A DNA stretch of 64,000 nucleotides, from positions 1,052,001-1,116,000 of the forward strand of contig CP168152.1 in NCBI GenBank assembly GCA_041545745.1. The letters run 5' to 3'. The DNA comes from Stenotrophomonas indicatrix (lineage in GTDB: Bacteria; Pseudomonadota; Gammaproteobacteria; Xanthomonadales; Xanthomonadaceae). The translations under genes and the position numbers were made by a program. Shown here piece by piece: positions 1-64,000 of the stretch (position 1 is its first letter; each line of letters starts with the position of its first letter). The notes beneath the pieces are model-generated. The model worked only from the letters and a program-made list of their open reading frames with translations. It was not told the origin of the DNA and did no database searches.

Positions 1-255
1 CACCCGCCACTGGCTGCCGCCGGTGTGGGTGACTTGCATGGTTGCATCGCCCGCTTCCTTGCCCTTGTAGAACGCCTGGTAGGTCGCGCTGAACGGCTGC
101 AGCGGCGGCGGCTCCCAGGCCAGGGCAGGCAACACCGGCGGTGCCACCTCGGCAGGTGCCGGCGCAGCAGGCGCTGTTGCCTGGCCCCAGCCCGCACAGG
201 CGAGGACGGCAAGCGGCAGCAGCAGAGTTGTACGCAGCAGGGACGAGGTCTTCAT
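1..255 (-). CDS. DUF3108 domain-containing protein, N-terminal part (cut by window edge)
   Basis: Only the first 85 residues lie in the window; the gene runs off the left edge. It starts MKTSSLLRTT with a clear signal peptide (hydrophobic core at residues 7-20, Ala-rich cleavage region near 26), then a Pro/Ala linker and the start of a beta domain (FSATYQAFYKGKEAG) typical of DUF3108 periplasmic proteins. DUF3108 proteins often sit beside purN in Xanthomonadaceae, and this one lies 68 bases downstream of purN on the same strand. The biochemical role of the family is not known. The family call rests on a short stretch. Confidence 0.75.
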   Translation of the reverse strand, partial: MKTSSLLRTTLLLPLAVLACAGWGQATAPAAPAPAEVAPPVLPALAWEPPPLQPFSATYQAFYKGKEAGDATMQVTHTGGSQWRV

Positions 256-323
256 GGCCGACAGGAACCGCAGGAGGGGGGCAGGATGCCAGCCCCGCAG
301 TCAGCGGGGCGTGTGCACGGGCG

Positions 324-980
324 TTACCGGTTCAGGTTTCCGGCGGAATCTAGAGCCAAGGGGCTAAACAGGGGGTGACCATCGAGTGTCGGCTGGCCTT
401 CCCGTTCAGCCAGGCGGCCTGCACAGAGCAGCTCCAGGGTCGCGATCAGCAGGGGGTGCTCCACCGCAAGCACGCGTTCGGCCAGGGTCTGCGCGTCATC
501 GCCGGCAAGCACCGGAACCCGGGCCTGCGCCAGCACCGTGCCGGCATCCAGTTCCGGCACCACCAGGTGCACGCTGGCACCGTGCTCGACGTCACCGGCC
601 TCAAGCGCCCGTGCATGGGTGTGCAGGCCCTTGTGCAGCGGCAGCAGCGAGGGATGGATGTTGACCAGACGGCCATTGAACCGCTGCACGAAATCGGCAC
701 CAAGGATGCGCATGTAGCCAGCGCAGACGATCCAGTCCGGAGCGGCCGCTGCCAGCGCATCACCCAGTGCCAGCTCGTAGGCGGCGCGGTCGCTGAATTC
801 CTTCGGTGCATGTCCCCAGCGTCGATCCGTTGCCACCCGCTCCAGCGCGGTCGCATCGGGACGATCAGAGAACACACCGACAACCTCGGCCTGCAGCCGC
901 CCTGCAGCGATGGCATCAACAATGGCCTGCAGGTTGCTGCCGCGGCCGGATGCCAGCACAGCGATGCGGTAGATGTTCAT
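324..980 (-). CDS. purN: Phosphoribosylglycinamide formyltransferase PurN
   Basis: 218-residue GAR transformylase, which transfers the formyl group of 10-formyl-THF to GAR in step three of purine synthesis (cytoplasm). The start MNIYRIAVLASGRGSN is chosen because the nucleotide-binding first strand begins there; a longer upstream frame has no PurN-like sequence. Catalytic residues are visible: Asn107 and His109 in NIHPSLLP and Asp145 in ELDAGTV, matching the E. coli Asn106/His108/Asp144 triad. The start overlaps the stop of the upstream membrane-protein gene by 4 bases (ATGA), so it is probably the last translationally coupled gene of a purM-containing unit. Confidence 0.97.
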   Translation of the reverse strand: MNIYRIAVLASGRGSNLQAIVDAIAAGRLQAEVVGVFSDRPDATALERVATDRRWGHAPKEFSDRAAYELALGDALAAAAPDWIVCAGYMRILGADFVQRFNGRLVNIHPSLLPLHKGLHTHARALEAGDVEHGASVHLVVPELDAGTVLAQARVPVLAGDDAQTLAERVLAVEHPLLIATLELLCAGRLAEREGQPTLDGHPLFSPLALDSAGNLNR

Positions 981-1639
981 CGCCCCGGGCTCCGGCGCAC
1001 CAACGGCCACAGCAACAGGCTGCCCAGGGTCGCCAGCAGCATGTCCGCATGCGCGTCCCACATGTCGCCCTGCTGACCGTTGTAGGCCTCGGCTGCTTCC
1101 GGCGACAGGGCAAGGGCGATGCCCCATTCCAGCCACTCATACACCAGGCTGGAACACATCACCGCCATCAGTGCCAGGGTGAATGCCTGGCCGATGCGCA
1201 GCGCAGGCCAGGCATGTCGCGCCAGCTGCAGCAACGCCGGGGTGAAGCAGACGCCATAGAGGAAGTGGATCAGGCGATCGAAGTGGTTGCGCTGCCAGCC
1301 AAAGGCTGCGTCCGGCGACCATCCCAGCAGCGCCTGCAGCCAGGCGTCATACGGCACGTTGGAATACAGCCAGCGCGCGGCCACGCAGTGGATGGCGATG
1401 AAGCCGCAGATGGCAATGAACGCACCGTTGCCCAGCTGCAAGCGCCGGTCCACCCACCATAGGGCGAGCAGGCCGATCACGGTCAGCGAGCTGTGCAGCG
1501 TCTGCTCGAGCGGCCACAGCGGATGGATCCAGGTTGCGGCGAATATGCCCAGCACCGCGACCAGGGCGGCCTTCTTCGATGCCGACAGTGAGTGGGTGAC
1601 GCGGTTGCGGGCGAGCGTGGGGGCAGCGGGCATGGACAT
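977..1639 (-). CDS. DUF2238 (YjdF-like) inner membrane protein
   Basis: 220 residues with about six hydrophobic segments. The family pattern of DUF2238 membrane proteins is visible: the FDRLIHFLYGVCFTP and SSLVYEWLEWGIAL stretches and a DMWDAHADMLLATLGS segment near the C-terminus. No enzymatic activity is established for the family. It overlaps purN by 4 bases and follows two other small membrane-protein genes on the same strand. The start MSMPAAPTLARN gives a short cytoplasmic tail; the second Met (residue 3) is an equally possible start. Confidence 0.85.
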   Translation of the reverse strand: MSMPAAPTLARNRVTHSLSASKKAALVAVLGIFAATWIHPLWPLEQTLHSSLTVIGLLALWWVDRRLQLGNGAFIAICGFIAIHCVAARWLYSNVPYDAWLQALLGWSPDAAFGWQRNHFDRLIHFLYGVCFTPALLQLARHAWPALRIGQAFTLALMAVMCSSLVYEWLEWGIALALSPEAAEAYNGQQGDMWDAHADMLLATLGSLLLWPLVRRSPGR

Positions 1640-1682
1640 GTCGGAGCGATCAGCAGAAGGGACGGAACATGCGCCTGCCAGC

Positions 1683-2105
1683 TCAGACGCTGACGTGGTC
1701 GCCGCGGTCGAACAGTGCAGCGATCTCCGGCTTGCGCAGGAAATACACCGCGTAGGCAGTCAGCGCCATGCCCAGCGGGCCGGCAAGCACTGCTGCCCAG
1801 GCCGCGGCGCGACACCAGGGCAGGTTGCTGCGCTGGCCAAGCAGGCGCGCGGTGCGCAGCTGCAGGAAGCCCAGCCCGATGGCCAGCAGCGACACCGCGC
1901 CGTACACCGTCGCCAGCACCGCGCCGTCATCCATGCCGCGTTCGAAGGCGACAATGCCGACAAAACCGAGGAATACCAGCGCTGCCAGCCAATGGAAGCC
2001 TGCCAGTGCGTAGAACAGGATCTTCAGGTTGTGCAGGTGGCTGGTGGTCTGCAGATCGGCCAGGGTCTGCCTGGGCAGCGGCGGTGGGTTCAGTCCATCG
2101 TTCAT
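1683..2105 (-). CDS. Hypothetical membrane protein (purM-purN interval)
   Basis: 140 residues, start MNDGLNPPPL chosen because it gives a 4-base ATGA overlap with the upstream gene. It has four predicted membrane segments (about residues 28-48, 58-78, 95-115 and near 125) after a Pro-rich N-terminus. I recognise no conserved domain. Its Pro-rich start followed by a QLRQLAIGHY or TTSHLHNLKILFYALAG type helix resembles the neighbouring protein at 2102-2599, so the two may be diverged paralogues; this is inference from layout and composition. Confidence 0.7.
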   Translation of the reverse strand: MNDGLNPPPLPRQTLADLQTTSHLHNLKILFYALAGFHWLAALVFLGFVGIVAFERGMDDGAVLATVYGAVSLLAIGLGFLQLRTARLLGQRSNLPWCRAAAWAAVLAGPLGMALTAYAVYFLRKPEIAALFDRGDHVSV

Positions 2106-2599
2106 GCCACACCCGCCTGGCCAGCGAAGGCGGCTTTCACCTGCGGGCGCAGCAGCACGACCAGGGTGAACACGCCGAGGATGGTGCCGATGGGGGTGAA
2201 CAGGCACGACAGCCCCGCCACGATCATGCACAACAGGTAGCGGCGCTGCTGCGACAGGCAGCGGCCGGCATAGGCGACGAAGCCGGCCAGGGTCAGCCCG
2301 CCAAGCACGATGCAGATGCCCATCACGGTGAACAGCCAGCCGACGAACTGCTGCTCTTCCGGCGATGACGGTTCGCCGCCGGGCTTCATCGGCAGCGAGC
2401 CGGACAGCATGGCGATGCCCAGCACGATGTGCAGGATGAAGATCAGCGAGAACACCGCCATCAGGCCAGCGACCACGTAGTGGCCGATCGCCAATTGGCG
2501 CAGCTGGGTGGCGTCCTGAGGGCCGAACACCGGCACGGCCGCGTTCGGCGGCAGCACCGGCGGAGCCGGTGGCGGCGACAAGGGAGGGGATGCGTCCAT
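2102..2599 (-). CDS. Hypothetical membrane protein (purM-purN interval)
   Basis: 165 residues beginning MDASPPLSPPPAPP, a Pro-rich cytoplasmic tail, then four hydrophobic segments. It lies 22 bases downstream of purM and overlaps the next gene by 4 bases, so it is probably cotranscribed with purM. No recognised motif. The helix arrangement is like that of the next gene (short amphipathic stretch, two helices, loop, two helices), which suggests an old tandem duplication. A role in purine metabolism should not be assumed from the position. Confidence 0.7.
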   Translation of the reverse strand: MDASPPLSPPPAPPVLPPNAAVPVFGPQDATQLRQLAIGHYVVAGLMAVFSLIFILHIVLGIAMLSGSLPMKPGGEPSSPEEQQFVGWLFTVMGICIVLGGLTLAGFVAYAGRCLSQQRRYLLCMIVAGLSCLFTPIGTILGVFTLVVLLRPQVKAAFAGQAGVA

Positions 2600-2621
2600 G
2601 CGGGTTCCTTTGTCCAGTGGA

Positions 2622-3680
2622 TCAGGCGATGTGGACGCGCTCGCCGCCCTGGGCGGTGACCACCTGGCCGATCGTCCAGTGCTCCAGGGCCTGCGCCTTG
2701 ACCGCAGCGGACACGGCCTCCAGCTGGTCCGGGGCCACGATCAGCACGAAGCCGATGCCGCAGTTGAAGGTGCGCCACATCTCGCTGTCGGCCACTGCGC
2801 CTTCCTTCTGCAGCCACTGGAACACCGGCGGCAGGGTCCACGACGAGGCCTGGATGTCCAGGCCGAGGCCTTCGGGCACCACGCGGATGATGTTCTCGGT
2901 CAGGCCGCCACCAGTAATGTGGGCCATACCGTGGATGGCATCGCCATGCGACTTCAGCAGCGACAGGATCGGCTTGACGTACAGGCGGGTGGGGGCCATC
3001 AGCGCATCGACCAGCTTGACCCCGCCTTCCAGCTCCAGTTCGGCCGGGCGGCCGGCGCGGTCGTAGATGCGACGGACCAGCGAATAGCCGTTGGAGTGCG
3101 GGCCGGACGAGGCGATGCCGATCAGCACGTCGCCGGCGGCGACATGAGCACCGTCCTTCAGCTCGCTCTTTTCGACTGCAGCAACGGTGAAGCCGGCCAG
3201 GTCGTACTCGCCCGGCGCGTACATGTCGGGCATCTCGGCGGTTTCGCCGCCAATCAGGGCGCAGCCGGCCTCGGTGCAGCCATTGGCGATGCCGCCCACG
3301 ACTGCCGCGGCGGTGTCGATGTCCAGCTTGCCGGTGGCGAAGTAGTCCAGGAAGAACAGCGGCTCGGCGCCCTGCACCAGTACGTCGTTCACGCACATGG
3401 CGACCAGGTCGATGCCGATCGTATCGTGGCGGTTCAGCTGGTGGGCCAGCTTCAGCTTGGTGCCGACGCCGTCGGTGCCGGACACCAGGACCGGCTCGCG
3501 GTACTTGTTGGACAGGTCGAACAGGGCGCCGAAGCCGCCCAGGCCGCCCATCACCTCCGGACGGAAGCTGCGCTTGACCAGGGGCTTGATCCGCTCGACC
3601 AGCTCGTTGCCGGCGTCGATGTCGACACCCGCGTCACGGTAGGTGAGGGGGGAAGGGGCGGAAGACGGGCTGTTGGTCAC
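2622..3680 (-). CDS. purM: Phosphoribosylformylglycinamidine cyclo-ligase (AIR synthetase)
   Basis: 352 residues. It catalyses the ATP-dependent closure of FGAM to AIR, step five of purine synthesis. Family signatures are visible: [17 protein letters not shown] near the N-terminus, [13 protein letters not shown] (nucleotide site), [11 protein letters not shown], and [13 protein letters not shown]. The GTG at 3680 is taken as start because the conserved region begins 13 codons later and no in-frame ATG precedes it. The gene heads a leftward cluster ending in purN and is divergent from the DUF2066 operon, with a 99-base shared promoter region. Confidence 0.97.
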
Positions 3681-3779
3681 GGGCGTCGGCGCTGGCAGGG
3701 GTTGAATCGCCGATTTTAACAGGCCGCATTGGCGCAAAGGCCGTATTCGGGCAACAATTCCCCCGGATACGTCGAGCCA

Positions 3780-4925
3780 ATGGATGTCCTGATGCGCCGC
3801 AGCCCGTTTTTGACCCTGCTCCTTGCGCTGTGCTTGCCGGTGGCCACGATGGCCCAGAGCGGCATGCGAACCGAAGGGGATGTTGCCACTGCCAGTGGTG
3901 CGTACGAGGCCGAAGTGCCCGTCAACAGCCAAGCCGAGGCTGACCGCAACGGCGCACTTGCCCGCGCGTTGAGCGTGGTACTGGGTAAATTGTCCGGTGA
4001 TCGCAGCGTCATGTCCCGCCCCGGCGTGGTCCAGGCGTTGCGTAATGCCAAGGACTACGTGGCCAGCTACGACTACAAGCAGGACCAGAGCGTGGGCGCC
4101 AGCGGTGCGCCGAGCTTCCGTACCCTGTTGGTCGCCCGCTTCCGCGAGGATGACGTGGACGGTCTGGTGTCGGCCCTGGGCCTGCCGCTGTGGCCGCAGC
4201 CACGACCGAAGCCGGTGCTGTGGCTTGCCGTCGATGATGGCAGCGGTCCGCGTCTGGTCAGCGTGCAGCAGGCCAACGCCGCGCGGCCGCTGCTGAGCCG
4301 GGCCATCGAGCGCGGCTACAAGCTCGGCCTGCCCAGTGGTGGCGCCGCCGAGCAGGCTCTGGCCGGTGCCATCTGGCGCCAGGACAGCGCCGCTGTCGCC
4401 CGGGCCTCGTCTCGCTATTCGCCGCCGATGCAGCTGATCGGCAAGCTCTACCGCGCCAATGGCGGCTGGCAGGCGGACTGGGTGTTCGTCGACAACGGTC
4501 GTGAACTGAACAAGTGGACCAGCAAGGACGCCAACGCGATGCGCGCGATGGCCGCCGGTGCCGATGGCGCTGCCGACGCGCTGGTCAAGCGTTACGCCAA
4601 GGCCGGTGCGGCCACCGGCCAGGCGGGCACCTACCGCGTGGTGGTGACTGGCATCAATAGCGCGGATGAATACCTGCGCCTGGCTGCCGGCCTGCGTGAA
4701 GTGGCGGTGGTGCGCAACGTCACCCCGCTGCGCGCGACTGCCGATCATCTGGAACTGAATCTGGAAATGACCACCGGCCTGGCCGGTTTCAACCGCATGC
4801 TCGGCGACAACGGCGTGCTGGTGCCGTCGGCGACACTGCCGGCCCTGCCGACGCCGATCGACGATACGACCGGTGCACCGGCACCGGTACCGGCGCCGGT
4901 CAGCAACGAGTACCGCCTGCGATGA
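3780..4925 (+). CDS. DUF2066 domain-containing exported protein
   Basis: 381 residues. A signal peptide ([23 protein letters not shown]) is preceded by four residues if the ATG at 3780 is used; the ATG at 3792 is a good alternative. The mature part shows the DUF2066 pattern: [25 protein letters not shown] and YDYKQDQ early, then [23 protein letters not shown]. The function of the family is unknown. It overlaps the AI-2E transporter gene by 4 bases and lies upstream of hda, a gene order conserved in many gammaproteobacteria, so an operon is likely. Confidence 0.85.
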
Positions 4926-6094
4926 TCCTGTCCCCGGAAGCGGAAATCGCGCAGTTCCTGCGTAGGCTGAAGTACATCCTGCTGGCCGGTCTGATCGGCT
5001 GGATCGTCTGGCTGCTGGCACCGATCCTGACCCCGTTCGTGCTGGCGCTGGCGCTGGCCTGGCTGGGCGATCCGCTGGTGGACCGCATCGAGGCCACCGG
5101 CCGCTCGCGCATGACCGGTGTGGTGCTGGTGTTCGTGGCGATGGTGCTGGTCATCACCGCATTGCTGCTGGTGCTGGTGCCGATGATCGAGCGCCAGATC
5201 ACCACCCTGATCGCAGCGGCACCGCAGGCGCAGGCCTGGCTGATGCAGAAGGGCATTCCCTGGTTCGAGCAGAAGACCGGGTTGGAAGTGATGCAGTGGC
5301 TGGATCCGGACCGTGTTATCGAATGGGTGCGCAGCCATTGGCAGCAGGCCGGCGGATTCGCCACGACCTTCATGGGCTACGTATCGCGCTCGGGCTTCAC
5401 GGTGGTCACCTGGGTGGTCAACCTGTTGCTGCTGCCGATCCTGGCGTTCTACTTCCTGCGTGATTGGGACAAGCTGGTCGAGCGCGTGGCATCGGTGATC
5501 CCGCGCAACCAGATCGGCACGATCACCACGCTGGCACGTGAATCCAATGAAGTGCTCGGTGCGTTCATCCGCGGGCAGTTCCTGGTGATGCTGGCGCTGG
5601 GCGTGATCTATGCCGGTGGCCTGTCGCTGGTCGGGCTCAAGCTGGGCCTGCTGATCGGCCTGATCGCCGGCCTGATCAGTTTCATCCCCTACCTGGGGGC
5701 GACCACCGGCATCGTGATGGCAATCGTGGCCGCGCTGGTGCAGGCGCAGGGGTTCGACCTGAAGCTGCTGATCCTGGTGGGCGTGGTGTTCACCGTCGGC
5801 CAGCTGCTGGAGAGCTACGTGCTGACTCCGCGTATCGTCGGCGACAAGATCGGCCTGCACCCGGTGGCGGTGATCTTCGCGGTGATGGCCGGTGGCCAGC
5901 TGTTCGGCTTCCTGGGCATGCTGCTGGCGCTGCCGGTGGCGGCGGTGACCAACGTCCTGTTGCGCTATGCGCACCAGCGCTACCGGCAGAGTGAGCTGTA
6001 TGCCGGCGAGAAGCCCGCGATCGTGCTTGATGGGGTGATCGACCAGCCCCATATCATCGTGCCTGGCAACGACAAGGGTCCGGAACTGAAGTGA
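4922..6094 (+). CDS. AI-2E family (PerM/YdiK-like) membrane transporter
   Basis: 390 residues with about eight membrane segments: a pair near residues 18-55, one near 60-80, a long periplasmic stretch, then a dense helical bundle from residue 155 on. The family signatures [15 protein letters not shown] and the downstream [24 protein letters not shown] stretch are present. The family includes TqsA (AI-2 exporter) and PerM permeases; the substrate cannot be read from the sequence. Start and stop overlap both neighbours by 4 bases, so it is tightly coupled to DUF2066 and hda. Confidence 0.93.
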
Positions 6095-6801
6095 TTGGTG
6101 TGCCGCAACTTCCGCTGGCCCTGCATTACCCGCGGGACCAGCGTCTGGAGAGCTTCATCGGTGCGCCGGACGGCGCGCTGGCGCAGCTGCGTGCCATCGC
6201 GGTAGGGGCCAGCCACGATTGGATCTACCTGGAAGGCGCGGCCGGCACCGGCAAGACCCATCAGGCGCTGGCGATGTGTTCCAGCGCCGAGCAGGCCGGG
6301 CGCCTGCCGACCTACGTGCCCCTGCCCAGTGTGGTTGGCCGGGTGCGGGTGGCGCTGGAAGGACTGGAGCTGCGCGAGCTAGTGGCGCTGGATGGGTTGG
6401 ATGCGGTAGCGGGCAACCGCGAGGACGAGATCGCGCTGTTCGATTTCCACAACCGGGCGCGTGCTGCCGACGTGACGGTGCTGTACACCGCGCAGAAGTC
6501 GCCCGGTGAACTGGGCCTGGTGTTGCCGGACCTGCGTTCGCGCCTGGGCCAATGCGTGCGTGTGCTGCTGCAGCCGCTGGACGAGGAAGGGCGCGCGGCG
6601 GTGCTGCGCGAGCGCGCGCTGCGCCGTGGGCTGGCGATTGACGAGGCCGCCATCGAGTGGCTGCTGTCGCACACCGGGCGCGAGCTGGGTGGGCTGATCA
6701 CGCTGCTGGACTGGCTGGATCGCGAATCGCTGGCGGCGAAGCGGCGGATCACCGTGCCGTTCCTGCGCCAGGTACTGGAAGAAGGCCGTCCTCGTTACTG
6801 A
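6091..6801 (+). CDS. hda: DnaA regulatory inactivator Hda
   Basis: 236-residue AAA+ protein homologous to DnaA domain III. With the DNA-bound sliding clamp it stimulates hydrolysis of DnaA-ATP and prevents over-initiation. The N-terminal clamp-binding motif QLPLAL (residues 6-11) is present. Walker A is GAAGTGKT at residues 49-56 (Lys55). A Walker B-like LVALDGLDAV follows near residue 100. The GTG start overlaps the preceding stop (AAGTGATTGG) by 4 bases. Initiation on GTG may keep Hda scarce, though that is inference. Confidence 0.95.
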   Translation: MIGVPQLPLALHYPRDQRLESFIGAPDGALAQLRAIAVGASHDWIYLEGAAGTGKTHQALAMCSSAEQAGRLPTYVPLPSVVGRVRVALEGLELRELVALDGLDAVAGNREDEIALFDFHNRARAADVTVLYTAQKSPGELGLVLPDLRSRLGQCVRVLLQPLDEEGRAAVLRERALRRGLAIDEAAIEWLLSHTGRELGGLITLLDWLDRESLAAKRRITVPFLRQVLEEGRPRY

Positions 6802-6897
6802 GGGGTGTTGAGTTTTAGGCAGGGCTGCGCCCTGCACCCTGAAGCCGAAGCAACGTCAACGTCAACGTCAACAGCAAAAGCTCGCTATCCGTGGGAT

Positions 6898-6999
6898 GGC
6901 GGGGTGGCTCAGGTCGCGGGGGACGGCGCAAGTACGTCCATGTAGCCTCGGTCGCGCCATCCATGGCGCTCACGCCCCCGCAACCTGAGCCACCCCGCC
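6898..6999. repeat. Large palindromic element A (102 bases)
   Basis: The arms GGCGGGGTGGCTCAGG and CCTGAGCCACCCCGCC are perfectly inverted. The inside contains a core with GCAAGTACGTCCATGTA, CTCGGTCGC, CATCCATG and GCTCACGCCCC blocks. The same core occurs in inverse orientation in element B at 7224-7329, so this is a mobile or structural repeat rather than chance. The RNA form would fold into a long hairpin. I do not have a family name for it. Confidence 0.8.
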
Positions 7000-7023
7000 T
7001 TCGACAGTTGGCCGCGGCTGTGG

Positions 7024-7070
7024 GTAGGTGTCGACCTTGGTCGACACGTAGATCCACGCCATGCGTGGAT
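7024..7070 (+). repeat. Two adjacent GTAG-headed SMAG-type palindromes
   Basis: GTAGGTGTCGACC with its inverted arm GGTCGACAC (7024-7047) directly abuts GTAGATCCACGCC-ATGCGTGGAT (7048-7070). Both begin with the GTAG tetranucleotide that defines SMAG REP elements of S. maltophilia, but they have different stems, showing that two repeat subfamilies coexist here. Confidence 0.85.
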
Positions 7071-7122
7071 GAGACTTTCCGGGGAAGAATTGCCTTGGAT
7101 CTGACGTGCTCCGCTTGTGGTG

Positions 7123-7145
7123 GGTGACGACCGTTGGTCGTCACC
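7123..7145. repeat. REP-like palindrome GGTGACGACC-GTT-GGTCGTCACC
   Basis: A perfect 10-base inverted repeat with a 3-base loop. The stem is of the GACCGTTGGTC class seen again at 47937-47996, and it is one of the SMAG-like stem families in this window. Confidence 0.7.
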
Positions 7146-7193
7146 AGAGCAAGCGCAGCGAAGCGAGCCGCTTCTGCTTTTCTCTCTTTCTTC

Positions 7194-7364
7194 CGTGGTT
7201 GGACGCACACGGAAACTGTCAGAGGCCGGGCGGGGTGGGTTGCGCAGGGGCGTGAGCCGCATGGATGCGGCGACCGAGCTTACATGGACGTACTTGCAGC
7301 GCCCCCTGCGCAGCCCATCCCGCCCGGCCAAGCAAGGCTTCTGCTCTGAAGACGTCCAACCACG
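7194..7364. repeat. Large palindromic element B with 12-base outer arms
   Basis: Outer arms CGTGGTTGGACG (7194-7205) and CGTCCAACCACG (7353-7364) are perfectly inverted. They enclose a 106-base palindrome (7224-7329, arms GGCCGGGCGGGG and the complementary GCCCGGCC end). Its reverse complement shares the GCAAGTACGTCCATGTA core with element A. It lies 7 bases beyond the end of murU on the murU-distal side and could act as a transcription end for that gene. Confidence 0.75.
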
Positions 7365-7370
7365 AGGGGC

Positions 7371-8081
7371 TCAGCCGTTCGCGGCCAACTCAACGTCCAG
7401 CGCGCGCAGGCGATCAACGGTCCCGACATCGGTCCAGCGACCGCGATGATGCTGACCGCTGATCCGCCCCTGTGCCATGAAATGCTTCTGCAACGGCACC
7501 ACCGAGAACTTCGGTGGCACACGCTCGCTGCCCGCTGCCTCGCCGATCACCGCGCGCCAATCGGCCACGATCGACGGTCGATAGATGCCGATGCCCGCAT
7601 AGGTCAGGCACGGACCTTCGCGGTCGTGGTGCAGCACGCCGTGCGCGTCCATCCGGTAGTCACCGGCGGGGTGCTGCGCGGGGTTGTCGACCAGCACAAG
7701 ATGCGCTTCGCCGGCCGGTTCACGCGGCAGCGTGGCGAAATCGAAATCGGTCCAGATATCGCCGTTCACCACCAGGAACGGATCGTCCCCCAGCGCCGGC
7801 AGTGCATTGAGGATGCCGCCACCGGTTTCCAGCGGGGTATCGCCTTCGTGCATGAAATGCAGCTGCAGGCCCCATTGGCGGCCATCGCCCAATGTGGCCG
7901 GAAACTGCTCGGCGAGCCATGCGGTGTTGATCACCACGTCGCGGATGCCGAACGCAGCCAACCGTTCCAGGTGCCACACGATCAATGGTTTGCCGGCCAC
8001 TGCCAGCAGCGGCTTGGGCGTGTGCAGGGTCAGTGGACGCATGCGCTCGCCCAGGCCGGCGGCGAAAATCAGAGCCTTCAT
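7371..8081 (-). CDS. murU: N-acetylmuramate alpha-1-phosphate uridylyltransferase MurU
   Basis: 236-residue nucleotidyltransferase. It converts MurNAc-1-phosphate plus UTP to UDP-MurNAc, bypassing de novo MurA/MurB and thus giving intrinsic fosfomycin tolerance in pseudomonads and relatives. The sugar-nucleotidyltransferase signature AAGLGERMRPLT (residues 7-18), the Lys of TPKPLLAVAGKP, the ETGGGI loop and VNGDIWTDFD (metal Asp) are all visible. It follows amgK by 11 bases on the same strand, the usual recycling pair, so the specific MurU call is well supported over a generic glucose-1-phosphate enzyme. Confidence 0.93.
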   Translation of the reverse strand: MKALIFAAGLGERMRPLTLHTPKPLLAVAGKPLIVWHLERLAAFGIRDVVINTAWLAEQFPATLGDGRQWGLQLHFMHEGDTPLETGGGILNALPALGDDPFLVVNGDIWTDFDFATLPREPAGEAHLVLVDNPAQHPAGDYRMDAHGVLHHDREGPCLTYAGIGIYRPSIVADWRAVIGEAAGSERVPPKFSVVPLQKHFMAQGRISGQHHRGRWTDVGTVDRLRALDVELAANG

Positions 8082-8092
8082 CGATGCGGCCT

Positions 8093-9118
8093 TCAGCGCA
8101 GCACGCGCATCGGCGCGGCCAGCTCGGCCAGTGCCGGTTTGATCCGCATGTCCAGCAACTGCTGCAACGGCGCCAGCTCGCGGTAGCGCGGCAACACCTC
8201 ATCCAGGTAGGCGATGAAGCGCGGCGCGTCGTCCAGGTAATGGCCCTTGTTGTCGCGGTAGCGCAGGCGGCAGAACAGGCCGAGGATCTTCACGTGGCGC
8301 TGGATGCCCATCCAGTCGGCATCGCGCAGGAAGGTGGCACGGTCAGGCACCGGCAGGCCGGCATCGCATGCGCGCTGGTGATACTGCGCCAGCCATTCGT
8401 CCACGCGCTGCAGCGGCCAGCTCAGGAAGGCATCCTTGAACAGACTCACCGCGTCGTAGGCGATCGGGCCACGCACCAGGTCCTGGAAATCCAGCACGGC
8501 CGGGCCGTCCTCCACCGGCATCAGGTTGCGCGGCATGTAGTCGCGGTGGGTCATCAGTTGCGCCTGGCCCAGCGCGTTGCCCATCAGTCGACGGTGAACC
8601 AGCTGCAGGCCTTCGATCTCGCCGCAGTCCAGTTCAAGGCCAAGATGACGCTGCAGGAACCACTCATCGAACAGGCCGGCGTCACGCTGCAGCAGCGCTT
8701 CGCCGAACTGGCCGAAATCGGCCGGCACCGGGATCGCCTGCAGGCGCAGCAGCTGTTCGATGGAGCGGCTGAACCACTCGTCGGCATTGCGTTCGTCGAG
8801 GATCTTCGCCAGCGTCGGGCCGCCCAGGTCTTCCAGCAGCAGGAAGCCGGCGTCGAGGTCCTGGGCAAGCAAGGTGGGCACGCGCAGGCCGTGATCGTGC
8901 AGCAGGCCGCGCATGCGCAGCCACGGCGTGGGGTCTTCCAGCCCCGGCGGGGCATCCATGACGATGTGGCTGCCGAGCTGGCTGGTGGTGCGCCAGTAGC
9001 TGCGCATGCCAGCGTCGACCGAAGCGCGTTCGACCACGGCGTTGCCATCGTCCAGCTGGGTACGGGCCCACTGCAGGCGTTGTGCGCTGCGCTGGGGATC
9101 AGAGGCGGGTTCGGTCAT
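8093..9118 (-). CDS. amgK: Anomeric MurNAc/GlcNAc kinase AmgK
   Basis: 341-residue aminoglycoside-phosphotransferase-fold kinase that phosphorylates the C1 hydroxyl of MurNAc (and GlcNAc), supplying MurU. The catalytic HRD is at residues 191-193 (MTHRDYMPRN) and the metal-binding DFQD at 210-213; LLLEDLGGPTL (hinge) is near residue 93. Located directly upstream of murU, it completes the cell-wall recycling shortcut. An alternative reading as an antibiotic kinase is unlikely given the partner gene. Confidence 0.93.
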   Translation of the reverse strand: MTEPASDPQRSAQRLQWARTQLDDGNAVVERASVDAGMRSYWRTTSQLGSHIVMDAPPGLEDPTPWLRMRGLLHDHGLRVPTLLAQDLDAGFLLLEDLGGPTLAKILDERNADEWFSRSIEQLLRLQAIPVPADFGQFGEALLQRDAGLFDEWFLQRHLGLELDCGEIEGLQLVHRRLMGNALGQAQLMTHRDYMPRNLMPVEDGPAVLDFQDLVRGPIAYDAVSLFKDAFLSWPLQRVDEWLAQYHQRACDAGLPVPDRATFLRDADWMGIQRHVKILGLFCRLRYRDNKGHYLDDAPRFIAYLDEVLPRYRELAPLQQLLDMRIKPALAELAAPMRVLR

Positions 9119-9181
9119 GCAGGCATATCCGGGCGCGCCGGGCGCGCCAACGTCGGGGACAGAATGGGAAGGGGGGGCGGC

Positions 9182-9451
9182 TCAGCGGCGGCCGCTGAAC
9201 AGGCGCAGGATCGCCAGCACGACAACCGCGCCCACGACCGCGCCGAGGAAGCCGGCCGGTTCACCGGGTGCGTACCAGCCCATGTACTGGCCGAACCAGC
9301 CGGCCAGCAGCGCGCCGATGATGCCCAGCACGATGGTCAACAGGCAGCCCATGCGGTTGTTGCCGGGCATGAAAAAGCGTCCCAGCAGGCCGACGAAGAA
9401 GCCGACCAGGATGATGTAGAGCCAGCTGGTGCTGCCAAACAGACCGTTCAT
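9182..9451 (-). CDS. GlsB/YeaQ/YmgE family stress-response membrane protein
   Basis: 89 residues, almost entirely hydrophobic, with three helices and Gly-rich segments (VGFFVGLLGRFFMPGNNRMG, then GIIGALLAGWFGQYMG, then GAVVGAVVVLAILRLF). This is the pattern of the transglycosylase-associated/YeaQ family, small inner membrane proteins often induced by stress. The catalytic implication of the old family name is not supported. It stands alone between the amgK unit and the peptidase gene. Confidence 0.88.
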   Translation of the reverse strand: MNGLFGSTSWLYIILVGFFVGLLGRFFMPGNNRMGCLLTIVLGIIGALLAGWFGQYMGWYAPGEPAGFLGAVVGAVVVLAILRLFSGRR

Positions 9452-9520
9452 GCAATCAGTGCTCTCGAAGGATGGACGCAGCCTAGCAAGGCCGGGCTGC
9501 GTCCGTCACTGCGTGCTGGA

Positions 9521-11014
9521 TCAGCAGCAGCCGTGGTCGCCGTTGCGGGTGCCACTGTCGGCGGCCACCGGCGAACCGCTGGTCTCGCCACGCAGGCTTG
9601 CCGCGTAGTGCTCGCTGATCACCTTGGACACGCACGAGGTGACCTTCTTGCCCATCGGAATGTGCAGGAACTCGTTCGGGCCGTGGGCGTTGGAGTGCGG
9701 GCCGAGCACGCCGGTGATCATGAACTGGGCGCCCGGGAACTTCTCGCCCAGCATGCCCATGAACGGGATCGAGCCGCCTTCGCCCATGTACATCGCCGGC
9801 TTGCCGAAGAAGGTCTGGCTGGCATCGTCGATGGCCTTGGTCAGCCACGGTGCCATCGCCGGCGCGTTCCAGCCGGTGGAGGCCTTTTCCAGGTCCAGGG
9901 TGACCTGCGCGCCGTTCGGCGGATCGCGCAGCAGTGCTTCCTTCAGCAGTTCGCCGCAGGTCTTGCCATCGGCAGTCGGCGGCAGGCGCAGCGACAGCTT
10001 CACCGCGGTATGCGGGCGCAGCACGTTGCCGGCCGATTCCAGCGGCGGCATGCCGCCGATGCCGGTTACCGACAGGGCCGGGCGCCAGGTGCGGTTGAGC
10101 ACCAGCTCGGTCAGGTCGTCGTTCATCGGCGTGAGGCCGTCGACCAGCGGGAATTTCTCGAAGATCGCGGTATCGACCACATCGGCGGCGCGCTTGGCCT
10201 GCTCCAGGCGCTCGGCCGGGATCTCTACGTTCATGCCCTCGATCAGGATGCGGCCGGTGTCCTGGTCCTCGATGCGCGACAGCAGCTGGCGCAGCAGGCG
10301 GAAGCTGGACGGCACCACGCCGGAGGCATCACCGGAGTGCACGCCTTCGTTGAGCACCTTCACCGAGAAGTTGCCGCCGGTCAGGCCGCGCAGCGAGGTG
10401 GTGCACCACAGCTGGTCGTAGTTGGCGCAACCCGAATCCAGGCAGACCACCAGCGACGGCTTGCCGATGCGGTCAGCCAAGTGGTCGACGTAGGCCGGCA
10501 GGTCGTAGCTGCCCGACTCTTCACAGGCTTCGATCAGTACCACGCAGCGGGCATGCGGCAGGCCCTGGGCCTGCAGCGCCAGCACCGCGGCCAGCGAGCC
10601 GAAGATGGCGTAACCGTCATCGGCGCCGCCACGGCCATACAGCTTGTCGCCGCGCAGGACCGGGGTCCACGGGCCGAGGTCGTCGTCCCAGCCGGTCATC
10701 TCAGGCTGCTTGTCCAGGTGGCCGTAGAGCAGGATGGTGTCGTCGCCGGTTTCGGCGCCGGTAGCCGGAATTTCCAGCAGAATCAGCGGGGTACGGCCTT
10801 CCAGGCGCACCACCTCGACCTTCAGGCCGGGCAGTTCCTGCGCCTTGGCCCAGGTTTCCATCAGGGTGACCGCCTGCTCCATGTAGCCGTTCTGCACCCA
10901 ATTGGCGTCGAACATCGGCGACTTGTTGGGAATGCGGATGTAGTCGACCAACTGCGGGACGATTTCGCTGTCCCACTTGTCATTGACGAATTGGCCGAGC
11001 TTGGCGCTGTCCAT
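9521..11014 (-). CDS. M20 family dipeptidase/metallopeptidase
   Basis: About 497 residues if started at MDSAKLGQFV (GGAG 6 bases upstream); the ATG at 11032 (MQPEFQ, with AGGA upstream) or at 11047 are alternatives. Zinc-peptidase signatures are visible: YGHLDKQPE (His99, Asp101), the bridging Asp in GGADDGYA (residue 132), EACEESGS (Glu166/167, general base and ligand) and NEFLHIP near the C-terminus. The family cleaves dipeptides or short peptides. It is monocistronic and divergent from the ComEA-like gene. The C-terminal tail ends NGDHGCC, an odd Cys pair. Confidence 0.92.
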   Translation of the reverse strand: MDSAKLGQFVNDKWDSEIVPQLVDYIRIPNKSPMFDANWVQNGYMEQAVTLMETWAKAQELPGLKVEVVRLEGRTPLILLEIPATGAETGDDTILLYGHLDKQPEMTGWDDDLGPWTPVLRGDKLYGRGGADDGYAIFGSLAAVLALQAQGLPHARCVVLIEACEESGSYDLPAYVDHLADRIGKPSLVVCLDSGCANYDQLWCTTSLRGLTGGNFSVKVLNEGVHSGDASGVVPSSFRLLRQLLSRIEDQDTGRILIEGMNVEIPAERLEQAKRAADVVDTAIFEKFPLVDGLTPMNDDLTELVLNRTWRPALSVTGIGGMPPLESAGNVLRPHTAVKLSLRLPPTADGKTCGELLKEALLRDPPNGAQVTLDLEKASTGWNAPAMAPWLTKAIDDASQTFFGKPAMYMGEGGSIPFMGMLGEKFPGAQFMITGVLGPHSNAHGPNEFLHIPMGKKVTSCVSKVISEHYAASLRGETSGSPVAADSGTRNGDHGCC

Positions 11015-11212
11015 CTGAAACTCCGGTTGCATGGCTGATCCTGACATTCTACGCCTCGGCCAAGGGTAGGGTTTTCCCTACATCACGTCGGGTATTTGGC
11101 TGGCTTTTAGAAATCCGTGAACCCGATACGCTGTGTACATGTGGTGACGGACACTGTTTCGACCGACGGGATTGCCGGTCGGGACGGTCAGAACCACAAG
11201 GAGATATACGTC

Positions 11213-11539
11213 GTGCCTTGGTTTGTCGTGTTTAGGGCGCTGGTGCTGGGAGTGTGGATCGCGGGAGCGCAAGCTGCCGAGCCGATTGACATCAACCGGG
11301 CCGATGCCCAGGCGCTGCAGCAGGGATTGACGATGGTCGGGGCCACCAAGGCCGCGGCGATCGTCGAGCACCGGCGCAGACACGGCCCGTTTCACCGCGT
11401 CGAGGACCTGACGCAGGTTAAAGGGATAGGGACATCGATCGTCGAACGGAATCGACGGCGGATCACCGTTGGCAACACGATGTTGCCTGCGGATCCGGTA
11501 CCCGGATCGGTACCGGTGCGAACCGTACCCAGGCGCTGA
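11213..11539 (+). CDS. ComEA-like helix-hairpin-helix DNA-binding exported protein
   Basis: 108 residues from a GTG start preceded by the very strong ribosome site AAGGAGATATAC; the longer upstream frame lacks such a site. A signal peptide (FVVFRALVLGVWIAGAQA) is followed by the ComEA core: IDINRADAQALQQGL, VGATKAAAIVEHRRRHGPFHRVEDLTQVKGIG. ComEA binds incoming double-stranded DNA in the periplasm during natural transformation, but short homologues also exist without competence genes, and none lie nearby. A Pro/Arg-rich tail closes the protein. It immediately precedes the regulatory RNA gene. Confidence 0.85.
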   Translation: MPWFVVFRALVLGVWIAGAQAAEPIDINRADAQALQQGLTMVGATKAAAIVEHRRRHGPFHRVEDLTQVKGIGTSIVERNRRRITVGNTMLPADPVPGSVPVRTVPRR

Positions 11540-11540
11540 C

Positions 11541-11814
11541 AACAGGAAACGTCGGGACCGGCAGGATGCAGGTCCACTGGCTGCGGACAGGATGCCCGTA
11601 ACCACCGACCGTCGCAGGGATGCGGCACCAATCACCAGGATGGTGGCATCACAGACCTGTGGAAGGGGCTGAGATACAAACAGGACAGACGCGGCCGCGT
11701 GCAGGATGCAACGCCGCCCCCGCTTCGCAGGATGCGAGGGGGTGGCAGCAGGCCGACAGGGACGTGACGATTGCCCGGTACGACACATGGCTGTGTCGCC
11801 GGGCAATTTCTTTT
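11541..11814 (+). ncRNA. Probable RsmA/CsrA-sequestering small RNA (multi-hairpin, GGA loops)
   Basis: An intergenic transcript is inferred from structure. At least six hairpins present GGA in the loop: 11555-11575 (GGACC..AGGAT..GGTCC), 11584-11598 (CGG/CCG), 11613-11624 (CGCA-GGGA-TGCG), 11633-11645 (CACC-AGGAT-GGTG), 11691-11717 (GCGGC outer arm, TGC-AGGAT-GCA apex) and 11717-11742 (CCCCC/GGGGG with TCGC-AGGAT-GCGA apex). Further unpaired ACAGGA sites lie at 11543, 11680 and 11757. A strong intrinsic terminator ends it at 11814. This is the architecture of RsmY/RsmZ/CsrB RNAs, which titrate RsmA. The 5' end is not defined; an imperfect palindrome at 11509-11529 lies near the likely promoter. 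I cannot match it to a named RNA family. Confidence 0.8.
11770..11814 (+). terminator. Intrinsic terminator of the small RNA
   Basis: ATTGCCCGG pairs with CCGGGCAAT and CGACACA with TGTGTCG (16 base pairs with one 2-base bulge), loop TGGC, followed by TTCTTTT. It is the strongest terminator-like structure in the window and ends 63 bases before the L,D-transpeptidase gene. Confidence 0.93.
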
Positions 11815-11877
11815 GGCGCAGCCACCACGCGCCCATGGTGTACGGTGAGGCCATTCGCATGGAATGGAACCTGCTGG

Positions 11878-12945
11878 ATGCACCTGCACCGTTTGACCCT
11901 GATGCTCGCCGCCGCGCTGGCACTGCCCTGCGCCGCGCACGCGGCCGCACCCTCCAAGCCGGTCGCGACGACGACGTCCGAAGTGCGCGGGCCGACCGAC
12001 CTCAAGCCCGGCGAGTACCTGTGGCATCCGGAAGTTTCGCCGGCCGGGCCGATCGTGCTGGTGGTGAGCCTGGATGAGCAACGGGCCTACGTGTACCGCA
12101 ACGGCATCGCCATCGGCCTGACCACGATCAGCTCGGGCAAGATCGGCCATGAGACGCCGACCGGTGTGTTCACCATCCTGCAGAAGGACAAGGACCACCG
12201 TTCCAACCTCTACAACAGCGCACCCATGCCGTACATGCAGCGGCTGACCTGGGACGGTATCGCGCTTCACGGCGGCAGCCTGCCCGGGCACCCGGCCTCG
12301 CATGGCTGCGTGCGCCTGCCGCAGGCCTTCGCCCAGAAGCTGTTCAGCGAAACCAAACGCGGCGATACGGTGGTGGTGGCCGATGCCAAGAGCGCGCCGA
12401 TGACGCTGGCCTATCCGGCCGTGCTGGCGCCGGTGAATGCGCGCGGACAGGCCCTGCCGGAAGGCGAGGCCGGCGCCCCGGACAAGGCGTGGTGGGATGA
12501 TGCGGCCGCCCCCAGCGGTCAGGTCGGCATCCTGGTCAGCCTGCACGACCAGCGCCTGTACGTGCTGCGCGACGGGGTGATGATCGGTGAGTCGCCGTTG
12601 AAGGCCGACGCGCTGCCGGCGTTCCAGGGCACCACTCTGTTCGTGATGGGCCAGGGCTACAGCGATACGCCCAGCCCGCTTGATGCGCAGCAGCGCCTGC
12701 ACCAGTGGACGGCCTATCCGTTGTTGGGCCAGGACCGCGCCCAGGCCACGCCGGACCTGCTGGCCACCCCATCGCTGCCGATGGCGCTGCCGGCCGATTT
12801 CGCCCGCCAGCTGTACCAGGTGCTGGTGCCGGGTACGACCCTGCTGGTCACCTCGCTGCCGGCGGTGCGCCCAAGCGCGGCTGAATCGGGTATGCAGCCG
12901 GTCTTGGAATCGGAGCCGCCAGCGTCCACCCTCAAGGGATCCTGA
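11878..12945 (+). CDS. L,D-transpeptidase (YkuD) with a degenerate second repeat
   Basis: 355 residues with signal peptide (hydrophobic core 6-16, AHA cleavage near 22). The YkuD domain (about 50-175) carries the catalytic ASHGCVRLP motif with nucleophile Cys144 and the upstream LHGGSLPG His. Such enzymes cross-link peptidoglycan through meso-DAP or attach proteins to it in the periplasm. The second half (about 220-330) repeats the opening pattern of the domain: VSLHDQRLYVLRDGVMIG mirrors VSLDEQRAYVYRNGIAIG, but it lacks the His and Cys, so it looks like a catalytically dead duplicate. The start at 11878 has only a weak ribosome site. It lies 63 bases after the small-RNA terminator. Confidence 0.9.
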   Translation: MHLHRLTLMLAAALALPCAAHAAAPSKPVATTTSEVRGPTDLKPGEYLWHPEVSPAGPIVLVVSLDEQRAYVYRNGIAIGLTTISSGKIGHETPTGVFTILQKDKDHRSNLYNSAPMPYMQRLTWDGIALHGGSLPGHPASHGCVRLPQAFAQKLFSETKRGDTVVVADAKSAPMTLAYPAVLAPVNARGQALPEGEAGAPDKAWWDDAAAPSGQVGILVSLHDQRLYVLRDGVMIGESPLKADALPAFQGTTLFVMGQGYSDTPSPLDAQQRLHQWTAYPLLGQDRAQATPDLLATPSLPMALPADFARQLYQVLVPGTTLLVTSLPAVRPSAAESGMQPVLESEPPASTLKGS

Positions 12946-12962
12946 GACCTCCCTGCGTGCCC

Positions 12963-13691
12963 ATGTCTGCTTTCCGCCTGTGCTGGCTGGCCGCCCTTGG
13001 TCTGCTTGCGACCACTGCCAGTGCCCCGGCCGGGGCACGGACGCGTGTCGCCACAGCGATCAGCGCCGACGATCTCGCTGCGCAGTTGGCACGTACCGCG
13101 CCGAAGGCCGACCGTCGGGTTCTGCAGTTGGCCGCCCACGCCATGCGCTGCGCGCTGCAGCGACCGGAACTGGGTGTCAGCGGTGAGCGCCTGAGCGTGA
13201 TCGATTACTCGCGGCCGTCCACCGAGCCGCGGATGTGGGTCTTCGACCTGGCCCGCCAGCGGCTGTTGTTCGAGGAGTGGGTGGCGCACGGCCGCAACAG
13301 TGGCGAGAACCGCACCGAGCATTTCTCCAACCGCGATGGCAGCTTCATGTCCAGCCTCGGCGCGTTCACCGCGCAGGAAACCTACATGGGTGGCAACGGC
13401 TATTCGCTGCGCCTGGCAGGGTTGGAGCCGGGTTTCAATGATCGTGCACGCGAGCGCGCCATCGTCATCCACGGTGCGCCGTATGTGAATCCCTCCACCG
13501 CACAGTTGCAGGGGCGGTTGGGGCGCAGTCTCGGCTGTCCGGCGGTGCGGTTGTCGGTGGCCAAGCCGCTGATCGACGCGCTGCGGGGCGGCACGATGGT
13601 GTTCGCGTACTACCCTGACCAGGACTGGCTCAAGCACTCGCAGCTGCTGGGTGGCGATTGCGGTACGGCGGCGGGTATTGCAACGCGGTGA
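12963..13691 (+). CDS. Murein L,D-transpeptidase catalytic domain protein (YkuD_2 type)
   Basis: About 242 residues, starting at ATG 12963 (a GTG two codons earlier is possible). A signal peptide precedes the domain. Motifs WVFDLARQRLLFEEWVAHGRNSG, IVIHGAPYVNP and SLGCPAVR (Cys192 as probable nucleophile) identify the YkuD_2 family. It begins 17 bases after the previous L,D-transpeptidase gene, so the two very different L,D-transpeptidases are probably cotranscribed. The family's exact substrate is not established; a periplasmic role on peptidoglycan is expected. Confidence 0.88.
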   Translation: MSAFRLCWLAALGLLATTASAPAGARTRVATAISADDLAAQLARTAPKADRRVLQLAAHAMRCALQRPELGVSGERLSVIDYSRPSTEPRMWVFDLARQRLLFEEWVAHGRNSGENRTEHFSNRDGSFMSSLGAFTAQETYMGGNGYSLRLAGLEPGFNDRARERAIVIHGAPYVNPSTAQLQGRLGRSLGCPAVRLSVAKPLIDALRGGTMVFAYYPDQDWLKHSQLLGGDCGTAAGIATR

Positions 13692-13725
13692 TGCGTTGTG
13701 GCACGCGGCATGATGCAATGCGCGC

Positions 13726-14334
13726 ATGAACATCGACTCGCTGCTGCAGACCCCGAGCCAGGTTATTTCCAACCTGGACTACCGCCGCGAACGCTGGCGC
13801 AACGGCCTCGGCTGGACCCGCGAGATCCTGCGGTTGCCAGCGCAGGGTGATGACTGGGCGTTGCGCCTGTCAGTGGCCGAAATCGAACAGGACGCCGCGT
13901 TTTCCGCGTTCCCGGGCGTCGAGCGCGAACTGGTACTGCTGCAGGGTAATGGCGTGCGCCTGCGATTCGAGGACGGCCACGTGGCCGAGGTGCTGCCACC
14001 GCATGGCCGCGTGCGTTTTGCCGGCGAAGCAGCGCTGCACGGCGAGCTGGTCGACGGCACCACCCACGATTTCAACCTGATGTGGAAGCGCGGACTGCTG
14101 CAGGCCGAGCTGCTGCACCGGCCATTGGTCGGGCCGATGTTCTTCTTCTGCGAACCAGGTGTGGCGTGGGCCCTGCACCTGTTGGGTGGCCAGGCCACGT
14201 TTGGCACGGACAGCGGATTGCCTGCGATGCAGGCCGGCGATACCGCGTGGTTGGCCGCCGGTGAGCGTCAGCGGCATGCGCTGCAGGGCGGCGGGGAGTT
14301 GCTGGCGATACGGGTGAGCGCTGCGGGCGGCTGA
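13726..14334 (+). CDS. HutD/Ves family protein
   Basis: 202 residues of all-beta cupin-like pattern, with the HutD/Ves signature RRERWRNGLGWTREILRLP at residues 20-38 and an FNLMWKRG block in the middle. HutD accompanies histidine-use operons, Ves in E. coli is a cold-inducible protein of unknown activity; no hut gene is nearby, so no pathway can be assigned. It is separate from the L,D-transpeptidase pair by 34 bases and is followed by tandem GTAG repeats. Confidence 0.85.
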   Translation: MNIDSLLQTPSQVISNLDYRRERWRNGLGWTREILRLPAQGDDWALRLSVAEIEQDAAFSAFPGVERELVLLQGNGVRLRFEDGHVAEVLPPHGRVRFAGEAALHGELVDGTTHDFNLMWKRGLLQAELLHRPLVGPMFFFCEPGVAWALHLLGGQATFGTDSGLPAMQAGDTAWLAAGERQRHALQGGGELLAIRVSAAGG

Positions 14335-14387
14335 GCCATCGTCGGCGCGTGGATGCGGTAGCCGATACCGGGACGTGAAGCCGTTCA

Positions 14388-14466
14388 GTAGATCCACGCC
14401 ATGCGTGGATGTGGCAGCCGATACCGCGGCACGGAGCCGTTCAGTAGATCCACGCCATGCGTGGAT
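14388..14466 (+). repeat. Tandem GTAGATCC SMAG repeats (56-base period)
   Basis: Two identical palindromes GTAGATCCACGCC-ATGCGTGGAT start at 14388 and 14444. The spacer between them (GCAGCCGATACCGCGGCACG.. ending GCCGTTCA) matches the sequence before the first copy (GTAGCCGATACCGGGACGTG.. ending GCCGTTCA), so the whole 56-base unit is duplicated in tandem. A third, truncated unit (GCGTGGATGCGG) begins near 14347. It fills the interval between hutD-like and flavoprotein genes, which converge here. Confidence 0.85.
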
Positions 14467-14540
14467 GTGACGGCCGATAAAGCGCATGGTACGAACCAAG
14501 GTTCGCACCCACCAGGAGGCGGGTTACCCCACACGTTCGC

Positions 14541-16145
14541 TCAATACACGTCGCGCCGGTAACGACCGGCCAGTAGCAGCGCTTCCTTGCCGGCGGCACC
14601 GAGCACCTGCTCGATCACCGCATCCACTGCCGGGGCCATGCCCTGCAGGCTGCCGCAGACCAGGATCGTTGCGCCTTCATCGACCCACTGCTGTAGCGTG
14701 GATGCTTCGGCCAGCAAGCGATCCTGCACGTAGCGGTGCGCGCCGCCATCACGGCTGAATACCGTATCCAGGCGGGTCAGCGCGCCGTTGGCGAGCATCG
14801 CCTGCAGCTCATCGCCGAAGTGGAAATCATGCGAGGCCGAGCGTTCGCCGAACAACAACCAGGTTCGGCCGCCGCCAACGCGTGCGCGTTCGTGCAGGTG
14901 TGCACGCAGGCCCGCGATACCGGTACCGTTGCCGATCAGCAGCAGCGGAACCTCGGTGGCGACACCGTGGAAATTCTCGTTGCGGCGCAGGCGCATCCGC
15001 ACCGGCTCGCCGATGGCGGCGTGGTCGCACAGCCAGCCACTGCCGACGCCCGGTGTGCCATCGGCACGCAGCTGGCGGCGCAGCAGCAGCTCCACCGCAC
15101 CGTCGCCCATCACCGAGGCGATGGAGTATTCGCGATGCGGCAGCGGCTGCAGTGCCGCCAATAATCCAGGCAGATCGCCCGCTGCAACCAATGAAGGCAG
15201 ATGCGAGCGCGCGACGCGGGCGAACAGCGTATCCCCGTCATCCAATACCGTGCCTGCATCGAAGCCCTGCGCATGCAGCCAGTCGCGCGTGCTCTGTTCG
15301 GCATGCTGCGGACCGACCTCGGCGATGTCGCCCGCCTGCCAGTGGGCGCTGCTGTCGGTCGGTGGCTGCAGGCGCAGCCAGTAGACAGGACCACCGACGC
15401 TGCCGGGGTTGAGGTGCATGCGCTGCAGCAGTGTCCACGGCTGGTACTCGGCCGGTGTCCAATCGGGCAGTTCGCTGACGCCGCCGCCGAGCTGGCCGAG
15501 CAGCTGCTGCCAGTGGCGCAAGGCGGCGGGATCGGCGTTGTCGACTTCAATGGCATCGAACAGCGGATGTGCGCCCTGCTGGCGCAGCCAGTCGTGCAGC
15601 TGGTGGCCGAACGCGCAGAAGTGGCCGTAGCTGCGATCACCCAGCGCGAGCACGCCGTACTGCAGGTGGCCCAGGGGCGGCGGCGTGGTCATTACCCGGC
15701 GCAGGAAGGGCAGGGCGTGGTCGGGTGCATCGCCTTCGCCGGTGGTGCTGACGATGAACAGTGCACGCGCGCTGTCCGCAAGCAGGGGCGCATCTACGTC
15801 GTGCAGGCCACGCAGGCGCACCGGCATGCCGGCCGAGCGCAGAGCCTGCGCACTGCGCTCGGCCAGTTCGCGGGCGAAGCCGGTCTGGCTGGACCAGACC
15901 AGCAGCATCGGTTGGTTTTCGCCTTCGGTCGTGTCATCGCGTGGACGGCTGCGCCACCACACCACCGCGCACGCCAGTGAATACAGCGCGGTGGCGGCCA
16001 ATGCGATGCCCCACTGCCGAGACGACGGCGCACCCTGCCACCACGCTTCGCCCAGGTGCAGGCGCAGCAGCGCCCCGCCAATAACGGCCAGCAGGGCAAG
16101 CACCACGACGTTGCCAAAGGTCGCGCGCGAGAAACGCCTGCTCAT
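14541..16145 (-). CDS. Membrane-anchored flavodoxin / NADPH flavoprotein reductase (sulfite-reductase-alpha-like)
   Basis: 534 residues. Two N-terminal membrane helices (about 11-29 and 43-62) precede a flavodoxin domain (LLVWSSQTGFARELAE phosphate loop at about 80; STTGEGDAPDHALPF; LGDRSYGHFCAFG) and an FAD/NADP domain (REYSIAS for FAD; LLIGNGTGIAGLRAHL and a C-terminal RRDVY end). This is the P450-reductase/CysJ architecture reduced in length. In the cluster it would pass NADPH electrons via FAD/FMN to the PepSY/DUF2271 partners for ferric-siderophore reduction; that role is inferred from neighbours. It overlaps apbE by 4 bases. Confidence 0.9.
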   Translation of the reverse strand: MSRRFSRATFGNVVVLALLAVIGGALLRLHLGEAWWQGAPSSRQWGIALAATALYSLACAVVWWRSRPRDDTTEGENQPMLLVWSSQTGFARELAERSAQALRSAGMPVRLRGLHDVDAPLLADSARALFIVSTTGEGDAPDHALPFLRRVMTTPPPLGHLQYGVLALGDRSYGHFCAFGHQLHDWLRQQGAHPLFDAIEVDNADPAALRHWQQLLGQLGGGVSELPDWTPAEYQPWTLLQRMHLNPGSVGGPVYWLRLQPPTDSSAHWQAGDIAEVGPQHAEQSTRDWLHAQGFDAGTVLDDGDTLFARVARSHLPSLVAAGDLPGLLAALQPLPHREYSIASVMGDGAVELLLRRQLRADGTPGVGSGWLCDHAAIGEPVRMRLRRNENFHGVATEVPLLLIGNGTGIAGLRAHLHERARVGGGRTWLLFGERSASHDFHFGDELQAMLANGALTRLDTVFSRDGGAHRYVQDRLLAEASTLQQWVDEGATILVCGSLQGMAPAVDAVIEQVLGAAGKEALLLAGRYRRDVY

Positions 16146-17113
16146 GCGGCCTGCTCATCCAGCAGCCGCTGGAAGGCGCTGCTGAGGGTTTCGCGTGGGC
16201 CGTCAGCGGCGCGTTCCAGGAAGCGCGCGGCCAGCCCTTCGCGCTCTGCCAGCGCGATGCCCGCGTCGCGACCGAGCACGGTCAGTGCGGTTGCCCAGGC
16301 GTCAGCGTGCATCGCATCGTCGGCGACCACGGTGACGGCGGCTGCGACCTGCCGCACCGGCGTGCCGCTGCGTGGGTCGAGGCTGTGACTGTAGGCAACG
16401 CCTTCGTCCTGATACTGGTGCCAGCGATCGCCGGAGGTGGCCACGGCTTTTCCCTCCAGCGCCAGTACACGCGGTGGCGTATCGGTGTGGGCATCTTCTT
16501 CCGGCGCCGACTCCACCAGCACGCGCCACGGCTGGCCGTCGGGCTTGCGGCCGTAGCCCGCCAGCTCGCCACCGACTTCAATCAGTGCGGCATCGATACC
16601 CTGGCCGCGCAGCCAGGCGCCGACGTGGTCGACACCGAAGCCCTTGGCGATCGCCGAGAGATCCAATTCCAGGCCGCCGGGTTGCAGCAGCGCATCGTCC
16701 TGCCAGTGCAGGTGTTGCCAACCGCAGCGTGCACGGGTTGCCTGCAGCGTCGCGGTGTCGGGTGCACGCCGTTCGCCGGCATGCGCACCGAAGCCCCACA
16801 GCGCCACCAGTGGGCCGATGGTGGGGTCGAAGGCGCCGTCGCTGGCGGCGGCGATGGCCTGTGCGCAGGCCAGTACATGGCGTGTTTCGGCAGGCAGCAC
16901 GCAGTAGCGGCCCGCGTCGGCACGGTTGTAGCGGCTCAGGTCCGAGCCCGCTTCCCACGTGCTCATCTGTGCGACCACTTCATCCAGGCGCGCCTGGATG
17001 CCAGCGTGCAGCGGATGCAGGTCGCGCTGACGCGGTGCGACCAGTGACACGCTCCAGGTGGTGCCCATGGTGGTGCCACCCAGCCGGGCGATGTCGAGTG
17101 CGGTAGAGGTCAT
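16142..17113 (-). CDS. apbE: FAD:protein FMN transferase ApbE
   Basis: 323 residues. ApbE covalently attaches FMN from FAD to Thr/Ser of exported redox proteins. Recognisable blocks are GTTMGTTWSVSL at the N-terminus, DGAFDPTIGPLVALWGFG, the AIAKGFGVDHVGAWLRG stretch, ALIEVGGELAGYG, and HSLDPRSGTPVR with an AWATALTVLG metal site near the C-terminus. No clear signal peptide is seen. It sits between the flavoprotein reductase and the DUF4198 gene, and a candidate FMN acceptor motif is present in the nearby DUF2271 protein. Confidence 0.95.
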   Translation of the reverse strand: MTSTALDIARLGGTTMGTTWSVSLVAPRQRDLHPLHAGIQARLDEVVAQMSTWEAGSDLSRYNRADAGRYCVLPAETRHVLACAQAIAAASDGAFDPTIGPLVALWGFGAHAGERRAPDTATLQATRARCGWQHLHWQDDALLQPGGLELDLSAIAKGFGVDHVGAWLRGQGIDAALIEVGGELAGYGRKPDGQPWRVLVESAPEEDAHTDTPPRVLALEGKAVATSGDRWHQYQDEGVAYSHSLDPRSGTPVRQVAAAVTVVADDAMHADAWATALTVLGRDAGIALAEREGLAARFLERAADGPRETLSSAFQRLLDEQAA

Positions 17114-17130
17114 GGGCGTGCGTGGCAGTC

Positions 17131-17159
17131 GGCGATACCCGGGCGTGCCGGGTATCGCC
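17131..17159. repeat. Perfect 12-base inverted repeat GGCGATACCCGG / CCGGGTATCGCC
   Basis: A 12-base-pair stem with a 5-base loop (GCGTG) sits in the 55-base gap between the DUF4198 and apbE genes. There is no T-run, so it is not a classic terminator; an mRNA processing or stabilising hairpin within the operon, or a REP variant, are options. Confidence 0.6.
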
Positions 17160-17168
17160 GCGATGCGT

Positions 17169-17972
17169 TTACTGCGGCAGTACTTCCAGCGTGGCGACGT
17201 AGCTGAGGCGACGCTTTGCGGCCTGCTTGACCGACGTCTTCTTGTCCTCGGTGCCGGTTTCCAGCCAGTACATGCCGGCTTCCGGCCAGGTCACCTTGAT
17301 CTCGCCCTTGGCGTCGCTGGTCAGTTTCTGCTCTTCCTGCGCATTGCGGTAGCGGGTACCGCCGCGCACGATCTCAAACTCCAGGCCCGCGGTCGGCTTG
17401 CCGTCGACCAGTACGCGGAAGGTGGCTTCTTCGCCGGCGAACAGGTCGTTTGGATGGCCGACGGCCACCAGTTCGATGCCGCGGTTGGTCGGCTTCAGCG
17501 CGGTGTCATTCGGCGCGCCGTTGGTGACGAAGGTCTCCACGCGGCCGACCGACTGGCTCACTTCCAGCTTCCTGGCATCCTTGGGCAGTTCGCCGAAGGT
17601 GGCGGCGGTGCCACGCCAGCGCTTGCGCTCGCCATTCAGTTCATAGGTGGCCGACAGGCCGTCGTTGACCGAGGCGATGCGATAGGTGCCCTGCTGCTTC
17701 AGCTCGACGTCGAACACGCTGCGGTACTTGCCGGTGGCCGCGTTCTGCGCCTGCACGGTGCTGCCGTCCGGGGCGGTGATCACCACCGATTCCAGGCGCA
17801 GCGGCACATGGTTGAAATAGAACAGGTCATTGGAGACCGCACCGTCGACGGTGATCCACGGCGCGTTGCCGGCGATCACGGTCTGCGAGGGCAGCAGCCA
17901 GGCCTTGTGGGCCAGGGCAGAGAAGGGAAGGGCAGCGGCCAGAGCGGCGGCGAGGACGAGCGTGCGCTTCAT
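17169..17972 (-). CDS. DUF4198 domain-containing periplasmic protein
   Basis: 267 residues: signal peptide [21 protein letters not shown], then [14 protein letters not shown], the start that typifies DUF4198 (exported, often beside metal or siderophore systems). Two beta-sandwich modules follow, the second with a [22 protein letters not shown] pattern like a carboxypeptidase-regulatory fold. DUF4198 with DUF2271, PepSY and ApbE genes is a recurring set linked to extracytoplasmic flavin redox; I see no certain flavinylation motif in this member. It is the middle gene of a leftward cluster. Confidence 0.85.
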
Positions 17973-17993
17973 GCGGAAGACTCCAGTTGGAAG

Positions 17994-18082
17994 GGGGCGG
18001 ATCCCTTTCCAAAGGAAAGGGCTCTGACCCCGAGGATATGGCGATCGGGTCAGAGCCCCTCCTGCGGAAGGGATCCGACCCC
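17994..18082. repeat. Pair of inverted GGGGTCGGATCC / GGCTCTGACCCC palindromes
   Basis: Two REP-like palindromes face each other: the first (17994-18031) has arms GGATCCCTTTCC and GGAAAGGGCTCTGACCCC, the second (18047-18082) is the reverse, GGGTCAGAGCCCC to GGGATCCGACCCC. The same family brackets the RAYT gene at 28.2-29.0 kb and recurs at 46327. It fills the gap between DUF2271 and DUF4198 genes, inside a presumed operon. Confidence 0.85.
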
Positions 18083-18092
18083 GGTCAGGAAA

Positions 18093-18611
18093 TCAAGGCT
18101 TGACGGCGAGGGTGACCTGGCCCAGTTCGGTGGCGCCCTGCGCGCGGCCGTTCTGTGCGGCGGTGGCCGGCCAGGTGAAGGGGATCTTCAGCAGTTCACG
18201 GCCGCCGACTTCGCGCACCGCTTCCACCACCAGGGTGTAGTTGCCCGGGGCCAGCTGCTTCAGCGCCGGCTGCTTGTCGTTGAACGACAGCGCGTGCTTG
18301 CCGGCGGGGCGGGTGGGGCCGGTCACGCCGTCCACCGGCATCTGCAGGGTGCGACCGCTCTTGCGCCACCACTGGCGCAGGTCGGGCAGCCACTTGGTGC
18401 CATGGCCTTCGCTGTTGCTGGTCTGCTGGTACCAGACCGACAGGTTGGCGGCGACCTTCTGGTCGGCGCCTTCCAGCCACACCGCCACATACGGGCGGTG
18501 GTACTCGGCCACGTTGAGCTTGGGCACTTCGACGTTGATGTCGAGGGTGGTGGCGTAGGCCGGCGAGGTGGCCAGCAGGCCGCTGAGGGCGATGGTCAGG
18601 GTGACGCGCAT
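18093..18611 (-). CDS. DUF2271 domain-containing periplasmic protein with FMN-acceptor-like motif
   Basis: 172 residues: signal peptide MRVTLTIALSGLLATSPAYA, then a single beta domain (LDINVEVPKLNVAEYHRPYV, VWLEG). DUF2271 proteins occur with ApbE and PepSY genes. Residues 94-100 read DGVTGPT, close to the D-G-x-[ST]-G-A-[ST] motif at which ApbE attaches FMN, making Thr100 a candidate flavinylated residue; Pro replaces the usual Ala. Start 18611 is set by the signal peptide; the frame extends further upstream without homology. Confidence 0.87.
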   Translation of the reverse strand: MRVTLTIALSGLLATSPAYATTLDINVEVPKLNVAEYHRPYVAVWLEGADQKVAANLSVWYQQTSNSEGHGTKWLPDLRQWWRKSGRTLQMPVDGVTGPTRPAGKHALSFNDKQPALKQLAPGNYTLVVEAVREVGGRELLKIPFTWPATAAQNGRAQGATELGQVTLAVKP

Positions 18612-18652
18612 GGGGCGGCTCCGGAGAAACGGATGGAAATCACGGTGGAAGT

Positions 18653-19291
18653 TCAATGGATCAGCAGCAGGGCGATCAGCAGCGGAATCATCAGGCCCAG
18701 GCCGACCAGCGGCCAGGTCATGCGTCGCTGCCGCGCATGCAGGTGCAGCAGGAACAGACCGGTGATGCAGAACACCAGGCAGGCCACGGCGAACACGTCC
18801 AGGAACCAGCCCCACGCGGGGCCGGCATTGCGGCCCTTGTGCAGGTCGTTGAGGTAGGACACCGCGCCGCGCGAGGTCGATTCGTACTCGACTGCGCCGG
18901 TTTCGCGGTCGATGCTCAGCCAGGCGTCGCCACCGGGGCGTGGCAGCGACAGATAGATTTCCTCGGCTGACCATTCGGCGGGTCGGCCGCCGATGGAAAT
19001 GCCCAGCTGCTCATCCAGCCATTGCCGGGCCGGGCGCGGGATGGGCGCGTTGCCGTCCTCGCGTGTGCCGAGCTGGCCGCGCACGTCGGCCGGCAGTTCC
19101 AGGTGCTGGTTCTGCACCTGCGGCTTGGCCTCGATCTTCGCCGCATGATTCAGCGTGAGCCCGGTTACCGCGAACAGCAGCATGCCGATCAGGCACACAG
19201 CAGAGCTGATCCAGTGCCACTGGTGCAGGGTACGCAGCCAGAAGCCGCGGCTCTGTTGCTGCTGCACGGTGGAGGATGCTGGACGGCTCAC
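18653..19291 (-). CDS. PepSY-associated membrane protein
   Basis: 212 residues: one helix near 28-48 ([23 protein letters not shown]), a periplasmic PepSY-like region including [16 protein letters not shown], then [32 protein letters not shown] and a final C-terminal helix. The His residues at helix ends (HQWHW, NHA, LHKG, LHLH) are typical of the family and may bind haem. First gene of the leftward module; it would relay electrons across the membrane for iron release. The substrate is inference from the adjacent receptor. Confidence 0.88.
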
Positions 19292-19338
19292 GGCACGGTT
19301 CGGGACGGATGAATACTGGCCATTACATCATTGATGAG

Positions 19339-19352
19339 AATTGCTCGCAATT
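19339..19352 (-). promoter_or_regulatory. Palindrome AATTGC-TC-GCAATT upstream of the PepSY gene
   Basis: A perfect 6+6 inverted repeat, 47 bases before the PepSY start and preceded by GATGAG. It resembles a Fur site only poorly, so the bound regulator is uncertain; position and symmetry suggest an operator. Confidence 0.4.
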
Positions 19353-19378
19353 AGATGTCGTTGTGTATCCCTGAAGGG

Positions 19379-19454
19379 GTAGTGCCGGCCGCTGGCTGGC
19401 AATCCCATGACACCTGAAAACATCGCGCGGTTGCCGGCCAGCGGCCGGCACTAC
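19379..19454. repeat. Inverted SMAG pair (GTAGTGCCGGCCGCTGG type)
   Basis: GTAGTGCCGGCCGCTGGC at the left end and GCCAGCGGCCGGCACTAC at the right end face each other 76 bases apart, the usual REP dimer layout. The left copy has one deviating base (GGCTGGC). It separates the PepSY unit from the downstream side of the receptor gene. Confidence 0.9.
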
Positions 19455-19469
19455 CACTACCGCTGACCG

Positions 19470-19606
19470 GCAGATCCACGCCATGCGTTGATGGAGCGCC
19501 GTCCAGGTTCGGTATGGGCAGTAGATCCACGCCATGCGTGGATGGAGCGGTGCCGACCAAGGTTGGCACCAACCAAGTCAGGGCGGTGCCGACCAAGGTC
19601 GGCACC
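19470..19606. repeat. Cluster of four SMAG-type palindromes
   Basis: A degenerate GCAGATCCACGCC copy (19470-19492), an intact GTAGATCCACGCC copy (19521-19543) and two GTGCCGACCAAGG / CCTTGGTCGGCACC palindromes (19550-19570 and 19586-19606). The cluster ends 15 bases before the receptor stop codon and may act in transcript 3'-end protection. Confidence 0.85.
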
Positions 19607-19620
19607 CACCAGAGCGACGA

Positions 19621-22041
19621 TCAGAACTTCGCGTTGAGCGAGATCCAGTAGCTGCGGCGCTGGTCCTTGGTGGCGTAGTCGTCCACGCAGTTGTATTCGC
19701 TGGGGCTGGTCAGCAGGCACGACTGCGAAACGAAGTTCTTGTCGAACAGGTTGTTGACCCGCGCGTTGACCGTCAGCCACTGCGTCGCCTTCCAGCTGCC
19801 ACCGAGGTGGAAGATCGTGTAGTCCTCGTAGTAGCGGGTGTGGCTGGCACCGGCGACATCGAGGATCGTGTCGCGGTAGCGGTCGTAGCGGCCTTCGCCG
19901 ATCAACGACAGGCTGATCGCATCGTTGAGCTGCCAGTTGAGGCTGGCGTTGGCCATGTGCTTGGCCGGCATGGTGCCGGTGATCGGCAGGCCCTTGCCGG
20001 AACCCGCGGTCTGCTCGCTCTTGGTCCAGGTGTAGTTGCCGCGCAGCTGCAGGTTGTCCAGCAGGTCGACGTGGCCGGCCAGTTCCGCGCCACGTGTTTC
20101 GGCCTTGTCGATGTTCACGCTCTGGGTGAAGGTGCTGTAGCCCAGCGACGCCCAGCCCGGGCCGATGTCCACGCAGTAGCCGCTGCCTGCAGGTGCCACC
20201 TCGCAGTTGGGGAACGTGCCGCCGCTGGCGATCTTGTCTTCGAACTTGTTGATGAAACCGGTGACGTTGAAGCCCCAGCGCTGGCCCTCGTAGTACGCAG
20301 CCAGCTCGTAGTTGGTGCTGGTTTCCGGCTTCAGGTTCGGCGAACCCACCAGCGGCAGCACGCCCTGGCCACCAAAGCCGGTGATGCCCGGGAACAGCTG
20401 GTCCGGACGCGGGGTCTTGTAGCCGGTGCTGACGCCACCCTTGAAGGTCCACGCATCGGTGGCATTCCAGACCAGGTAGCCGCGCGGGCTGAGGTGGCTG
20501 CCGAAGATGTTGTGGTCGTCGTAGCGCAGGCCGAAGGTGGCGGTCAGGGTGTCGGTCAGCGACCAGTTGTCCTCGGCGAACAGCGCCCACATGCGGTGCT
20601 TCTGTTTGGTGTTGCTGCGGTAGCCGGCACCGTCCATGCCGAACACACCGTCCACCATGTCGGTGTCGTTGTATTGGCCACCCACGGTCAGCTTGTGCGC
20701 GCCGAAGTCCAGATCGAGCATGGTGTCCAGCACATAACCTTCCAGCTCCATGGTGCGCAGCGGACGCGGCAGGAACGCCTGCAGGCGTGCCTGTTCGCTG
20801 GCGTTGAGTGCGCCCAGCGCGTTGTTGCGGCTGGCGGCACAGTTGTTGGCGGCACCGGTGCGGCGGCAGACGTCGTTCCACAGGGTCTGCAGGCCGGCGC
20901 GCTCGTCCAGGGTCAGCGGCAGCGAGCGGCCGAGGTTGTTGCTCTTGCTGTGGGTCAGCGAGGTCTGCCAGGTGCCGAAGCTGTAGCGACCCTGATGGGT
21001 CAGCGACAGCTGGTCACGCTCATAGCGCTGGTAGGCGGTGTAGCCCACGCGCGGCTGCACCACGCGGCGGGTGACGGTGCCGTTGCCATTCGGGTTCGGA
21101 ATCACCGCGTTGCCCACGCGCCACAGGCTGGCCAGGCTGTCCAGCGTGCCGGTCTGGCCCTCGCTGTTGTCGTACTTCTGCCGCGAGACGTCGTAGTCCA
21201 GCCACAGTTCGTGGTCGTCGTTGACGTGGAAGTTCAGGCGCACGCCGGTGTTCCAGTTGGTGTTGGCCACCGACTTGCCGCCGCCGCCGAAACCGATGCT
21301 GCGCTCCCACAGCGTGCCGTCGGGCAGGGTCAGTGCATCCCATTCGGGATTGGATGCCTTGGCGTCGTAGTAGCTGCCGCGCACGGCCAGGCCGAGGCGA
21401 TCCTTGACCAGTGGACCGCTCAGGTACAGGTCGGTGCTGCGCGCATCGCCGAACTGATCGTCCTGCTGCACGGTGAAGCCCTGGGTGACCGCGCCGTGCC
21501 AGCTGTCCTGGTTGCGGCGGGTGATGATGTTGATGACGCCGCCCATCGCATCCGAGCCGTACAGCGTGGACATCGGGCCACGCACCACTTCAATGCGCTC
21601 GATCGCATCCAGCGGCGGCAGGTAGGCGAACTGGCCACCACCGAAGTTGTTCGGATACAGCTGACCGGCGTTGCTCTGGCGGCGTCCGTCGATCAGCACC
21701 AGGGTGTACTCGGACGGCAGGCCGCGCATGGAGATGGTGGCGCGGCCGTTCTTGTCGGTGGCTTCCAGGCCGACGTCGATGCCCTCGACGTCGCGCAGGG
21801 CGTCGACCAGGCTGGTGTAGGGGCGCTTGCTCAGCTCTTCGCGGCTGACCACGCTGATGCTGGCCGGTGCATCGACTACTTTCTGCTCGAAGCCAGCGGC
21901 GGTGACCACTACCTTGTCGAGGGTCTGGGGTGCGCCGGAAGCGTCGCCATGGGCGTAGGCGGGAGCCGCGACGGCGGCCAGCACGGCGCTGGTCAACAGA
22001 TGGCGGGACAGGGACGAACGGACACGATGGCGCTGGGCCAT
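19621..22041 (-). CDS. TonB-dependent receptor (catecholate siderophore, FepA/CirA-like)
   Basis: 806 residues starting MAQRHRVRSS with a signal peptide ending AYAHG. A TonB box-like TLDKVVVTA precedes the plug (RPYTSLVDALRDVEGIDVG, ISMRGLPSEYTLVLIDGRRQS, IERIEVVRGPMSTLYGSDAMGGVINIITRR), followed by a 22-strand barrel ending in Phe (WISLNAKF). The RGP-x-S-x-LYGSDA-x-GGVINIIT signature and extracellular Cys pairs are those of FepA/IrgA/CirA receptors. It lies downstream of a small ORF and a Fur-like site and beside the PepSY/ApbE module. Exact siderophore cannot be read. Confidence 0.92.
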   Translation of the reverse strand: MAQRHRVRSSLSRHLLTSAVLAAVAAPAYAHGDASGAPQTLDKVVVTAAGFEQKVVDAPASISVVSREELSKRPYTSLVDALRDVEGIDVGLEATDKNGRATISMRGLPSEYTLVLIDGRRQSNAGQLYPNNFGGGQFAYLPPLDAIERIEVVRGPMSTLYGSDAMGGVINIITRRNQDSWHGAVTQGFTVQQDDQFGDARSTDLYLSGPLVKDRLGLAVRGSYYDAKASNPEWDALTLPDGTLWERSIGFGGGGKSVANTNWNTGVRLNFHVNDDHELWLDYDVSRQKYDNSEGQTGTLDSLASLWRVGNAVIPNPNGNGTVTRRVVQPRVGYTAYQRYERDQLSLTHQGRYSFGTWQTSLTHSKSNNLGRSLPLTLDERAGLQTLWNDVCRRTGAANNCAASRNNALGALNASEQARLQAFLPRPLRTMELEGYVLDTMLDLDFGAHKLTVGGQYNDTDMVDGVFGMDGAGYRSNTKQKHRMWALFAEDNWSLTDTLTATFGLRYDDHNIFGSHLSPRGYLVWNATDAWTFKGGVSTGYKTPRPDQLFPGITGFGGQGVLPLVGSPNLKPETSTNYELAAYYEGQRWGFNVTGFINKFEDKIASGGTFPNCEVAPAGSGYCVDIGPGWASLGYSTFTQSVNIDKAETRGAELAGHVDLLDNLQLRGNYTWTKSEQTAGSGKGLPITGTMPAKHMANASLNWQLNDAISLSLIGEGRYDRYRDTILDVAGASHTRYYEDYTIFHLGGSWKATQWLTVNARVNNLFDKNFVSQSCLLTSPSEYNCVDDYATKDQRRSYWISLNAKF

Positions 22042-22189
22042 GGCAGATACCTCGAAGGATGCAAGACAGCCCGATGCCGGGCGCGGAGCGCGCACGGCAG
22101 GGCAGGGATGGCCCGGTCAGGGGCGGCAGGGGCGAAACAGGCAGCGGCGAGCCGTCGCAACCGCGCAGGCGGTCACGGCGTGCCGTGGA

Positions 22190-22585
22190 TCAGGCGAGCG
22201 GCGGCGCCTGGCCGCGTTGCTGGCGGCGCCCGGGCGCATCTGCCCAGGGCATGTCTGGTGCGGCCAACGGCCAGTGCGGACGCGCGCCGGACGGAGCCGA
22301 CGCGGAGGGAACCAGATCAAGTTCGGTACGCAGCCAGTGGCTGGCCAGCAACAGCGGCGGGATCGGCTTGTCCGTGGACCTGGCCGGTGCCGAAGCGCAG
22401 CGCCGCAGTTTGGCCGGCGCTTCTTCCTGCAAAGGGCCGTCGCCGCCGCGCTCCTCCAGCGGCTGCTGCAGCGCCAAGGGCGCGGCAGCATGGGCTGCCG
22501 GAAGCAGCGGCAGGGTGCCCAGCAACAGCGTCAACATCGCCACCCACGCCAGCAGGCCGGCCAGCGCAGGCCGACGGCCGCGCAT
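22190..22585 (-). CDS. Small membrane-anchored hypothetical protein upstream of the receptor
   Basis: 131 residues from MRGRRPALAG (an in-frame ATG at 22666 would add 27 Arg-rich residues). One N-terminal hydrophobic helix (ALAGLLAWVAMLTLLLGTLPLL) is followed by a low-complexity Ala/Pro-rich region and ends APPLA. No known domain. It lies between a Fur-box-like site and the receptor gene, 148 bases upstream of it. A protein of similar design occupies the same place before the PiuA-type receptor (26673-27080). Coding status is likely but not proven. Confidence 0.5.
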   Translation of the reverse strand: MRGRRPALAGLLAWVAMLTLLLGTLPLLPAAHAAAPLALQQPLEERGGDGPLQEEAPAKLRRCASAPARSTDKPIPPLLLASHWLRTELDLVPSASAPSGARPHWPLAAPDMPWADAPGRRQQRGQAPPLA

Positions 22586-22710
22586 GGCGGTGCCGAACTG
22601 TACAAGCCGAAGCGGGCGAGGGCGGAATGGGCGACGCAAGCGGAGATCCCTGGGTGGCCGGGACATCCGGCGTCAACGGGATGTGATTGTAATGAGACCC
22701 GTTAGCCGTT

Positions 22711-22729
22711 GCAAATGAGAATGATTGCC
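22711..22729 (-). promoter_or_regulatory. Fur-box-like site before the small ORF and receptor
   Basis: GCAAATGAGAATGATTGCC matches the classical 19-base Fur consensus at 13 positions by my count, and its reverse strand reads CAATCATTCTCATTTG, the common pseudomonad form. It lies 126 bases from the assumed small-ORF start and between this leftward unit and the 3' end of piuC. Confidence 0.65.
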
Positions 22730-22757
22730 AAATTGCCGCAGGGGTGGCCTGATCGGT

Positions 22758-23435
22758 TCAGACCTCGCTCCAGCGTCGCAGCAGGTTGTGGTACACGCCG
22801 GTCAGCTGCAGCACCGCGTCGGCATCGCCATTGGTCTGCCGCAGGCGCTCGATGGAGGTATCCATCTCCCACAGCAGGCGACGCTGCACATCGTCGCGGA
22901 TCATGCTCTGCACCCAGAAGAACGAGGCCACGCGCGCACCGCGGGTGACCGGGTTGACCTTGTGCAGGCTGCTGGAGGGATACACGATCAGGTCACCGGC
23001 CGGCAGTTTCACCTCGTGCTCGCCGTAGGTGTCGCTGATGATCAGCTCGCCGCCGTCGTACTCGTCCGGGTCGGACAGGAACAGCGTGCAGGAGATGTCC
23101 GAGCGCAGCTGCTCGCCGTTGGCCAGGTTCATCACCGCGCCATCGACGTGGAAGCCGTAGGTGCCGCCGCCGCTGTAGCGGTTGAAGCGCGGCGGCAGGT
23201 ACTTCAATGGTAGCGCGGCGCTGAAGAACAGCGGATGCCGTGCCAGCGCGACAAGAATGGTTTCGCCCAGTTCGCGGCGCAGCGGTGCAGCTTCCGGCAG
23301 CTGCTGGTTGTGCTTGGCCTGTGCGCCGAGGTGGCCGACAGTCTCGCGGCCATCGGTCCAGTCGGCTGCGTCGAGCCTGCGGCGGATGTCAGCCACCTGT
23401 CCGGCGCTGAGGATGTCGGGGATGTGCAGCAGCAT
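22758..23435 (-). CDS. piuC: Fe(II)/2-oxoglutarate-dependent dioxygenase PiuC
   Basis: 225 residues starting [10 protein letters not shown], with GAGGAC 6 bases upstream as ribosome site. The double-stranded beta-helix metal triad is visible: His96 and Asp98 in GFHVDG and His158 in SLHKVNP, with Arg in [11 protein letters not shown] for 2-oxoglutarate. PiuC (PKHD-type hydroxylase) genes accompany siderophore receptors in pseudomonads and Xanthomonadaceae; its substrate is not established. It lies 10 bases after the Sel1 gene, as in the P. aeruginosa piuA-piuC-Sel1 neighbourhood. Confidence 0.93.
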
Positions 23436-23445
23436 GCGGAAGTCC

Positions 23446-24165
23446 TCAGCAAGCGGATGGTGCGACCAGGGCGCGCACCTGCGGGTGGGGTGAGGCGGCC
23501 AGCTCGGGCACGATATGCGCCAGGAACGCAGGACTGCCGTGCTGCAGTGCCAACCGCAGCCAATGCATGGCCTGTTCGATTTCACCGGCCTGCAGAAGGA
23601 TGGAGGCGTAGTTGGCCTGGCCGCGGAAATCGCCGGCCTCGGCCGCGCGCCGATACCAGCCCAGCGCGGCCTGCGGATCGCGTCCGGTGTCCAGCCCATC
23701 CTCCAGATGCCGGGCCAGCAGGTTCATCGATTTGGCGTGGCCCATGTGAGCGGCGCGGGTATACAGCGCCAGTGCCTGTACACGGTCCTGCGGCACGCCA
23801 CGGCCGGTGGCCAGCAGGTTGGCCAGGTTGTACAGGCCCCAGTCCAGCCCGGTGTCGGCCGCGCGCCGGTACCAGACCGCTGCAAGCGAAGGATTGGCGG
23901 TGGTGCCCTGGCCCAGCTCATGGCAGCGACCGAGCATGTTCATCGCCATCGGCGCGCCGTTGTTGGCCGCGGTCTCGTACCAGAGCAGGGCGGCAGCAGC
24001 GTCTTCCGGCGTGCCTTTGCCTTCCATGTACATCTGCGCCAGCAGCAGCTGCGCCTCGACCTGCCCGGCCTGAGCTGCATCGCGCACGCGCACGAAGGCA
24101 GCCTGCGGGTCGTGCAGCAGCAGGTCTGCCAGGGCGTCGGAATCAAACGGGGTGTTGGAAGCCAT
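23446..24165 (-). CDS. Sel1-like (TPR) repeat protein
   Basis: 239 residues with four or five 36-residue Sel1 repeats, each with an A-x-x-WY-x-x-AA-x-x-G-x-x-x-A-x-x-x-L pattern ([69 protein letters not shown]). No signal peptide, so probably cytoplasmic. Sel1 proteins act as protein-protein scaffolds. It lies between the PiuA-type receptor and PiuC, the same order seen in pseudomonads. A terminator between it and the receptor suggests partly separate expression. Confidence 0.9.
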
Positions 24166-24184
24166 GCGCTGAGTATCGCCGGAA

Positions 24185-24216
24185 ACAAAAACGGCGGCAG
24201 GAGATCCTGCCGCCGT
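24185..24216 (-). terminator. Intrinsic terminator after the PiuA-type receptor gene
   Basis: ACGGCGGCAGGA pairs perfectly with TCCTGCCGCCGT (two-base loop) and on the minus strand is followed by TTTTTGTTT. It lies 20 bases beyond the receptor stop and 20 bases before the Sel1 start, thus inside the same-strand gene series. Confidence 0.9.
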
Positions 24217-24235
24217 GTGGGTGCTGCGGGTTACA

Positions 24236-26518
24236 TCAGAACTTCACGTTCAGTGCCAGGGTGGCCGAACGGCCCGGGGCGATGCTCGCGTAGTGCGAAG
24301 CATAGGCCTTGGTGAAGTAGGTCTTGTCGGCCAGGTTCTGCACGTTCAACTGCAGGCTGATGTTGTCCTGGATCGCGTAGCTGGCCATCGCATCGAAGCG
24401 GGTGTAGCTGGGGATCCACTTGGTGTTGGCGACATCACCGTACTGCTTGTCGGAGTAGTTGGCGCCGGCGCCGACGGTCAGGCCGAACGGGAAGCGGTAG
24501 GTGGTCCACAGGGTGGCGCTGTGCTTGGCGGTGTTCGGGAACACGTTGCCGTTGTACGGCGAGGGCACGTAGATGTTGGACGGGCAGGTACGACCGGACA
24601 CGGCGCAGACGAAGCCGTTGTCCTTCAGTTCCGAATCCAGGTAGGTGTAGCCCCCGTACAGGCTCCAGGCGTCGGTCAACTGGCCGGTGAAGCCCAGTTC
24701 CACACCGTTGATTTCCTTCTTGCCGGCGTTCTGGCTGGTGCCGTTGTCCACGGTCACGCGCGCGTTGTCCATCACGGTGTGGAAGATCGCCGCGGTCAGG
24801 TTCAGGCGGTTGTCGAACAGGTCCCACTTGGTGCCCAGTTCGAGGTTCTTGGTGTCCTGCGGCTTGAGGTCGGCCACGGTTGCGCTCAGGCCATCCGAGC
24901 CATCGCCACCGTCCATGCCAGGTGGGGTGGAGGAGGTGCCGTAGGACAGGTAGATGCTGCCGTTGGCGGTCGGCTTGAAGACGATGCCGGCCTGGTAGTT
25001 CAGGAAGTCATTGTCGTTGCGCACGCGCGTCGGCGCCTTGCCGGCCACCGGGGTGGTCAGGGTGGTGGAGAAGTCGTCGTAACGCAGGCCGACGTTGATC
25101 ATCCACTGCGCGTTCAGTTCGATGGTGTCGAACAGGTAAGCGGACTTGGTCTTGGTGCGCTGCTCGACGTCCAGCGCCTTGTCGCTGCGGTACACCGCAT
25201 GGGTGGCCGCCCACGGATCGTTCGGGTTCGGGTTGTCGAAGCTGGTGCAGTTGTAGCCGGTGGCAGCGCCGGTGGTCGGGCACTTGCTGCTGTTGGTCAG
25301 CGGGTTGCTGGTGCCCGGGGTCATCAGGTAGCTGCCGCGGGTCATCTTTTCATCGCTGTATTCCAGGCCGGCGCTGTAGCTGTGCTTCAGTGCACCGGTC
25401 TGGAACGCACCGGTCAGGCTCAGCTGGTCGGCAAAGCTCTTGACGTCGACGGCGCGGCTGTTGGTACGGCGCCACAAGGTGCCGTAGTTGTTCGGGTTGC
25501 CCTGGCTGTCGTCCGGCTGGGTCCACAGGTAATCGTTGCTGGTGTTGCCCAGGCGCGCGATGTTGCGCAGCTTGTGGTCGCCGAAGTCGTAGCTGCCGTC
25601 CAGGGTGCTGATGTCGGCGCGGGTGCGCTGGAAATCGCGGTCCACCAGGCCGTAGTAGTTGTTGCGGTCGGGCACCATCGGGCGGCCGTCGACCCACTTC
25701 GATACCGGCGCACCGTTCGGGTTGCCATACGGGAAGCCGCCTGCGTCAGGCAGGTCGTCGCTCTGCATGTGGTAGTGGCTGGCGATCAGCTGCGCTGGGC
25801 CGTTCAGGCCGAACGCGATCGACGGCGCGATGCCCCAGCGGCTGACGTTGGCCGCGTCACGACCGGCGATGTCCGACTCGTGCTTCATCAGGTTCAGGCG
25901 CGCGGCGATGCCATCGCCCAGCACGTAGTTGGCATCCACGGTGCCGCGTGCGTAGCTGTCGGTGCCGATGCCCATGCTGGCAGTGGTCTCGTTCTTCAGC
26001 TTCGGGGTCTTGCTGACCAGGTTGAGGCTGCCACCACCGGAGTCACGGCCGCCGTAGGCCGAGCTCGGGCCCTTGACCACTTCCACCTGCTCCAGGTCGA
26101 ACACTTCGCGGGTCTGCGAACCGACGTCGCGCAGGCCATCGACGAACATGTTGCTCTGCGAGTCGAAGCCGCGGATGAAGGGGCGGTCACCGGTCGGGTT
26201 GCCGCCTTCGCCGGCGCCGAAGGTGATGCCCGGAACCATGCGCAGCGCATCCTGCAGGTTGGTCGCACCGGTTTCGGCGATCAGCTTTTCCGAGACGATA
26301 GAGACCGACTTCGGGGTGTCCAGCAGCGCAGCGGTGAACTTCGGCGAGGACGGGTTGAACCAGCTGCCGCGCACCTGGACCTTGTCCAGTTCGGTGGCCT
26401 TGCTGGCGCCGGCGTCGTCGGCCGCCTGTGCGGCCAGCGGCGCGAAGCCGGCGGCGAGGGTGGCGGTGGCCAGTACTGAAACGCGAGGTGCGTACTTGCG
26501 GGTCTTGATGTGGGTCAT
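24236..26518 (-). CDS. TonB-dependent siderophore receptor, PiuA-type
   Basis: 760 residues starting MTHIKTRKYAPRV with signal peptide to about residue 32 (AAQA). The plug shows DTPKSVSIVSEKLIAETGATNLQDALRM (in pieces), PGITFGAGEGGNPTGDRPFIRGFDSQ and VEVVKGPSSAYGGRDSGGGSLNLVSK, the Fiu/PiuA catecholate receptor signature; the barrel ends LALNVKF. In pseudomonads PiuA takes up catecholate-type siderophores and siderophore-conjugated antibiotics (established for the family). Genes for a Sel1 protein and PiuC follow, supporting the PiuA call. Confidence 0.92.
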   Translation of the reverse strand: MTHIKTRKYAPRVSVLATATLAAGFAPLAAQAADDAGASKATELDKVQVRGSWFNPSSPKFTAALLDTPKSVSIVSEKLIAETGATNLQDALRMVPGITFGAGEGGNPTGDRPFIRGFDSQSNMFVDGLRDVGSQTREVFDLEQVEVVKGPSSAYGGRDSGGGSLNLVSKTPKLKNETTASMGIGTDSYARGTVDANYVLGDGIAARLNLMKHESDIAGRDAANVSRWGIAPSIAFGLNGPAQLIASHYHMQSDDLPDAGGFPYGNPNGAPVSKWVDGRPMVPDRNNYYGLVDRDFQRTRADISTLDGSYDFGDHKLRNIARLGNTSNDYLWTQPDDSQGNPNNYGTLWRRTNSRAVDVKSFADQLSLTGAFQTGALKHSYSAGLEYSDEKMTRGSYLMTPGTSNPLTNSSKCPTTGAATGYNCTSFDNPNPNDPWAATHAVYRSDKALDVEQRTKTKSAYLFDTIELNAQWMINVGLRYDDFSTTLTTPVAGKAPTRVRNDNDFLNYQAGIVFKPTANGSIYLSYGTSSTPPGMDGGDGSDGLSATVADLKPQDTKNLELGTKWDLFDNRLNLTAAIFHTVMDNARVTVDNGTSQNAGKKEINGVELGFTGQLTDAWSLYGGYTYLDSELKDNGFVCAVSGRTCPSNIYVPSPYNGNVFPNTAKHSATLWTTYRFPFGLTVGAGANYSDKQYGDVANTKWIPSYTRFDAMASYAIQDNISLQLNVQNLADKTYFTKAYASHYASIAPGRSATLALNVKF

Positions 26519-26605
26519 GGGTAGGTTGGCGATGGCTTGGATAGGGAATGAGCGAGGGCCGGCCAGCACGGCTGGGCGCGCGGCGGCAGGCAGGAGGTGG
26601 GTTCT

Positions 26606-26628
26606 GTAGAGCCGAGCCATGCTCGGCT
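26606..26628 (+). repeat. SMAG repeat GTAGAGCCGAGCC / GCTCGGCT
   Basis: A GTAG-headed palindrome inside the leader between the small ORF and the receptor; the same stem recurs at 46411-46434. Confidence 0.85.
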
Positions 26629-26672
26629 GGCCGGAAACGCAATCAGGCGCACGGCAACGGCCGCAGGACGCC

Positions 26673-27080
26673 TCAGATGGCGAGCGGTGCCGGAGGTGCG
26701 TGGCCGGGATTCAGACGCAGCGAGGGGTCGTGCAGCTGCCAGCGCAGGGCATCGGAGTGCCACAACGGGATGTGGGCCACCAGCGCAGCACGCGGCGGCG
26801 CAGTGCTGGCGCAGGGCGTGCCGCCTTCACCATCCACCGGAGGTTCCGGGGCGGGGGCCGCGTGGTGTGGGCATTCGTCGCCGGAAGGGGCCGGCAGCGG
26901 AGCGACCTGCTCGATATCGTGCAGATGCGCCTGCCAGCCCGCGTTGGCGGCGTGGCCACCGCCGCGTCCTTCGTGCAGCGCCGACCAGCCCAGCAGCAGC
27001 GTCAGCAGTGCGGCCACAAGCAACGGCCACCCTTGACGGGCAAGCTGGCACAGCGTGGCGGTGGGCGCGGACGAAGCCAT
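26673..27080 (-). CDS. Small membrane-anchored hypothetical protein upstream of the PiuA-type receptor
   Basis: 135 residues: one hydrophobic helix near the N-terminus (GWPLLVAALLTLLLGWSAL) then a Pro/His-rich exported part with SGDECPHHAAPAPEP and a lone second Cys. The end is APPAPLAI. No recognised domain; a Cys/His site for metal binding is possible. It is first in the Fur-like controlled leftward unit and 154 bases from the receptor. Its layout mirrors the ORF at 22190-22585 although similarity is weak. Confidence 0.55.
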   Translation of the reverse strand: MASSAPTATLCQLARQGWPLLVAALLTLLLGWSALHEGRGGGHAANAGWQAHLHDIEQVAPLPAPSGDECPHHAAPAPEPPVDGEGGTPCASTAPPRAALVAHIPLWHSDALRWQLHDPSLRLNPGHAPPAPLAI

Positions 27081-27126
27081 GGCGCAGGCGGGGCGTTACG
27101 AAGATGTTACGTAGGATAACATCAAC

Positions 27127-27145
27127 GATAATGATTCGCATGTAC
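27127..27145 (-). promoter_or_regulatory. Fur-box-like site before the piuA unit
   Basis: GATAATGATTCGCATGTAC: the first nine bases match the 19-base Fur consensus perfectly, with 13 matches overall by my count. It lies 46 bases upstream of the small ORF start. Iron-dependent repression of the receptor unit is the expected outcome. Confidence 0.65.
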
Positions 27146-27207
27146 GAGACGGGCAGCCGGTTCCGGGTGGCCCGCAGGGTCCCTGAAAGGCCCCTCAGGC
27201 TGTTCCA

Positions 27208-27230
27208 GTAGATCCACCCCATGGGTGGAT
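27208..27230 (+). repeat. SMAG repeat GTAGATCCACCCC / GGGTGGAT variant
   Basis: Palindrome with compensatory change on both arms (CACCCC with GGGGTG) relative to the common GTAGATCCACGCC form, showing that pairing is conserved. Confidence 0.85.
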
Positions 27231-27240
27231 GCCCCTGGCT

Positions 27241-27573
27241 TCAATCGCGGTCGTCGCGCGTCCACACCGCGTCGTGCTCGCGCTTCACCGGAAACTTCGG
27301 CACCGCCGTGTAGGCAGGCGCACACAGGGCGCGGCCATCACGCACGTCGAAGCGCGCGCCATGCAGCACGCATTCGACGCTGCCTTCGGCGGTGTTGAAC
27401 TCACCCGAGGACAGCTCGAATTCCTCATGCGTGCACTGGTCTTCCAGCGCGTACAGTTCGCCGTCGAGGTTGAACACCACGATCGGCGTACCGGTGACTT
27501 CGTCGAACACGCTCTTCATTTCGCCCGGCAGCAGGTCGGCGCCGGCGCAGACAAAGGTCCAGGCCTCGCTCAC
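27241..27573 (-). CDS. Rieske [2Fe-2S] ferredoxin-type protein
   Basis: 110 residues from a GTG start that overlaps the upstream stop (GTGA). Cluster ligands are visible: Cys47 and His49 in QCTHE, Cys68 and His71 in CVLHG. It is a stand-alone Rieske ferredoxin of the NirD/BphF type. No oxygenase lies nearby, so the electron partner is unknown; it is coupled to the preceding acetyltransferase gene. Cytoplasmic. Confidence 0.92.
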   Translation of the reverse strand: MSEAWTFVCAGADLLPGEMKSVFDEVTGTPIVVFNLDGELYALEDQCTHEEFELSSGEFNTAEGSVECVLHGARFDVRDGRALCAPAYTAVPKFPVKREHDAVWTRDDRD

Positions 27574-28109
27574 GCGGTGGCTCCGGCCAGCGGCTTTTCC
27601 AGGATCTCGAAGCGCAGGTCGTCGCGCTTGGGGATGCCGAAGCGTTCGTCGCCATACGGGAACGGTTTCTTGATGCCGGTGCGCTGGTAGCCGCGGCGCT
27701 CGTAGAAGGCGATCAGTTCGTCGCGCACGTCGATCACCGTCATCTGCATCACCGGCACGTTCCATTCCTGCGCGGCATGGGCTTCGGCGGCGTCCATCAA
27801 CTGCTTGCCGACGCCGCCGCCCTGCTGGGCCGGATCAACCGAGAACATGCCGAAGTAGCCCTTGCCGTCGACGTCGGCGACGTGGGCGCAGGCCACGAGC
27901 TGGCCGTCGCGTTCGGCCAGCAGGATGGTCGATCGCGGACGGTCCAGGTCGCCCTGGATGCCTTCGGCGTCGACGCGGGCGCCGTCCAGCAGGTCGGCTT
28001 CGGTGGTCCAGCCGACGCGGCTGGCGTCGCCACGGTAGGCCGAGGTGACCAGGGTGATCAGGGCGGGGATGTCGGCCGACGTGGCGGCGCGGAAGGTCAG
28101 GGTGCTCAT
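27570..28109 (-). CDS. GNAT family N-acetyltransferase
   Basis: 179 residues with an acetyl-CoA pyrophosphate-binding loop, VDPAQQGGGVGKQLM (Q/R-x-x-G-x-G/A), a preceding GYFGMFSVD strand and a C-terminal FYERRGYQRTGI motif. The substrate is unknown. It overlaps the Rieske gene by 4 bases. It has no motif that narrows the acceptor. Confidence 0.9.
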   Translation of the reverse strand: MSTLTFRAATSADIPALITLVTSAYRGDASRVGWTTEADLLDGARVDAEGIQGDLDRPRSTILLAERDGQLVACAHVADVDGKGYFGMFSVDPAQQGGGVGKQLMDAAEAHAAQEWNVPVMQMTVIDVRDELIAFYERRGYQRTGIKKPFPYGDERFGIPKRDDLRFEILEKPLAGATA

Positions 28110-28156
28110 GGGGGCATTTTAGGTGGGGTGGGGGCGGGCGCAAATGGGGGATTGCC

Positions 28157-28197
28157 GGGGTCGGATCCCTTCTGCGGCGCAGAAGGGCTCTGACCCC
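28157..28197. repeat. GGGGTCGGATCC-type REP palindrome (left outer)
   Basis: Arms GGGGTCGGATCCCTTCTG and CAGAAGGGCTCTGACCCC; two mismatches at fixed positions give polarity. Outer member of the left pair bracketing the RAYT gene. Confidence 0.9.
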
Positions 28198-28262
28198 GGC
28201 GTCTACCGACTCAACGACGGGTCATGGACCGACTGGCACGGGCGCGGAATCGGCAGATGCTC

Positions 28263-28301
28263 GGGGTCAGATCCTCTTGCGCAGCAAAGGGCTCTGACCC
28301 C
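28263..28301. repeat. GGGGTCAGATCC-type REP palindrome (left inner)
   Basis: GGGGTCAGATCC to GGGCTCTGACCCC, 20 bases before the RAYT start codon. Same family as 28157-28197. Confidence 0.9.
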
Positions 28302-28320
28302 TTGGCTTCCGGAGACGCTC

Positions 28321-28971
28321 ATGCCCAGGCCGCGTCGCATCGATGCACCGGGCTACCCGCAACATGTGGTCCAGCGTGGCAACAATCGCCAAGTAGTGTT
28401 CCTCGCTGATGGCGACCGGGTCGCCTATCTGCGCCTGCTGTGTCATCACGCAGACCAGCAGCAATGCCGGGTCCACGCCTATGTGTTGATGAACAACCAT
28501 ATCCATATGCTGGTCACGCCCGATGCTTCCGGCGGGCTGTCGCGGATGATGCAGGCGGTAAATCGTGCCTACGTGCGCCGTGTGAATGATCGGCACGGCC
28601 GCACGGGAACTCTGTGGGAGGGGCGCTTTCACTCGACGCTGGTGGTCACGGATCGCTACCTGCTTGCCTGCCAGCGCTATATCGAACTCAATCCCGTTCG
28701 TGCAGGGATGGTGAAGCATCCCGGGGACTATCGCTGGTCGAGCTATCGGGCAAACGCGGAGGGCAGGACGAATGCACTTCTCGTGCCGCATTCGGCGTTC
28801 GAGTTGATTGCGGCTGAAGTGGATGAGCGGCGCAGGCGCTACGCCGAGTTCATCGAGCAGGGTATTCCTGCGGGTGATCTGGCGGAGATACGTGGAGCGC
28901 TGCAGTCGCAGCGGCGGTGCGCTGGGAAGCTGATGGGGTCAGAGCCCTTTCGCGGTGCGAAAGGGCTCTGA
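28321..28971 (+). CDS. REP-associated tyrosine transposase (RAYT, IS200-like)
   Basis: 216 residues with GGAG 6 bases before the ATG. The Y1-transposase motifs are visible: HVVQRGNNRQVVF, the HUH-type AYVLMNNHIHMLVTP, the LWEGRFHSTLV block and a catalytic Tyr in CQRYIELNPVRAGMV, plus DYRWSSYRA. RAYTs mobilise REP sequences. The last codons (GSEPFRGAKGL and the TGA) are written inside the flanking REP palindrome, so the C-terminus is set by the repeat. Flanking palindromes do not begin with GTAG. Confidence 0.95.
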   Translation: MPRPRRIDAPGYPQHVVQRGNNRQVVFLADGDRVAYLRLLCHHADQQQCRVHAYVLMNNHIHMLVTPDASGGLSRMMQAVNRAYVRRVNDRHGRTGTLWEGRFHSTLVVTDRYLLACQRYIELNPVRAGMVKHPGDYRWSSYRANAEGRTNALLVPHSAFELIAAEVDERRRRYAEFIEQGIPAGDLAEIRGALQSQRRCAGKLMGSEPFRGAKGL

Positions 28972-28975
28972 CCCC
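28935..28975. repeat. Perfect GGGGTCAGAGCC REP palindrome overlapping the RAYT 3' end
   Basis: Arms GGGGTCAGAGCCCTTTCGC and GCGAAAGGGCTCTGACCCC with no mismatch; it contains the RAYT stop codon (CTCTGA). Confidence 0.9.
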
Positions 28976-28991
28976 GGTCTGCCGCTCTGCT

Positions 28992-29029
28992 GGGGTCGGA
29001 TCCCTTTGCGAGCAAAGGGCTCTGACCCC
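28992..29029. repeat. GGGGTCGGATCC REP palindrome (right outer)
   Basis: GGGGTCGGATCCCTTTGC to GCAAAGGGCTCTGACCCC. It lies 10 bases beyond the sufS stop, so it also ends the suf transcript region. Confidence 0.9.
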
Positions 29030-29039
29030 GGCTGAGGGC

Positions 29040-30296
29040 TCAGCCCAGCAACTTCCGCACCTTCGTCAACGCGGTCATGAACCGCTCGATCTCTTCGTGC
29101 GTGTTGTAGAACGCAAGCGAGGCACGGCAGGTCGCCGCCACGCCGTAGTACTGCAGCAGCGGATGCGCGCAGTGCTGGCCGGAACGCACGGCCACGCCTT
29201 CCAAATCCAGCAGCGTGGCCAGGTCGTGCGCGTGCGCGCCGTCGATCAGGAACGACACCACTGCGGCCTTCTCCGGTGCCTCGCCGATGATGCGCAGGCC
29301 ATCCACCCGGCGCAGCTCTTCGGTGAAGTGCGCCAGCAGCTCGGCTTCGCGCGCTTCCACATGGTCCAGGCCGACGTTCTGCAGATAGTCGGCGGCCACG
29401 CCCAGGCCGATGAAGCCGGCGATGTTGGGCGTGCCGGCTTCGAACTTGTGCGGGGCGTCGTTGAACACGGTGCCGTCGAAGCTGACTTCCTTGATCATCT
29501 CTCCGCCGCCCAGGAACGGCGGCATCGCGTCCAGGTGCTCGCGACGGGCCCACAGCGCACCAGTGCCGGTCGGGCCGCACATCTTGTGGCCGGTGATGGC
29601 GTAGAAGTCGCAGCCGATGGCGGTGACATCGACCTTGCGGTGCGGTGCGGCCTGCGAGCCGTCGACTACGGTGACGATGCCGCGCTTGCGCGCTTCGCGG
29701 CAGATCTCGCGCACCGGGTTGATGGTGCCGAGCACGTTGGAGACGTGGGCCACGGCCAGCAGCTTGACCTCGGGGGTCATCGCCGCGCGCAGCGCATCCA
29801 GGTCCAGCGCACCGTCGGGGGTGATCTCGGCCACGCGGATGGTCGCGCCGGTGCGCTGGGCGACCAGCTGCCACGGCACGATGTTGGCGTGATGCTCCAT
29901 GCGCGAAATGAGGATCACGTCGCCAGCCTTCAGCCGCGGCAGGGCCCAGGAGTAGGCAACGAGATTGATCGCGAAGGTGGTGCCGCTGCACAGCACCAGA
30001 TCGTTGCTGCGCACGTTGAGGAAACGGGCCAGCTTGTTGCGCGCGCCCTCATAGGCGTCGGTGGCCTCGGTACCCAGCGCGTGCACCGCACGGCTGACGT
30101 TGGCGTTGTAGCGGCGGTAGAACTCGTCCACCGCGCCGATCACCTGCACTGGCTTCTGGCCGGTGTTGGCGTTGTCGAAATAGACCAGCGGCTTGCCGTG
30201 CACTTCGCGCATCAGCAGCGGGAAGTCCAGGCGCACGCGCGCCCAGTCGGGCGCGTCGGCGGGTGCTTCGATCGGACGCGGGGTGGACAGGTTCAT
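29040..30296 (-). CDS. sufS: Cysteine desulfurase SufS
   Basis: 418-residue PLP enzyme that takes sulfur from cysteine as a persulfide for Fe-S assembly. The PLP lysine lies in AITGHKMCGPTGTG and the persulfide cysteine in RSGQHCAHPLL (type II, SufS-like loop). The N-terminus VRLDFPLLMREVHGKPLVYFDNANT is typical. Start 30296 overlaps sufD by 4 bases. No sufE or sufU is in the window, so its sulfur acceptor must be encoded elsewhere. Confidence 0.97.
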   Translation of the reverse strand: MNLSTPRPIEAPADAPDWARVRLDFPLLMREVHGKPLVYFDNANTGQKPVQVIGAVDEFYRRYNANVSRAVHALGTEATDAYEGARNKLARFLNVRSNDLVLCSGTTFAINLVAYSWALPRLKAGDVILISRMEHHANIVPWQLVAQRTGATIRVAEITPDGALDLDALRAAMTPEVKLLAVAHVSNVLGTINPVREICREARKRGIVTVVDGSQAAPHRKVDVTAIGCDFYAITGHKMCGPTGTGALWARREHLDAMPPFLGGGEMIKEVSFDGTVFNDAPHKFEAGTPNIAGFIGLGVAADYLQNVGLDHVEAREAELLAHFTEELRRVDGLRIIGEAPEKAAVVSFLIDGAHAHDLATLLDLEGVAVRSGQHCAHPLLQYYGVAATCRASLAFYNTHEEIERFMTALTKVRKLLG

Positions 30297-31555
30297 GCCA
30301 CGCCCGCCTCGGCCAGGGCCTTGTCCAGCCGGCGTGCCAGCTGTTCGCGCAGCGCTTCCGGCAGCACCCTCAGCGGCTCGTGGCAGAACGCGGCGCTCAG
30401 CAGCGCTTGTGCCTGGGCCTGCGGCAGGCCGCGCGAACGCAGGTAGAACAGCGCGTTGGCGTCGAGCTGGCCGACGGTGGCACCGTGTGCAGCCTTCACT
30501 TCGTCGGCGTCGATCACCAGCGTCGGCTGGGTATCGATTTCGGCGTCGGCAGACAGCAGCAGATTCTTGTTGGACAGGTTGGCGTCGGTGCCATCGGCGC
30601 CGGCACGGATCTGGATGCCGCCATGGAACACCACGCGGCTGCGGTTCGCCGCCACGCCACGCCACTGCAGCTCGGCGCTGGTGTCGCGGGCGATGTGGTC
30701 GATGCCCAGGCGGGTATCGACGTGGCGACGGCCGTTGCCGAGCAGCACGCCATTGGCGGTCAGCTGGGCGTTGTCGCCCTCCAGGCGCACGTTCAGTTCG
30801 TGGCGGCTGAGCGCTGCACCCAGTTCCAGGTCCACACGGTGGTACTGCGCGTCCTTGGCCAGCACCGCGTCGGTGCGCAGGAAGCTGGTCTGGCGCGCGC
30901 TGCCCGCCTGCACGCGGGCGTGCTTGAGCACCGCATCGCGGGCGACGTGGGCGTGCAGCACGGTGTTGTCCAGGTGCGCCGAATCACCGACGCTGAAGCG
31001 GTGCTCGACCACGCCGAGGCTGGCGCCGGCACGCAGTTCGATCAGGTGGCGATGGTGCCAGGCCAGATCGGTGTCGCCGGCGACGCTGGCGAACACCAGC
31101 TGCAGCGGCGCCTCGACCTGCACGCCGTCGTCCACGCGCAGCACCACGCCTTCATCGGCGAGGGCAGCGTTGAGGCGGGCGAATACTTCGTCACTGCGCT
31201 CATAGCGGCGGCCGAGGAAGCGTACGGCATCCTCGCCAGCGGCCAGTGCGGAGGACAACGTCTCCAGCTGCACGCCGGCCGGCAGGCCCTGCACGTCGCT
31301 CAGCGCGTCGTTGAGGCGGCCATTGACGAAAACCAGGCGCGGCGAGGGAATGTCCTCCAGCACGGCGGCATCCAGCAGCGCCGGCGCCAGCGGAGCAGCC
31401 GCGAAGCTGCGACGCTCCAGCTGGCGCAACGAGGTGTACTTCCAGGTTTCGCTGCGTGCGCCGGGCAGGCCGTCGCGCAGCACGCTGTCGAGCACTTCGC
31501 GGCGCGCATCGCTGCCGCAGAAGGCCTGGGCCATGGAATCGAGCAGGGCGCTCAT
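30293..31555 (-). CDS. sufD: Fe-S cluster assembly scaffold subunit SufD
   Basis: 420 residues of right-handed beta-helix, with SRAGASLGVVEHRFS and DIGD-like ARDTSAELQWRG motifs, and the conserved C-terminal DEVKAAHGATVGQLDANALFYL stretch (in which the His is required in E. coli SufD) followed by RGLPQAQAQALL. It forms the SufBC2D scaffold with SufB and SufC. Overlaps sufC by one base and sufS by four. Confidence 0.95.
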   Translation of the reverse strand: MSALLDSMAQAFCGSDARREVLDSVLRDGLPGARSETWKYTSLRQLERRSFAAAPLAPALLDAAVLEDIPSPRLVFVNGRLNDALSDVQGLPAGVQLETLSSALAAGEDAVRFLGRRYERSDEVFARLNAALADEGVVLRVDDGVQVEAPLQLVFASVAGDTDLAWHHRHLIELRAGASLGVVEHRFSVGDSAHLDNTVLHAHVARDAVLKHARVQAGSARQTSFLRTDAVLAKDAQYHRVDLELGAALSRHELNVRLEGDNAQLTANGVLLGNGRRHVDTRLGIDHIARDTSAELQWRGVAANRSRVVFHGGIQIRAGADGTDANLSNKNLLLSADAEIDTQPTLVIDADEVKAAHGATVGQLDANALFYLRSRGLPQAQAQALLSAAFCHEPLRVLPEALREQLARRLDKALAEAGVA

Positions 31556-32319
31556 CAGACCGCCGCCTCGGGCACGACCCGGTCCTTCAGGAAGTCATAG
31601 CCGTGCGCTTCCAGTTCCAGCGCCAGCTCCGGGCCGCCGCTCTTGACGATGCGGCCATCGGCCAGCACGTGCACCACGTCCGGCTTGATGTAGTCCAGCA
31701 GGCGCTGGTAGTGGGTGATGACCAGGAACGAGCGGTCGGCGCTGCGCAGCGCGTTGACGCCGTCGGCCACGCTCTTCAGTGCATCGATGTCCAGGCCCGA
31801 ATCGGTTTCGTCCAGGATCGCCAACTTCGGCTCGAGCACGGCCAGCTGGAAGATCTCGTTGCGCTTCTTTTCGCCGCCGGAGAAGCCTTCGTTGACGCCA
31901 CGGTGCAGCAGTTCGTCCTTCAGGTGCAGCACGGCCAGCTTCTGCCGTACCAGCTTGAGGAACTGCATGGAATCCAGTTCTTCCTCGCCGCGCGCCTTGC
32001 GCTGTGCATTCAGCGCGGCGCGCAGGAAGTAGGTGTTGTTCACGCCGGGGATTTCCACCGGGTACTGGAACGCCAGGAACAGACCCGCAGCGGCGCGTGC
32101 TTCCGGGTCCTGGTCGAGCAGGTCGACGCCTTCGAACTGCACGCTGCCTTCGCTGACCTCATAGCCGTCACGGCCGGCCAGGACATTGCCCAGGGTGGAC
32201 TTGCCGGCGCCGTTGGGGCCCATGATGGCGTGCACCTGGCCGGGCTTCACTTCCAGGGACAGGCCCTTGAGGATTTCCTTGTCGCCGATGCGGGCGTGGA
32301 GGTTTTCGATCTTCAGCAT
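31555..32319 (-). CDS. sufC: Fe-S assembly ATPase SufC
   Basis: 254-residue ABC-type ATPase of the SufBC2D complex. Walker A is GPNGAGKST, signature GFSGGEKKRNEI, Walker B LAILDETDSGLD with a downstream H-loop VITHYQRLL. No membrane domain. Position between sufB and sufD is the standard order. A 72-base gap separates it from sufB. Confidence 0.97.
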   Translation of the reverse strand: MLKIENLHARIGDKEILKGLSLEVKPGQVHAIMGPNGAGKSTLGNVLAGRDGYEVSEGSVQFEGVDLLDQDPEARAAAGLFLAFQYPVEIPGVNNTYFLRAALNAQRKARGEEELDSMQFLKLVRQKLAVLHLKDELLHRGVNEGFSGGEKKRNEIFQLAVLEPKLAILDETDSGLDIDALKSVADGVNALRSADRSFLVITHYQRLLDYIKPDVVHVLADGRIVKSGGPELALELEAHGYDFLKDRVVPEAAV

Positions 32320-32391
32320 GGTGGGGTTTCCGTGGTGCGGGCCGGGGCCCGCCGGTAAAAAGAATGCGTTGTGCGAGGGCAGTGCGGGCGA

Positions 32392-33867
<1,476 letters not shown>

Positions 33868-33884
33868 GGGGGGCTGCCTACGGA

Positions 33885-34340
33885 TCAGGAGACGACGTCG
33901 ACAGCGATGGTGCGGCGCTGTTCTTCGTCGACAAGGGGAAGAGGGGGCAGGATCTGCGCCAGGCTGACATCGCGCAGGGCCTCGGAGACCACGTCGTTGA
34001 TCAGCCGCCAGCTGCTGCGCGCGCCGCACTTGGGCGCCATGCCGCACTGGTGGTGGTCGTGGCTGCACTCGGTCAGGGCCAACGGCCCTTCCATGGCTTC
34101 GACCACTTCAAACAGCGAGATCTCGATCGATGGACGGGTCAGCCGGTAGCCGCCGCGGACACCGCGCAGGCCTTCGACCAGGCCGGCCTGGGCCAGTGGC
34201 TTGAGCACCTTGCTGACGGTGGGCGGCTCCAGACCGGTGAATTCGGCCAGCTCGGTGGCACTGAGCACCTCGCCCGGACGGGCGGCGAGCACGGTCAGTA
34301 CGACGGTGGCGTAATCGGTGAGCTTGGTGACGCGCAACAT
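33885..34340 (-). CDS. Rrf2-family SUF system regulator (IscR-like)
   Basis: 151 residues with a winged-helix N-terminus ([56 protein letters not shown]) and three cysteines in [20 protein letters not shown], the cluster-binding region of IscR/SufR-like Rrf2 proteins. The His-rich insert between the first two Cys is notable. It precedes sufB and most likely senses Fe-S status to control the operon, including its own promoter. Confidence 0.92.
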
Positions 34341-34371
34341 GGGATGCGAGTGGTTCTTAAAGCGGACTGAA

Positions 34372-34400
34372 ATTGTACGCTTTTATTCGCCGGCATCCAA
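34372..34400 (-). promoter_or_regulatory. Sigma70-type promoter of the suf operon
   Basis: On the minus strand TTGGAT (34395-34400), a 17-base spacer and TACAAT (34372-34377), 31 bases before the regulator start codon. The -10 matches 5 of 6 and spacing is optimal. Confidence 0.6.
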
Positions 34401-34550
34401 CCCGGCCATTCAGCGGGCGCTTGGGGCCGGCTGCGGGTCGGCGGCCGAGGGCGGCCGACGGGGCGACATGCTGGGGCATGGGGGTGATTTTCGCAATCAC
34501 CCGGAATGGGCGAGAATCAACGTTCCTTTCGCTGCAAACGTCTCTTGCCG

Positions 34551-35018
34551 ATGCCCAAGAAGATCCAAGCCCGCAAGTCCGCCATCCACGGCAACGGTGT
34601 GTTTTCCGTGGCCCCGATCAAGCAGGGCGAGCGCGTGATCCAGTACAGGGGCCTGCTGCGCAGCCACGGCGATGTCGATGCCGATGACAGTGGCGATGTG
34701 GAAAGTGGCCATACCTTCCTGTTCACCCTCAACGATGACTGGGTGATCGATGCCAATTACAAAGGCAACGACGCGCGCTGGATCAACCACAGCTGCGACC
34801 CGAACTGCGAAGCGGTGATCGAGGAAGACGAAGACGGTGACAGCCGCGGCGACAAGGTCTTCATCGAGGCACTGCGCGATATCAAGGCCGGTGAAGAACT
34901 GACCTACAACTACGGCATCACCCTGGCCGAGCGGCATACCGCCAAGCTGAAGAAGATCTGGGAGTGCCGCTGCGGCTCGCCCAAGTGCACCGGCACGATG
35001 CTGCAGCCCAAGCGCTGA
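34551..35018 (+). CDS. SET domain protein-lysine methyltransferase family protein
   Basis: 155 residues starting MPKKIQARKS. SET signatures are visible: IHGNGVFSV and GERVIQYRG at the N-terminus, WINHSCDPNCEAV (SAM and active-site pseudoknot), DIKAGEELTYNYG and a post-SET ECRCGSPKCTGTM zinc cysteine cluster. The family in bacteria may methylate lysines of DNA-binding or other proteins; the target here is unknown. An upstream in-frame ATG exists at 34506. Monocistronic, divergent from the suf regulator. Confidence 0.93.
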   Translation: MPKKIQARKSAIHGNGVFSVAPIKQGERVIQYRGLLRSHGDVDADDSGDVESGHTFLFTLNDDWVIDANYKGNDARWINHSCDPNCEAVIEEDEDGDSRGDKVFIEALRDIKAGEELTYNYGITLAERHTAKLKKIWECRCGSPKCTGTMLQPKR

Positions 35019-35022
35019 TCCG

Positions 35023-35096
35023 GTAGCGCCGGGCGATGCCCGGCGAGCGCGAAGCGCGGGCGGAATCAGAAGCCGCCGGGCATGGCCCGGCGCTAC
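35023..35096. repeat. Inverted SMAG pair (GTAGCGCCGGGC type)
   Basis: GTAGCGCCGGGCGATGCCCGG and, inverted, CCGGGCATGGCCCGGCGCTAC. Each half is itself a hairpin. It follows the SET gene stop by 4 bases. Confidence 0.9.
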
Positions 35097-35190
35097 CCGC
35101 GCGTTTCTGCACCCGCCGTGCACGGCAGGGTCACCGCCGTTCAATGCGCATTCGCCCACCCTGTCCGCTCCCCCTCATCTGGAGCACGAC

Positions 35191-35733
35191 ATGGCACAGC
35201 GTCTACGCGGCAAGCAGATCGCCATCCTTGCGACGCACGGATTCGAACAATCCGAACTGATCGAGCCCAAGCGCTTGCTGGAAGCAGAGGGCGCGCGGGT
35301 GAGCGTGGTCTCGCCGGCCAAAGAGGCCAGCATCAAGGGCTGGAAGGCCAAGGACTGGGGCGATCCGGTCGCCGTGGATCAGCCGCTGGATGAGGCCGAT
35401 GCCGGCCGCTTCGATGCGCTGGTGCTGCCCGGCGGCGTGATCAATCCGGATACCCTGCGCACCAATGAAGCGGCATTGGACTTCATCCGCGGCGTGGCCG
35501 ATGCCGGCAAGCCGGTGGCGGCGATCTGCCACGGCCCCTGGCTGCTGATCAACAGCGGGCTGGCGAAGGGACACGAGGTAACGTCGTGGCCGTCGCTGCA
35601 GCAGGATCTGACCAATGCCGGCGCGCGCTGGCGCGACGCGGAAGTAGTGGTGGACGGCAACCTGATCACCAGCCGCAAGCCGGACGACATTCCGGCCTTC
35701 AGCGAGGCGCTGGTGAAAGCGCTGGCGGCGTGA
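35191..35733 (+). CDS. DJ-1/PfpI family (YhbO-like) glutamine amidotransferase-fold protein
   Basis: 180 residues. The nucleophile elbow AICHGPWLL (Cys with His) and the acidic partner early in HGFEQSELIEP match the PfpI subfamily. Such proteins act as glyoxalase III/deglycase-like enzymes or proteases; activity cannot be set from sequence. SAxVLP-type block LVLPGGVINPDTLR is present. Monocistronic between two SMAG pairs. Confidence 0.93.
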   Translation: MAQRLRGKQIAILATHGFEQSELIEPKRLLEAEGARVSVVSPAKEASIKGWKAKDWGDPVAVDQPLDEADAGRFDALVLPGGVINPDTLRTNEAALDFIRGVADAGKPVAAICHGPWLLINSGLAKGHEVTSWPSLQQDLTNAGARWRDAEVVVDGNLITSRKPDDIPAFSEALVKALAA

Positions 35734-35743
35734 CGTTGTGCTG

Positions 35744-35804
35744 GTAGTGCCGGCCGCTGGCCGGCACGTGCGTGAAAGTATTGCCGGCCAGCGGCCAGCA
35801 CTAC
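35744..35804. repeat. Inverted SMAG pair (GTAGTGCCGGCC type)
   Basis: GTAGTGCCGGCCGCTGGCC at the left and GGCCAGCGGCCAGCACTAC at the right, between convergent genes. Confidence 0.9.
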
Positions 35805-35805
35805 C

Positions 35806-36402
35806 TTATTTGCCCAGCACGCCGGCCGGCACCAGGTTGCCCAGGTCCTGGTTGAAGGTCACCACCAGCTTGCCGTTCTTCACCTGCGCCGACTGCACCT
35901 GCAGGGCACCGAGCAGGCCGGCCACGGCCGGGTCCAGCTTGTAGATTGGTTCGCGCTGGGCGTAGTCGCTCAGCCATGCGTTCAGCAGGCCGCGGGTACG
36001 CGAGTCGAGACGGCCGCCCTGGTTGGCCGGGGTGAAATCATCCACGGTCGGCTGCTGCAGGTGAAAGCCCTGGGTCTGCGCGTCATAGCGCAGGCCGCTG
36101 CTGAGCTTCACCGTGCCCAGCGTGGCCGGATTGCCGCCCGCGGTGGCCAGCGCCACGTCCATGCCCAGGTTCAATCGTTCGCCTGCCGGCAGGCTCAGCT
36201 GCGGGTGGCTCATGGTCAGCGCGATCAGGCCGCCCAGTGCGTCCTGGGTGCGCGGGAAGCTGCCGTCCAGATACTGCTGCACGTCGCTGGCGCCAACCGC
36301 CAGTTCACGACCGGAGATCGAAGGGGCGGCCTGCGCACCGATCGCGGCAGCAATCAGCACGGTCGAGGCGGCAAGACGGGTCATCAGGGAACGCAGGCGC
36401 AT
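35806..36402 (-). CDS. DUF1439 (YceB-like) exported protein
   Basis: 198 residues from MRLRSLMTRL, with a signal peptide ending in GAQAAPS. Features of DUF1439: ISGRELAVGASDVQQYLDGSFPRT, the LSHPQLSLPAGERLNLGMDVAL region (here MSHPQLSL) and a C-terminal VKNGKLVVTFNQDL. E. coli YceB is an outer-membrane lipoprotein, but no lipobox Cys is seen here, so this member may be soluble periplasmic. Function is unknown. Confidence 0.85.
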   Translation of the reverse strand: MRLRSLMTRLAASTVLIAAAIGAQAAPSISGRELAVGASDVQQYLDGSFPRTQDALGGLIALTMSHPQLSLPAGERLNLGMDVALATAGGNPATLGTVKLSSGLRYDAQTQGFHLQQPTVDDFTPANQGGRLDSRTRGLLNAWLSDYAQREPIYKLDPAVAGLLGALQVQSAQVKNGKLVVTFNQDLGNLVPAGVLGK

Positions 36403-36482
36403 GGCGGTGACCGAAGAAGGATCGAAGAGGCCTACAGAGTAGCTTTGCCCGCTGAATCGCGGGTACACACGGCTGCAACGGT

Positions 36483-37025
36483 TCAGTCCAGCGTTGGCTG
36501 CAGGCTGGCCGACTGGATCTGCCAGGCGCGACCGTCAGCACTGGGCTGCACGCGATACCAGCCGTGGTAGCGGAAGGTGCCTTCGGCGGTTACCGCGCGG
36601 ATCTTCACCGGCACTTCCAGCAGGTGCGGCGGCTGGCCATCGTCGCGTGGCACCGCCACGTCACTGTCCAGGCGCAGATTGCGCACGTCGGGCAGCAGGC
36701 GCAATACGGCGTCGTCAGCATGGCGCGGGTCGGCCGGGGCATAGGCCCAGGCCGCATCGCTGCGCGCCTTGTTCTGGTTGAGCAGGTCGAGCATGTAGCG
36801 GTTGAGCATTCCCGCGGGCGATTCGCTGCCGATGGCAACGGCGCCATACAGCGGGTCGATGGCGATCGCGTCGACTGTAGCTGCTTCCGATGCCGCCTTC
36901 GTCGTTTGCACGGCAGGGGCGGTTGCAGCGGCGGCTGAGTCCGAGGTGGCGGATTCGGTTGGAGGGGGTGGGTTGGAACACCCCACCACAAGCAGTGGGA
37001 TCAACAAGGAAATAAAACCGCGCAT
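36483..37025 (-). CDS. Putative lipoprotein of unknown function
   Basis: 180 residues. A lipobox LVVGC at residues 12-16 follows a short hydrophobic stretch; a low-complexity Ala/Thr linker precedes a globular domain with LNRYMLDLLNQNKARSD and the FRYHGWYRVQPSADGRAWQIQSASL region. Asp at +2 is absent (Ser), so outer-membrane sorting is expected. No known domain recognised. It follows DUF1439 on the same strand by 80 bases, possibly separate. Confidence 0.8.
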   Translation of the reverse strand: MRGFISLLIPLLVVGCSNPPPPTESATSDSAAAATAPAVQTTKAASEAATVDAIAIDPLYGAVAIGSESPAGMLNRYMLDLLNQNKARSDAAWAYAPADPRHADDAVLRLLPDVRNLRLDSDVAVPRDDGQPPHLLEVPVKIRAVTAEGTFRYHGWYRVQPSADGRAWQIQSASLQPTLD

Positions 37026-37081
37026 GTCTGCCTCCTCCCCGAGGCGACCTGGAAGGCGGCAGTGTAGCGGTCGGGGGCGGC

Positions 37082-37390
37082 TCAGCGCGAAGAGGGAAGC
37101 TGCTCCAATGCATCCAATGCCGGCAGCACCTGTGCGGCGATCGCCGCCAGCGCATGGCCGTCTGTGTCGGCATAGCGCTGCACGATGTCACGCAGCAACT
37201 GGGTGGCCACCACCAGGGTGGCACGCTCATCGCCGCTCAGGCCGGCCGTGCGCGGGGCTGATTCCAGCAGGCGCATCAGGTCGCGGCTGGCGCGATGTTC
37301 CAGTTCGATGGTGCAGCGCCCGGTGCACTGGTGCCCGTCCTTTTCGATCGGGGTCACCGAGATCCGGTAGCGGGTGGAGGGGCTGGCCAT
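37082..37390 (-). CDS. DUF3861 family protein
   Basis: 102 residues from MASPSTRYRISVTPIE, the pattern of DUF3861 (RYRI-x-VTP). The body is helical, with LMRLLESAPRTAGLSGDERATLVVATQLLRDIV as a probable long helix. Function unknown. Longer frame upstream lacks homology. Lies downstream of a 300-base region without genes. Confidence 0.72.
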   Translation of the reverse strand: MASPSTRYRISVTPIEKDGHQCTGRCTIELEHRASRDLMRLLESAPRTAGLSGDERATLVVATQLLRDIVQRYADTDGHALAAIAAQVLPALDALEQLPSSR

Positions 37391-37590
37391 GGGGGTGCTC
37401 GCGCTGGTGGGGAGGAATGTGTCCACCTTAGGCAAGGCATTGGCCGGCGGCGATGGCCGGGGCTGCACGCAGTGTTCCACCCGGTTCGTTGCTGCACTGG
37501 AAAAACAGCGGTGAGGCCATGGGCGACGGGCCTGTGCAGGTGATTGCGTGGGCGCGGGAAACGCTGTGTTGCGGGGTCGCAGGGAACGGC

Positions 37591-37613
37591 ATCCACGCGT
37601 GGCGTGGATCTAC
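37591..37613 (-). repeat. SMAG repeat, ATCCACGC-GTG-GCGTGGATCTAC
   Basis: GTAG head on the minus strand (GTAGATCCACGCC). Single copy. Confidence 0.85.
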
Positions 37614-37637
37614 TGCAGTGCGTGCGTGGGTGCGGGC

Positions 37638-37669
37638 AAAAAAAAACGGGACGGCCAAGGCCGTCCCGT
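37638..37669 (-). terminator. Intrinsic terminator of the HU gene
   Basis: On the minus strand ACGGGACGGCC pairs with GGCCGTCCCGT across a 2-base loop and is followed by nine T residues. It lies 26 bases beyond the HU stop codon. Confidence 0.95.
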
Positions 37670-37694
37670 CAGGTATCCGCTGCAGGGCGCGCGC

Positions 37695-38093
37695 TTAGAG
37701 CGCAGCGTCCTTGAGCTTCTTCAGCGGGCGAACCTTGAGCTTGGTGGTGGCCGGCTTGGCGGCGAACCACTGCTCTTCCTTGGTGAACGGGTTGATGCCC
37801 TTGCGCTTCGGCTTGGCCGGCACATTGACGGTGCTGATCTTCAGCAGGCCCGGCAGGGTGAACGAGCCTGCGCCCTTCTTGTGCACCGAAGCGGCGACAG
37901 CGCCTTCCAGCGAGGCCAGCACAGCGCGGACGTCCTTGGCGACAACGCCGGAGACTTCAGCGATGTGTGCAACCAGGCCCGACTTGGTCAGCACTTCCTT
38001 GATCGGCTTCGGAGCGGCCGGCTTGGCGGCTGCCTTCGTCGCGACTTTCTTCACTGCCTTCTTCGGGGCAGCCTTCTTAGCGGTCTTTGCCAT
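37695..38093 (-). CDS. HU family DNA-binding protein with basic N-terminal extension
   Basis: 132 residues. The HU/IHF domain (about residues 42-130) shows ISxVAEVSGV-like and GAGSFTLPGLLKISTVNVPAKPKRKGINPFTKEEQ with the Pro of the beta-arm. Before it lies a 30-residue Lys/Ala extension (AKKAAPKKAVKKVATKAAAKPAA), absent from E. coli HU (about 90 residues) but known in several gamma- and betaproteobacteria; such tails bind DNA non-specifically, as in histone H1. The start follows AGGAAACC. Isolated gene with its own promoter and terminator. Confidence 0.93.
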   Translation of the reverse strand: MAKTAKKAAPKKAVKKVATKAAAKPAAPKPIKEVLTKSGLVAHIAEVSGVVAKDVRAVLASLEGAVAASVHKKGAGSFTLPGLLKISTVNVPAKPKRKGINPFTKEEQWFAAKPATTKLKVRPLKKLKDAAL

Positions 38094-38463
38094 GGTTTCC
38101 TGTTCCGTGAACGGTTGGTTGTTTGGTCGGCGCCGAACCCCGTCGGCAAGCGCAATGTAGGGCAACTCTCGGGCGCCGCCAATAGCCTGGAGCGCTGAAA
38201 GTGCATGTTTTTTCATATCCAGGCCGATTCAGTACATGGCCGGCAGTGGGGGAAGCAGGCGCCGTGGTGCACTGCATCGCGATGTCCTTGTTTTCGAATG
38301 GATGGGCGAAATGACTGAAAACAAGGGAAAAATCGTCGGATTGCTGGTGAAGAAGTGTCCACTCGCTGGCTCGGGACAGGCGCGCCGCATGCGGCGAGGC
38401 GACGCAGGGCTAACGCGGCGCGTGCCAGGGTATCGGTTCATCACAGCTACAACGGAGCAGGAC
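38094..38463. other. Divergent promoter interval between HU and OsmC genes
   Basis: A sigma70-type promoter for HU lies at 38154-38182. The rest (38183-38463) shows no repeat and no strong promoter toward the OsmC gene; an AAAA-rich stretch near 38325-38335 is the only low-GC part. Confidence 0.5.
38154..38182 (-). promoter_or_regulatory. Sigma70-type promoter of the HU gene
   Basis: Minus strand TTGGCG (38177-38182), 17-base spacer, TACATT (38154-38159). Both boxes match 4 of 6. A long untranslated leader of about 55 bases follows. Confidence 0.5.
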
Positions 38464-38895
38464 ATGGGAATCTCGCGACACGCTACGGCGCATTGGGAAG
38501 GCGACCTGAAGTCGGGCAAGGGCCAGTTGAGCACGCCGCAGAGTGGTCTTCTGGACAAAACCCGCTACGGCTTCAACAGCCGCTTTGGTGATGAAAAGGG
38601 CACCAATCCCGAAGAATTGATCGCCGCCGCGCACGCCGGTTGCTTCACCATGGCGCTGTCGGCCAAGCTCGGCGAAGCCGGTTTCACCCCGACCTCGCTG
38701 GATACCGAAGCCAAGGTCGATCTGTCGATGGAAGGCGGCCCGCAGCTGTCGCAGATCCGGCTGAAAGTGAAGGCGGTGGTGCCGGGAATCGATGCGACCC
38801 AGTTCCGTGCGATTGCCGATGACGCCAAGCAGAACTGCCCGGTTTCGAAGGCACTGAGCGCAGTGCCGATCAGTCTGGAAGCTGAGCTGGGCTGA
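38464..38895 (+). CDS. OsmC-type peroxiredoxin
   Basis: 143 residues from MGISRHATAHWEG. The two redox Cys are visible: HAGCFTMALS and NCPVSKALS, as in OsmC (thiol-dependent organic hydroperoxide reduction). The FNSRFGDEKGTNPEELIAAA block is typical. Longer frame upstream has no homology. Monocistronic. Confidence 0.95.
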   Translation: MGISRHATAHWEGDLKSGKGQLSTPQSGLLDKTRYGFNSRFGDEKGTNPEELIAAAHAGCFTMALSAKLGEAGFTPTSLDTEAKVDLSMEGGPQLSQIRLKVKAVVPGIDATQFRAIADDAKQNCPVSKALSAVPISLEAELG

Positions 38896-38902
38896 GAAGG
38901 CG

Positions 38903-38964
38903 GTAGCGCCGGGCCATGCCCGGCGAGCGCAGCGGAAAGACGCCGGGCATGGCCCCGGCGCTAC
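38903..38964. repeat. Inverted SMAG pair (GTAGCGCCGGGCC type)
   Basis: GTAGCGCCGGGCCATGCCCGG and CCGGGCATGGCCCCGGCGCTAC in head-to-head layout between two convergent genes (OsmC and PhzF). Confidence 0.9.
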
Positions 38965-38977
38965 GGCGTGTGGGCAG

Positions 38978-39856
38978 TCACCAGTCGATGGTGCCGGAAA
39001 TCACCGTCTGCACCTGTCCACCGGACCAGACCTCGCCGTCTTCATCGACCAACAGGGTCAGGCGCGCATCGTGGCCGACTTCGCGGCCTTGGCTGACTTC
39101 GAAGGGCTGGCGGCCGCGCGGCAGGGCATCGCGCAGGTCCAACCAAGCCGCCAGCACGGCGTTGGCCGCGCCTGAAGCAGCATCCTCGAAGCGGCGTCCA
39201 TTGCCGACGAAGGCGCGTACGGCCAGGTCGTAACCTTCGCTGCCATCGGCAAAGGCATAGGCAAACACGCCCATGCTGTCAGTCGATTCGGCCAGCGTGG
39301 CGATCGCATCCCAGTCTGGGTTCAGGGCGCGCAACGCTGCCTCATCCGCGACCTGTACGACCCACCAGCTGCGGCCGCCCTGCATGCGGGCCGGCGGCAG
39401 CGCACCCAGCGGCCAGCCCTGCAAGGCGGGCTGCAGGCGCGGATCGTTGGCTGCCGCGGTCTCGGCCAGCTGTGCACGCGGCGTACGGATGGCGATGCGC
39501 TGCTGTGCGCCTTCGCCGGTCACGCGCAGTGGCAGCGCCCCGGCGATGCCGTCCTGTATCAGTATCCCGTCGACCGGCATGGCGATGCCTGCCTGCAGCG
39601 CTGCATGGGCAGTGCCGACGCTGGGATGACCGGCGAACGGCACTTCCTTCTGCGGGCTGAACATGCGCAGCCGGTAGCTGGCGCCGGCGGCCTGCGGGGG
39701 GAACACGAAGGTCGTTTCAGGCAGGCGGGTCCAGCGGGCGATGGCCTGCATCGCCGCGTCGTCCAGGCCTTCGGCATCGAGCACGACAGCCAGCGGATTG
39801 CCAGCGCCCGGGCGCGGGGAAAACACATCCAGCTGCAGGAAACGGCGTGCGGACAT
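38978..39856 (-). CDS. PhzF family isomerase (first of two paralogues)
   Basis: 292 residues. The PhzF fold signature RFLQLDVFSPRPGAGNPLAVV and the catalytic Glu47 (LPETTF) are visible, as is FAGHPSVGTAHA. The second half has FEDAASGAANAV where most PhzF proteins have DPVTGSA, a departure that may matter to activity. Family members are epimerases/isomerases of unknown substrate outside phenazine synthesis. A second copy lies next, probably from tandem duplication. Confidence 0.92.
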   Translation of the reverse strand: MSARRFLQLDVFSPRPGAGNPLAVVLDAEGLDDAAMQAIARWTRLPETTFVFPPQAAGASYRLRMFSPQKEVPFAGHPSVGTAHAALQAGIAMPVDGILIQDGIAGALPLRVTGEGAQQRIAIRTPRAQLAETAAANDPRLQPALQGWPLGALPPARMQGGRSWWVVQVADEAALRALNPDWDAIATLAESTDSMGVFAYAFADGSEGYDLAVRAFVGNGRRFEDAASGAANAVLAAWLDLRDALPRGRQPFEVSQGREVGHDARLTLLVDEDGEVWSGGQVQTVISGTIDW

Positions 39857-39889
39857 CAGGCGGGGACTCCAGGAAACAGGCCGCATAGG

Positions 39890-39954
39890 GTAGCGCGGGG
39901 CCATGCCCCGCGAGCGCGCAGCGCGGCAGGCCGCCGGGCGTGGCCCGGCGCTAC
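39890..39954. repeat. Inverted SMAG pair overlapping the end of the second phzF
   Basis: GTAGCGCGGGGCCATGCCCCG and CGGGCGTGGCCCGGCGCTAC. The minus-strand GTAG head (39951-39954) contains the TAG stop of the downstream paralogue. Confidence 0.9.
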
Positions 39955-40823
39955 CAGCGGATGTGGCCGTCGATCACCGGCTGCACCTGACCACCGACCC
40001 ATACCGTGCCCTGCACGTCGACGGTAACCTGGACGAGGCCGTCGCGGCCGACCTCGCGGCCCTGGCTGGCCACATAGCTCCCGTTCTTGCCGGGCAGGGC
40101 ATTACGCTGCCGAAGCCAGGCGCCGATCAGCGCGTTGGCGCTGCCGGTCACCGGGTCTTCCGGCACGTTGGGCGCATCCGCAGGGCAGAACGCACGCACC
40201 ACCAGATCATGGTCGGTACCGGGGTCGAGCGCGAACACGGCTACGCCGAGCGCATCGGTGGCCATGCTCCAATCGCGCAGGGCCGCCATGTCCGGTACCA
40301 GCGTGCGCACGGCGTCGGCATCGCGCAGCGGCAGCAGCCACCAGCGCGGGCCGTTTTCCCAGAGTTCGGCGCCTTGGCCCTCGGCGATGACGGCGCGCAG
40401 CGCTTCCGGGACGGCACCCGGTGCTGTCGGCAGCAGGCGCGCTGCTGGGCTGGCCAGCCGGATGGTGGGCGCGTTGGCCGGGCCCGTGACCTGCACCGGC
40501 AGCAGGCCGGCCGCGCATTGCTGTACCAGGGCCCCGTCGCGTGGCTGCACCAGGCCGCAGGCGACCGCTGCCCAGGCGGCACCCACGCTGGGATGGCCGG
40601 CAAAGGGCAGCTCGCTGGCAGGGGTGAAGATGCGGACGTGGTAGTCGGCGCCGGCAGCGGTGGGGCGCAGGAAGAACACGGTCTCGGACAGGTTCAGCCA
40701 GGCGGCCAGGGCCTGCATGCGGTCGGTGGACAGCCCATCCGCGTCGAACACGACACCGAGTGGGTTGCCGGTACCGGGGTGGTGGGCGAAGACATCGAGC
40801 TGCAGGTAGCGGTAGGCGGTCAT
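39951..40823 (-). CDS. PhzF family isomerase (second paralogue)
   Basis: 290 residues with the same RYLQLDVFAHHPGTGNPLGVV start and catalytic Glu47 (LSETVF), FAGHPSVGAAW, and the canonical PEDPVTGSANALIGAWLRQ. It is upstream of the first PhzF on the same strand, 94 bases away, and shares position-for-position motifs, so tandem duplication is likely. It is divergent from lysAC. Its stop codon is the TAG of a SMAG head. Confidence 0.93.
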   Translation of the reverse strand: MTAYRYLQLDVFAHHPGTGNPLGVVFDADGLSTDRMQALAAWLNLSETVFFLRPTAAGADYHVRIFTPASELPFAGHPSVGAAWAAVACGLVQPRDGALVQQCAAGLLPVQVTGPANAPTIRLASPAARLLPTAPGAVPEALRAVIAEGQGAELWENGPRWWLLPLRDADAVRTLVPDMAALRDWSMATDALGVAVFALDPGTDHDLVVRAFCPADAPNVPEDPVTGSANALIGAWLRQRNALPGKNGSYVASQGREVGRDGLVQVTVDVQGTVWVGGQVQPVIDGHIRW

Positions 40824-40898
40824 TGACGGGTGTATTGGGCTTAGAATCGAAGGTTCCGCCCCCAAGGGCGGCTTCCCCACATTACACATAGCCTATCC

Positions 40899-43493
40899 AT
40901 GTCAGCTTCCCCCCTTGTCGATCGTTGGATCGTACTGAAGTTCGGCGGCACCTCGGTGTCGCGTCGCCACCGTTGGGACACGATCGGGAAGCTGGCGAAA
41001 AAACGGGCCGAAGAAACCGGTTCGCGCGTTCTGGTGGTGGTTTCGGCGCTGTCCGGGGTCACCAATGAACTGACCGCGATTGCCGATGGCGCGCCGGACA
41101 GCCGCGATCGCGTGGCGGCGCTGGTCGAACGCCACCAGGCCTTCCTGGACGAGCTGGGCCTGGGCGCGGAGGTTCTGGCCGAGCGGCTGGCCGCGCTGCA
41201 GGGCCTGCTGGACGACCCGCGTGCGCCCAGCCGACCGCTGGACTGGCAGGCCGAAGTGCTGGGCCAGGGTGAACTGCTGTCGTCCAGCCTGGGCGCGGCC
41301 TATCTGCGTGCCAGCGGCCTGGATTTCGGCTGGATGGATGCGCGCCAGTGGCTGGACGCGCTGCCGCCGCAGCCGAACCAGAGCGACTGGTCGCAGCGCC
41401 TGTCGGTGAACTGCCAGTGGCGTGCCGATGCGGAATGGGCGCAGCGCTTCCGCGCCCAGCCCACGCGCCTGCTGATCACCCAGGGTTTCATCTCGCGTCA
41501 TGCCGACGGTGGCACGGCCATTCTCGGTCGCGGCGGTTCGGATACCTCGGCGGCGTACTTTGGTGCGCTGCTCGGCGCGAGCCGCGTGGAGATCTGGACC
41601 GATGTGCCAGGCATGTTCAGCGCCAATCCCAAGGACGTGCCGGACGCGCGTCTGCTGACCCGCCTGGACTATTACGAAGCGCAGGAAATCGCCACCACCG
41701 GCGCCAAGGTGCTGCACCCGCGCTCGATCAAGCCGTGCCGCGATGCGGGCGTGCCGATGGCGATCCTCGATACCGAGCGCCCGGAACTGCCGGGTACCAG
41801 CATCGACGGCAACGCCGCGCCGGTGCCGGGCGTGAAGGCAATCAGCCGCCGCAACGGCATCGTGCTGGTGTCGATGGAAGGCATCGGCATGTGGCAGCAG
41901 GTCGGCTTCCTTGCCGATGTGTTCGGCCTGTTCAAGAAGCACGGCCTGTCGGTGGACCTGATCGGTTCGGCCGAGACCAACGTCACCGTGTCGCTGGACC
42001 CGTCCGAGAACCTGGTCAACACCGATGTGCTGGCCGCGCTGTCGGCGGATCTGTCGCAGATCTGCAAGGTCAAGGTGATCGTGCCGTGCGCGGCGATCAC
42101 CCTGGTCGGCCTGGGCATGCGCTCGCTGCTGCACAAGCTGTCGGACGTGTGGGCGACCTTCGGTCGTGAGCGCGTGCACATGATCTCGCAGTCGTCCAAC
42201 GACCTGAACCTGACCTTCGTCATCGACGAGGCCGATGCTGACGGCCTGCTGCCGATCCTGCACGCCGAGCTGATCGACAGCGGCGCGATGCCGGTGGAAG
42301 AGACCGAAGTGTTCGGCCCGCGCTGGCGCGAAATCGCCGGCACCGTGCGTCCGCGTGGTACGCCTTGGTGGCGCGGCCAGCGTGCGCACCTGCTGCAGCT
42401 GGCCGATGCCGGCACCCCGCGCTACGTCTACCACTTGCCCACTGTGCGGGCGCGTGCCCGTGCGCTGGCGGCGATCAAGCCGATCGACCAGCGTTATTAC
42501 GCAATCAAGGCCAACAGCCATCCGGCCATCCTGCAGTTGCTGGAAGCCGAAGGTTTCGGCCTGGAGTGCGTGTCGCACGGTGAGTTGAAGCATGTGTTCC
42601 AGGCCATTCCGGAACTGTCGCCCAAGCGCGTGCTGTTCACCCCCAGCTTCTGCCCGCGCAGCGAGTACGAAGCGGCGTTCGCGCTGGGCGTGACCGTCAC
42701 CGTCGACAACGTGGAAGCCCTGCAACGCTGGCCGGACCTGTTCCGCAACCGCGAGCTGTGGCTGCGCGTGGACCTGGGCCGTGGCGAAGGCCACCACGCC
42801 AAGGTCCGCACCGGTGGCAAGGACTCCAAGTTCGGCCTGCCGATCGCGCGCGTGGACGAGTTCGTGCGCGCGGCCACCGAGCTGGGCACCCGTGTGGTCG
42901 GCCTGCATGCGCACCTTGGCAGCGGCGTGGAAACCGCCCAGCACTGGCGCCTGATGTGTGACGAGCTGGCTGGCTTCGCGCGCCGTATCGGCAGCGTGCA
43001 CACCATCGATATCGGTGGTGGCCTGCCGATTCCCTACAGCGACGAAGACGAGCCGTTCGACCTGGACGCCTGGGCCGAGGGCCTGGCCGAGGTCAAGGCG
43101 CTGCATCCGGCATTCCGCCTGGCGATCGAACCGGGCCGCTTCCTGGTGGCCGAATCGGGCGTGCTGCTGACCCATGCCACCCAGGTGGTGGAGAAGGACG
43201 GCGTACGCCGCGTCGGCCTGGATGCGGGCATGAACACGCTGATGCGCCCGGCCCTGTACGACGCCTGGCACGACATCGAAAACCTCAGCCGCCAGGGCGG
43301 TTACGCCGAAGCAGCGTTCGATGTGGTCGGCCCGATCTGCGAATCCAGCGATGTGTTCGGCAAGCGCCGCAAGCTGCCGGTGTCGACCGCGCCGGACGAT
43401 GTGATGCTGATCGCCGACGCCGGTGCCTACGGCTATGTGATGTCCAACACCTACAACCAACGGGCGATGCCGCGCGAGGACGTGATCGAATGA
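40899..43493 (+). CDS. lysAC: Bifunctional aspartate kinase / diaminopimelate decarboxylase
   Basis: 864-residue fusion. N-terminal aspartate kinase (1-465): VLKFGGTSVSR from Lys14, GRGGSDTSAAYFGAL, DVPGMFSANPK, and two ACT-like regulatory regions (VSMEGIGMWQQVG; HMISQSSNDLNLTFV). C-terminal PLP decarboxylase (480-864): Lys537 in YYAIKANSHPAIL, HAHLGSGVET, DIGGGLPIPY, EPGRFLVAESG and CESSDVF. It joins the first and last steps of DAP/lysine synthesis in one polypeptide, an arrangement known in Xanthomonadaceae. Followed by murL and murD2. Confidence 0.97.
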   Translation: MSASPLVDRWIVLKFGGTSVSRRHRWDTIGKLAKKRAEETGSRVLVVVSALSGVTNELTAIADGAPDSRDRVAALVERHQAFLDELGLGAEVLAERLAALQGLLDDPRAPSRPLDWQAEVLGQGELLSSSLGAAYLRASGLDFGWMDARQWLDALPPQPNQSDWSQRLSVNCQWRADAEWAQRFRAQPTRLLITQGFISRHADGGTAILGRGGSDTSAAYFGALLGASRVEIWTDVPGMFSANPKDVPDARLLTRLDYYEAQEIATTGAKVLHPRSIKPCRDAGVPMAILDTERPELPGTSIDGNAAPVPGVKAISRRNGIVLVSMEGIGMWQQVGFLADVFGLFKKHGLSVDLIGSAETNVTVSLDPSENLVNTDVLAALSADLSQICKVKVIVPCAAITLVGLGMRSLLHKLSDVWATFGRERVHMISQSSNDLNLTFVIDEADADGLLPILHAELIDSGAMPVEETEVFGPRWREIAGTVRPRGTPWWRGQRAHLLQLADAGTPRYVYHLPTVRARARALAAIKPIDQRYYAIKANSHPAILQLLEAEGFGLECVSHGELKHVFQAIPELSPKRVLFTPSFCPRSEYEAAFALGVTVTVDNVEALQRWPDLFRNRELWLRVDLGRGEGHHAKVRTGGKDSKFGLPIARVDEFVRAATELGTRVVGLHAHLGSGVETAQHWRLMCDELAGFARRIGSVHTIDIGGGLPIPYSDEDEPFDLDAWAEGLAEVKALHPAFRLAIEPGRFLVAESGVLLTHATQVVEKDGVRRVGLDAGMNTLMRPALYDAWHDIENLSRQGGYAEAAFDVVGPICESSDVFGKRRKLPVSTAPDDVMLIADAGAYGYVMSNTYNQRAMPREDVIE

Positions 43494-43583
43494 TCGCCGC
43501 CTTCCGCGCCCTGCACCCGCCCACCGACACGTCCCGCGCCTGCGCGCGGGCACGTGCCTGACCGTGCTTGAACTGGATTCACC

Positions 43584-44936
43584 ATGACTGCTTTCGATAA
43601 ACACCAGGTTTCCCGCTTCCGCTTCGTCCGCTGCGAATTCGCCGCGGACACCGGCGTGGCCAAGCTGGTCTACGCCTTCGATGACGGCCCGGAAATGGTG
43701 GAAACCGTTACCGTGCCCGGCGCCCCGTTCGTGCTGGAGCCGGCCCGTGCCGACGCCGTGCAGCGCGCGCTGCGGCTGCTGCACCTGATTGCCGGTGTGA
43801 GCTACTACAAGGCCGGTGTGCCCGATACGGTCAGCATCGACAGCTACAGCATCGATGCCGATACCGCTGCGTTGGTGGAGACCATCTATCTCAACGGCCT
43901 GGGTGAGTTCGCCTATCGCAACGGCCTGAACCTGCGTGGGCGCTTCCGCCTGCCGGTGCAGGGCGAAACGGTGCAGGCACCGGTGCTGGGCCTGCAGGCG
44001 CATGCGCTGGTGGCCATCGGTGGCGGCAAGGATTCGCTGGTCAGCATCGAAGCACTGCGTCGCGCCGGCGTGGACGAGACGGTGACCTGGATTGGTGGTT
44101 CGCAGTTGATCCGTGCCTGTGCCGAGCGCACCGGGCTGCCGACGCTGAATCTCGGTCGCGCGCTGGCGCCGGAGCTGTTCGAGCTCAACCGCCAGGGCGC
44201 ATGGAACGGCCACATCCCGGTGACTGCGGTGAACTCGGCGATCATGGTGCTGGCTGCGCTGCTGCAGGGCGTGGACCAGGTGGTGTTCTCCAACGAACGT
44301 TCGGCCAGCTACGGCAGCCAGATTCCGGGCACCGGCGAGGTCAACCACCAGTGGTCGAAGGGCTGGGCGTTCGAGCAGGCCTTCGGCGTGTACGTGCAGA
44401 ACCAGGTGGCCGCCGACCTGCAGTACTACTCGCTGCTGCGACCGATGTCGGAGCTGGCGGTGGCCCGCCAGTTCGCCAAGAGCGATTTCTACGACGCGCA
44501 TTTCTCCAGCTGCAACCGCAACTTCCACATCCTTGGCGAGCGCCCGGTGAACCGCTGGTGCGGCGTCTGCCCGAAATGCCACTTCGTGTTCCTGGCGCTG
44601 GCCCCGTTCATGCCGAAGACCCGCCTGGTGCGCATCTTCGGCCGCAACCTGTTGGATGACATCGAGCAGGCCGGTGGCTTCGACGCGCTGCTGGAATTCC
44701 AGGACCACAAGCCGTTCGAATGCGTGGGCGAAGGCCGCGAATCCCGTGCGGCGATGGCGACCCTGGCGCAGCGCCCGGAGTGGAAGGAAGACGCGCTGGT
44801 GAAGCGTTTCTGCAATGAAATCCGACCGCAGCTGGATGCGGCCGAACTGGAGCTGGCACCGCTGATGCAGTTGCAGGGCGAACATCGTATTCCGGCGACG
44901 CTGTGGGAACGGGTGCGTGAAGATTTCGCAGCTTGA
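43584..44936 (+). CDS. murL: UDP-N-acetyl-alpha-D-muramoyl-L-alanyl-L-glutamate epimerase MurL
   Basis: 450 residues. MurL epimerises the terminal L-Glu of UDP-MurNAc-L-Ala-L-Glu to D-Glu, replacing the usual MurI route. The family is recognised by the ATP-binding GGGKDSLVS (residues about 145), [11 protein letters not shown], and the CNRNFH and [13 protein letters not shown]ys clusters. Established in Xanthomonas; the partner murD2 overlaps its end by 20 bases. Confidence 0.95.
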
Positions 44937-46326
44937 AGGCAAGCGCGTAGCGCTATGGGGCTGGGGGCGTGAGGGGCGTGCTGCGTTTGCAGTGCTGCGC
45001 GCGCGCCTGCCATCGCTTGGCCTGAGCCTGTTCTGCCCGGCCGGCGAGGTCGAGGCCGCACGTGCGGAAACGCAGGGCGCGCTGGATGTACGCGGCGAAC
45101 CCACAGCCGAAGCGCTGGCTTCATTCGAGGTGGTGATCAAGTCGCCAGGGATCAGTCCGTATCTGTCGATCGCGTTGGCGGCGGCGGAGCAGGGTACCGT
45201 CTTCATTGGGGGCACGGCGTTGTGGTTTGCCGAACATGCCGATGCCGATGGCACCGTGCGCGACACGATCTGCGTGACCGGTACCAAGGGCAAGAGCACC
45301 ACCACCGCGCTGATCGCGCACCTGCTGCGCGCAGCCGGGCGTCGCACCGGTCTGGTCGGCAACATCGGCCTACCGCTGCTGGAAGTGCTGGACCCGCAAC
45401 CGGCGCCCGCGTACTGGGCGGTGGAGCTGTCCAGCTACCAGACCGGCGAGGTCGCGCGTAGTGGTGCGCACCCGCAGGTGGCCGTGGTGCTGAATCTGTT
45501 CCCGGAACATCTGGACTGGCACGGCAGCGAACAACGCTACATCGAAGACAAGCTGCAGCTGGTGACCGGCGCCGCACCGCGCGTTGCCGTGCTCAATGCC
45601 GCAGACCCGCACTTGGCCGCGCTGTCGCTGCCCGCCAGCGAGGTGGTCTGGTTCAACCAGCCGCAGGGCTGGCATATGCGCGGCGACATCGTCCATCGCG
45701 GCGAGCAGGCGGTGTTCGATACCCGCAATACGCCACTGCCGGGTCGACACAACCGCGGCAACCTGTGCGCGGTGCTGGCCGCACTGGAGGCGCTGGGCCT
45801 GGACGCGGTGGCGCTGGCGCCGGCCGTGCAGGATTTCCGACCGCTGCCGAACCGCCTGCAGCGGATTGGCGAGGCCGATGGCCTCACCTACATCAACGAT
45901 TCGATCAGCACCACGCCGCATGCCAGCCTTGCGGCGCTGGAGTGCTTCGCCGGCCAGCGCATCGCGCTGCTGGTGGGCGGGCATGATCGTGGCCTGGACT
46001 GGACTGACTTCATGCAGCACATGGCGCATGACGTGCCGCCGGTGGAAATCGTGACCATGGGCAGCAACGGCCCGCGCATCCACGCGATGCTGCAGCCGTT
46101 GGCCGATGCCGGTCGCTTCGGCCTGCATGCGGCCGCTGATCTGCCTGATGCGGTGGCGCTGGCGCGTCGCGCACTGGGCCGGCAGGGTGGAGTGGTGCTG
46201 CTGTCGCCAGGGGCGCCGAGCTATGGCGCCTACCGGGATTACGTTGCACGCGGGCGGCATTTCGCCGAACTGGCCGGGTTCGACCCGGACACCATCAGCG
46301 CGATTCCGGGGATCGGGATCGGCTGA
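44917..46326 (+). CDS. murD2: UDP-N-acetylmuramoyl-L-alanine--L-glutamate ligase MurD2
   Basis: 469-residue Mur ligase. It adds L-Glu to UDP-MurNAc-L-Ala, the substrate that MurL then epimerises. ATP loop [24 protein letters not shown] and [12 protein letters not shown] (Mg site), [15 protein letters not shown] and the C-terminal GGHDRGLDW are visible. GTG start inside the murL end, so coupled translation. It stops directly before a GGGGTC REP palindrome. Confidence 0.95.
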
Positions 46327-46365
46327 GGGGTCGGATCCCTTTCCGCAGGAAAGGGCTCTGACCCC
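46327..46365. repeat. GGGGTCGGATCC REP palindrome after murD2
   Basis: GGGGTCGGATCCCTTTCC to GGAAAGGGCTCTGACCCC, starting at the base after the murD2 stop. Solo copy of the family that flanks the RAYT gene. Confidence 0.9.
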
Positions 46366-46386
46366 AACGGGATACCGCGTGAATCC

Positions 46387-46434
46387 ATCCACGCATGGCG
46401 TGGATCTACTGTAGAGCCGAGCCCACGCTCGGCT
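46387..46434. repeat. Two SMAG palindromes, opposite orientation
   Basis: ATCCACGCATGGCGTGGATCTAC (minus-strand GTAG head, 46387-46409; written in parts) followed by GTAGAGCCGAGCC / GCTCGGCT (46411-46434). Two stem families abut. Confidence 0.85.
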
Positions 46435-46438
46435 GCCT

Positions 46439-47026
46439 TCATTCGTCTTCGTTGATGAACGCGTAATCGCGATCAATCAACTGCTGCAGGTACGCATCAA
46501 AGCTGGGGGCGATCACCGCGTAGCTGTCCGGGTCGTGCAGGTAGCGCACCACCTGGCCGACGCTGCCGCCGGGTGCCGGGTCGAAATCCAGATACAGCAT
46601 CGAGGTGCCGCCGTTGTTCATGCAGTGCGAGAAACACAGGCGACAGCTCATCGGCAGGTCGGCATCGATGCCGGCACCGAGGATCTCCGGTTCCTCTTCC
46701 AGCCACTCTTCGTAGATGGAGCGGATGCTGTCGTCCCACTGCCGCTGGTCTTCGAAGATCTGCGCGATGGAGCGCAGGTAGTACGGGTAGTCGCCCACGT
46801 CCGAGCCGAGCATCAGCACGCAGACCTCGCCCTTCGGATAGTCGCGGAAGTGCGTGCCGTCCACGCGCGAAAGCAGCTCTACCAGGCTGTCGGGCACCTG
46901 CGGCCACTGCGCGCGCAGCCGTTGCAGGTCGGCCTCGCTGGCGCCTTCGGTCCACGCCCATTGCGGCGCATCGTCCTCGGGCAAGCGGGCGGTCAGTCCA
47001 GACAGAAAGCGTTCGACAAGATTCAT
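46439..47026 (-). CDS. SMI1/KNR4 family protein
   Basis: 195 residues. The SMI1/KNR4 fold pattern appears as ASEADLQRLRAQWPQVPDSLVELLSRVDGT, GSDVGDYPYYLRS and IAPSFDAYLQQLI with acidic C-terminus (NEDE). These domains occur as immunity proteins to contact-dependent or other toxins and as housekeeping proteins; no toxin gene is nearby, so an immunity role is speculative. The region before the start is the inverted-repeat element 47031-47142. Confidence 0.85.
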   Translation of the reverse strand: MNLVERFLSGLTARLPEDDAPQWAWTEGASEADLQRLRAQWPQVPDSLVELLSRVDGTHFRDYPKGEVCVLMLGSDVGDYPYYLRSIAQIFEDQRQWDDSIRSIYEEWLEEEPEILGAGIDADLPMSCRLCFSHCMNNGGTSMLYLDFDPAPGGSVGQVVRYLHDPDSYAVIAPSFDAYLQQLIDRDYAFINEDE

Positions 47027-47030
47027 GCAG

Positions 47031-47142
47031 AAAAGGAACGGAGGGGATCAGGTCGTATCCAACCACACCTGCGTCACGCCGCCAATGCAGAATGCGACGC
47101 GGGAGGGGTGAATACGGCTTAATCCCCTCCGTCCCCTTTTTC
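47031..47142. repeat. 112-base imperfect palindrome between divergent starts
   Basis: The left arm AAAAGGAACGGAGGGGAT..GGTCGTAT..GCGTC (47031-47075) pairs with the reverse complement of the right arm GACGC..ATACGGCTT..ATCCCCTCCGTCCCCTTTT (47095-47142), about 35 of 45 positions. It fills the space between SMI1/KNR4 and dienelactone hydrolase starts, so both leaders contain an arm. Confidence 0.75.
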
Positions 47143-47154
47143 TGGAGCAGGCGC

Positions 47155-47940
47155 ATGAACCGTTGGCGTTGCGGTGTGGCGATGGTACTGGGGCTGGCAG
47201 CGATGCCAGCGTGGGCGGCGATGAAGACGCAGCCGGTGGAGTGGAAGCACCAGGGCACGACCTTCAGTGGCGTGCTGGTCTATGACGATGGAGATGCTGA
47301 CAAGCGTCCCGGCCTGGTGATGGTGCCGAACTGGAAGGGCGTGAACGAATCGGCCATCGAGAAGGCCAAGCAACTGGCGGGCGATGACTACGTGGTGCTG
47401 GTGGCCGATGTGTACGGCAAGGGCGTGCGACCGAAGACCGATGCCGAGGCCGGGCCGGTGGCGACCAAGCTGCGCAATGACCGGCCACTGCTGCGGGCGC
47501 GGGCACTGGAGGCGGTGACCGTGCTGAAGGCGCAGGCGGGCAAGGCACCGCTGGACCCCAGCCGGATCGGCGCGGTGGGCTTCTGCTTCGGTGGCACCAC
47601 GGTGCTGGAACTGGCCCGCGCCGGCGCGCCGCTGGCGGGCGTGGTCAGCCTGCATGGCGGGCTCGGGTCGCCCTTGCCGGCCCAGGCCGGCGGCAGCCAT
47701 CCGTCGGTGCTGGTGTTGAACGGTGCCGACGACAGGAGCGTGACCGCCGAGGATATCGGCAGCTTCCAGAAGGAAATGGATGCGGCCAAGGTGGACTGGG
47801 AGTTCACCAACTACAGCGGTGCGGTGCACTGCTTTGCCGAGCGTGATGCCAACAGCCCGCCGGGCTGCCAGTACAACGAGCGTGCAGCGAAGCGGGCCTG
47901 GAAGGCGCTGGATGAGTTCTTCGAGGAGCGTTTCATGTAG
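47155..47940 (+). CDS. Dienelactone hydrolase family protein, exported
   Basis: 261 residues from MNRWRCGVAMVLGLAAMPAWA, a signal peptide. GGAG precedes the ATG by 8 bases. The nucleophile elbow is GFCFGGTT (Cys), with Asp in NGADDRSV and His in GAVHCFAE. The family hydrolyses esters or lactones; the substrate is unknown, and a periplasmic location is unusual for dienelactone hydrolase. Its TAG stop lies in the GTAG head of a repeat. Confidence 0.9.
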   Translation: MNRWRCGVAMVLGLAAMPAWAAMKTQPVEWKHQGTTFSGVLVYDDGDADKRPGLVMVPNWKGVNESAIEKAKQLAGDDYVVLVADVYGKGVRPKTDAEAGPVATKLRNDRPLLRARALEAVTVLKAQAGKAPLDPSRIGAVGFCFGGTTVLELARAGAPLAGVVSLHGGLGSPLPAQAGGSHPSVLVLNGADDRSVTAEDIGSFQKEMDAAKVDWEFTNYSGAVHCFAERDANSPPGCQYNERAAKRAWKALDEFFEERFM

Positions 47941-47996
47941 TGCCGACCAACGGTCGGCACCCACCGATGTTTCCGTGCCGACCGTTGGTCGGCACT
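47937..47996. repeat. Inverted SMAG pair (GTAGTGCCGACCAACGG type)
   Basis: GTAGTGCCGACCAACGGTCGGCAC faces GTGCCGACCGTTGGTCGGCAC (parts given); the first GTAG supplies the stop of the upstream gene. Confidence 0.88.
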
Positions 47997-48002
47997 CCTT
48001 CA

Positions 48003-49001
48003 TCAATGCGAGCGCTGTACCGCGTAGCGGGCCAGGCCGCGCAGGGCGGCGACGGCATCGTTGTCGGCCAGGCCGTCGAGCGCGCGCTCGGCGGCTTCGG
48101 CATATTCCTCGGCACGACGGCGGCTGTAGTCCAGGCCACCGGTGGCGTGGATCGCGGCCAGCACTTCCGGCATTGCCGAGGCGTCGCCGTTCTGCACGAT
48201 CGCGCGCAGGCGCTGGCGGGTGGCCTCGTCCGAATGGGCCATCGCGTGGATCAGCGGCAGCGTGGCCTTGCCCTCGGCCAGGTCGTCACCGAGGTTCTTG
48301 CCCAGCTCGTCGGCGTTGGCCGAGTAGTCCAGCACGTCATCGGCGATCTGGAACGCGTAGCCCAGGTGCATGCCGTAGTCGTACAGGGCCTGCTGGGTGG
48401 CTTCATCGACGCCGCTGGCCAGTGCACCCAGGCGGGTACCTGCGGCGAACAGCACCGCAGTCTTGCGCTCGATCACGCGCAGGTAGGCCGCTTCGTCGGT
48501 GTCCGGGTTGTGCACGTGCAGCAGCTGCAGCACTTCGCCTTCGGCGATGCGGTTGGTGGTGTCGGCCAGGATCTGCATCACCGACATCCGGTCCAGCTCG
48601 ACCATCAGCTGGAAGCTGCGCGAGTACAGGAAGTCACCCACCAGCACACTCGGCGCGTTGCCCCACAGCGCATTGGCGGTGCTGCGGCCGCGGCGCAGGC
48701 TGGATTCGTCCACCACGTCGTCGTGCAGCAGGGTGGAGGTGTGGATGAACTCGATGATCGCGGCCAGCTGGTGGTGCTCGGGGCCGGCGCCGCCGACCGC
48801 ATGGCCGGCCAGCATCACCAGCATCGGCCGCAGGCGTTTGCCGCCCGCCGAAATGATGTGGTCGGCGATCTGGTTGATCAGCACCACATCCGAGGACAGC
48901 CGGCGGCGGATCAGGGCATCGACGGCAGCCATGTCGGCTGCGGCAAGCGACTGGATCTGGGACAGGCCCAGGGCGGGACGGGTGTCTTCGGTGATGGTCA
49001 T
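48003..49001 (-). CDS. ispB: Octaprenyl diphosphate synthase IspB
   Basis: 332-residue long-chain trans-prenyl diphosphate synthase. First aspartate-rich motif is HDDVVDES at 93-100, with DRLRPMLVMLAG-like GGKRLRPMLV upstream; the second is IADDVLDYSAN. Makes the side chain of ubiquinone in the membrane-facing cytosol. A perfect TATAAT -10 lies 28 bases upstream of the start. Confidence 0.95.
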   Translation of the reverse strand: MTITEDTRPALGLSQIQSLAAADMAAVDALIRRRLSSDVVLINQIADHIISAGGKRLRPMLVMLAGHAVGGAGPEHHQLAAIIEFIHTSTLLHDDVVDESSLRRGRSTANALWGNAPSVLVGDFLYSRSFQLMVELDRMSVMQILADTTNRIAEGEVLQLLHVHNPDTDEAAYLRVIERKTAVLFAAGTRLGALASGVDEATQQALYDYGMHLGYAFQIADDVLDYSANADELGKNLGDDLAEGKATLPLIHAMAHSDEATRQRLRAIVQNGDASAMPEVLAAIHATGGLDYSRRRAEEYAEAAERALDGLADNDAVAALRGLARYAVQRSH

Positions 49002-49028
49002 GCGATCAGGCTTTCAGGCTCATCCCTG

Positions 49029-49034
49029 ATTATA
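49029..49034 (-). promoter_or_regulatory. Consensus -10 box TATAAT of ispB
   Basis: TATAAT on the minus strand, 28 bases before the start codon. No good -35 at 16-18 bases; TTCACA is 9 bases away, too close. Confidence 0.5.
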
Positions 49035-49108
49035 GGCGTTGCCTGTGAATTGGGGAGGAAACCGGTTCCCAGGCCGCCGCTGCGGACTGCCGAACACTGC
49101 GTCCGGCG

Positions 49109-49122
49109 TGAATACGTATGCA
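49109..49122 (+). promoter_or_regulatory. Maltodextrin-regulon operator copy 1 (TGAATACGTATGCA)
   Basis: A near-palindrome with centre CG, 95 bases before the alpha-glucosidase start. The same 14-mer occurs at 54066 (reverse) and 56298. Size and symmetry suit a LacI-family regulator. Confidence 0.75.
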
Positions 49123-49216
49123 GGCAGCGCCATCGTCCCGGGCCGCCGCTAAGCTTGCGGGAGTTGGTTTTCAGCCCGCTTCTGGCGGGTCCCGCATGCC
49201 CGGAGGGGGGCTGTCG

Positions 49217-50830
49217 ATGTCGCACTATCCATGGTGGCGCGGAGCCGTCATCTACCAGATCTACCCGCGCAGTTTCCTCGACGCCAACGGCGACGGGGTA
49301 GGCGACCTGCCCGGCATCATCCAGCGCCTGGACCATATCGCCGCGCTGGGCGTGGATGCGATCTGGATCTCGCCGTTCTTCCGATCGCCGATGGCCGACT
49401 TCGGCTATGACATCGCCGACTACCGCGATGTCGATCCGCTGTTCGGCAGCCTGGACGACTTCGACCGGCTGCTGGCCAAGGCGCATGGTCTTGGCCTGAA
49501 GGTGATGATCGACCAGGTGCTCAGTCACACCTCGATCGAGCACGCCTGGTTCCGCGAGAGCCGGCAGGACCGCAGCAACCCGAAGGCGGACTGGTATGTG
49601 TGGGTGGATCCGCGCGAAGACGGCACGCCCCCCAACAACTGGCTGTCGCTGTTCGGCGGCGGTGCCTGGCAGTGGGAGCCGCGCCGCGAGCAGTACTACC
49701 TGCACAACTTCCTGGTGGACCAGCCGGACCTGAATTTCCACAACCCGCAGGTGCAGCAGGCGACCCTGGACAACGTGCGCTTCTGGCTGGACCGGGGTGT
49801 GGATGGCTTCCGCCTGGATGCGATCAACTTCTGCTTCCATGACGCGCAGCTGCGCGACAACCCGCCCAAGCCGGCCGACAAGCGCGTCGGCCGCGGCTTC
49901 AGCGCGGACAACCCGTACGCCTACCAGTACCACTATTACAACAACACCCAGCCGGAGAACCTGCCGTTCCTGGAGCAGCTGCGCGCCCTGCTGGACGAGT
50001 ACCCGGGGGCGGTGAGCTTGGGCGAGATCTCCTCGGAGGATTCGCTGGCGACCACCGCCGAATACACCCAGGATGGCCGCCTGCACATGGGCTACAGCTT
50101 CGAGCTGCTGGTCAACGATTACAGCGCGGCCTACATCCGCGACACCGTTTCGCGCCTGGAAGCGGCGATGACCGAAGGCTGGCCGTGCTGGGCGGTGTCC
50201 AACCACGATGTGGAGCGGGCGGTCAGCCGCTGGGGTGGCCATCCGGCCGACCCGCGCCTGGCGCGGATGCTGGTGGCGCTGCTGTGTTCACTGCGTGGTT
50301 CGGTCTGTCTGTACCAAGGCGAGGAGTTGGGCCTGGCCGAGGCCGACGTGCCGTTCGAGGCGCTGCAGGACCCGTACGGCATCACATTCTGGCCGAACTT
50401 CAAGGGCCGTGATGGCTGCCGCACGCCGCTGCCGTGGATCGACGCGCCGCTGGCCGGCTTCACTACCGGAAAGCCGTGGCTGCCGATCCCGGCCGAGCAC
50501 CAGGCGGCGGCCGTGGCGGTGCAGGCGCAGGATCCGCAGTCGGTGCTGTCGGCCTTCCGCGGCTTCCTGGCCTGGCGCCGTACCCAGCCGGCGCTGCTGC
50601 ACGGAGATATCCGGTTCCTGGACAGTGCCGAGCCAGTGCTGCTGTTCGAGCGTATGCTTGCAGATGAAACTCTCCTGCTGGCCTTCAATCTGTCGGCCGA
50701 GGCGGTGACCCATCCGCTGCCGGCGGGTACCTGGCAGCAGGTGGCCGTACCGGGCCCGGATGCCGGGAGGGTACAGGGCAACGAACTCCAGCTGCCGCCG
50801 CGCGCGGTGTATTGCGCACGACGCAGCTGA
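49217..50830 (+). CDS. Alpha-glucosidase, GH13 (oligo-1,6-/alpha-glucosidase type)
   Basis: 537 residues without signal peptide, so cytoplasmic. GH13 regions: YQIYPRSFLDANGDGVGDLPGI, Asp201 (DGFRLDAINF, nucleophile), Glu270 (GEISSED, acid/base) and Asp331 (SNHDVERA). The ribosome site GGAGGGGGG is very strong. Expected to split imported maltose or short maltooligosaccharides to glucose. An operator copy lies upstream and a terminator follows. Xanthomonas homologues are alpha-glucosidase/transglucosylases. Confidence 0.94.
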   Translation: MSHYPWWRGAVIYQIYPRSFLDANGDGVGDLPGIIQRLDHIAALGVDAIWISPFFRSPMADFGYDIADYRDVDPLFGSLDDFDRLLAKAHGLGLKVMIDQVLSHTSIEHAWFRESRQDRSNPKADWYVWVDPREDGTPPNNWLSLFGGGAWQWEPRREQYYLHNFLVDQPDLNFHNPQVQQATLDNVRFWLDRGVDGFRLDAINFCFHDAQLRDNPPKPADKRVGRGFSADNPYAYQYHYYNNTQPENLPFLEQLRALLDEYPGAVSLGEISSEDSLATTAEYTQDGRLHMGYSFELLVNDYSAAYIRDTVSRLEAAMTEGWPCWAVSNHDVERAVSRWGGHPADPRLARMLVALLCSLRGSVCLYQGEELGLAEADVPFEALQDPYGITFWPNFKGRDGCRTPLPWIDAPLAGFTTGKPWLPIPAEHQAAAVAVQAQDPQSVLSAFRGFLAWRRTQPALLHGDIRFLDSAEPVLLFERMLADETLLLAFNLSAEAVTHPLPAGTWQQVAVPGPDAGRVQGNELQLPPRAVYCARRS

Positions 50831-50857
50831 CCGATTTCTCCGGTGGCGGTACTTGCG

Positions 50858-50889
50858 GGGACGGGGCCGAAGCGCCCCGTCCCTTTTTT
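50858..50889 (+). terminator. Intrinsic terminator of the alpha-glucosidase gene
   Basis: GGGACGGGGC pairs with GCCCCGTCCC over a 6-base loop, then six T residues. Starts 27 bases beyond the stop codon. Confidence 0.93.
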
Positions 50890-50913
50890 GTGGGCGTGGT
50901 TCCGGTGTAGAGC

Positions 50914-51065
50914 ATCCACGCATGGCGTGGATCTACTGGAGAGGCGATGCTTCGGTGATCGGCATACACGCATGGCGTGGGTCCACCGGGGGCGACGTGG
51001 CGGTGATCGGTATCCACACGTGGCAACGGTGCACCGATGTCAGTGGATCCACGCCATGCGTGGAT
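50914..51065. repeat. Cluster of SMAG repeats, some degenerate
   Basis: Intact ATCCACGCATGG-type (50914-50936), degenerate ATACACGCATGG (50964-50986), a fragment TATCCACACGTGG (51011-51023) and GTGGATCCACGCC-type (51043-51065). The interval 50890-51109 has no gene. Confidence 0.8.
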
Positions 51066-51109
51066 GGGCCTTGCCGATGACCCACCGGAGGCCGTCGCGG
51101 CACTCGTGC

Positions 51110-51141
51110 AAAAGAAAACCCGCTGCCTGCGCAGCGGGTTT
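51110..51141 (-). terminator. Intrinsic terminator of the maltodextrin TonB receptor
   Basis: Minus strand AAACCCGCTGC pairs with GCAGCGGGTTT over a 4-base loop and runs into TTTTCTTTT. It lies 41 bases beyond the receptor stop, with a SMAG copy between. Confidence 0.92.
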
Positions 51142-51149
51142 CCGATGGA

Positions 51150-51173
51150 TTGCCGGCCAGCGGCCGGCACTAC
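51150..51173 (-). repeat. SMAG half-repeat TTGCCGGCCAGCGGCCGGCACTAC
   Basis: GTAG head on the minus strand, single copy, between the receptor stop and its terminator. Confidence 0.85.
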
Positions 51174-51181
51174 CGTGCAGG

Positions 51182-53941
51182 TCAGAACTTGTAGTTCACG
51201 CCCAGCATGTAGGTGCGGCCCCACTCGATGTATTCCAGCGGGCGATCCTTGGTGCCGGCGTAGGTGCGGTACGGCTCGTTGGTCAGGTTGCTTCCCTGCA
51301 GCAGCAGGGTCAGCCCGCGCAGGCTGCTGCTGTCGCTGAAGGTGTAGCTGATCTGCGCATCGGTCACGTTCTCGCCTACCACGTAACGCAGGGTGCGGTT
51401 GCCGTTGAAGTTACCGATCTCGCCGATGAAGTCCGAACGACGGCGCTGGCTGACGCGTGCTTCAAAGCCACTGCGCTCGTAGTAAGCCGTGAAGTTGTAC
51501 ACGCGCTTGGACAGGCCGGGCAGGCTGATCGGGTCTGTGCCCACGCTGGACGCGCTTTCCGGATCCAGGATCTGGATGTCGCTCTTGTTGAAGGTCGCGC
51601 TGGCCTGCACGCCGAAGCCACGCAGGCTGTCGGTCAGCATGTCCAGCGGGAACGATGCGGTCAGCTCCAGGCCCTTCAGCGTACCGCCCTTGCCGTTCTG
51701 CGGGGTCGAGAAGGTACCGGTCGGCAGCACCGGTACCACCATGCCCGGCGGCGGCACATAGTTGCCCAGCAGCCCGGTGAAGTCGTAGTTGTCCACCGAC
51801 TGGGTGTAGACGTAGCTCTTCAGGTCCTTGTAGAAGATCGCGGCAGCCACGTAGGCCTTCTCGCCGAAGTACTTTTCGTAGGACAGGTCGAGCGCGGTAG
51901 CGCGCCACGGATCCAGCAGCGGATTGCCGCCACTGCCGCCGGGGCGGCCGGTACCGGTATCCACGCCGAACTCCAGTCCGGCCCGCATCTGGTCCACGCG
52001 CGGGCGGGCGACCTGCTTGGCTGCAGCAAAGCGCAGGGTCTGCTCGTGCGGGAACATGAAGGCCAGGTTCAAGCTCGGCAGCCAGTCGTTGTACTTGCGG
52101 CCATCGGAGTACGGCTGGATGTTGTTGCCGGCCGCCTGCGAGCTGTCCCAGTAGCGCGAGTCCGAGCTCTGGTCGGTGTGCTGCATCTGCACGCCGATGT
52201 TGCCGCGCACGCCGACCACGCCGATGTCGGTGTTGATGTTCAGGCGCGCCCAGGCGGTGGTGATCTTTTCCTGCACCGTCCACGACTTGGGAATCAGGTA
52301 GTCGAGGTTGTCGACCGGATTGAAAGTCATGTAACGACCGACCGCGCCCGGCACGTTCCAGGCCGGGATGGTGCCCAGACCGGCGAATCCAAGGTTGACC
52401 GGGCGGTACTGCAGATCCGATGCGATGTTGGCATCGCCCTGCGCGCCGAGCAGGATGTTGCCTTCAGACTGGGTCTTCACCTTGCGGCGGTCGGCATAGT
52501 TCACGCCGATATCCAGGTCCGGTGCCCAGGACGCCATTGCTTCCGGCAGGGCGATGGTCGCGGCCAGCTTGCCGCCCTTCAGGCGGTCTTCCACCTTCGG
52601 CACCTTGCCGTAACCAGAACCGTAGATGGTGTTGGTCAGGAACAGCGCGTCCGGGTTGGAGTAGTCCAGGCCCGGGCTGATCTGCGAGAAACCATCCTGG
52701 CGGAACTGCACACCTACCGTATCCAGCTGCGGCATCGGGGTCAGCTGCAGGTTGTTTTCCAGGTTCAGCTCGTCACGGGTGGCCTTGGAATAGTTCAGGT
52801 CGGCGACCAGCTTGACGCTGCCGAAGGTGAACTCGTTGTTCCAGCCGAACGCATCGATCTTGTCCTTGCGCTTGTTGTACATGCCGCGCACCAGCGGGTA
52901 CACGCCACTGGCGGTGCCGCCGGTGAAGGTGCCATTGGCGTTGACCTGCGGGTTGCTGACCAGCAGGCCGGGGGTGTAGTTGCCGTTGTAGTTGCTCAGG
53001 TTGAGCTCGAACTGGTTGGCGGTGTCGATCTGCTCCGCCTCGGTATGGAACGCGTCGAAAGTGCTGGTCCAGCTGTTGTTCGGCCGGAACTGGATCGTGG
53101 CCATAACACCGTCACGCTTGTTGTTGCCGGTGCGGCGCAGCGCCTTGATGCCATCGGTGAAGTAGGTGCCAGCGGCAACACCCGGGCGGTTGCCGTTGGT
53201 GGTGTGCTCGGTGGTCCACGGCTCGTACAGGCCGACCTGGTTTTCCTGGATCGGCATGTCGCTGTGCGCGTAGCCGATGGCGATGCCGAGGGTCTTGTCC
53301 AGGAACTGGTCGATGTAGCTGGCGCTGAAGCGGTTGCCGTACGGATCGGTGTCGGCGGCGCGGCCCAGCGAACTCTTCTGGTAGCGGCCGCTGACGGCGA
53401 TGACGCGGTCGGGGAAGCTGAGCGGACGTGCGGTCTGCATGTCGATGGTGCCTGACAGGCCCTGGCCGACCAGCGCCGCATCCGGGGTCTTGTACACGGT
53501 CACGCCGTTGACCAGCTCGGACGGGTACTGGTCGAACTCGACGCCACGGTTGTCGCCGGTGCTGACCACTTCACGGCCGTTGAGCAGGGTGGTGGCGAAA
53601 TCCGGCGACAGGCCGCGCACGCTGATCACCTGCGCACGACCGGCCACACGCTGCGCGGCGAGGCCGGGCAGGCGCGAGATCGATTCGGCGATGCTGACAT
53701 CGGGCAGCTTGCCGATGTCTTCGGCGGAAATCGCTTCGACCACCGAGGTGGCGTCCTGCTTGGTCGCGATGGCGCTTTCGATGCCGCGACGGATGCCGGT
53801 GACCTGCACGGTATCCAGGTTGGTGGCGGCGGTGCCGGTCGGCGGGGTGGTGGTGGTCTGCGTGGACTGTGCTGCTGCCAGCGATGGCGTCAGTACGACG
53901 GCCAACGCGATGCTCAGCGCACTGCGCTTGTGGTTCAACAT
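51182..53941 (-). CDS. TonB-dependent receptor for (malto)oligosaccharides
   Basis: 919 residues from MLNHKRSALSIAL with signal peptide ending AAAQS. Plug: TLDTVQVTGIRRG-like (TNLDTVQVTGIRRGIESAI in pieces), KLPDVSIAESISRLPGLAAQR, and DQYPSELVNGVTVYKTPDAALVGQGLSG, the IleRRS/Oar-like CUT receptor type found in Xanthomonas and Caulobacter maltodextrin loci. Barrel ends VNYKF. Two operator-like sites lie upstream and glycosidases follow, supporting sugar rather than iron transport. Strong ribosome site GGGAGGGG. Confidence 0.92.
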   Translation of the reverse strand: MLNHKRSALSIALAVVLTPSLAAAQSTQTTTTPPTGTAATNLDTVQVTGIRRGIESAIATKQDATSVVEAISAEDIGKLPDVSIAESISRLPGLAAQRVAGRAQVISVRGLSPDFATTLLNGREVVSTGDNRGVEFDQYPSELVNGVTVYKTPDAALVGQGLSGTIDMQTARPLSFPDRVIAVSGRYQKSSLGRAADTDPYGNRFSASYIDQFLDKTLGIAIGYAHSDMPIQENQVGLYEPWTTEHTTNGNRPGVAAGTYFTDGIKALRRTGNNKRDGVMATIQFRPNNSWTSTFDAFHTEAEQIDTANQFELNLSNYNGNYTPGLLVSNPQVNANGTFTGGTASGVYPLVRGMYNKRKDKIDAFGWNNEFTFGSVKLVADLNYSKATRDELNLENNLQLTPMPQLDTVGVQFRQDGFSQISPGLDYSNPDALFLTNTIYGSGYGKVPKVEDRLKGGKLAATIALPEAMASWAPDLDIGVNYADRRKVKTQSEGNILLGAQGDANIASDLQYRPVNLGFAGLGTIPAWNVPGAVGRYMTFNPVDNLDYLIPKSWTVQEKITTAWARLNINTDIGVVGVRGNIGVQMQHTDQSSDSRYWDSSQAAGNNIQPYSDGRKYNDWLPSLNLAFMFPHEQTLRFAAAKQVARPRVDQMRAGLEFGVDTGTGRPGGSGGNPLLDPWRATALDLSYEKYFGEKAYVAAAIFYKDLKSYVYTQSVDNYDFTGLLGNYVPPPGMVVPVLPTGTFSTPQNGKGGTLKGLELTASFPLDMLTDSLRGFGVQASATFNKSDIQILDPESASSVGTDPISLPGLSKRVYNFTAYYERSGFEARVSQRRRSDFIGEIGNFNGNRTLRYVVGENVTDAQISYTFSDSSSLRGLTLLLQGSNLTNEPYRTYAGTKDRPLEYIEWGRTYMLGVNYKF

Positions 53942-54065
53942 TTTCCCCTCCCAGGCAATGTTGTAGTGCGATTCGTGGTCGTCCCGATGGTGTCGAGGAC
54001 GTGCGACGCGGTGGCCGCTGTCGTCGCCGCTATGGTAGGCAGCGCGTTCTTCGTGGGAATCACCC

Positions 54066-54079
54066 TGCATACGTATTCA
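54066..54079 (-). promoter_or_regulatory. Maltodextrin-regulon operator copy 2
   Basis: Minus strand TGAATACGTATGCA, 125 bases before the receptor start. Same 14-mer as at 49109 and 56298. Confidence 0.75.
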
Positions 54080-54095
54080 ATGGCGTTTGCAGGGA

Positions 54096-54109
54096 TGTAA
54101 TCGCTTTCA
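54096..54109 (-). promoter_or_regulatory. Second LacI-type site (TGAAAGCGATTACA)
   Basis: Minus strand TGAAAGCGATTACA, a classical LacI-family shape with centre CG; its left half TGAAAGCG is the consensus half-site. It is 17 bases from operator copy 2 and is absent from the other two promoters, so the receptor may have an extra control. Confidence 0.45.
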
Positions 54110-54122
54110 TATCCCCGCCACG

Positions 54123-54145
54123 GTAGCGCCGGGCCATGCCCGGCG
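54123..54145 (+). repeat. SMAG repeat GTAGCGCCGGGCC
   Basis: Single GTAG palindrome in the interval between the GH97 stop and the receptor leader. Confidence 0.85.
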
Positions 54146-54166
54146 AACGTCACGCGGGGGCGTTCA

Positions 54167-56224
54167 TCAATCCAACGGCGTGAATCGAATGGCTTGCCCG
54201 CCGCCAGGCGCCAGCATCAGGGTGAGTGAATCGGTGCTGCTGACCTCACGGGTTTCGCGCTTGAAGGCGAAGGGATTGCTGCGGAAATCCGCGCCGTCGC
54301 CATCGCGGTACATCTCGGCGCGGTAACGCACGCCCGGCTCCAGGAAGCCCAGCGACACCGGCAGCACGCGGCCGTTCTCATCGGTGATGCTGCCGAGGAA
54401 CCAGTCGCGGCTGTTGCGGTCGCGGCGCACAATCGTCACGTAGTCGCCGACCTCGCCATCGAGCACGCGGCTCTGCTCCCAGTCCACCGCGACGTCCTCG
54501 ATGAAGCGGAACGCGTCGCGGTGCTGCAGGTAGTGCTCGGGCAGGTCGGCGGCCATCTGGATCGGGCTGTACAGCACCACGTACAGGGCAAGCTGGCGGG
54601 CCAGCGTGCTGGGGATGGCCTGGCCGTGGCGACCCTTCAGGCTGAGGATGCCGGGGGTGTAATCCATCGGCCCGGCCAGCATGCGGGTGAACACCAGGTT
54701 GACCTCATGCTCGGGCGGGTTCGGTGGCTGTCCCCAGGCGTTGTATTCCATCCCACGTGCGCCTTCGCGGGAAATCCAGTTCGGGTAGGTGCGGCGCAGG
54801 CCGGTGTCCTTGATCGGCTCGTGCGGGTTCACCGACAGGTGCCGGCGGGCGGCTTCCTGCACCACCTTCAGGTGATGGCGAGCCATGAACTGCCCGTCGT
54901 GCCACTCGCGCCACAGCGGGCCGCCGGCCGGATTACGGCGATCGACCTGGCCGTCGTCACAGACGTAGCCGGTCTTGAACTGGTCCACGCCCAGCCGCGC
55001 ATACAGGTCCAGCGCAGCATCCAGCTGGTCTTCGTAGTGTTCGATCGCGCATCCGGTTTCATGGTGGCCGATCAGGTGCACGCCCTTCTTCAACCCGTAC
55101 GCCGAAAGGGTTTCGATGTCGAAATCCGGCGTGGCACGGGTGAAGTCGAAGTCGTAGCCGTTACCGACCCAGTTGCCGTCCCAGCCCGGATTCCAGCCTT
55201 CCACCAGCACACCACGGAAGCCGTGCGCGGCGGCGAAGTCGATCACTTTCCGCGTTTTCGTGGTGGTGGCCGCGTGCTTCGGGCCAGTCGCCCAGCTCTC
55301 GTTGTCCAGGTGCATCGACCACCACACGCCCAGGTACTTGGCTGGTTTCACCCAGCTCACATCGCCCAGCGCATTGGGCTCGTTGAGGTTGAGGATCAGG
55401 TCGGACTCGACCAGCCCGCCGGCGCGGTCGGCAATCTGCAGGGTGCGCCATGGGGTGGCGAAGGGCAGGGCGCGGCGCACCTTCCAGCCTTCGGCCGAAG
55501 GCGAAAGCTGCGCGCGCAGGCGCTGGCCCTCGGTGCGGCGCAGCCACATGCCGGCGTAGTCGACCAGCGCCGCTTCATGGATGGCCACGTGCAAGCCGTC
55601 GTGGCTGCGCAGGGTCATCGGCGTGTGCACCAGCGGCACTTCGCGCAGTGGCGTGCGCTGGTACAGGTATTCGTAGTGGATCGGTTCGCCAGCGGGTATC
55701 CACCAGGCGGTGGACTCCGGCGCAATGGCGAACTCGGTCAGTTCGTCATCGATGATCGCTTCGCGCAGGTTCGGTTGCTCGGGAAACACGTAGCGGAAGC
55801 CCAGGCCATCGTCGTAGACGCGGAACACCAGGTCCAGCCGGCGCTTGCTGCCGGTGGTTTCGGCCAGATGCACGGTGAGTTCGTTGAAGTGGTTGCGGGT
55901 GAGGCGGCGCTCGCCCCACGGCTGCTCCCAGCGGTCGTCGACACTGCGGCGTTCCTGCGCCAGCAGGCTGAAGTCGCGGTCGAGGCGACCATCCCGCAGT
56001 TCAAAACCCAGCTTCGAATCGGCCACCACGGTCTGGCCAAGGCGCTCGACGCGGTAGCGTGCGGTGCCGCCGTCCAGCACCAGGCTGACCTTCAGTACCT
56101 TGTCCGGTGATTCGACGCTGGCGATCTGCGATGCAGCCGCCTGTGCCAGCGTGGCCAATCCCAACAGGGCCAGGCCGAAGGCGTGCGCGAACACTGCGCG
56201 TACCGTTGTGGGTGACGTCGGCAT
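54167..56224 (-). CDS. Glycoside hydrolase family 97 (SusB-like alpha-glucosidase)
   Basis: 685 residues from MPTSPTTVRAVFAHAF with a signal peptide (ALLGLATLAQAAAS). A GH97 N-terminal beta domain precedes the barrel: FDIETLSAYGLKKGVHLIGHHETG, DQFKTGYV, and the two motifs VNPHEPIKDTG and REGARGMEYNAWG that carry the paired catalytic Glu of inverting (SusB-type) GH97. Probably periplasmic, cutting maltooligosaccharides brought in by the receptor. The ribosome site is GGGAGGGGAA, identical to that of the receptor gene. Confidence 0.92.
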   Translation of the reverse strand: MPTSPTTVRAVFAHAFGLALLGLATLAQAAASQIASVESPDKVLKVSLVLDGGTARYRVERLGQTVVADSKLGFELRDGRLDRDFSLLAQERRSVDDRWEQPWGERRLTRNHFNELTVHLAETTGSKRRLDLVFRVYDDGLGFRYVFPEQPNLREAIIDDELTEFAIAPESTAWWIPAGEPIHYEYLYQRTPLREVPLVHTPMTLRSHDGLHVAIHEAALVDYAGMWLRRTEGQRLRAQLSPSAEGWKVRRALPFATPWRTLQIADRAGGLVESDLILNLNEPNALGDVSWVKPAKYLGVWWSMHLDNESWATGPKHAATTTKTRKVIDFAAAHGFRGVLVEGWNPGWDGNWVGNGYDFDFTRATPDFDIETLSAYGLKKGVHLIGHHETGCAIEHYEDQLDAALDLYARLGVDQFKTGYVCDDGQVDRRNPAGGPLWREWHDGQFMARHHLKVVQEAARRHLSVNPHEPIKDTGLRRTYPNWISREGARGMEYNAWGQPPNPPEHEVNLVFTRMLAGPMDYTPGILSLKGRHGQAIPSTLARQLALYVVLYSPIQMAADLPEHYLQHRDAFRFIEDVAVDWEQSRVLDGEVGDYVTIVRRDRNSRDWFLGSITDENGRVLPVSLGFLEPGVRYRAEMYRDGDGADFRSNPFAFKRETREVSSTDSLTLMLAPGGGQAIRFTPLD

Positions 56225-56297
56225 TTCCCCTCCCAAGGCGCCGTTGACAGACCCGGACCATAAGCCAGCGCGGCAGGCGTGCCGGTACTGCGCGCCA

Positions 56298-56311
56298 TGA
56301 ATACGTATGCA
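56298..56311. promoter_or_regulatory. Maltodextrin-regulon operator copy 3
   Basis: TGAATACGTATGCA in the intergenic region between GH97 (minus) and the six-hairpin glycosidase (plus), 74 and 149 bases from the two starts, so it may serve both divergent units. Confidence 0.75.
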
Positions 56312-56460
56312 GCTGGACGCAGCCGACAGCCCCGCGTCTACCATGGGGCCAGGGCACCTTGAGGGAGGTGCCGCGCCCGCACGCCGGCAACGGCAGTGCG
56401 GACCCACAACGGTGCAGAGAGGGAGGGAGGTCGACGGGCGCAAGCCGGTCTGCCGCTTCG

Positions 56461-58653
56461 ATGCTGAAGATCATTTGCCTGACCGCTGCCCTGGGGGCAG
56501 CGCTGGGGACGACCGCACACGCGGCCGACCTGACATTCGACGGCCGCCAGGCGCGCGCCGAAGCCGCTGCCAAGGGCAGCTTCATCCTGCATGCGCCCAA
56601 GCGCGAGGTGCGCATCGCCGCCGCGCCCATGCGCAGCCAGACCGGCAGCGTGATGTTCGATGCGCTGTTCGCACTGGCCCAGCAGGAAATGGACCAGGAC
56701 CGGGTGGATGCCATCCGCGATCCGGCCTTCGATGAAGGCCGTCCGGTGCCGTGTGAGTGCTTCCAGACCGGTGCGCGCTGGCCTTACGTGTGGACGCGCG
56801 ATGTCAGCTTCGCTGCCGACCTGGCGCTGGCCAAGCTGGACCCGAAGCGTACCCGGCAGTCATTGCAGTTCAAGTTGTCGGCGGCGCGCGATGGGCATAC
56901 GCCCGGCCTGTTCGTGGCCCAGGACACCGGCTCCGGCGGCAGCTGGCCGATCAGCAGCGACCGCGTGGTGTGGTTCCTGGCCGCACGCCACCTGCTGGAT
57001 GATCCTGCGTTTGCCGAGCAGGTCTGGCAGGCGCTGCAGGGCACGCTGGCGCAGGATCGGGCGATGGTGTTCGACGCGCAGATGGGCCTGTATCGCGGCG
57101 AGACCTCGTTCCTCGACTGGCGCGAGCAGACCTATCCGGACTGGACACGCGAGGACGTGCGCTTCATCGGCGATTCCTATGCGCTGTCCACCAACGTGCT
57201 GCACTACCAGGCGCTACGCCTGGCGCAGCAGATGGCCGCGCAGCTCGGCGACGAACGCAGCGAGCAGTACAAGGCCTGGGCCGACGCACTGGCGGTGCAG
57301 ATCGACGCGCGCTTCTGGCGCGAAGACATGGGCCAGTACATGAGTTACATCGGCGAAGCGGCGCACCCGGTGCCGTACGCCAAGATCGATCTGCTCGGTC
57401 TGTCGCTGGGCATCCTCGCCGACGTGCTGCCTGCTGAGCGTGCGCGTCGGGCGCTGGCGGGCTATCCGATGGGCGCTGCTGGCAGCCCGGTGGTGTGGCC
57501 GCAGGAGGCGCAGCAGCCGATCTACCACAACCGCGCGATCTGGCCGTTCGTCAGCGCCTACTCGCTGCGCGCGGCGCGCAAGGTGGACGACGCGCCGCGC
57601 ATTGCCGCCGAGATCCGCTCGTTGATGCGGGGGGCGGCGCTGGCCGGTTCCAACATGGAGAACTACGAGCTGGCCACCCAGGCCGTGCACGTGGACGAAG
57701 GTGCCTTGAGCGGCCCGGTGGTCAACTCAGAGCGCCAGTTGTGGTCGGTGGCCGGCTATCTGTCGATGGTGACCGAGGGTGTGTTCGGCGTGCAGGACGA
57801 CGGTCGGGTGCAGCCCAAGCTGCCGGCCGAGCTGGTGCCGGAGCTGTTCGGGAAGCAGAAGCGGATCAGTCTGGAGTCGGGCGGAAAGCGCTATGTGCTG
57901 GAGCGCCCGAAGCAGGTGGGTGCTGGCTTGCTGGTCGCGGGAAAGACGCGCACGCGTGGTGCCACGACGACCGTGCAGCTGGTCGCCGCGCCGGCAGCGG
58001 CGAGCCATGATGTGCTGCGCGCCGATGCCAATGCACGAGCACCGGCCACACCGCTGGCGCCGCAGGTAAAGCGTAGTGGCAAGGGCTGGACCGTCGCAGT
58101 CGCCGCCGGACAGGTACTTTGGCAGGACGGTGTCGCGGCCTCGGCCAGCAAGGCCCAGGTGCGCGTAGGTGATGATGGCCTGCAGCACTGCCTGAGCCTG
58201 ACCCGTCGCGAAGGTGTGCTGGAATCACTGCACAGTCCGATGGTCTGCGTCGGCCCGCAGCAGGTGCTGCGTGGCAGCAGGCAGTGGCAGTTCAACGCCG
58301 CCAAGGCGGGCCACGTGCGCCTGCGCCTGCAGTACAGCAACCCGAACGGCCCGATCAACACCGGTGTGACCGCGGCGGTGAAGCAGCTGGCCGTGCAGTG
58401 CAAGGGCCAGGCGCCGCAGCGGCACACGGTAACGCTGCCGCACAGCGTGGCGGCGCAGGACTCGACCGCCGCAACCTTCGCGGTGCCCAAGGGGCGCTGC
58501 ACGGTGACCCTGCAAGAGGGCTTCAACATGAGCGCGCTGCAGCACTTCGCGCACTACACCGGCGGCAAGGGCGGGCGCGACGGCGTGCTCAACCAGGCCC
58601 AGGTACAGGCGCTGAAGGTCGCGCCGGTGGCGGCAGCAGAGGACGCACGATGA
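56461..58653 (+). CDS. Six-hairpin (alpha/alpha toroid) glycosidase of unassigned family, exported
   Basis: 730 residues with signal peptide MLKIICLTAALGAALGTTAHA. The main part (about 40-480) is an alpha-toroid with conserved acidic/aromatic blocks GARWPYVWTRDVSFAADLALA, DTGSGGSWPISSDRVVWFL and WREQTYPDWTREDVRFIGDSYALSTNVL (in pieces). A C-terminal beta-rich part with paired Cys follows (VCVGPQQVL, AVQCKGQ, KGRCTVTL) and may bind sugar. The neighbourhood implies alpha-glucan activity, but the specificity cannot be read. First gene of an operon with overlapping starts. Confidence 0.88.
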   Translation: MLKIICLTAALGAALGTTAHAADLTFDGRQARAEAAAKGSFILHAPKREVRIAAAPMRSQTGSVMFDALFALAQQEMDQDRVDAIRDPAFDEGRPVPCECFQTGARWPYVWTRDVSFAADLALAKLDPKRTRQSLQFKLSAARDGHTPGLFVAQDTGSGGSWPISSDRVVWFLAARHLLDDPAFAEQVWQALQGTLAQDRAMVFDAQMGLYRGETSFLDWREQTYPDWTREDVRFIGDSYALSTNVLHYQALRLAQQMAAQLGDERSEQYKAWADALAVQIDARFWREDMGQYMSYIGEAAHPVPYAKIDLLGLSLGILADVLPAERARRALAGYPMGAAGSPVVWPQEAQQPIYHNRAIWPFVSAYSLRAARKVDDAPRIAAEIRSLMRGAALAGSNMENYELATQAVHVDEGALSGPVVNSERQLWSVAGYLSMVTEGVFGVQDDGRVQPKLPAELVPELFGKQKRISLESGGKRYVLERPKQVGAGLLVAGKTRTRGATTTVQLVAAPAAASHDVLRADANARAPATPLAPQVKRSGKGWTVAVAAGQVLWQDGVAASASKAQVRVGDDGLQHCLSLTRREGVLESLHSPMVCVGPQQVLRGSRQWQFNAAKAGHVRLRLQYSNPNGPINTGVTAAVKQLAVQCKGQAPQRHTVTLPHSVAAQDSTAATFAVPKGRCTVTLQEGFNMSALQHFAHYTGGKGGRDGVLNQAQVQALKVAPVAAAEDAR

Positions 58654-60137
58654 GTCGTCCTGCAAAGCCGCAGTTGTCGTTCTGGCAGATCTGGAACATG
58701 TGCTTCGGCTTCCTTGGCATCCAGTTCGGTTTTGCCCTGCAGAACGCCAACGCCAGCCGCATCTTCGAAACGCTGGGCGCGGATATGGAAGCGGTGCCGG
58801 GGCTGTGGATCGCCGCACCGCTGACCGGCCTGCTGGTGCAGCCGGTGATCGGCTACCTGTCCGACCGCACCTGGACACGCTGGGGACGGCGCCGCCCGTT
58901 CTTCATGATCGGCGCGGTGCTGACCACGCTGGCCCTGCTGGTGATGCCAAACTCGCCGACGCTGTGGATCGCCGCCGGCACGCTGTGGGTGCTGGATGCC
59001 TCGATCAACGTGTCGATGGAGCCATTCCGCGCCTTCGTCGGCGACCAGCTGGCACCGCGGCAGCGCCCGGCCGGCTATGCGATGCAGAGCTTCTTCATCG
59101 GCGTCGGCGCGATCGTTGCCAGCTTCCTGCCTTTCATCCTGGCCCACTTCGGCGTTGCCAACACGGCAGCGGCGGGCGAGGTGCCCGATACCGTGCGCTA
59201 TGCGTTCTACTTCGGCGCGGTGGTGCTGCTGGCGGCAATCACCTGGACGGTGGTCAGTACACGTGAGTACTCGCCCGACGAACTGGCCAGTTTCGATGAC
59301 GCCGAACCACCGGCGCACCACGCCGGCACTGCGGTCACCGGCCCTGCGCCATGCGCGCAGGTTGCGCTGTGGCTGGGGCTCGGCGTGCTGCTGGCGGCGC
59401 TGATCGCGTGGCGCCAGGGCGACAAGATGCTGTACGTGCTGGCCGGCCTGTGCGCGGGCTACGGCGCACTGCTGGCGGCGGCGCGGGTACTGCCAGGAAC
59501 GCACATGCTGGCCGCCATCGTCGGTGACCTGCGCGCGATGCCGATCACCATGCGACGGCTGGCCTGGGTGCAGTTCTTCTCGTGGTTCGCACTGTTCGCG
59601 ATGTGGATCTTCACCACGCGCGCGGTGGCTGGCATGCATTTCGGTTCCACCGACGTCGAATCGGCGGCCTACAACGAAGGCGCCAACTGGGTGGGCGTGC
59701 TGTTTGGTGCCTACAACGGCTTCGCCGCACTGGCCGCGCTGCTGATCCCGCCGATGGTGCGGGCGATCGGCCTGCGTTGGAGCCATCTGGTCAACCTGTG
59801 GCTGGGCGGGGCAGGGCTGATCTCGATGATGTTCATCGACGATCCGCAGTGGCTGTTGCTGTCGATGGTCGGCGTGGGTTTTGCCTGGGCCTCGATCCTG
59901 TCGTTGCCCTATGCGCTGCTGTCGGACAGCGTGCCGGCGGCGAAGATGGGTGTGTACATGGGCATCTTCAATTTCTTCATCGTGATCCCGCAGCTGGTCG
60001 CGGCCAGCGCGCTCGGTTTCGCCCTGCGCGCATGGCTGGGAGGCCAACCGATGCATGTACTGGTACTGGGTGGCTGCAGTCTGCTGATTGCCGGTCTGTG
60101 CGTGTTGCGGGTTCCGTCCCGTCCGGAGGTGGTGTGA
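58650..60137 (+). CDS. MFS sugar transporter, SLC45/GPH type (maltose uptake)
   Basis: 495 residues with about 12 membrane helices. Motif A-like GYLSDRTWTRWGRRRPFFMIG between helices 2 and 3 (split here: GYLSDRTWTRWG, RRRPFFMIG) and NASRIFETLGA early mark the SLC45/GPH group; a second DSVPAAKMGVYMGIFNFFIVIPQ block lies late. Such carriers take up sucrose or maltose with protons. It overlaps the previous gene by 4 bases and the amylase gene by one, so it is the likely inner-membrane step of this locus. Confidence 0.93.
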   Translation: MSRPAKPQLSFWQIWNMCFGFLGIQFGFALQNANASRIFETLGADMEAVPGLWIAAPLTGLLVQPVIGYLSDRTWTRWGRRRPFFMIGAVLTTLALLVMPNSPTLWIAAGTLWVLDASINVSMEPFRAFVGDQLAPRQRPAGYAMQSFFIGVGAIVASFLPFILAHFGVANTAAAGEVPDTVRYAFYFGAVVLLAAITWTVVSTREYSPDELASFDDAEPPAHHAGTAVTGPAPCAQVALWLGLGVLLAALIAWRQGDKMLYVLAGLCAGYGALLAAARVLPGTHMLAAIVGDLRAMPITMRRLAWVQFFSWFALFAMWIFTTRAVAGMHFGSTDVESAAYNEGANWVGVLFGAYNGFAALAALLIPPMVRAIGLRWSHLVNLWLGGAGLISMMFIDDPQWLLLSMVGVGFAWASILSLPYALLSDSVPAAKMGVYMGIFNFFIVIPQLVAASALGFALRAWLGGQPMHVLVLGGCSLLIAGLCVLRVPSRPEVV

Positions 60138-61855
60138 TGCGTGGTGCGCTGACTGTTGCTGTATCCCTTGTGCTGTTCGCTGGTCATGCTGCGGCTGCGC
60201 CACGTCCTGTCTATGTCGGTACCACCGAACCGTTCGCCAGCGATGCGGTGTATTTCGTGGTCACCGACCGCTTCGTCAACGGCGATCCGTCCAACGACCA
60301 TCGCGACCAGGGCGGCAAGCACCGTACGTTCGATATCCCGGTGCCATGCCCGGACAAGGTGGACGGCAACATCGGCTATCTCGGTGGTGATTTCCGTGGC
60401 GTGCTCGACAACGCCGGCTACATCCGCAACCTCGGTTTCGGCGCGGTGTGGATCACGCCCATCGTCGACAACCCGGATGAAGCCTTCACCGGCAGCAAAC
60501 CGATCAGCTGCACCAGCACCCTGACCGACCGCGGCAAGACCGGCTACCACGGCTACTGGGGCATCAACTTCTACAAACTGGACGAGCACCTGCCGAGCAG
60601 GGACCTGGACTTTGCCGGGCTGACCAAGGGCCTGCACGGTGCCGGCCTGAAGGTGGTGCTGGACATCGTCGGCAACCACGGATCGCCGGCATGGACCATG
60701 CCGAAGCGGCAGCCGCAGTTCGGCCAGATCTTCGACAAGGACGGCACGCTGATTGCCGACCACCAGAACCTGCCGCCACAGAAGCTGGACCCGAAGCACA
60801 CTCCGCTGCACGCGTTCTACAACAACATCGGCCCGGTCGACAGCAAGGACGGCTCGATCTTCGATGGCAACCTGGCCGAGTTGAGCGACTTCAACCAGGA
60901 CAACCCGGCAGTGATGGACTACCTGGTCGGGGCCTACCTGCAGTGGACCGAGCAGGGCGTGGATGCGCTGCGCATCGATACCATCGGCTGGCTGCCGCAC
61001 CCGTGGTGGCACGAGTTCGTCAACCGCATCCGCGCGCAGCACCCGGGCATGTTCATGTTCGGCGAAGCGTTCGACTACAACGCCGCCAGCATCGCCGAAC
61101 ACACCTGGCCGGCCAACGCCAATGTCAGTGTGCTCGACTTCCCGCTGCGCGGCGCGCTGGAGCAGACCTTCGGCACGGCCGGCAAGGGTTTTGAAACCCT
61201 GGCTGAGCCGCTGCACCTGACTGCTGGCCCGTACGCCAACCCGTACGAGCTGATGAGCTTCTACGACAACCATGACATGCCGCGTCTGCAGGCCAGCGAC
61301 AACGGCTTCATCGATGCGCACAACTGGCTGTTCACCGCACGTGGCATTCCGGTGGTCTATTACGGATCGGAAACCGGCTTCATGCGCGGCCGTGCGGAAC
61401 ATGCCGGCAACCGCGCCTACTTCGGCCAGCCACGGGTGGATGCTGCCCCGCAGAGCCCGATCTTCGCGCCGCTGCAACGCATCGCCAAGCTGCGTGAGGC
61501 CACGCCGGCGCTGCAGCGCGGCCTGCAGGTGAACGAACGTCTGCAGGGCGATGAGGCGGTGTTCTTCCGCGTGCTGCAGCACGCCGACGTGGCGCAGACC
61601 GCGCTGGTGCTGTTGAACAAGGGTGATGCCGCGAAGACATTCAACGTGGACCGCTACCTGCAGGCCGGCACCTGGCGGGACGCGCTGGACGGCGGCGAGG
61701 TGAAAGTGACGGGGGCGCTGAAGGCTGACGTGCCAGCGCACGGGGTGAAGGTGTTCGTACTGGATGCGGCCGTGAAGCAGCCGGCGCTGCAGGCCGAACT
61801 GGACAAGGCGGTGGCCGACCAGCAGTCTCGCGACCAGCGGCTTCGGAAGCGGTAG
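60137..61855 (+). CDS. Exported GH13 alpha-amylase
   Basis: 572 residues with signal peptide (MRGALTVAVSLVLFAGHAAAAP). GH13 motifs: VVLDIVGNHG (region I), Asp281 in DALRIDTIGW (nucleophile), Glu310 in MFGEAFDY, and Asp380 in FYDNHDMPR. The N-terminal DAVYFVVTDRFVNGDPSND and C-terminal TALVLLNKGDA domains are usual. It would hydrolyse starch or maltodextrin outside the inner membrane. TAG stop is part of a SMAG head. Confidence 0.93.
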   Translation: MRGALTVAVSLVLFAGHAAAAPRPVYVGTTEPFASDAVYFVVTDRFVNGDPSNDHRDQGGKHRTFDIPVPCPDKVDGNIGYLGGDFRGVLDNAGYIRNLGFGAVWITPIVDNPDEAFTGSKPISCTSTLTDRGKTGYHGYWGINFYKLDEHLPSRDLDFAGLTKGLHGAGLKVVLDIVGNHGSPAWTMPKRQPQFGQIFDKDGTLIADHQNLPPQKLDPKHTPLHAFYNNIGPVDSKDGSIFDGNLAELSDFNQDNPAVMDYLVGAYLQWTEQGVDALRIDTIGWLPHPWWHEFVNRIRAQHPGMFMFGEAFDYNAASIAEHTWPANANVSVLDFPLRGALEQTFGTAGKGFETLAEPLHLTAGPYANPYELMSFYDNHDMPRLQASDNGFIDAHNWLFTARGIPVVYYGSETGFMRGRAEHAGNRAYFGQPRVDAAPQSPIFAPLQRIAKLREATPALQRGLQVNERLQGDEAVFFRVLQHADVAQTALVLLNKGDAAKTFNVDRYLQAGTWRDALDGGEVKVTGALKADVPAHGVKVFVLDAAVKQPALQAELDKAVADQQSRDQRLRKR

Positions 61856-61922
61856 TGCCGGCCGCTGGCCGGCAGCTCCAGATCACTGGCACATGCGGCT
61901 GCCGGCCAGCGGCCGGCACTAC
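61852..61922. repeat. Inverted SMAG pair (GTAGTGCCGGCC type) at the amylase 3' end
   Basis: GTAGTGCCGGCCGCTGG and CCAGCGGCCGGCACTAC face each other; the GTAG at 61852-61855 contains the amylase stop codon. Confidence 0.9.
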
Positions 61923-61977
61923 CGGGGTTGATCGCATCCGGCACAATAGGCACCCCTGATGCCGCGCCCGCACTGCC

Positions 61978-62364
61978 ATGACCGACCTTGCCCCGCAGAC
62001 CCCGATCGAAACCCTGCTCAAGGCCGCGATGGACGGAACAGTGCCGATCCGCGCGTTCATGGAGGCCTTCGTCGCCTCCGAGGTGGTGCTGCTGACCGGC
62101 AGCCTGGTCACCCCCGATGGCAGCGGCTTCGATCCGCTGCTGTTCGACAAGCAGGGCACCCTGCACGTGGCCGTGTTTACCGATCCTGCGCGGGTGGGCA
62201 TCTACAGCCAGCAGGCCGAGCATCAGGTCCGCTGGCTGATGCTGGACGTGCTGCGTCGCGTGCCGGGCGGTTACGGCGTGGTGATCAATCCGGGCACCAC
62301 GCTCGGCTTCGAGATCTCGCCCAGCGGTGTGGGCGAGATCCTGAAGGATTTCGCGCAGGGCTGA
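61978..62364 (+). CDS. SseB family protein
   Basis: 128 residues with TPIETLLKAAMDGTVPIRAFMEAFVASEVV and a C-terminal GYGVVINPGTTLGFEISPSGV, the pattern of SseB (SseB_N-like) domain proteins. Despite the name (Salmonella effector translocon SseB), this broad family is not type III specific; no secretion genes are nearby. Function unknown. Confidence 0.82.
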   Translation: MTDLAPQTPIETLLKAAMDGTVPIRAFMEAFVASEVVLLTGSLVTPDGSGFDPLLFDKQGTLHVAVFTDPARVGIYSQQAEHQVRWLMLDVLRRVPGGYGVVINPGTTLGFEISPSGVGEILKDFAQG

Positions 62365-62454
62365 CCGTTCTGTAGCGCCAAATCGTCGCTCGTCTGCTTC
62401 CAATTGGCGGCCGTACGTGATCCTCTTGCACGACATAGGGATCGAGGCTTTGCC

Positions 62455-62919
62455 ATGGAATTCAGGGTGCTATCCGCTGACGCGCCGGAAAGGCTGCAGC
62501 TGGCACAGTGGTACAACGCGCAATGGGGCCGGGATGCCGGCGTGTCGCTGGAGCAGGAACTGCAGCGGCTCAACCAGCCGCAGGATGCGGAAGGCTTTCC
62601 CCACCTGATCACAGCATTCGATGGCGGCCAGGTGGCAGGCGCCGTGCAGCTCAAGCGCCGGGAGATGCGGGCATTTCCACAGTACGAGCATTGGCTGGGC
62701 AGTGTGTTCGTGGCCGACAGTCATCGCGGCCGCGGCCTGGCCAGCGGACTGGTCGAACAGGCTGCGGCGCAGGCGGTACGGATGGGCGTCTCGCATCTGT
62801 ATCTGCAGACCGAAGCCCTGGATGGCGGCCTTTACGCGCGGCTGGGCTGGACGCCCCTGCAGGAAGCCGACAACCACGGCTATCGCGTACTGGTGATGGT
62901 ACGGGAGCTGGGCGCATGA
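62455..62919 (+). CDS. GNAT family N-acetyltransferase
   Basis: 154 residues from MEFRVLSADAPER. Acetyl-CoA loop VFVADSHRGRGLASGLVEQ (Q/R-x-x-G-x-G) and GLYARLGWTPL are seen. The acceptor is unknown. It overlaps the next gene by 4 bases (ATGA), so the two are probably coupled. Confidence 0.9.
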   Translation: MEFRVLSADAPERLQLAQWYNAQWGRDAGVSLEQELQRLNQPQDAEGFPHLITAFDGGQVAGAVQLKRREMRAFPQYEHWLGSVFVADSHRGRGLASGLVEQAAAQAVRMGVSHLYLQTEALDGGLYARLGWTPLQEADNHGYRVLVMVRELGA

Positions 62920-63221
62920 CCGCCGCTTCGGAACACCATTCCCGTCTCGCTCTGGCCTTCCTGATCGGCGCCATCGTCGCAGCACTCATCGCCATGCCGC
63001 TGTTGCGTGCAGTCGGTTTCGTGCAGTGGCCGGTGTTCGTCATCGCCTGGCTGATCAACCTGGGGGCGGCCTGGCATCTGGGGCAGTGGGCGCGGCAGCA
63101 GGGCCGTTCAACCTGGGCGTTCGGGCTGCCGGCAGCGCTCGGTACCGTGGCGTCGATCGTGATCTACGTGCTGCTGGCGGTGCTGGGGCCGAAGGCCGGT
63201 TCGCAGAGCCCCGCAGCGTAG
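62916..63221 (+). CDS. Small hypothetical membrane protein
   Basis: 101 residues with three hydrophobic segments (LALAFLIGAIVAALIAMPLL; WPVFVIAWLINLGAAWHLG; ALGTVASIVIYVLLAVLG). No recognised domain. Start codon overlaps the acetyltransferase stop by 4 bases. Its Ser/Gln/Pro tail is unremarkable. Function unknown. Confidence 0.7.
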   Translation: MTAASEHHSRLALAFLIGAIVAALIAMPLLRAVGFVQWPVFVIAWLINLGAAWHLGQWARQQGRSTWAFGLPAALGTVASIVIYVLLAVLGPKAGSQSPAA

Positions 63222-63248
63222 CTAAGGGCGTCAACGGGGAAGTGCGGC

Positions 63249-63315
63249 ATCCACGCATGGCGTGGATCTACTTCCGCCATCGCATCGTCCGGGCAGATCC
63301 ACGCCATGCGTGGAC
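63249..63315. repeat. SMAG repeats facing each other (ATCCACGC type)
   Basis: ATCCACGCATGGCGTGGATCTAC (63249-63271, minus GTAG) and the degenerate GCAGATCCACGCC-ATGCGTGGAC (63293-63315). Between convergent genes. Confidence 0.85.
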
Positions 63316-63361
63316 GCTTCCGCAAACGATGCCGGCCCGAAGGCCGGCACCATCACACACA

Positions 63362-64000
63362 CTACATCGTCACCTTGCGCCGATTGTCCTCGCTCACCCG
63401 GTCGATCAGCTTGTTGTACGGATCAAAGCCCGCCTCATCCGGCCTGGCATCCACCGTCACCGTGATCTTCGGCTCGGCCGTAGTGATGTGGTGTCGCTGC
63501 AGGTACAGGACCTTCTGGTCGCGTTCCTTGCCTGACGCGCCATTGGCGAACACACCGATCTCGACCCAGTCATCCATCGTGCCGGCGGTCTCCTTGCCCT
63601 TGCCATCGGCGTACTGCTTGCTGGCATGCAGGTCCAGAGTCACGTCGTAGCGACCGTCGGCACGCTTGCGCGCGCTGACGGCCAACACCCGGTTGTCGTA
63701 GAAGCTCATCTTCTCGAACAGATCGGTTACCAGCTGCTGGCGGCCGGCGGGCGTTTCGGCGCGGATGTAGGCCAGCAGCTCCCGCGAGGTGGTGTACGGC
63801 GGCTGCTGGTAGCCCTTGTCCTGCAGGAAGCGCTTCAGGGCACGGTTCAGCGCCTCCTCGCCGATTTCCTCACGCAGGCGGTAGAACACCAGCGAGCCCT
63901 TCTGGTAGTGGATGTACTGCTGGTTCTCCACACGTTCCAGCGGCAGCTCCTCGATGGCCTCACCTCCGCGCCCGGACAGGTAGCCATCCAGCTCGCGCTT
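63362..64000 (-). CDS. M1 family metallopeptidase, C-terminal part (cut by window edge)
   Basis: 213 residues seen; the gene continues beyond the right edge. YIHYQKGSLVFYRLREEIGEEALNRALKRFLQDKGYQQPPYTTSRELL (in pieces) is the C-terminal M1 helical region with the substrate-stabilising Tyr of the family, followed by a beta domain (GRYDVTLDLHASKQYADGKG, PKITVTVDARPDEAGFDPYNKLIDR). This end is typical of large ABC-2-linked membrane M1 peptidases. The HEXXH site lies outside the window. Confidence 0.9.
   Translation of the reverse strand, partial: KRELDGYLSGRGGEAIEELPLERVENQQYIHYQKGSLVFYRLREEIGEEALNRALKRFLQDKGYQQPPYTTSRELLAYIRAETPAGRQQLVTDLFEKMSFYDNRVLAVSARKRADGRYDVTLDLHASKQYADGKGKETAGTMDDWVEIGVFANGASGKERDQKVLYLQRHHITTAEPKITVTVDARPDEAGFDPYNKLIDRVSEDNRRKVTM

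Follow-up and report, generated by a model that had tools for sequence, protein, structure and literature searches.

The comEA 3' untranslated region of Stenotrophomonas indicatrix, an enlarged RsmU homologue that probably titrates CsrA

Segment 11540-11814 of the stretch analysed here (the window, 64,000 nucleotides of the Stenotrophomonas indicatrix contig CP168152.1) is very probably the 3' untranslated region (UTR) of comEA, an enlarged homologue of the Xanthomonas small RNA RsmU that would be co-transcribed with comEA and would titrate CsrA. We describe its anatomy, the covariation of its stems among relatives, its homology with the RsmU-matching UTRs of Xanthomonas-like loci and the presence of one CsrA gene in the genome; from these observations we infer that, in Stenotrophomonas, the region is transcribed, processed and able to titrate CsrA. 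The window RNA is a larger and more widespread variant of a published RNA and does not represent an unknown class.

Results

The comEA gene (11213..11539, + strand) has a GTG start and ends with the stop codon 11537-11539. In profile searches its 108-aa product, a helix-hairpin-helix DNA-uptake protein, matched Pfam PF12836 and scored above the cut-off of TIGR00426. A divergent M20 peptidase gene (9521-11047, minus strand) lies upstream, and the UTR is followed by two L,D-transpeptidase genes (YkuD and YkuD_2; 11878-13691), beyond which lies a HutD-family gene. When Xanthomonas-like loci were read by eye, a HutD-like gene seemed to follow the comEA UTR directly. An earlier reading of the window made from the letters alone (the sequence-only reading) had placed a small RNA between the ComEA-like and L,D-transpeptidase genes; the position was right, but the unit starts at the comEA stop codon and is therefore a 3' UTR and not an isolated gene. 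That the 274 bases 11541..11814 are noncoding, as proposed there, was borne out by comparison with relatives. Their UTR alignment contains one- and two-base indels, and the lengths to the terminator of 42 distinct long Stenotrophomonas-like UTRs fall into all three modulo-3 classes (7, 8 and 27 UTRs), so that 11540-11814 appears to be noncoding. Mechanically, part of it is crossed by an ORF that has an early ATG (11620-12945).

The UTR (11540..11814, + strand), defined from its motifs, alignment, covariation and terminator, is rich in GGA. The + strand of 11541-11814 carries nine CAGG(G)A and six CAGG(G)ATG motifs, compared with means of 0.51 and 0.08 per 274 nt over the 64-kb window. The same strand contains 12 GGA, the density being 4.4 per 100 nt in the UTR versus 1.4 in the window, and the reverse complement contains a single GGA and no CAGG(G)A. 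The triplet CAGGATG-N12-42-CAGGATG-N12-42-CAGGATG occurs once in the 4.66-Mb genome, at the comEA UTR, with no match for the reversed-pattern control; it was used instead of the looser CAGGRTG, which also takes in CAGGGTG and gave 39 forward and 27 reverse genome matches.

The elements of the UTR, all on the + strand, are as follows (loops in parentheses; A1 and A2 are the alignments described below). Right after the stop codon lies the ACAGGAAA site (11542..11549), taken as unpaired and partly conserved in A1. Hairpin 1, GGACC G GC (AGGAT) GC A GGTCC (11555..11575), is helix 1 of A1; hairpin 2, CGG (ACAGGATGC) CCG (11584..11598), was supported by RNAalifold and has a longer stem in many relatives; hairpin 3, CGCA (GGGA) TGCG (11613..11624), and hairpin 4, CACC (AGGAT) GGTG (11633..11645), are helices 2 and 3 of A1 and also appear in the loop count. 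A mid-UTR ACAGGA site (11680..11685), taken as unpaired, precedes hairpin 5, TGC (AGGAT) GCA (11700..11710), and hairpin 6, TCGC (AGGAT) GCGA (11725..11737), both supported by A2 and the loop count. The most conserved CsrA-type site, ACAGGGACGT (11756..11765), likewise taken as unpaired, is followed by an intrinsic terminator with a nested stem and a T-rich tail (11771..11814; helix 7 of A1, 98.4% of cells paired). All six AGGAT- or GGGA-loop hairpins named in the sequence-only reading can be read in the sequence with their stems, and the ACAGGA motifs that it placed unpaired between hairpins are present. The terminator, announced as 16 base pairs, is there too, but in A1 it measures 14 pairs and a 2-nt bulge; a simple terminator scan did not list it. 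Since the UTR adjoins the YkuD gene on its upstream side, it could be regarded as a leader or attenuator of this L,D-transpeptidase gene. However, the terminator stands between the two, and the module is also found 3' of comEA where the next gene looks HutD-like (by eye), making such a role extremely improbable.

A GGA was scored as lying in a loop when the loop measured 4-8 nt and was closed by at least three consecutive Watson-Crick pairs. By this rule 6 of the 12 GGA of the window UTR are in loops, compared with a mean of 2.23 in 500 dinucleotide shuffles, 13 of which reach six. These mechanically selected hairpins differ from the six listed above, as GGACC/GGTCC (inner stem of 2 bp) and CGG/CCG (9-nt loop) are omitted and two others added. 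The minimum-free-energy fold of the UTR has a z of -2.67, several of the small hairpins being merged into longer-range pairs. Support for GGA-loop hairpins from the window sequence alone is modest. Over the whole set of 42 non-redundant UTRs, 273 of 470 GGA are in loops, whereas shuffles average 76.9 and never exceed 93. When stems of at least four pairs were required, GGA (109/470) ranked first for loop share among trinucleotides with 30 or more occurrences, ahead by a small margin of the overlapping GAT and AGG.

Covariation was examined in A1, an alignment of 18 long UTRs, with the tested structure written down from the window sequence. In this alignment 95.2% of cells are paired, a value that falls to 28-45% when the partner is slid by 1-3 columns. 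Both-side changes are found at 12 of 37 pairs, compared with 4.0 in shuffles, none of the 500 being as high. Hairpin 1 shows such changes at four of its seven pairs with 88.9% of cells paired, its outermost pair being broken in 10 of the 18 sequences. Unconstrained RNAalifold on A1 returned 67 pairs, of which 22 show double changes, and included hairpin 2 (columns 53-58 with 74-79). Of the six pairs of this hairpin, four are altered on both sides in 5-12 sequences each, and one of these four is broken or gapped in 6 of 18; one pair is seen as CG, GC, GU, UA and AU across relatives. Hairpin 4 is nearly invariant, except in locus L024, where it reads CATC (CGGAG) GATG. Among relatives, the GGA in loops and the ACA-GGA sites are mostly kept while the stems change.

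In A2, a broader alignment of 24 sequences, 90.0% of cells are paired and the covariation score lies beyond all shuffles. Two of the five covariation measures, the double-change pair count and the pair-type count, are within the shuffle range (51/500 and 122/500), and RNAalifold on A2 retains just the GGC hairpin and the terminator. Hairpin 5 has counterparts in Xanthomonas-like loci with ACGC/GCGT and similar stems, and hairpin 6 (helix 2 of A2, 75.6% of cells paired) has other stems round the same loop in relatives.

Taken together, these comparisons provide strong evidence that the GGA loops are conserved on covarying stems. The fixed loop on varying stems perceived in the single sequence was thus recovered among relatives, in A1 and in the loop counts over the 42 UTRs, and the stem covariation between related genomes whose lack had been named beforehand as refuting the proposal was found in A1 and by RNAalifold. 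A chance arrangement, a repeat element or an ordinary terminator region that binds no protein might be invoked on the grounds that high G+C content gives many stems and that some single-sequence shuffles reach six GGA loops. Such an explanation is nevertheless highly improbable, given loops conserved on covarying stems and the uniqueness in the genome of both the motif cluster and the R2 match reported below.

RsmU (sRX061) of Xanthomonas campestris pv. campestris was described as a small RNA cut from the comEA 3' UTR; it starts 25 bp past the comEA stop and consists of 77 nt followed by a 40-nt terminator (Tang et al. 2020, PMC7694677). In the genus that we number g37, the distance from the stop to the terminator repeat is 102 nt in 7 of 8 loci and 105 nt in L072, and the UTR, T tail included, is about 142 nt long. 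Because this geometry fits the published sRX061, g37 is taken as Xanthomonas; judging from its sequences, g26 probably belongs there as well. A covariance model, R2, was built from eight of these Xanthomonas-like UTRs (g37 and g26), with the terminator removed and no Stenotrophomonas sequence included. Searched genome-wide, R2 found window positions 11688-11772 with 52.6 bits (E 3.8e-11), the next genome match scoring 19.2 bits. At E <= 0.001 it also found 20 of 22 other comEA loci (L049 and L090 were missed) and none of 8 other sources. Because this held-out model finds the segment 11688-11772, the 3' half of the window UTR is an RsmU homologue: by sequence comparison, the 127-nt 3' module (11687..11813, + strand) is homologous to RsmU by way of Xanthomonas-like UTRs that match its geometry. 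The more inclusive model R1, which contains the window sequence itself, matches this module with 111.2 bits. The region had first been taken for a stand-alone, nameless small RNA of the RsmY/CsrB type; R2 and the published account of RsmU (PMC7694677) show it instead to be a comEA 3' UTR and an RsmU homologue. Its proposed role as an RsmA/CsrA-titrating RNA is well supported by the anatomy and homology, which make it very likely that it binds CsrA/RsmA.

Within the part of the published work devoted to RsmU, RsmA binding was demonstrated in vitro and in vivo by EMSA and Co-IP, and the RNA was described as more than 90% identical in all sequenced Xanthomonas and absent from other bacteria (PMC7694677). 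The window module is far more diverged than that in A2. An RsmU in which AAU replaced four GGA still bound RsmA and gave the same phenotypes on overexpression (PMC7694677). Together with the normal phenotype reported on loss of RsmU (below), this result weighs against a strong role for the RNA. All eight g37 loci carry eight GGA apiece in the corresponding 117-nt stretch, however, and the binding retained by the mutant may reflect the GGA that remained.

The profile survey found ComEA in 284 of 297 genomes of the family. R1 was built from 24 sequences of both kinds, Stenotrophomonas-like and Xanthomonas-like, some of the genomes searched being its sources; at E <= 0.01 it matched 139 of the 297 genomes, in 28 of 54 genera, with no match in 158 under the strict filters. 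Of the 121 best matches at E <= 1e-4 that were examined, 89 had a listed ComEA position, and 88 of these lie directly downstream of comEA on the same strand, the exception being G239. The same locus, which the sequence-only reading had suggested seeking in other Xanthomonadaceae, is thus widely present. In an order-wide sample of 121 genomes, R1 gave 15 matches, all within this family. Several comEA loci lack such a UTR when their sequences are read, for instance L071, L085, L093, L094, L108, L109 and L127. The 42 non-redundant UTRs range from 84 to 304 nt and from 5 to 19 GGA, and 40 of them contain ACANGGANGT, which is absent from L049 (Silanimonas) and L052 (a Lysobacteraceae MAG). Among 57 Stenotrophomonas-like loci, 55 have a UTR of more than 250 nt; short UTRs occur in the remaining two, L027 and L028, and in four further loci of the same genus. 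The hairpins of the 5' half (11540 to about 11686) are a feature of the long Stenotrophomonas-like forms.

Two R1 matches were found in 11 of the 15 matched genomes of g36, which suggests that module duplication lies behind UTR growth in this genus. In L118 and L119, both of g36, two ACANGGANGT sites lie downstream of comEA. Five g65 genomes (G105, G163, G304, G315 and G333) have R1 matches with E of 4e-5 to 6e-4 and no ComEA match at E <= 0.001; in g65 the sponge may persist alone or adjoin a diverged comEA.

As judged from these matches, the new observation is that RsmU-related RNAs reach beyond Xanthomonas into many genera, with a longer form in Stenotrophomonas. Full-text searches of the open-access literature found, among the papers examined, none placing RsmU in Stenotrophomonas: PMC8995066 mentions the two together only as a citation and an unrelated accession, the main text of PMC11946847 does not contain RsmU, and that of PMC5568370 contains no Xanthomonas, Stenotrophomonas, comEA or Xylella.

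Could the region be a free-standing small RNA gene, transcribed from a promoter of its own within or beyond comEA? In its size of about 270 nt, its number of sites and its terminator it is like RsmY, RsmZ and CsrB as these are generally known. However, a crude scan of 11000-12000 detected no sigma-70-like site (0.4 expected in shuffles), and linkage to comEA is conserved. No Rfam family was reached either by the search for CsrB, RsmY and RsmX that had been proposed earlier: nothing in the window attained a gathering score (CsrB had 12.5 bits versus 71), and 18 loci, the window's and 17 related ones, gave no match at E <= 0.1. In X. campestris, deletion of the comEA promoter was reported to abolish RsmU (PMC7694677). 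A gene of this kind is therefore improbable here, and we retain a UTR co-transcribed with comEA.

A more serious rival is a chiefly cis-acting UTR: by binding there, and perhaps at the leader too, CsrA would protect comEA mRNA and determine how much ComEA is made, while the pool of free CsrA would hardly change. In the X. campestris experiments concerned, comEA mRNA was less stable without rsmA, RsmA was bound by the full-length comEA mRNA and not by the ORF, and a strain without RsmU was normal in the traits tested, namely virulence, HR and swarming (PMC7694677). The comEA leader, moreover, often has ACAAGGAG and GGA hairpins. Against this, deletion of the 3' UTR cut comEA mRNA just slightly, and overexpressed RsmU alone works in trans: virulence, HR and swarming then resemble those of a strain that has lost RsmA, and EPS and enzymes are unchanged (PMC7694677). 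The number of sites, variable between clades, would also exceed what control in cis should need. We regard a mainly cis-acting UTR as unlikely, though deserving of real weight, and prefer a UTR titrating CsrA.

The leader of the window comEA contains a hairpin, CCGAC..GTCGG (11163..11182, + strand), with GGA in its loop, a weak candidate for a CsrA site; a script selected another as the longest, GTGGTG/CACTGT, and the leader fold has a z of 0.03 relative to shuffles, leaving structure unsupported. GGA-loop hairpins can be read in the leaders of many relatives as well. In ACAAGGAG (11196..11203, + strand), a Shine-Dalgarno sequence is read overlapping ACAAGGA, a CsrA-type motif. Of 48 distinct Stenotrophomonas-like comEA leaders, 33 contain ACAAGGA; among the loci listed, it is present in 8/8 of g37, 9/10 of g26 and 3/3 of g63, and the leaders of many other genera are without it. 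In Xanthomonas-like loci, the comEA leaders are similar to 11163-11203 of the window. Through the GGA-loop hairpin and ACAAGGAG in the leader (11163-11203), CsrA might repress comEA translation too.

Further upstream, 148 nt from the comEA start, lies an 18-bp palindrome, GGTAGG-N6-CCTACA (11065..11082), a putative site like the GacA box, TGTAAG-N6-CTTACA (PMC4950607). Spacing and half-site length are the same; the best cases differ from the GacA box once per half and the window copy at three positions. With at most one mismatch, GTAGGKWTTTYCCTAC occurs in the genome only at this palindrome, the control giving 0. Of 48 distinct Stenotrophomonas-like leaders, all 48 have at most one difference from TGTAGG-N6-CCTACA, and with 0-2 differences this box is found at -132 to -195 from comEA in Stenotrophomonas, g37, g26, g63, g62, g23, g35, g39, g36 and Silanimonas. 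Such a box, with at most two differences, arises in 0.9% of mononucleotide shuffles.

The co-occurrence of box and sponge was assessed in 51 loci chosen from the ComEA list and grouped into 28 genera, which the Fisher test treats as if unrelated. Allowing two differences, 12 of 16 genera with ACANGGANGT downstream have the box versus 2 of 12 without it (g29 and g70; p 0.006); allowing one, the counts are 9/16 and 1/12 (p 0.016). The classing behind these counts is crude, since g38 was scored as having ACANGGANGT though little beyond the terminator hairpin remains, and Silanimonas (g29) as lacking it despite a GGA-rich UTR. The genera g50, g65, g46 and g38 have ACANGGANGT without the box, and g30 is mixed. 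The divergent M20 gene was found in box-less genera as well (g22, g31, g46, g47, g50, g52 and g61), so the box does not simply track this gene; no M20 gene was found, however, in the short sequences upstream of comEA from g38, g42, g58, g65, g66, g70, g73 and some boxed genera. On these sequence counts, the box tends to occur where the sponge does.

As a candidate regulator, the genome contains a response regulator nearest to UvrY (G000:C1:1756546-1757190, positions 1495-2139 of locus L146), with 187 bits and 44% identity to E. coli UvrY, the next scoring 133 bits. Its best family, NCBIfam NF007018, was matched with 222.5 bits, below the cut-off of 280. Inspection by eye of the 3.6-kb L146, covering ORFs of 120 aa or more, revealed no uvrC beside it like that in E. 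coli, and synteny thus gives the name GacA no support. At E <= 1e-50 the family survey found relatives in 287 of the 297 genomes, representing 53 of the 54 genera, box or no box. The co-occurrence of regulator and box was rejected as evidence for Gac, the regulator being near-universal in the family. Because the regulator is near-universal and scores below the NCBIfam cut-off, a link to Gac is put forward as a proposal only.

Discussion

In the mechanism that we propose, comEA and its UTR would be transcribed together up to the terminator at 11771-11814, and the UTR would act after processing or while still attached to the comEA mRNA. About nine GGA sites, in hairpin loops and unpaired ACA-GGA, could hold several CsrA dimers, and CsrA captured in this way would relieve the control that it exerts on other mRNAs. 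CsrA/RsmA controls virulence and motility genes in Xanthomonas. The S. indicatrix genome holds a single CsrA, with L4 and R44, residues named as RNA-binding (PMC4950607). If this proposal is true, one conserved locus provides Stenotrophomonas, Xanthomonas and many of their relatives with a CsrA antagonist, its strength being set by hairpin number and its control tied to a DNA-uptake gene. In its passages on xanthomonads, a 2021 review gives CsrB no known structural homologue there and the upstream regulators of RsmU as unknown (PMC7831014). We tentatively suggest, with considerable doubt, that the comEA mRNA supplies the CsrA sponge so far missing from a Gac/Rsm circuit in this family: a GacA-like regulator acting at the TGTAGG-N6-CCTACA box would yield a single transcript delivering both the uptake protein and a sponge tuned by clade through gain and loss of hairpin modules, with CsrA acting also on its 5' leader, so that DNA uptake would be coupled to CsrA release.

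Compared with known sponges, the window RNA resembles CsrB/CsrC and RsmX/Y/Z in its many GGA hairpin loops, unpaired sites, intrinsic terminator and proposed titration of CsrA. Those RNAs have promoters of their own, whereas for the window RNA no own promoter was found, nor any Rfam match at gathering score. For RsmY and RsmZ, own promoters are stated in PMC4950607. According to the same source, RsmW of Pseudomonas aeruginosa is an RsmA-binding RNA with 7 GGA, apparently cut from the PA4570 3' UTR and reported not to be activated by GacA. RsmW is like the window RNA in being a GGA-rich RNA from the 3' UTR of a protein gene; its host gene is PA4570 instead of comEA.

The closest counterpart is RsmU, with which the window RNA shares its place in the comEA 3' UTR, its strand, a homologous 3' module, a terminator and GGA sites. 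The two differ in size, as the window RNA extends 275 nt after the stop versus about 142 in RsmU, with additional 5' hairpins (11540 to about 11686) accounting for about 150 nt. They differ also at the 3' end, the window terminator hairpin containing no GGA; among long Stenotrophomonas-like terminator ends, 11 of 55 contain one.
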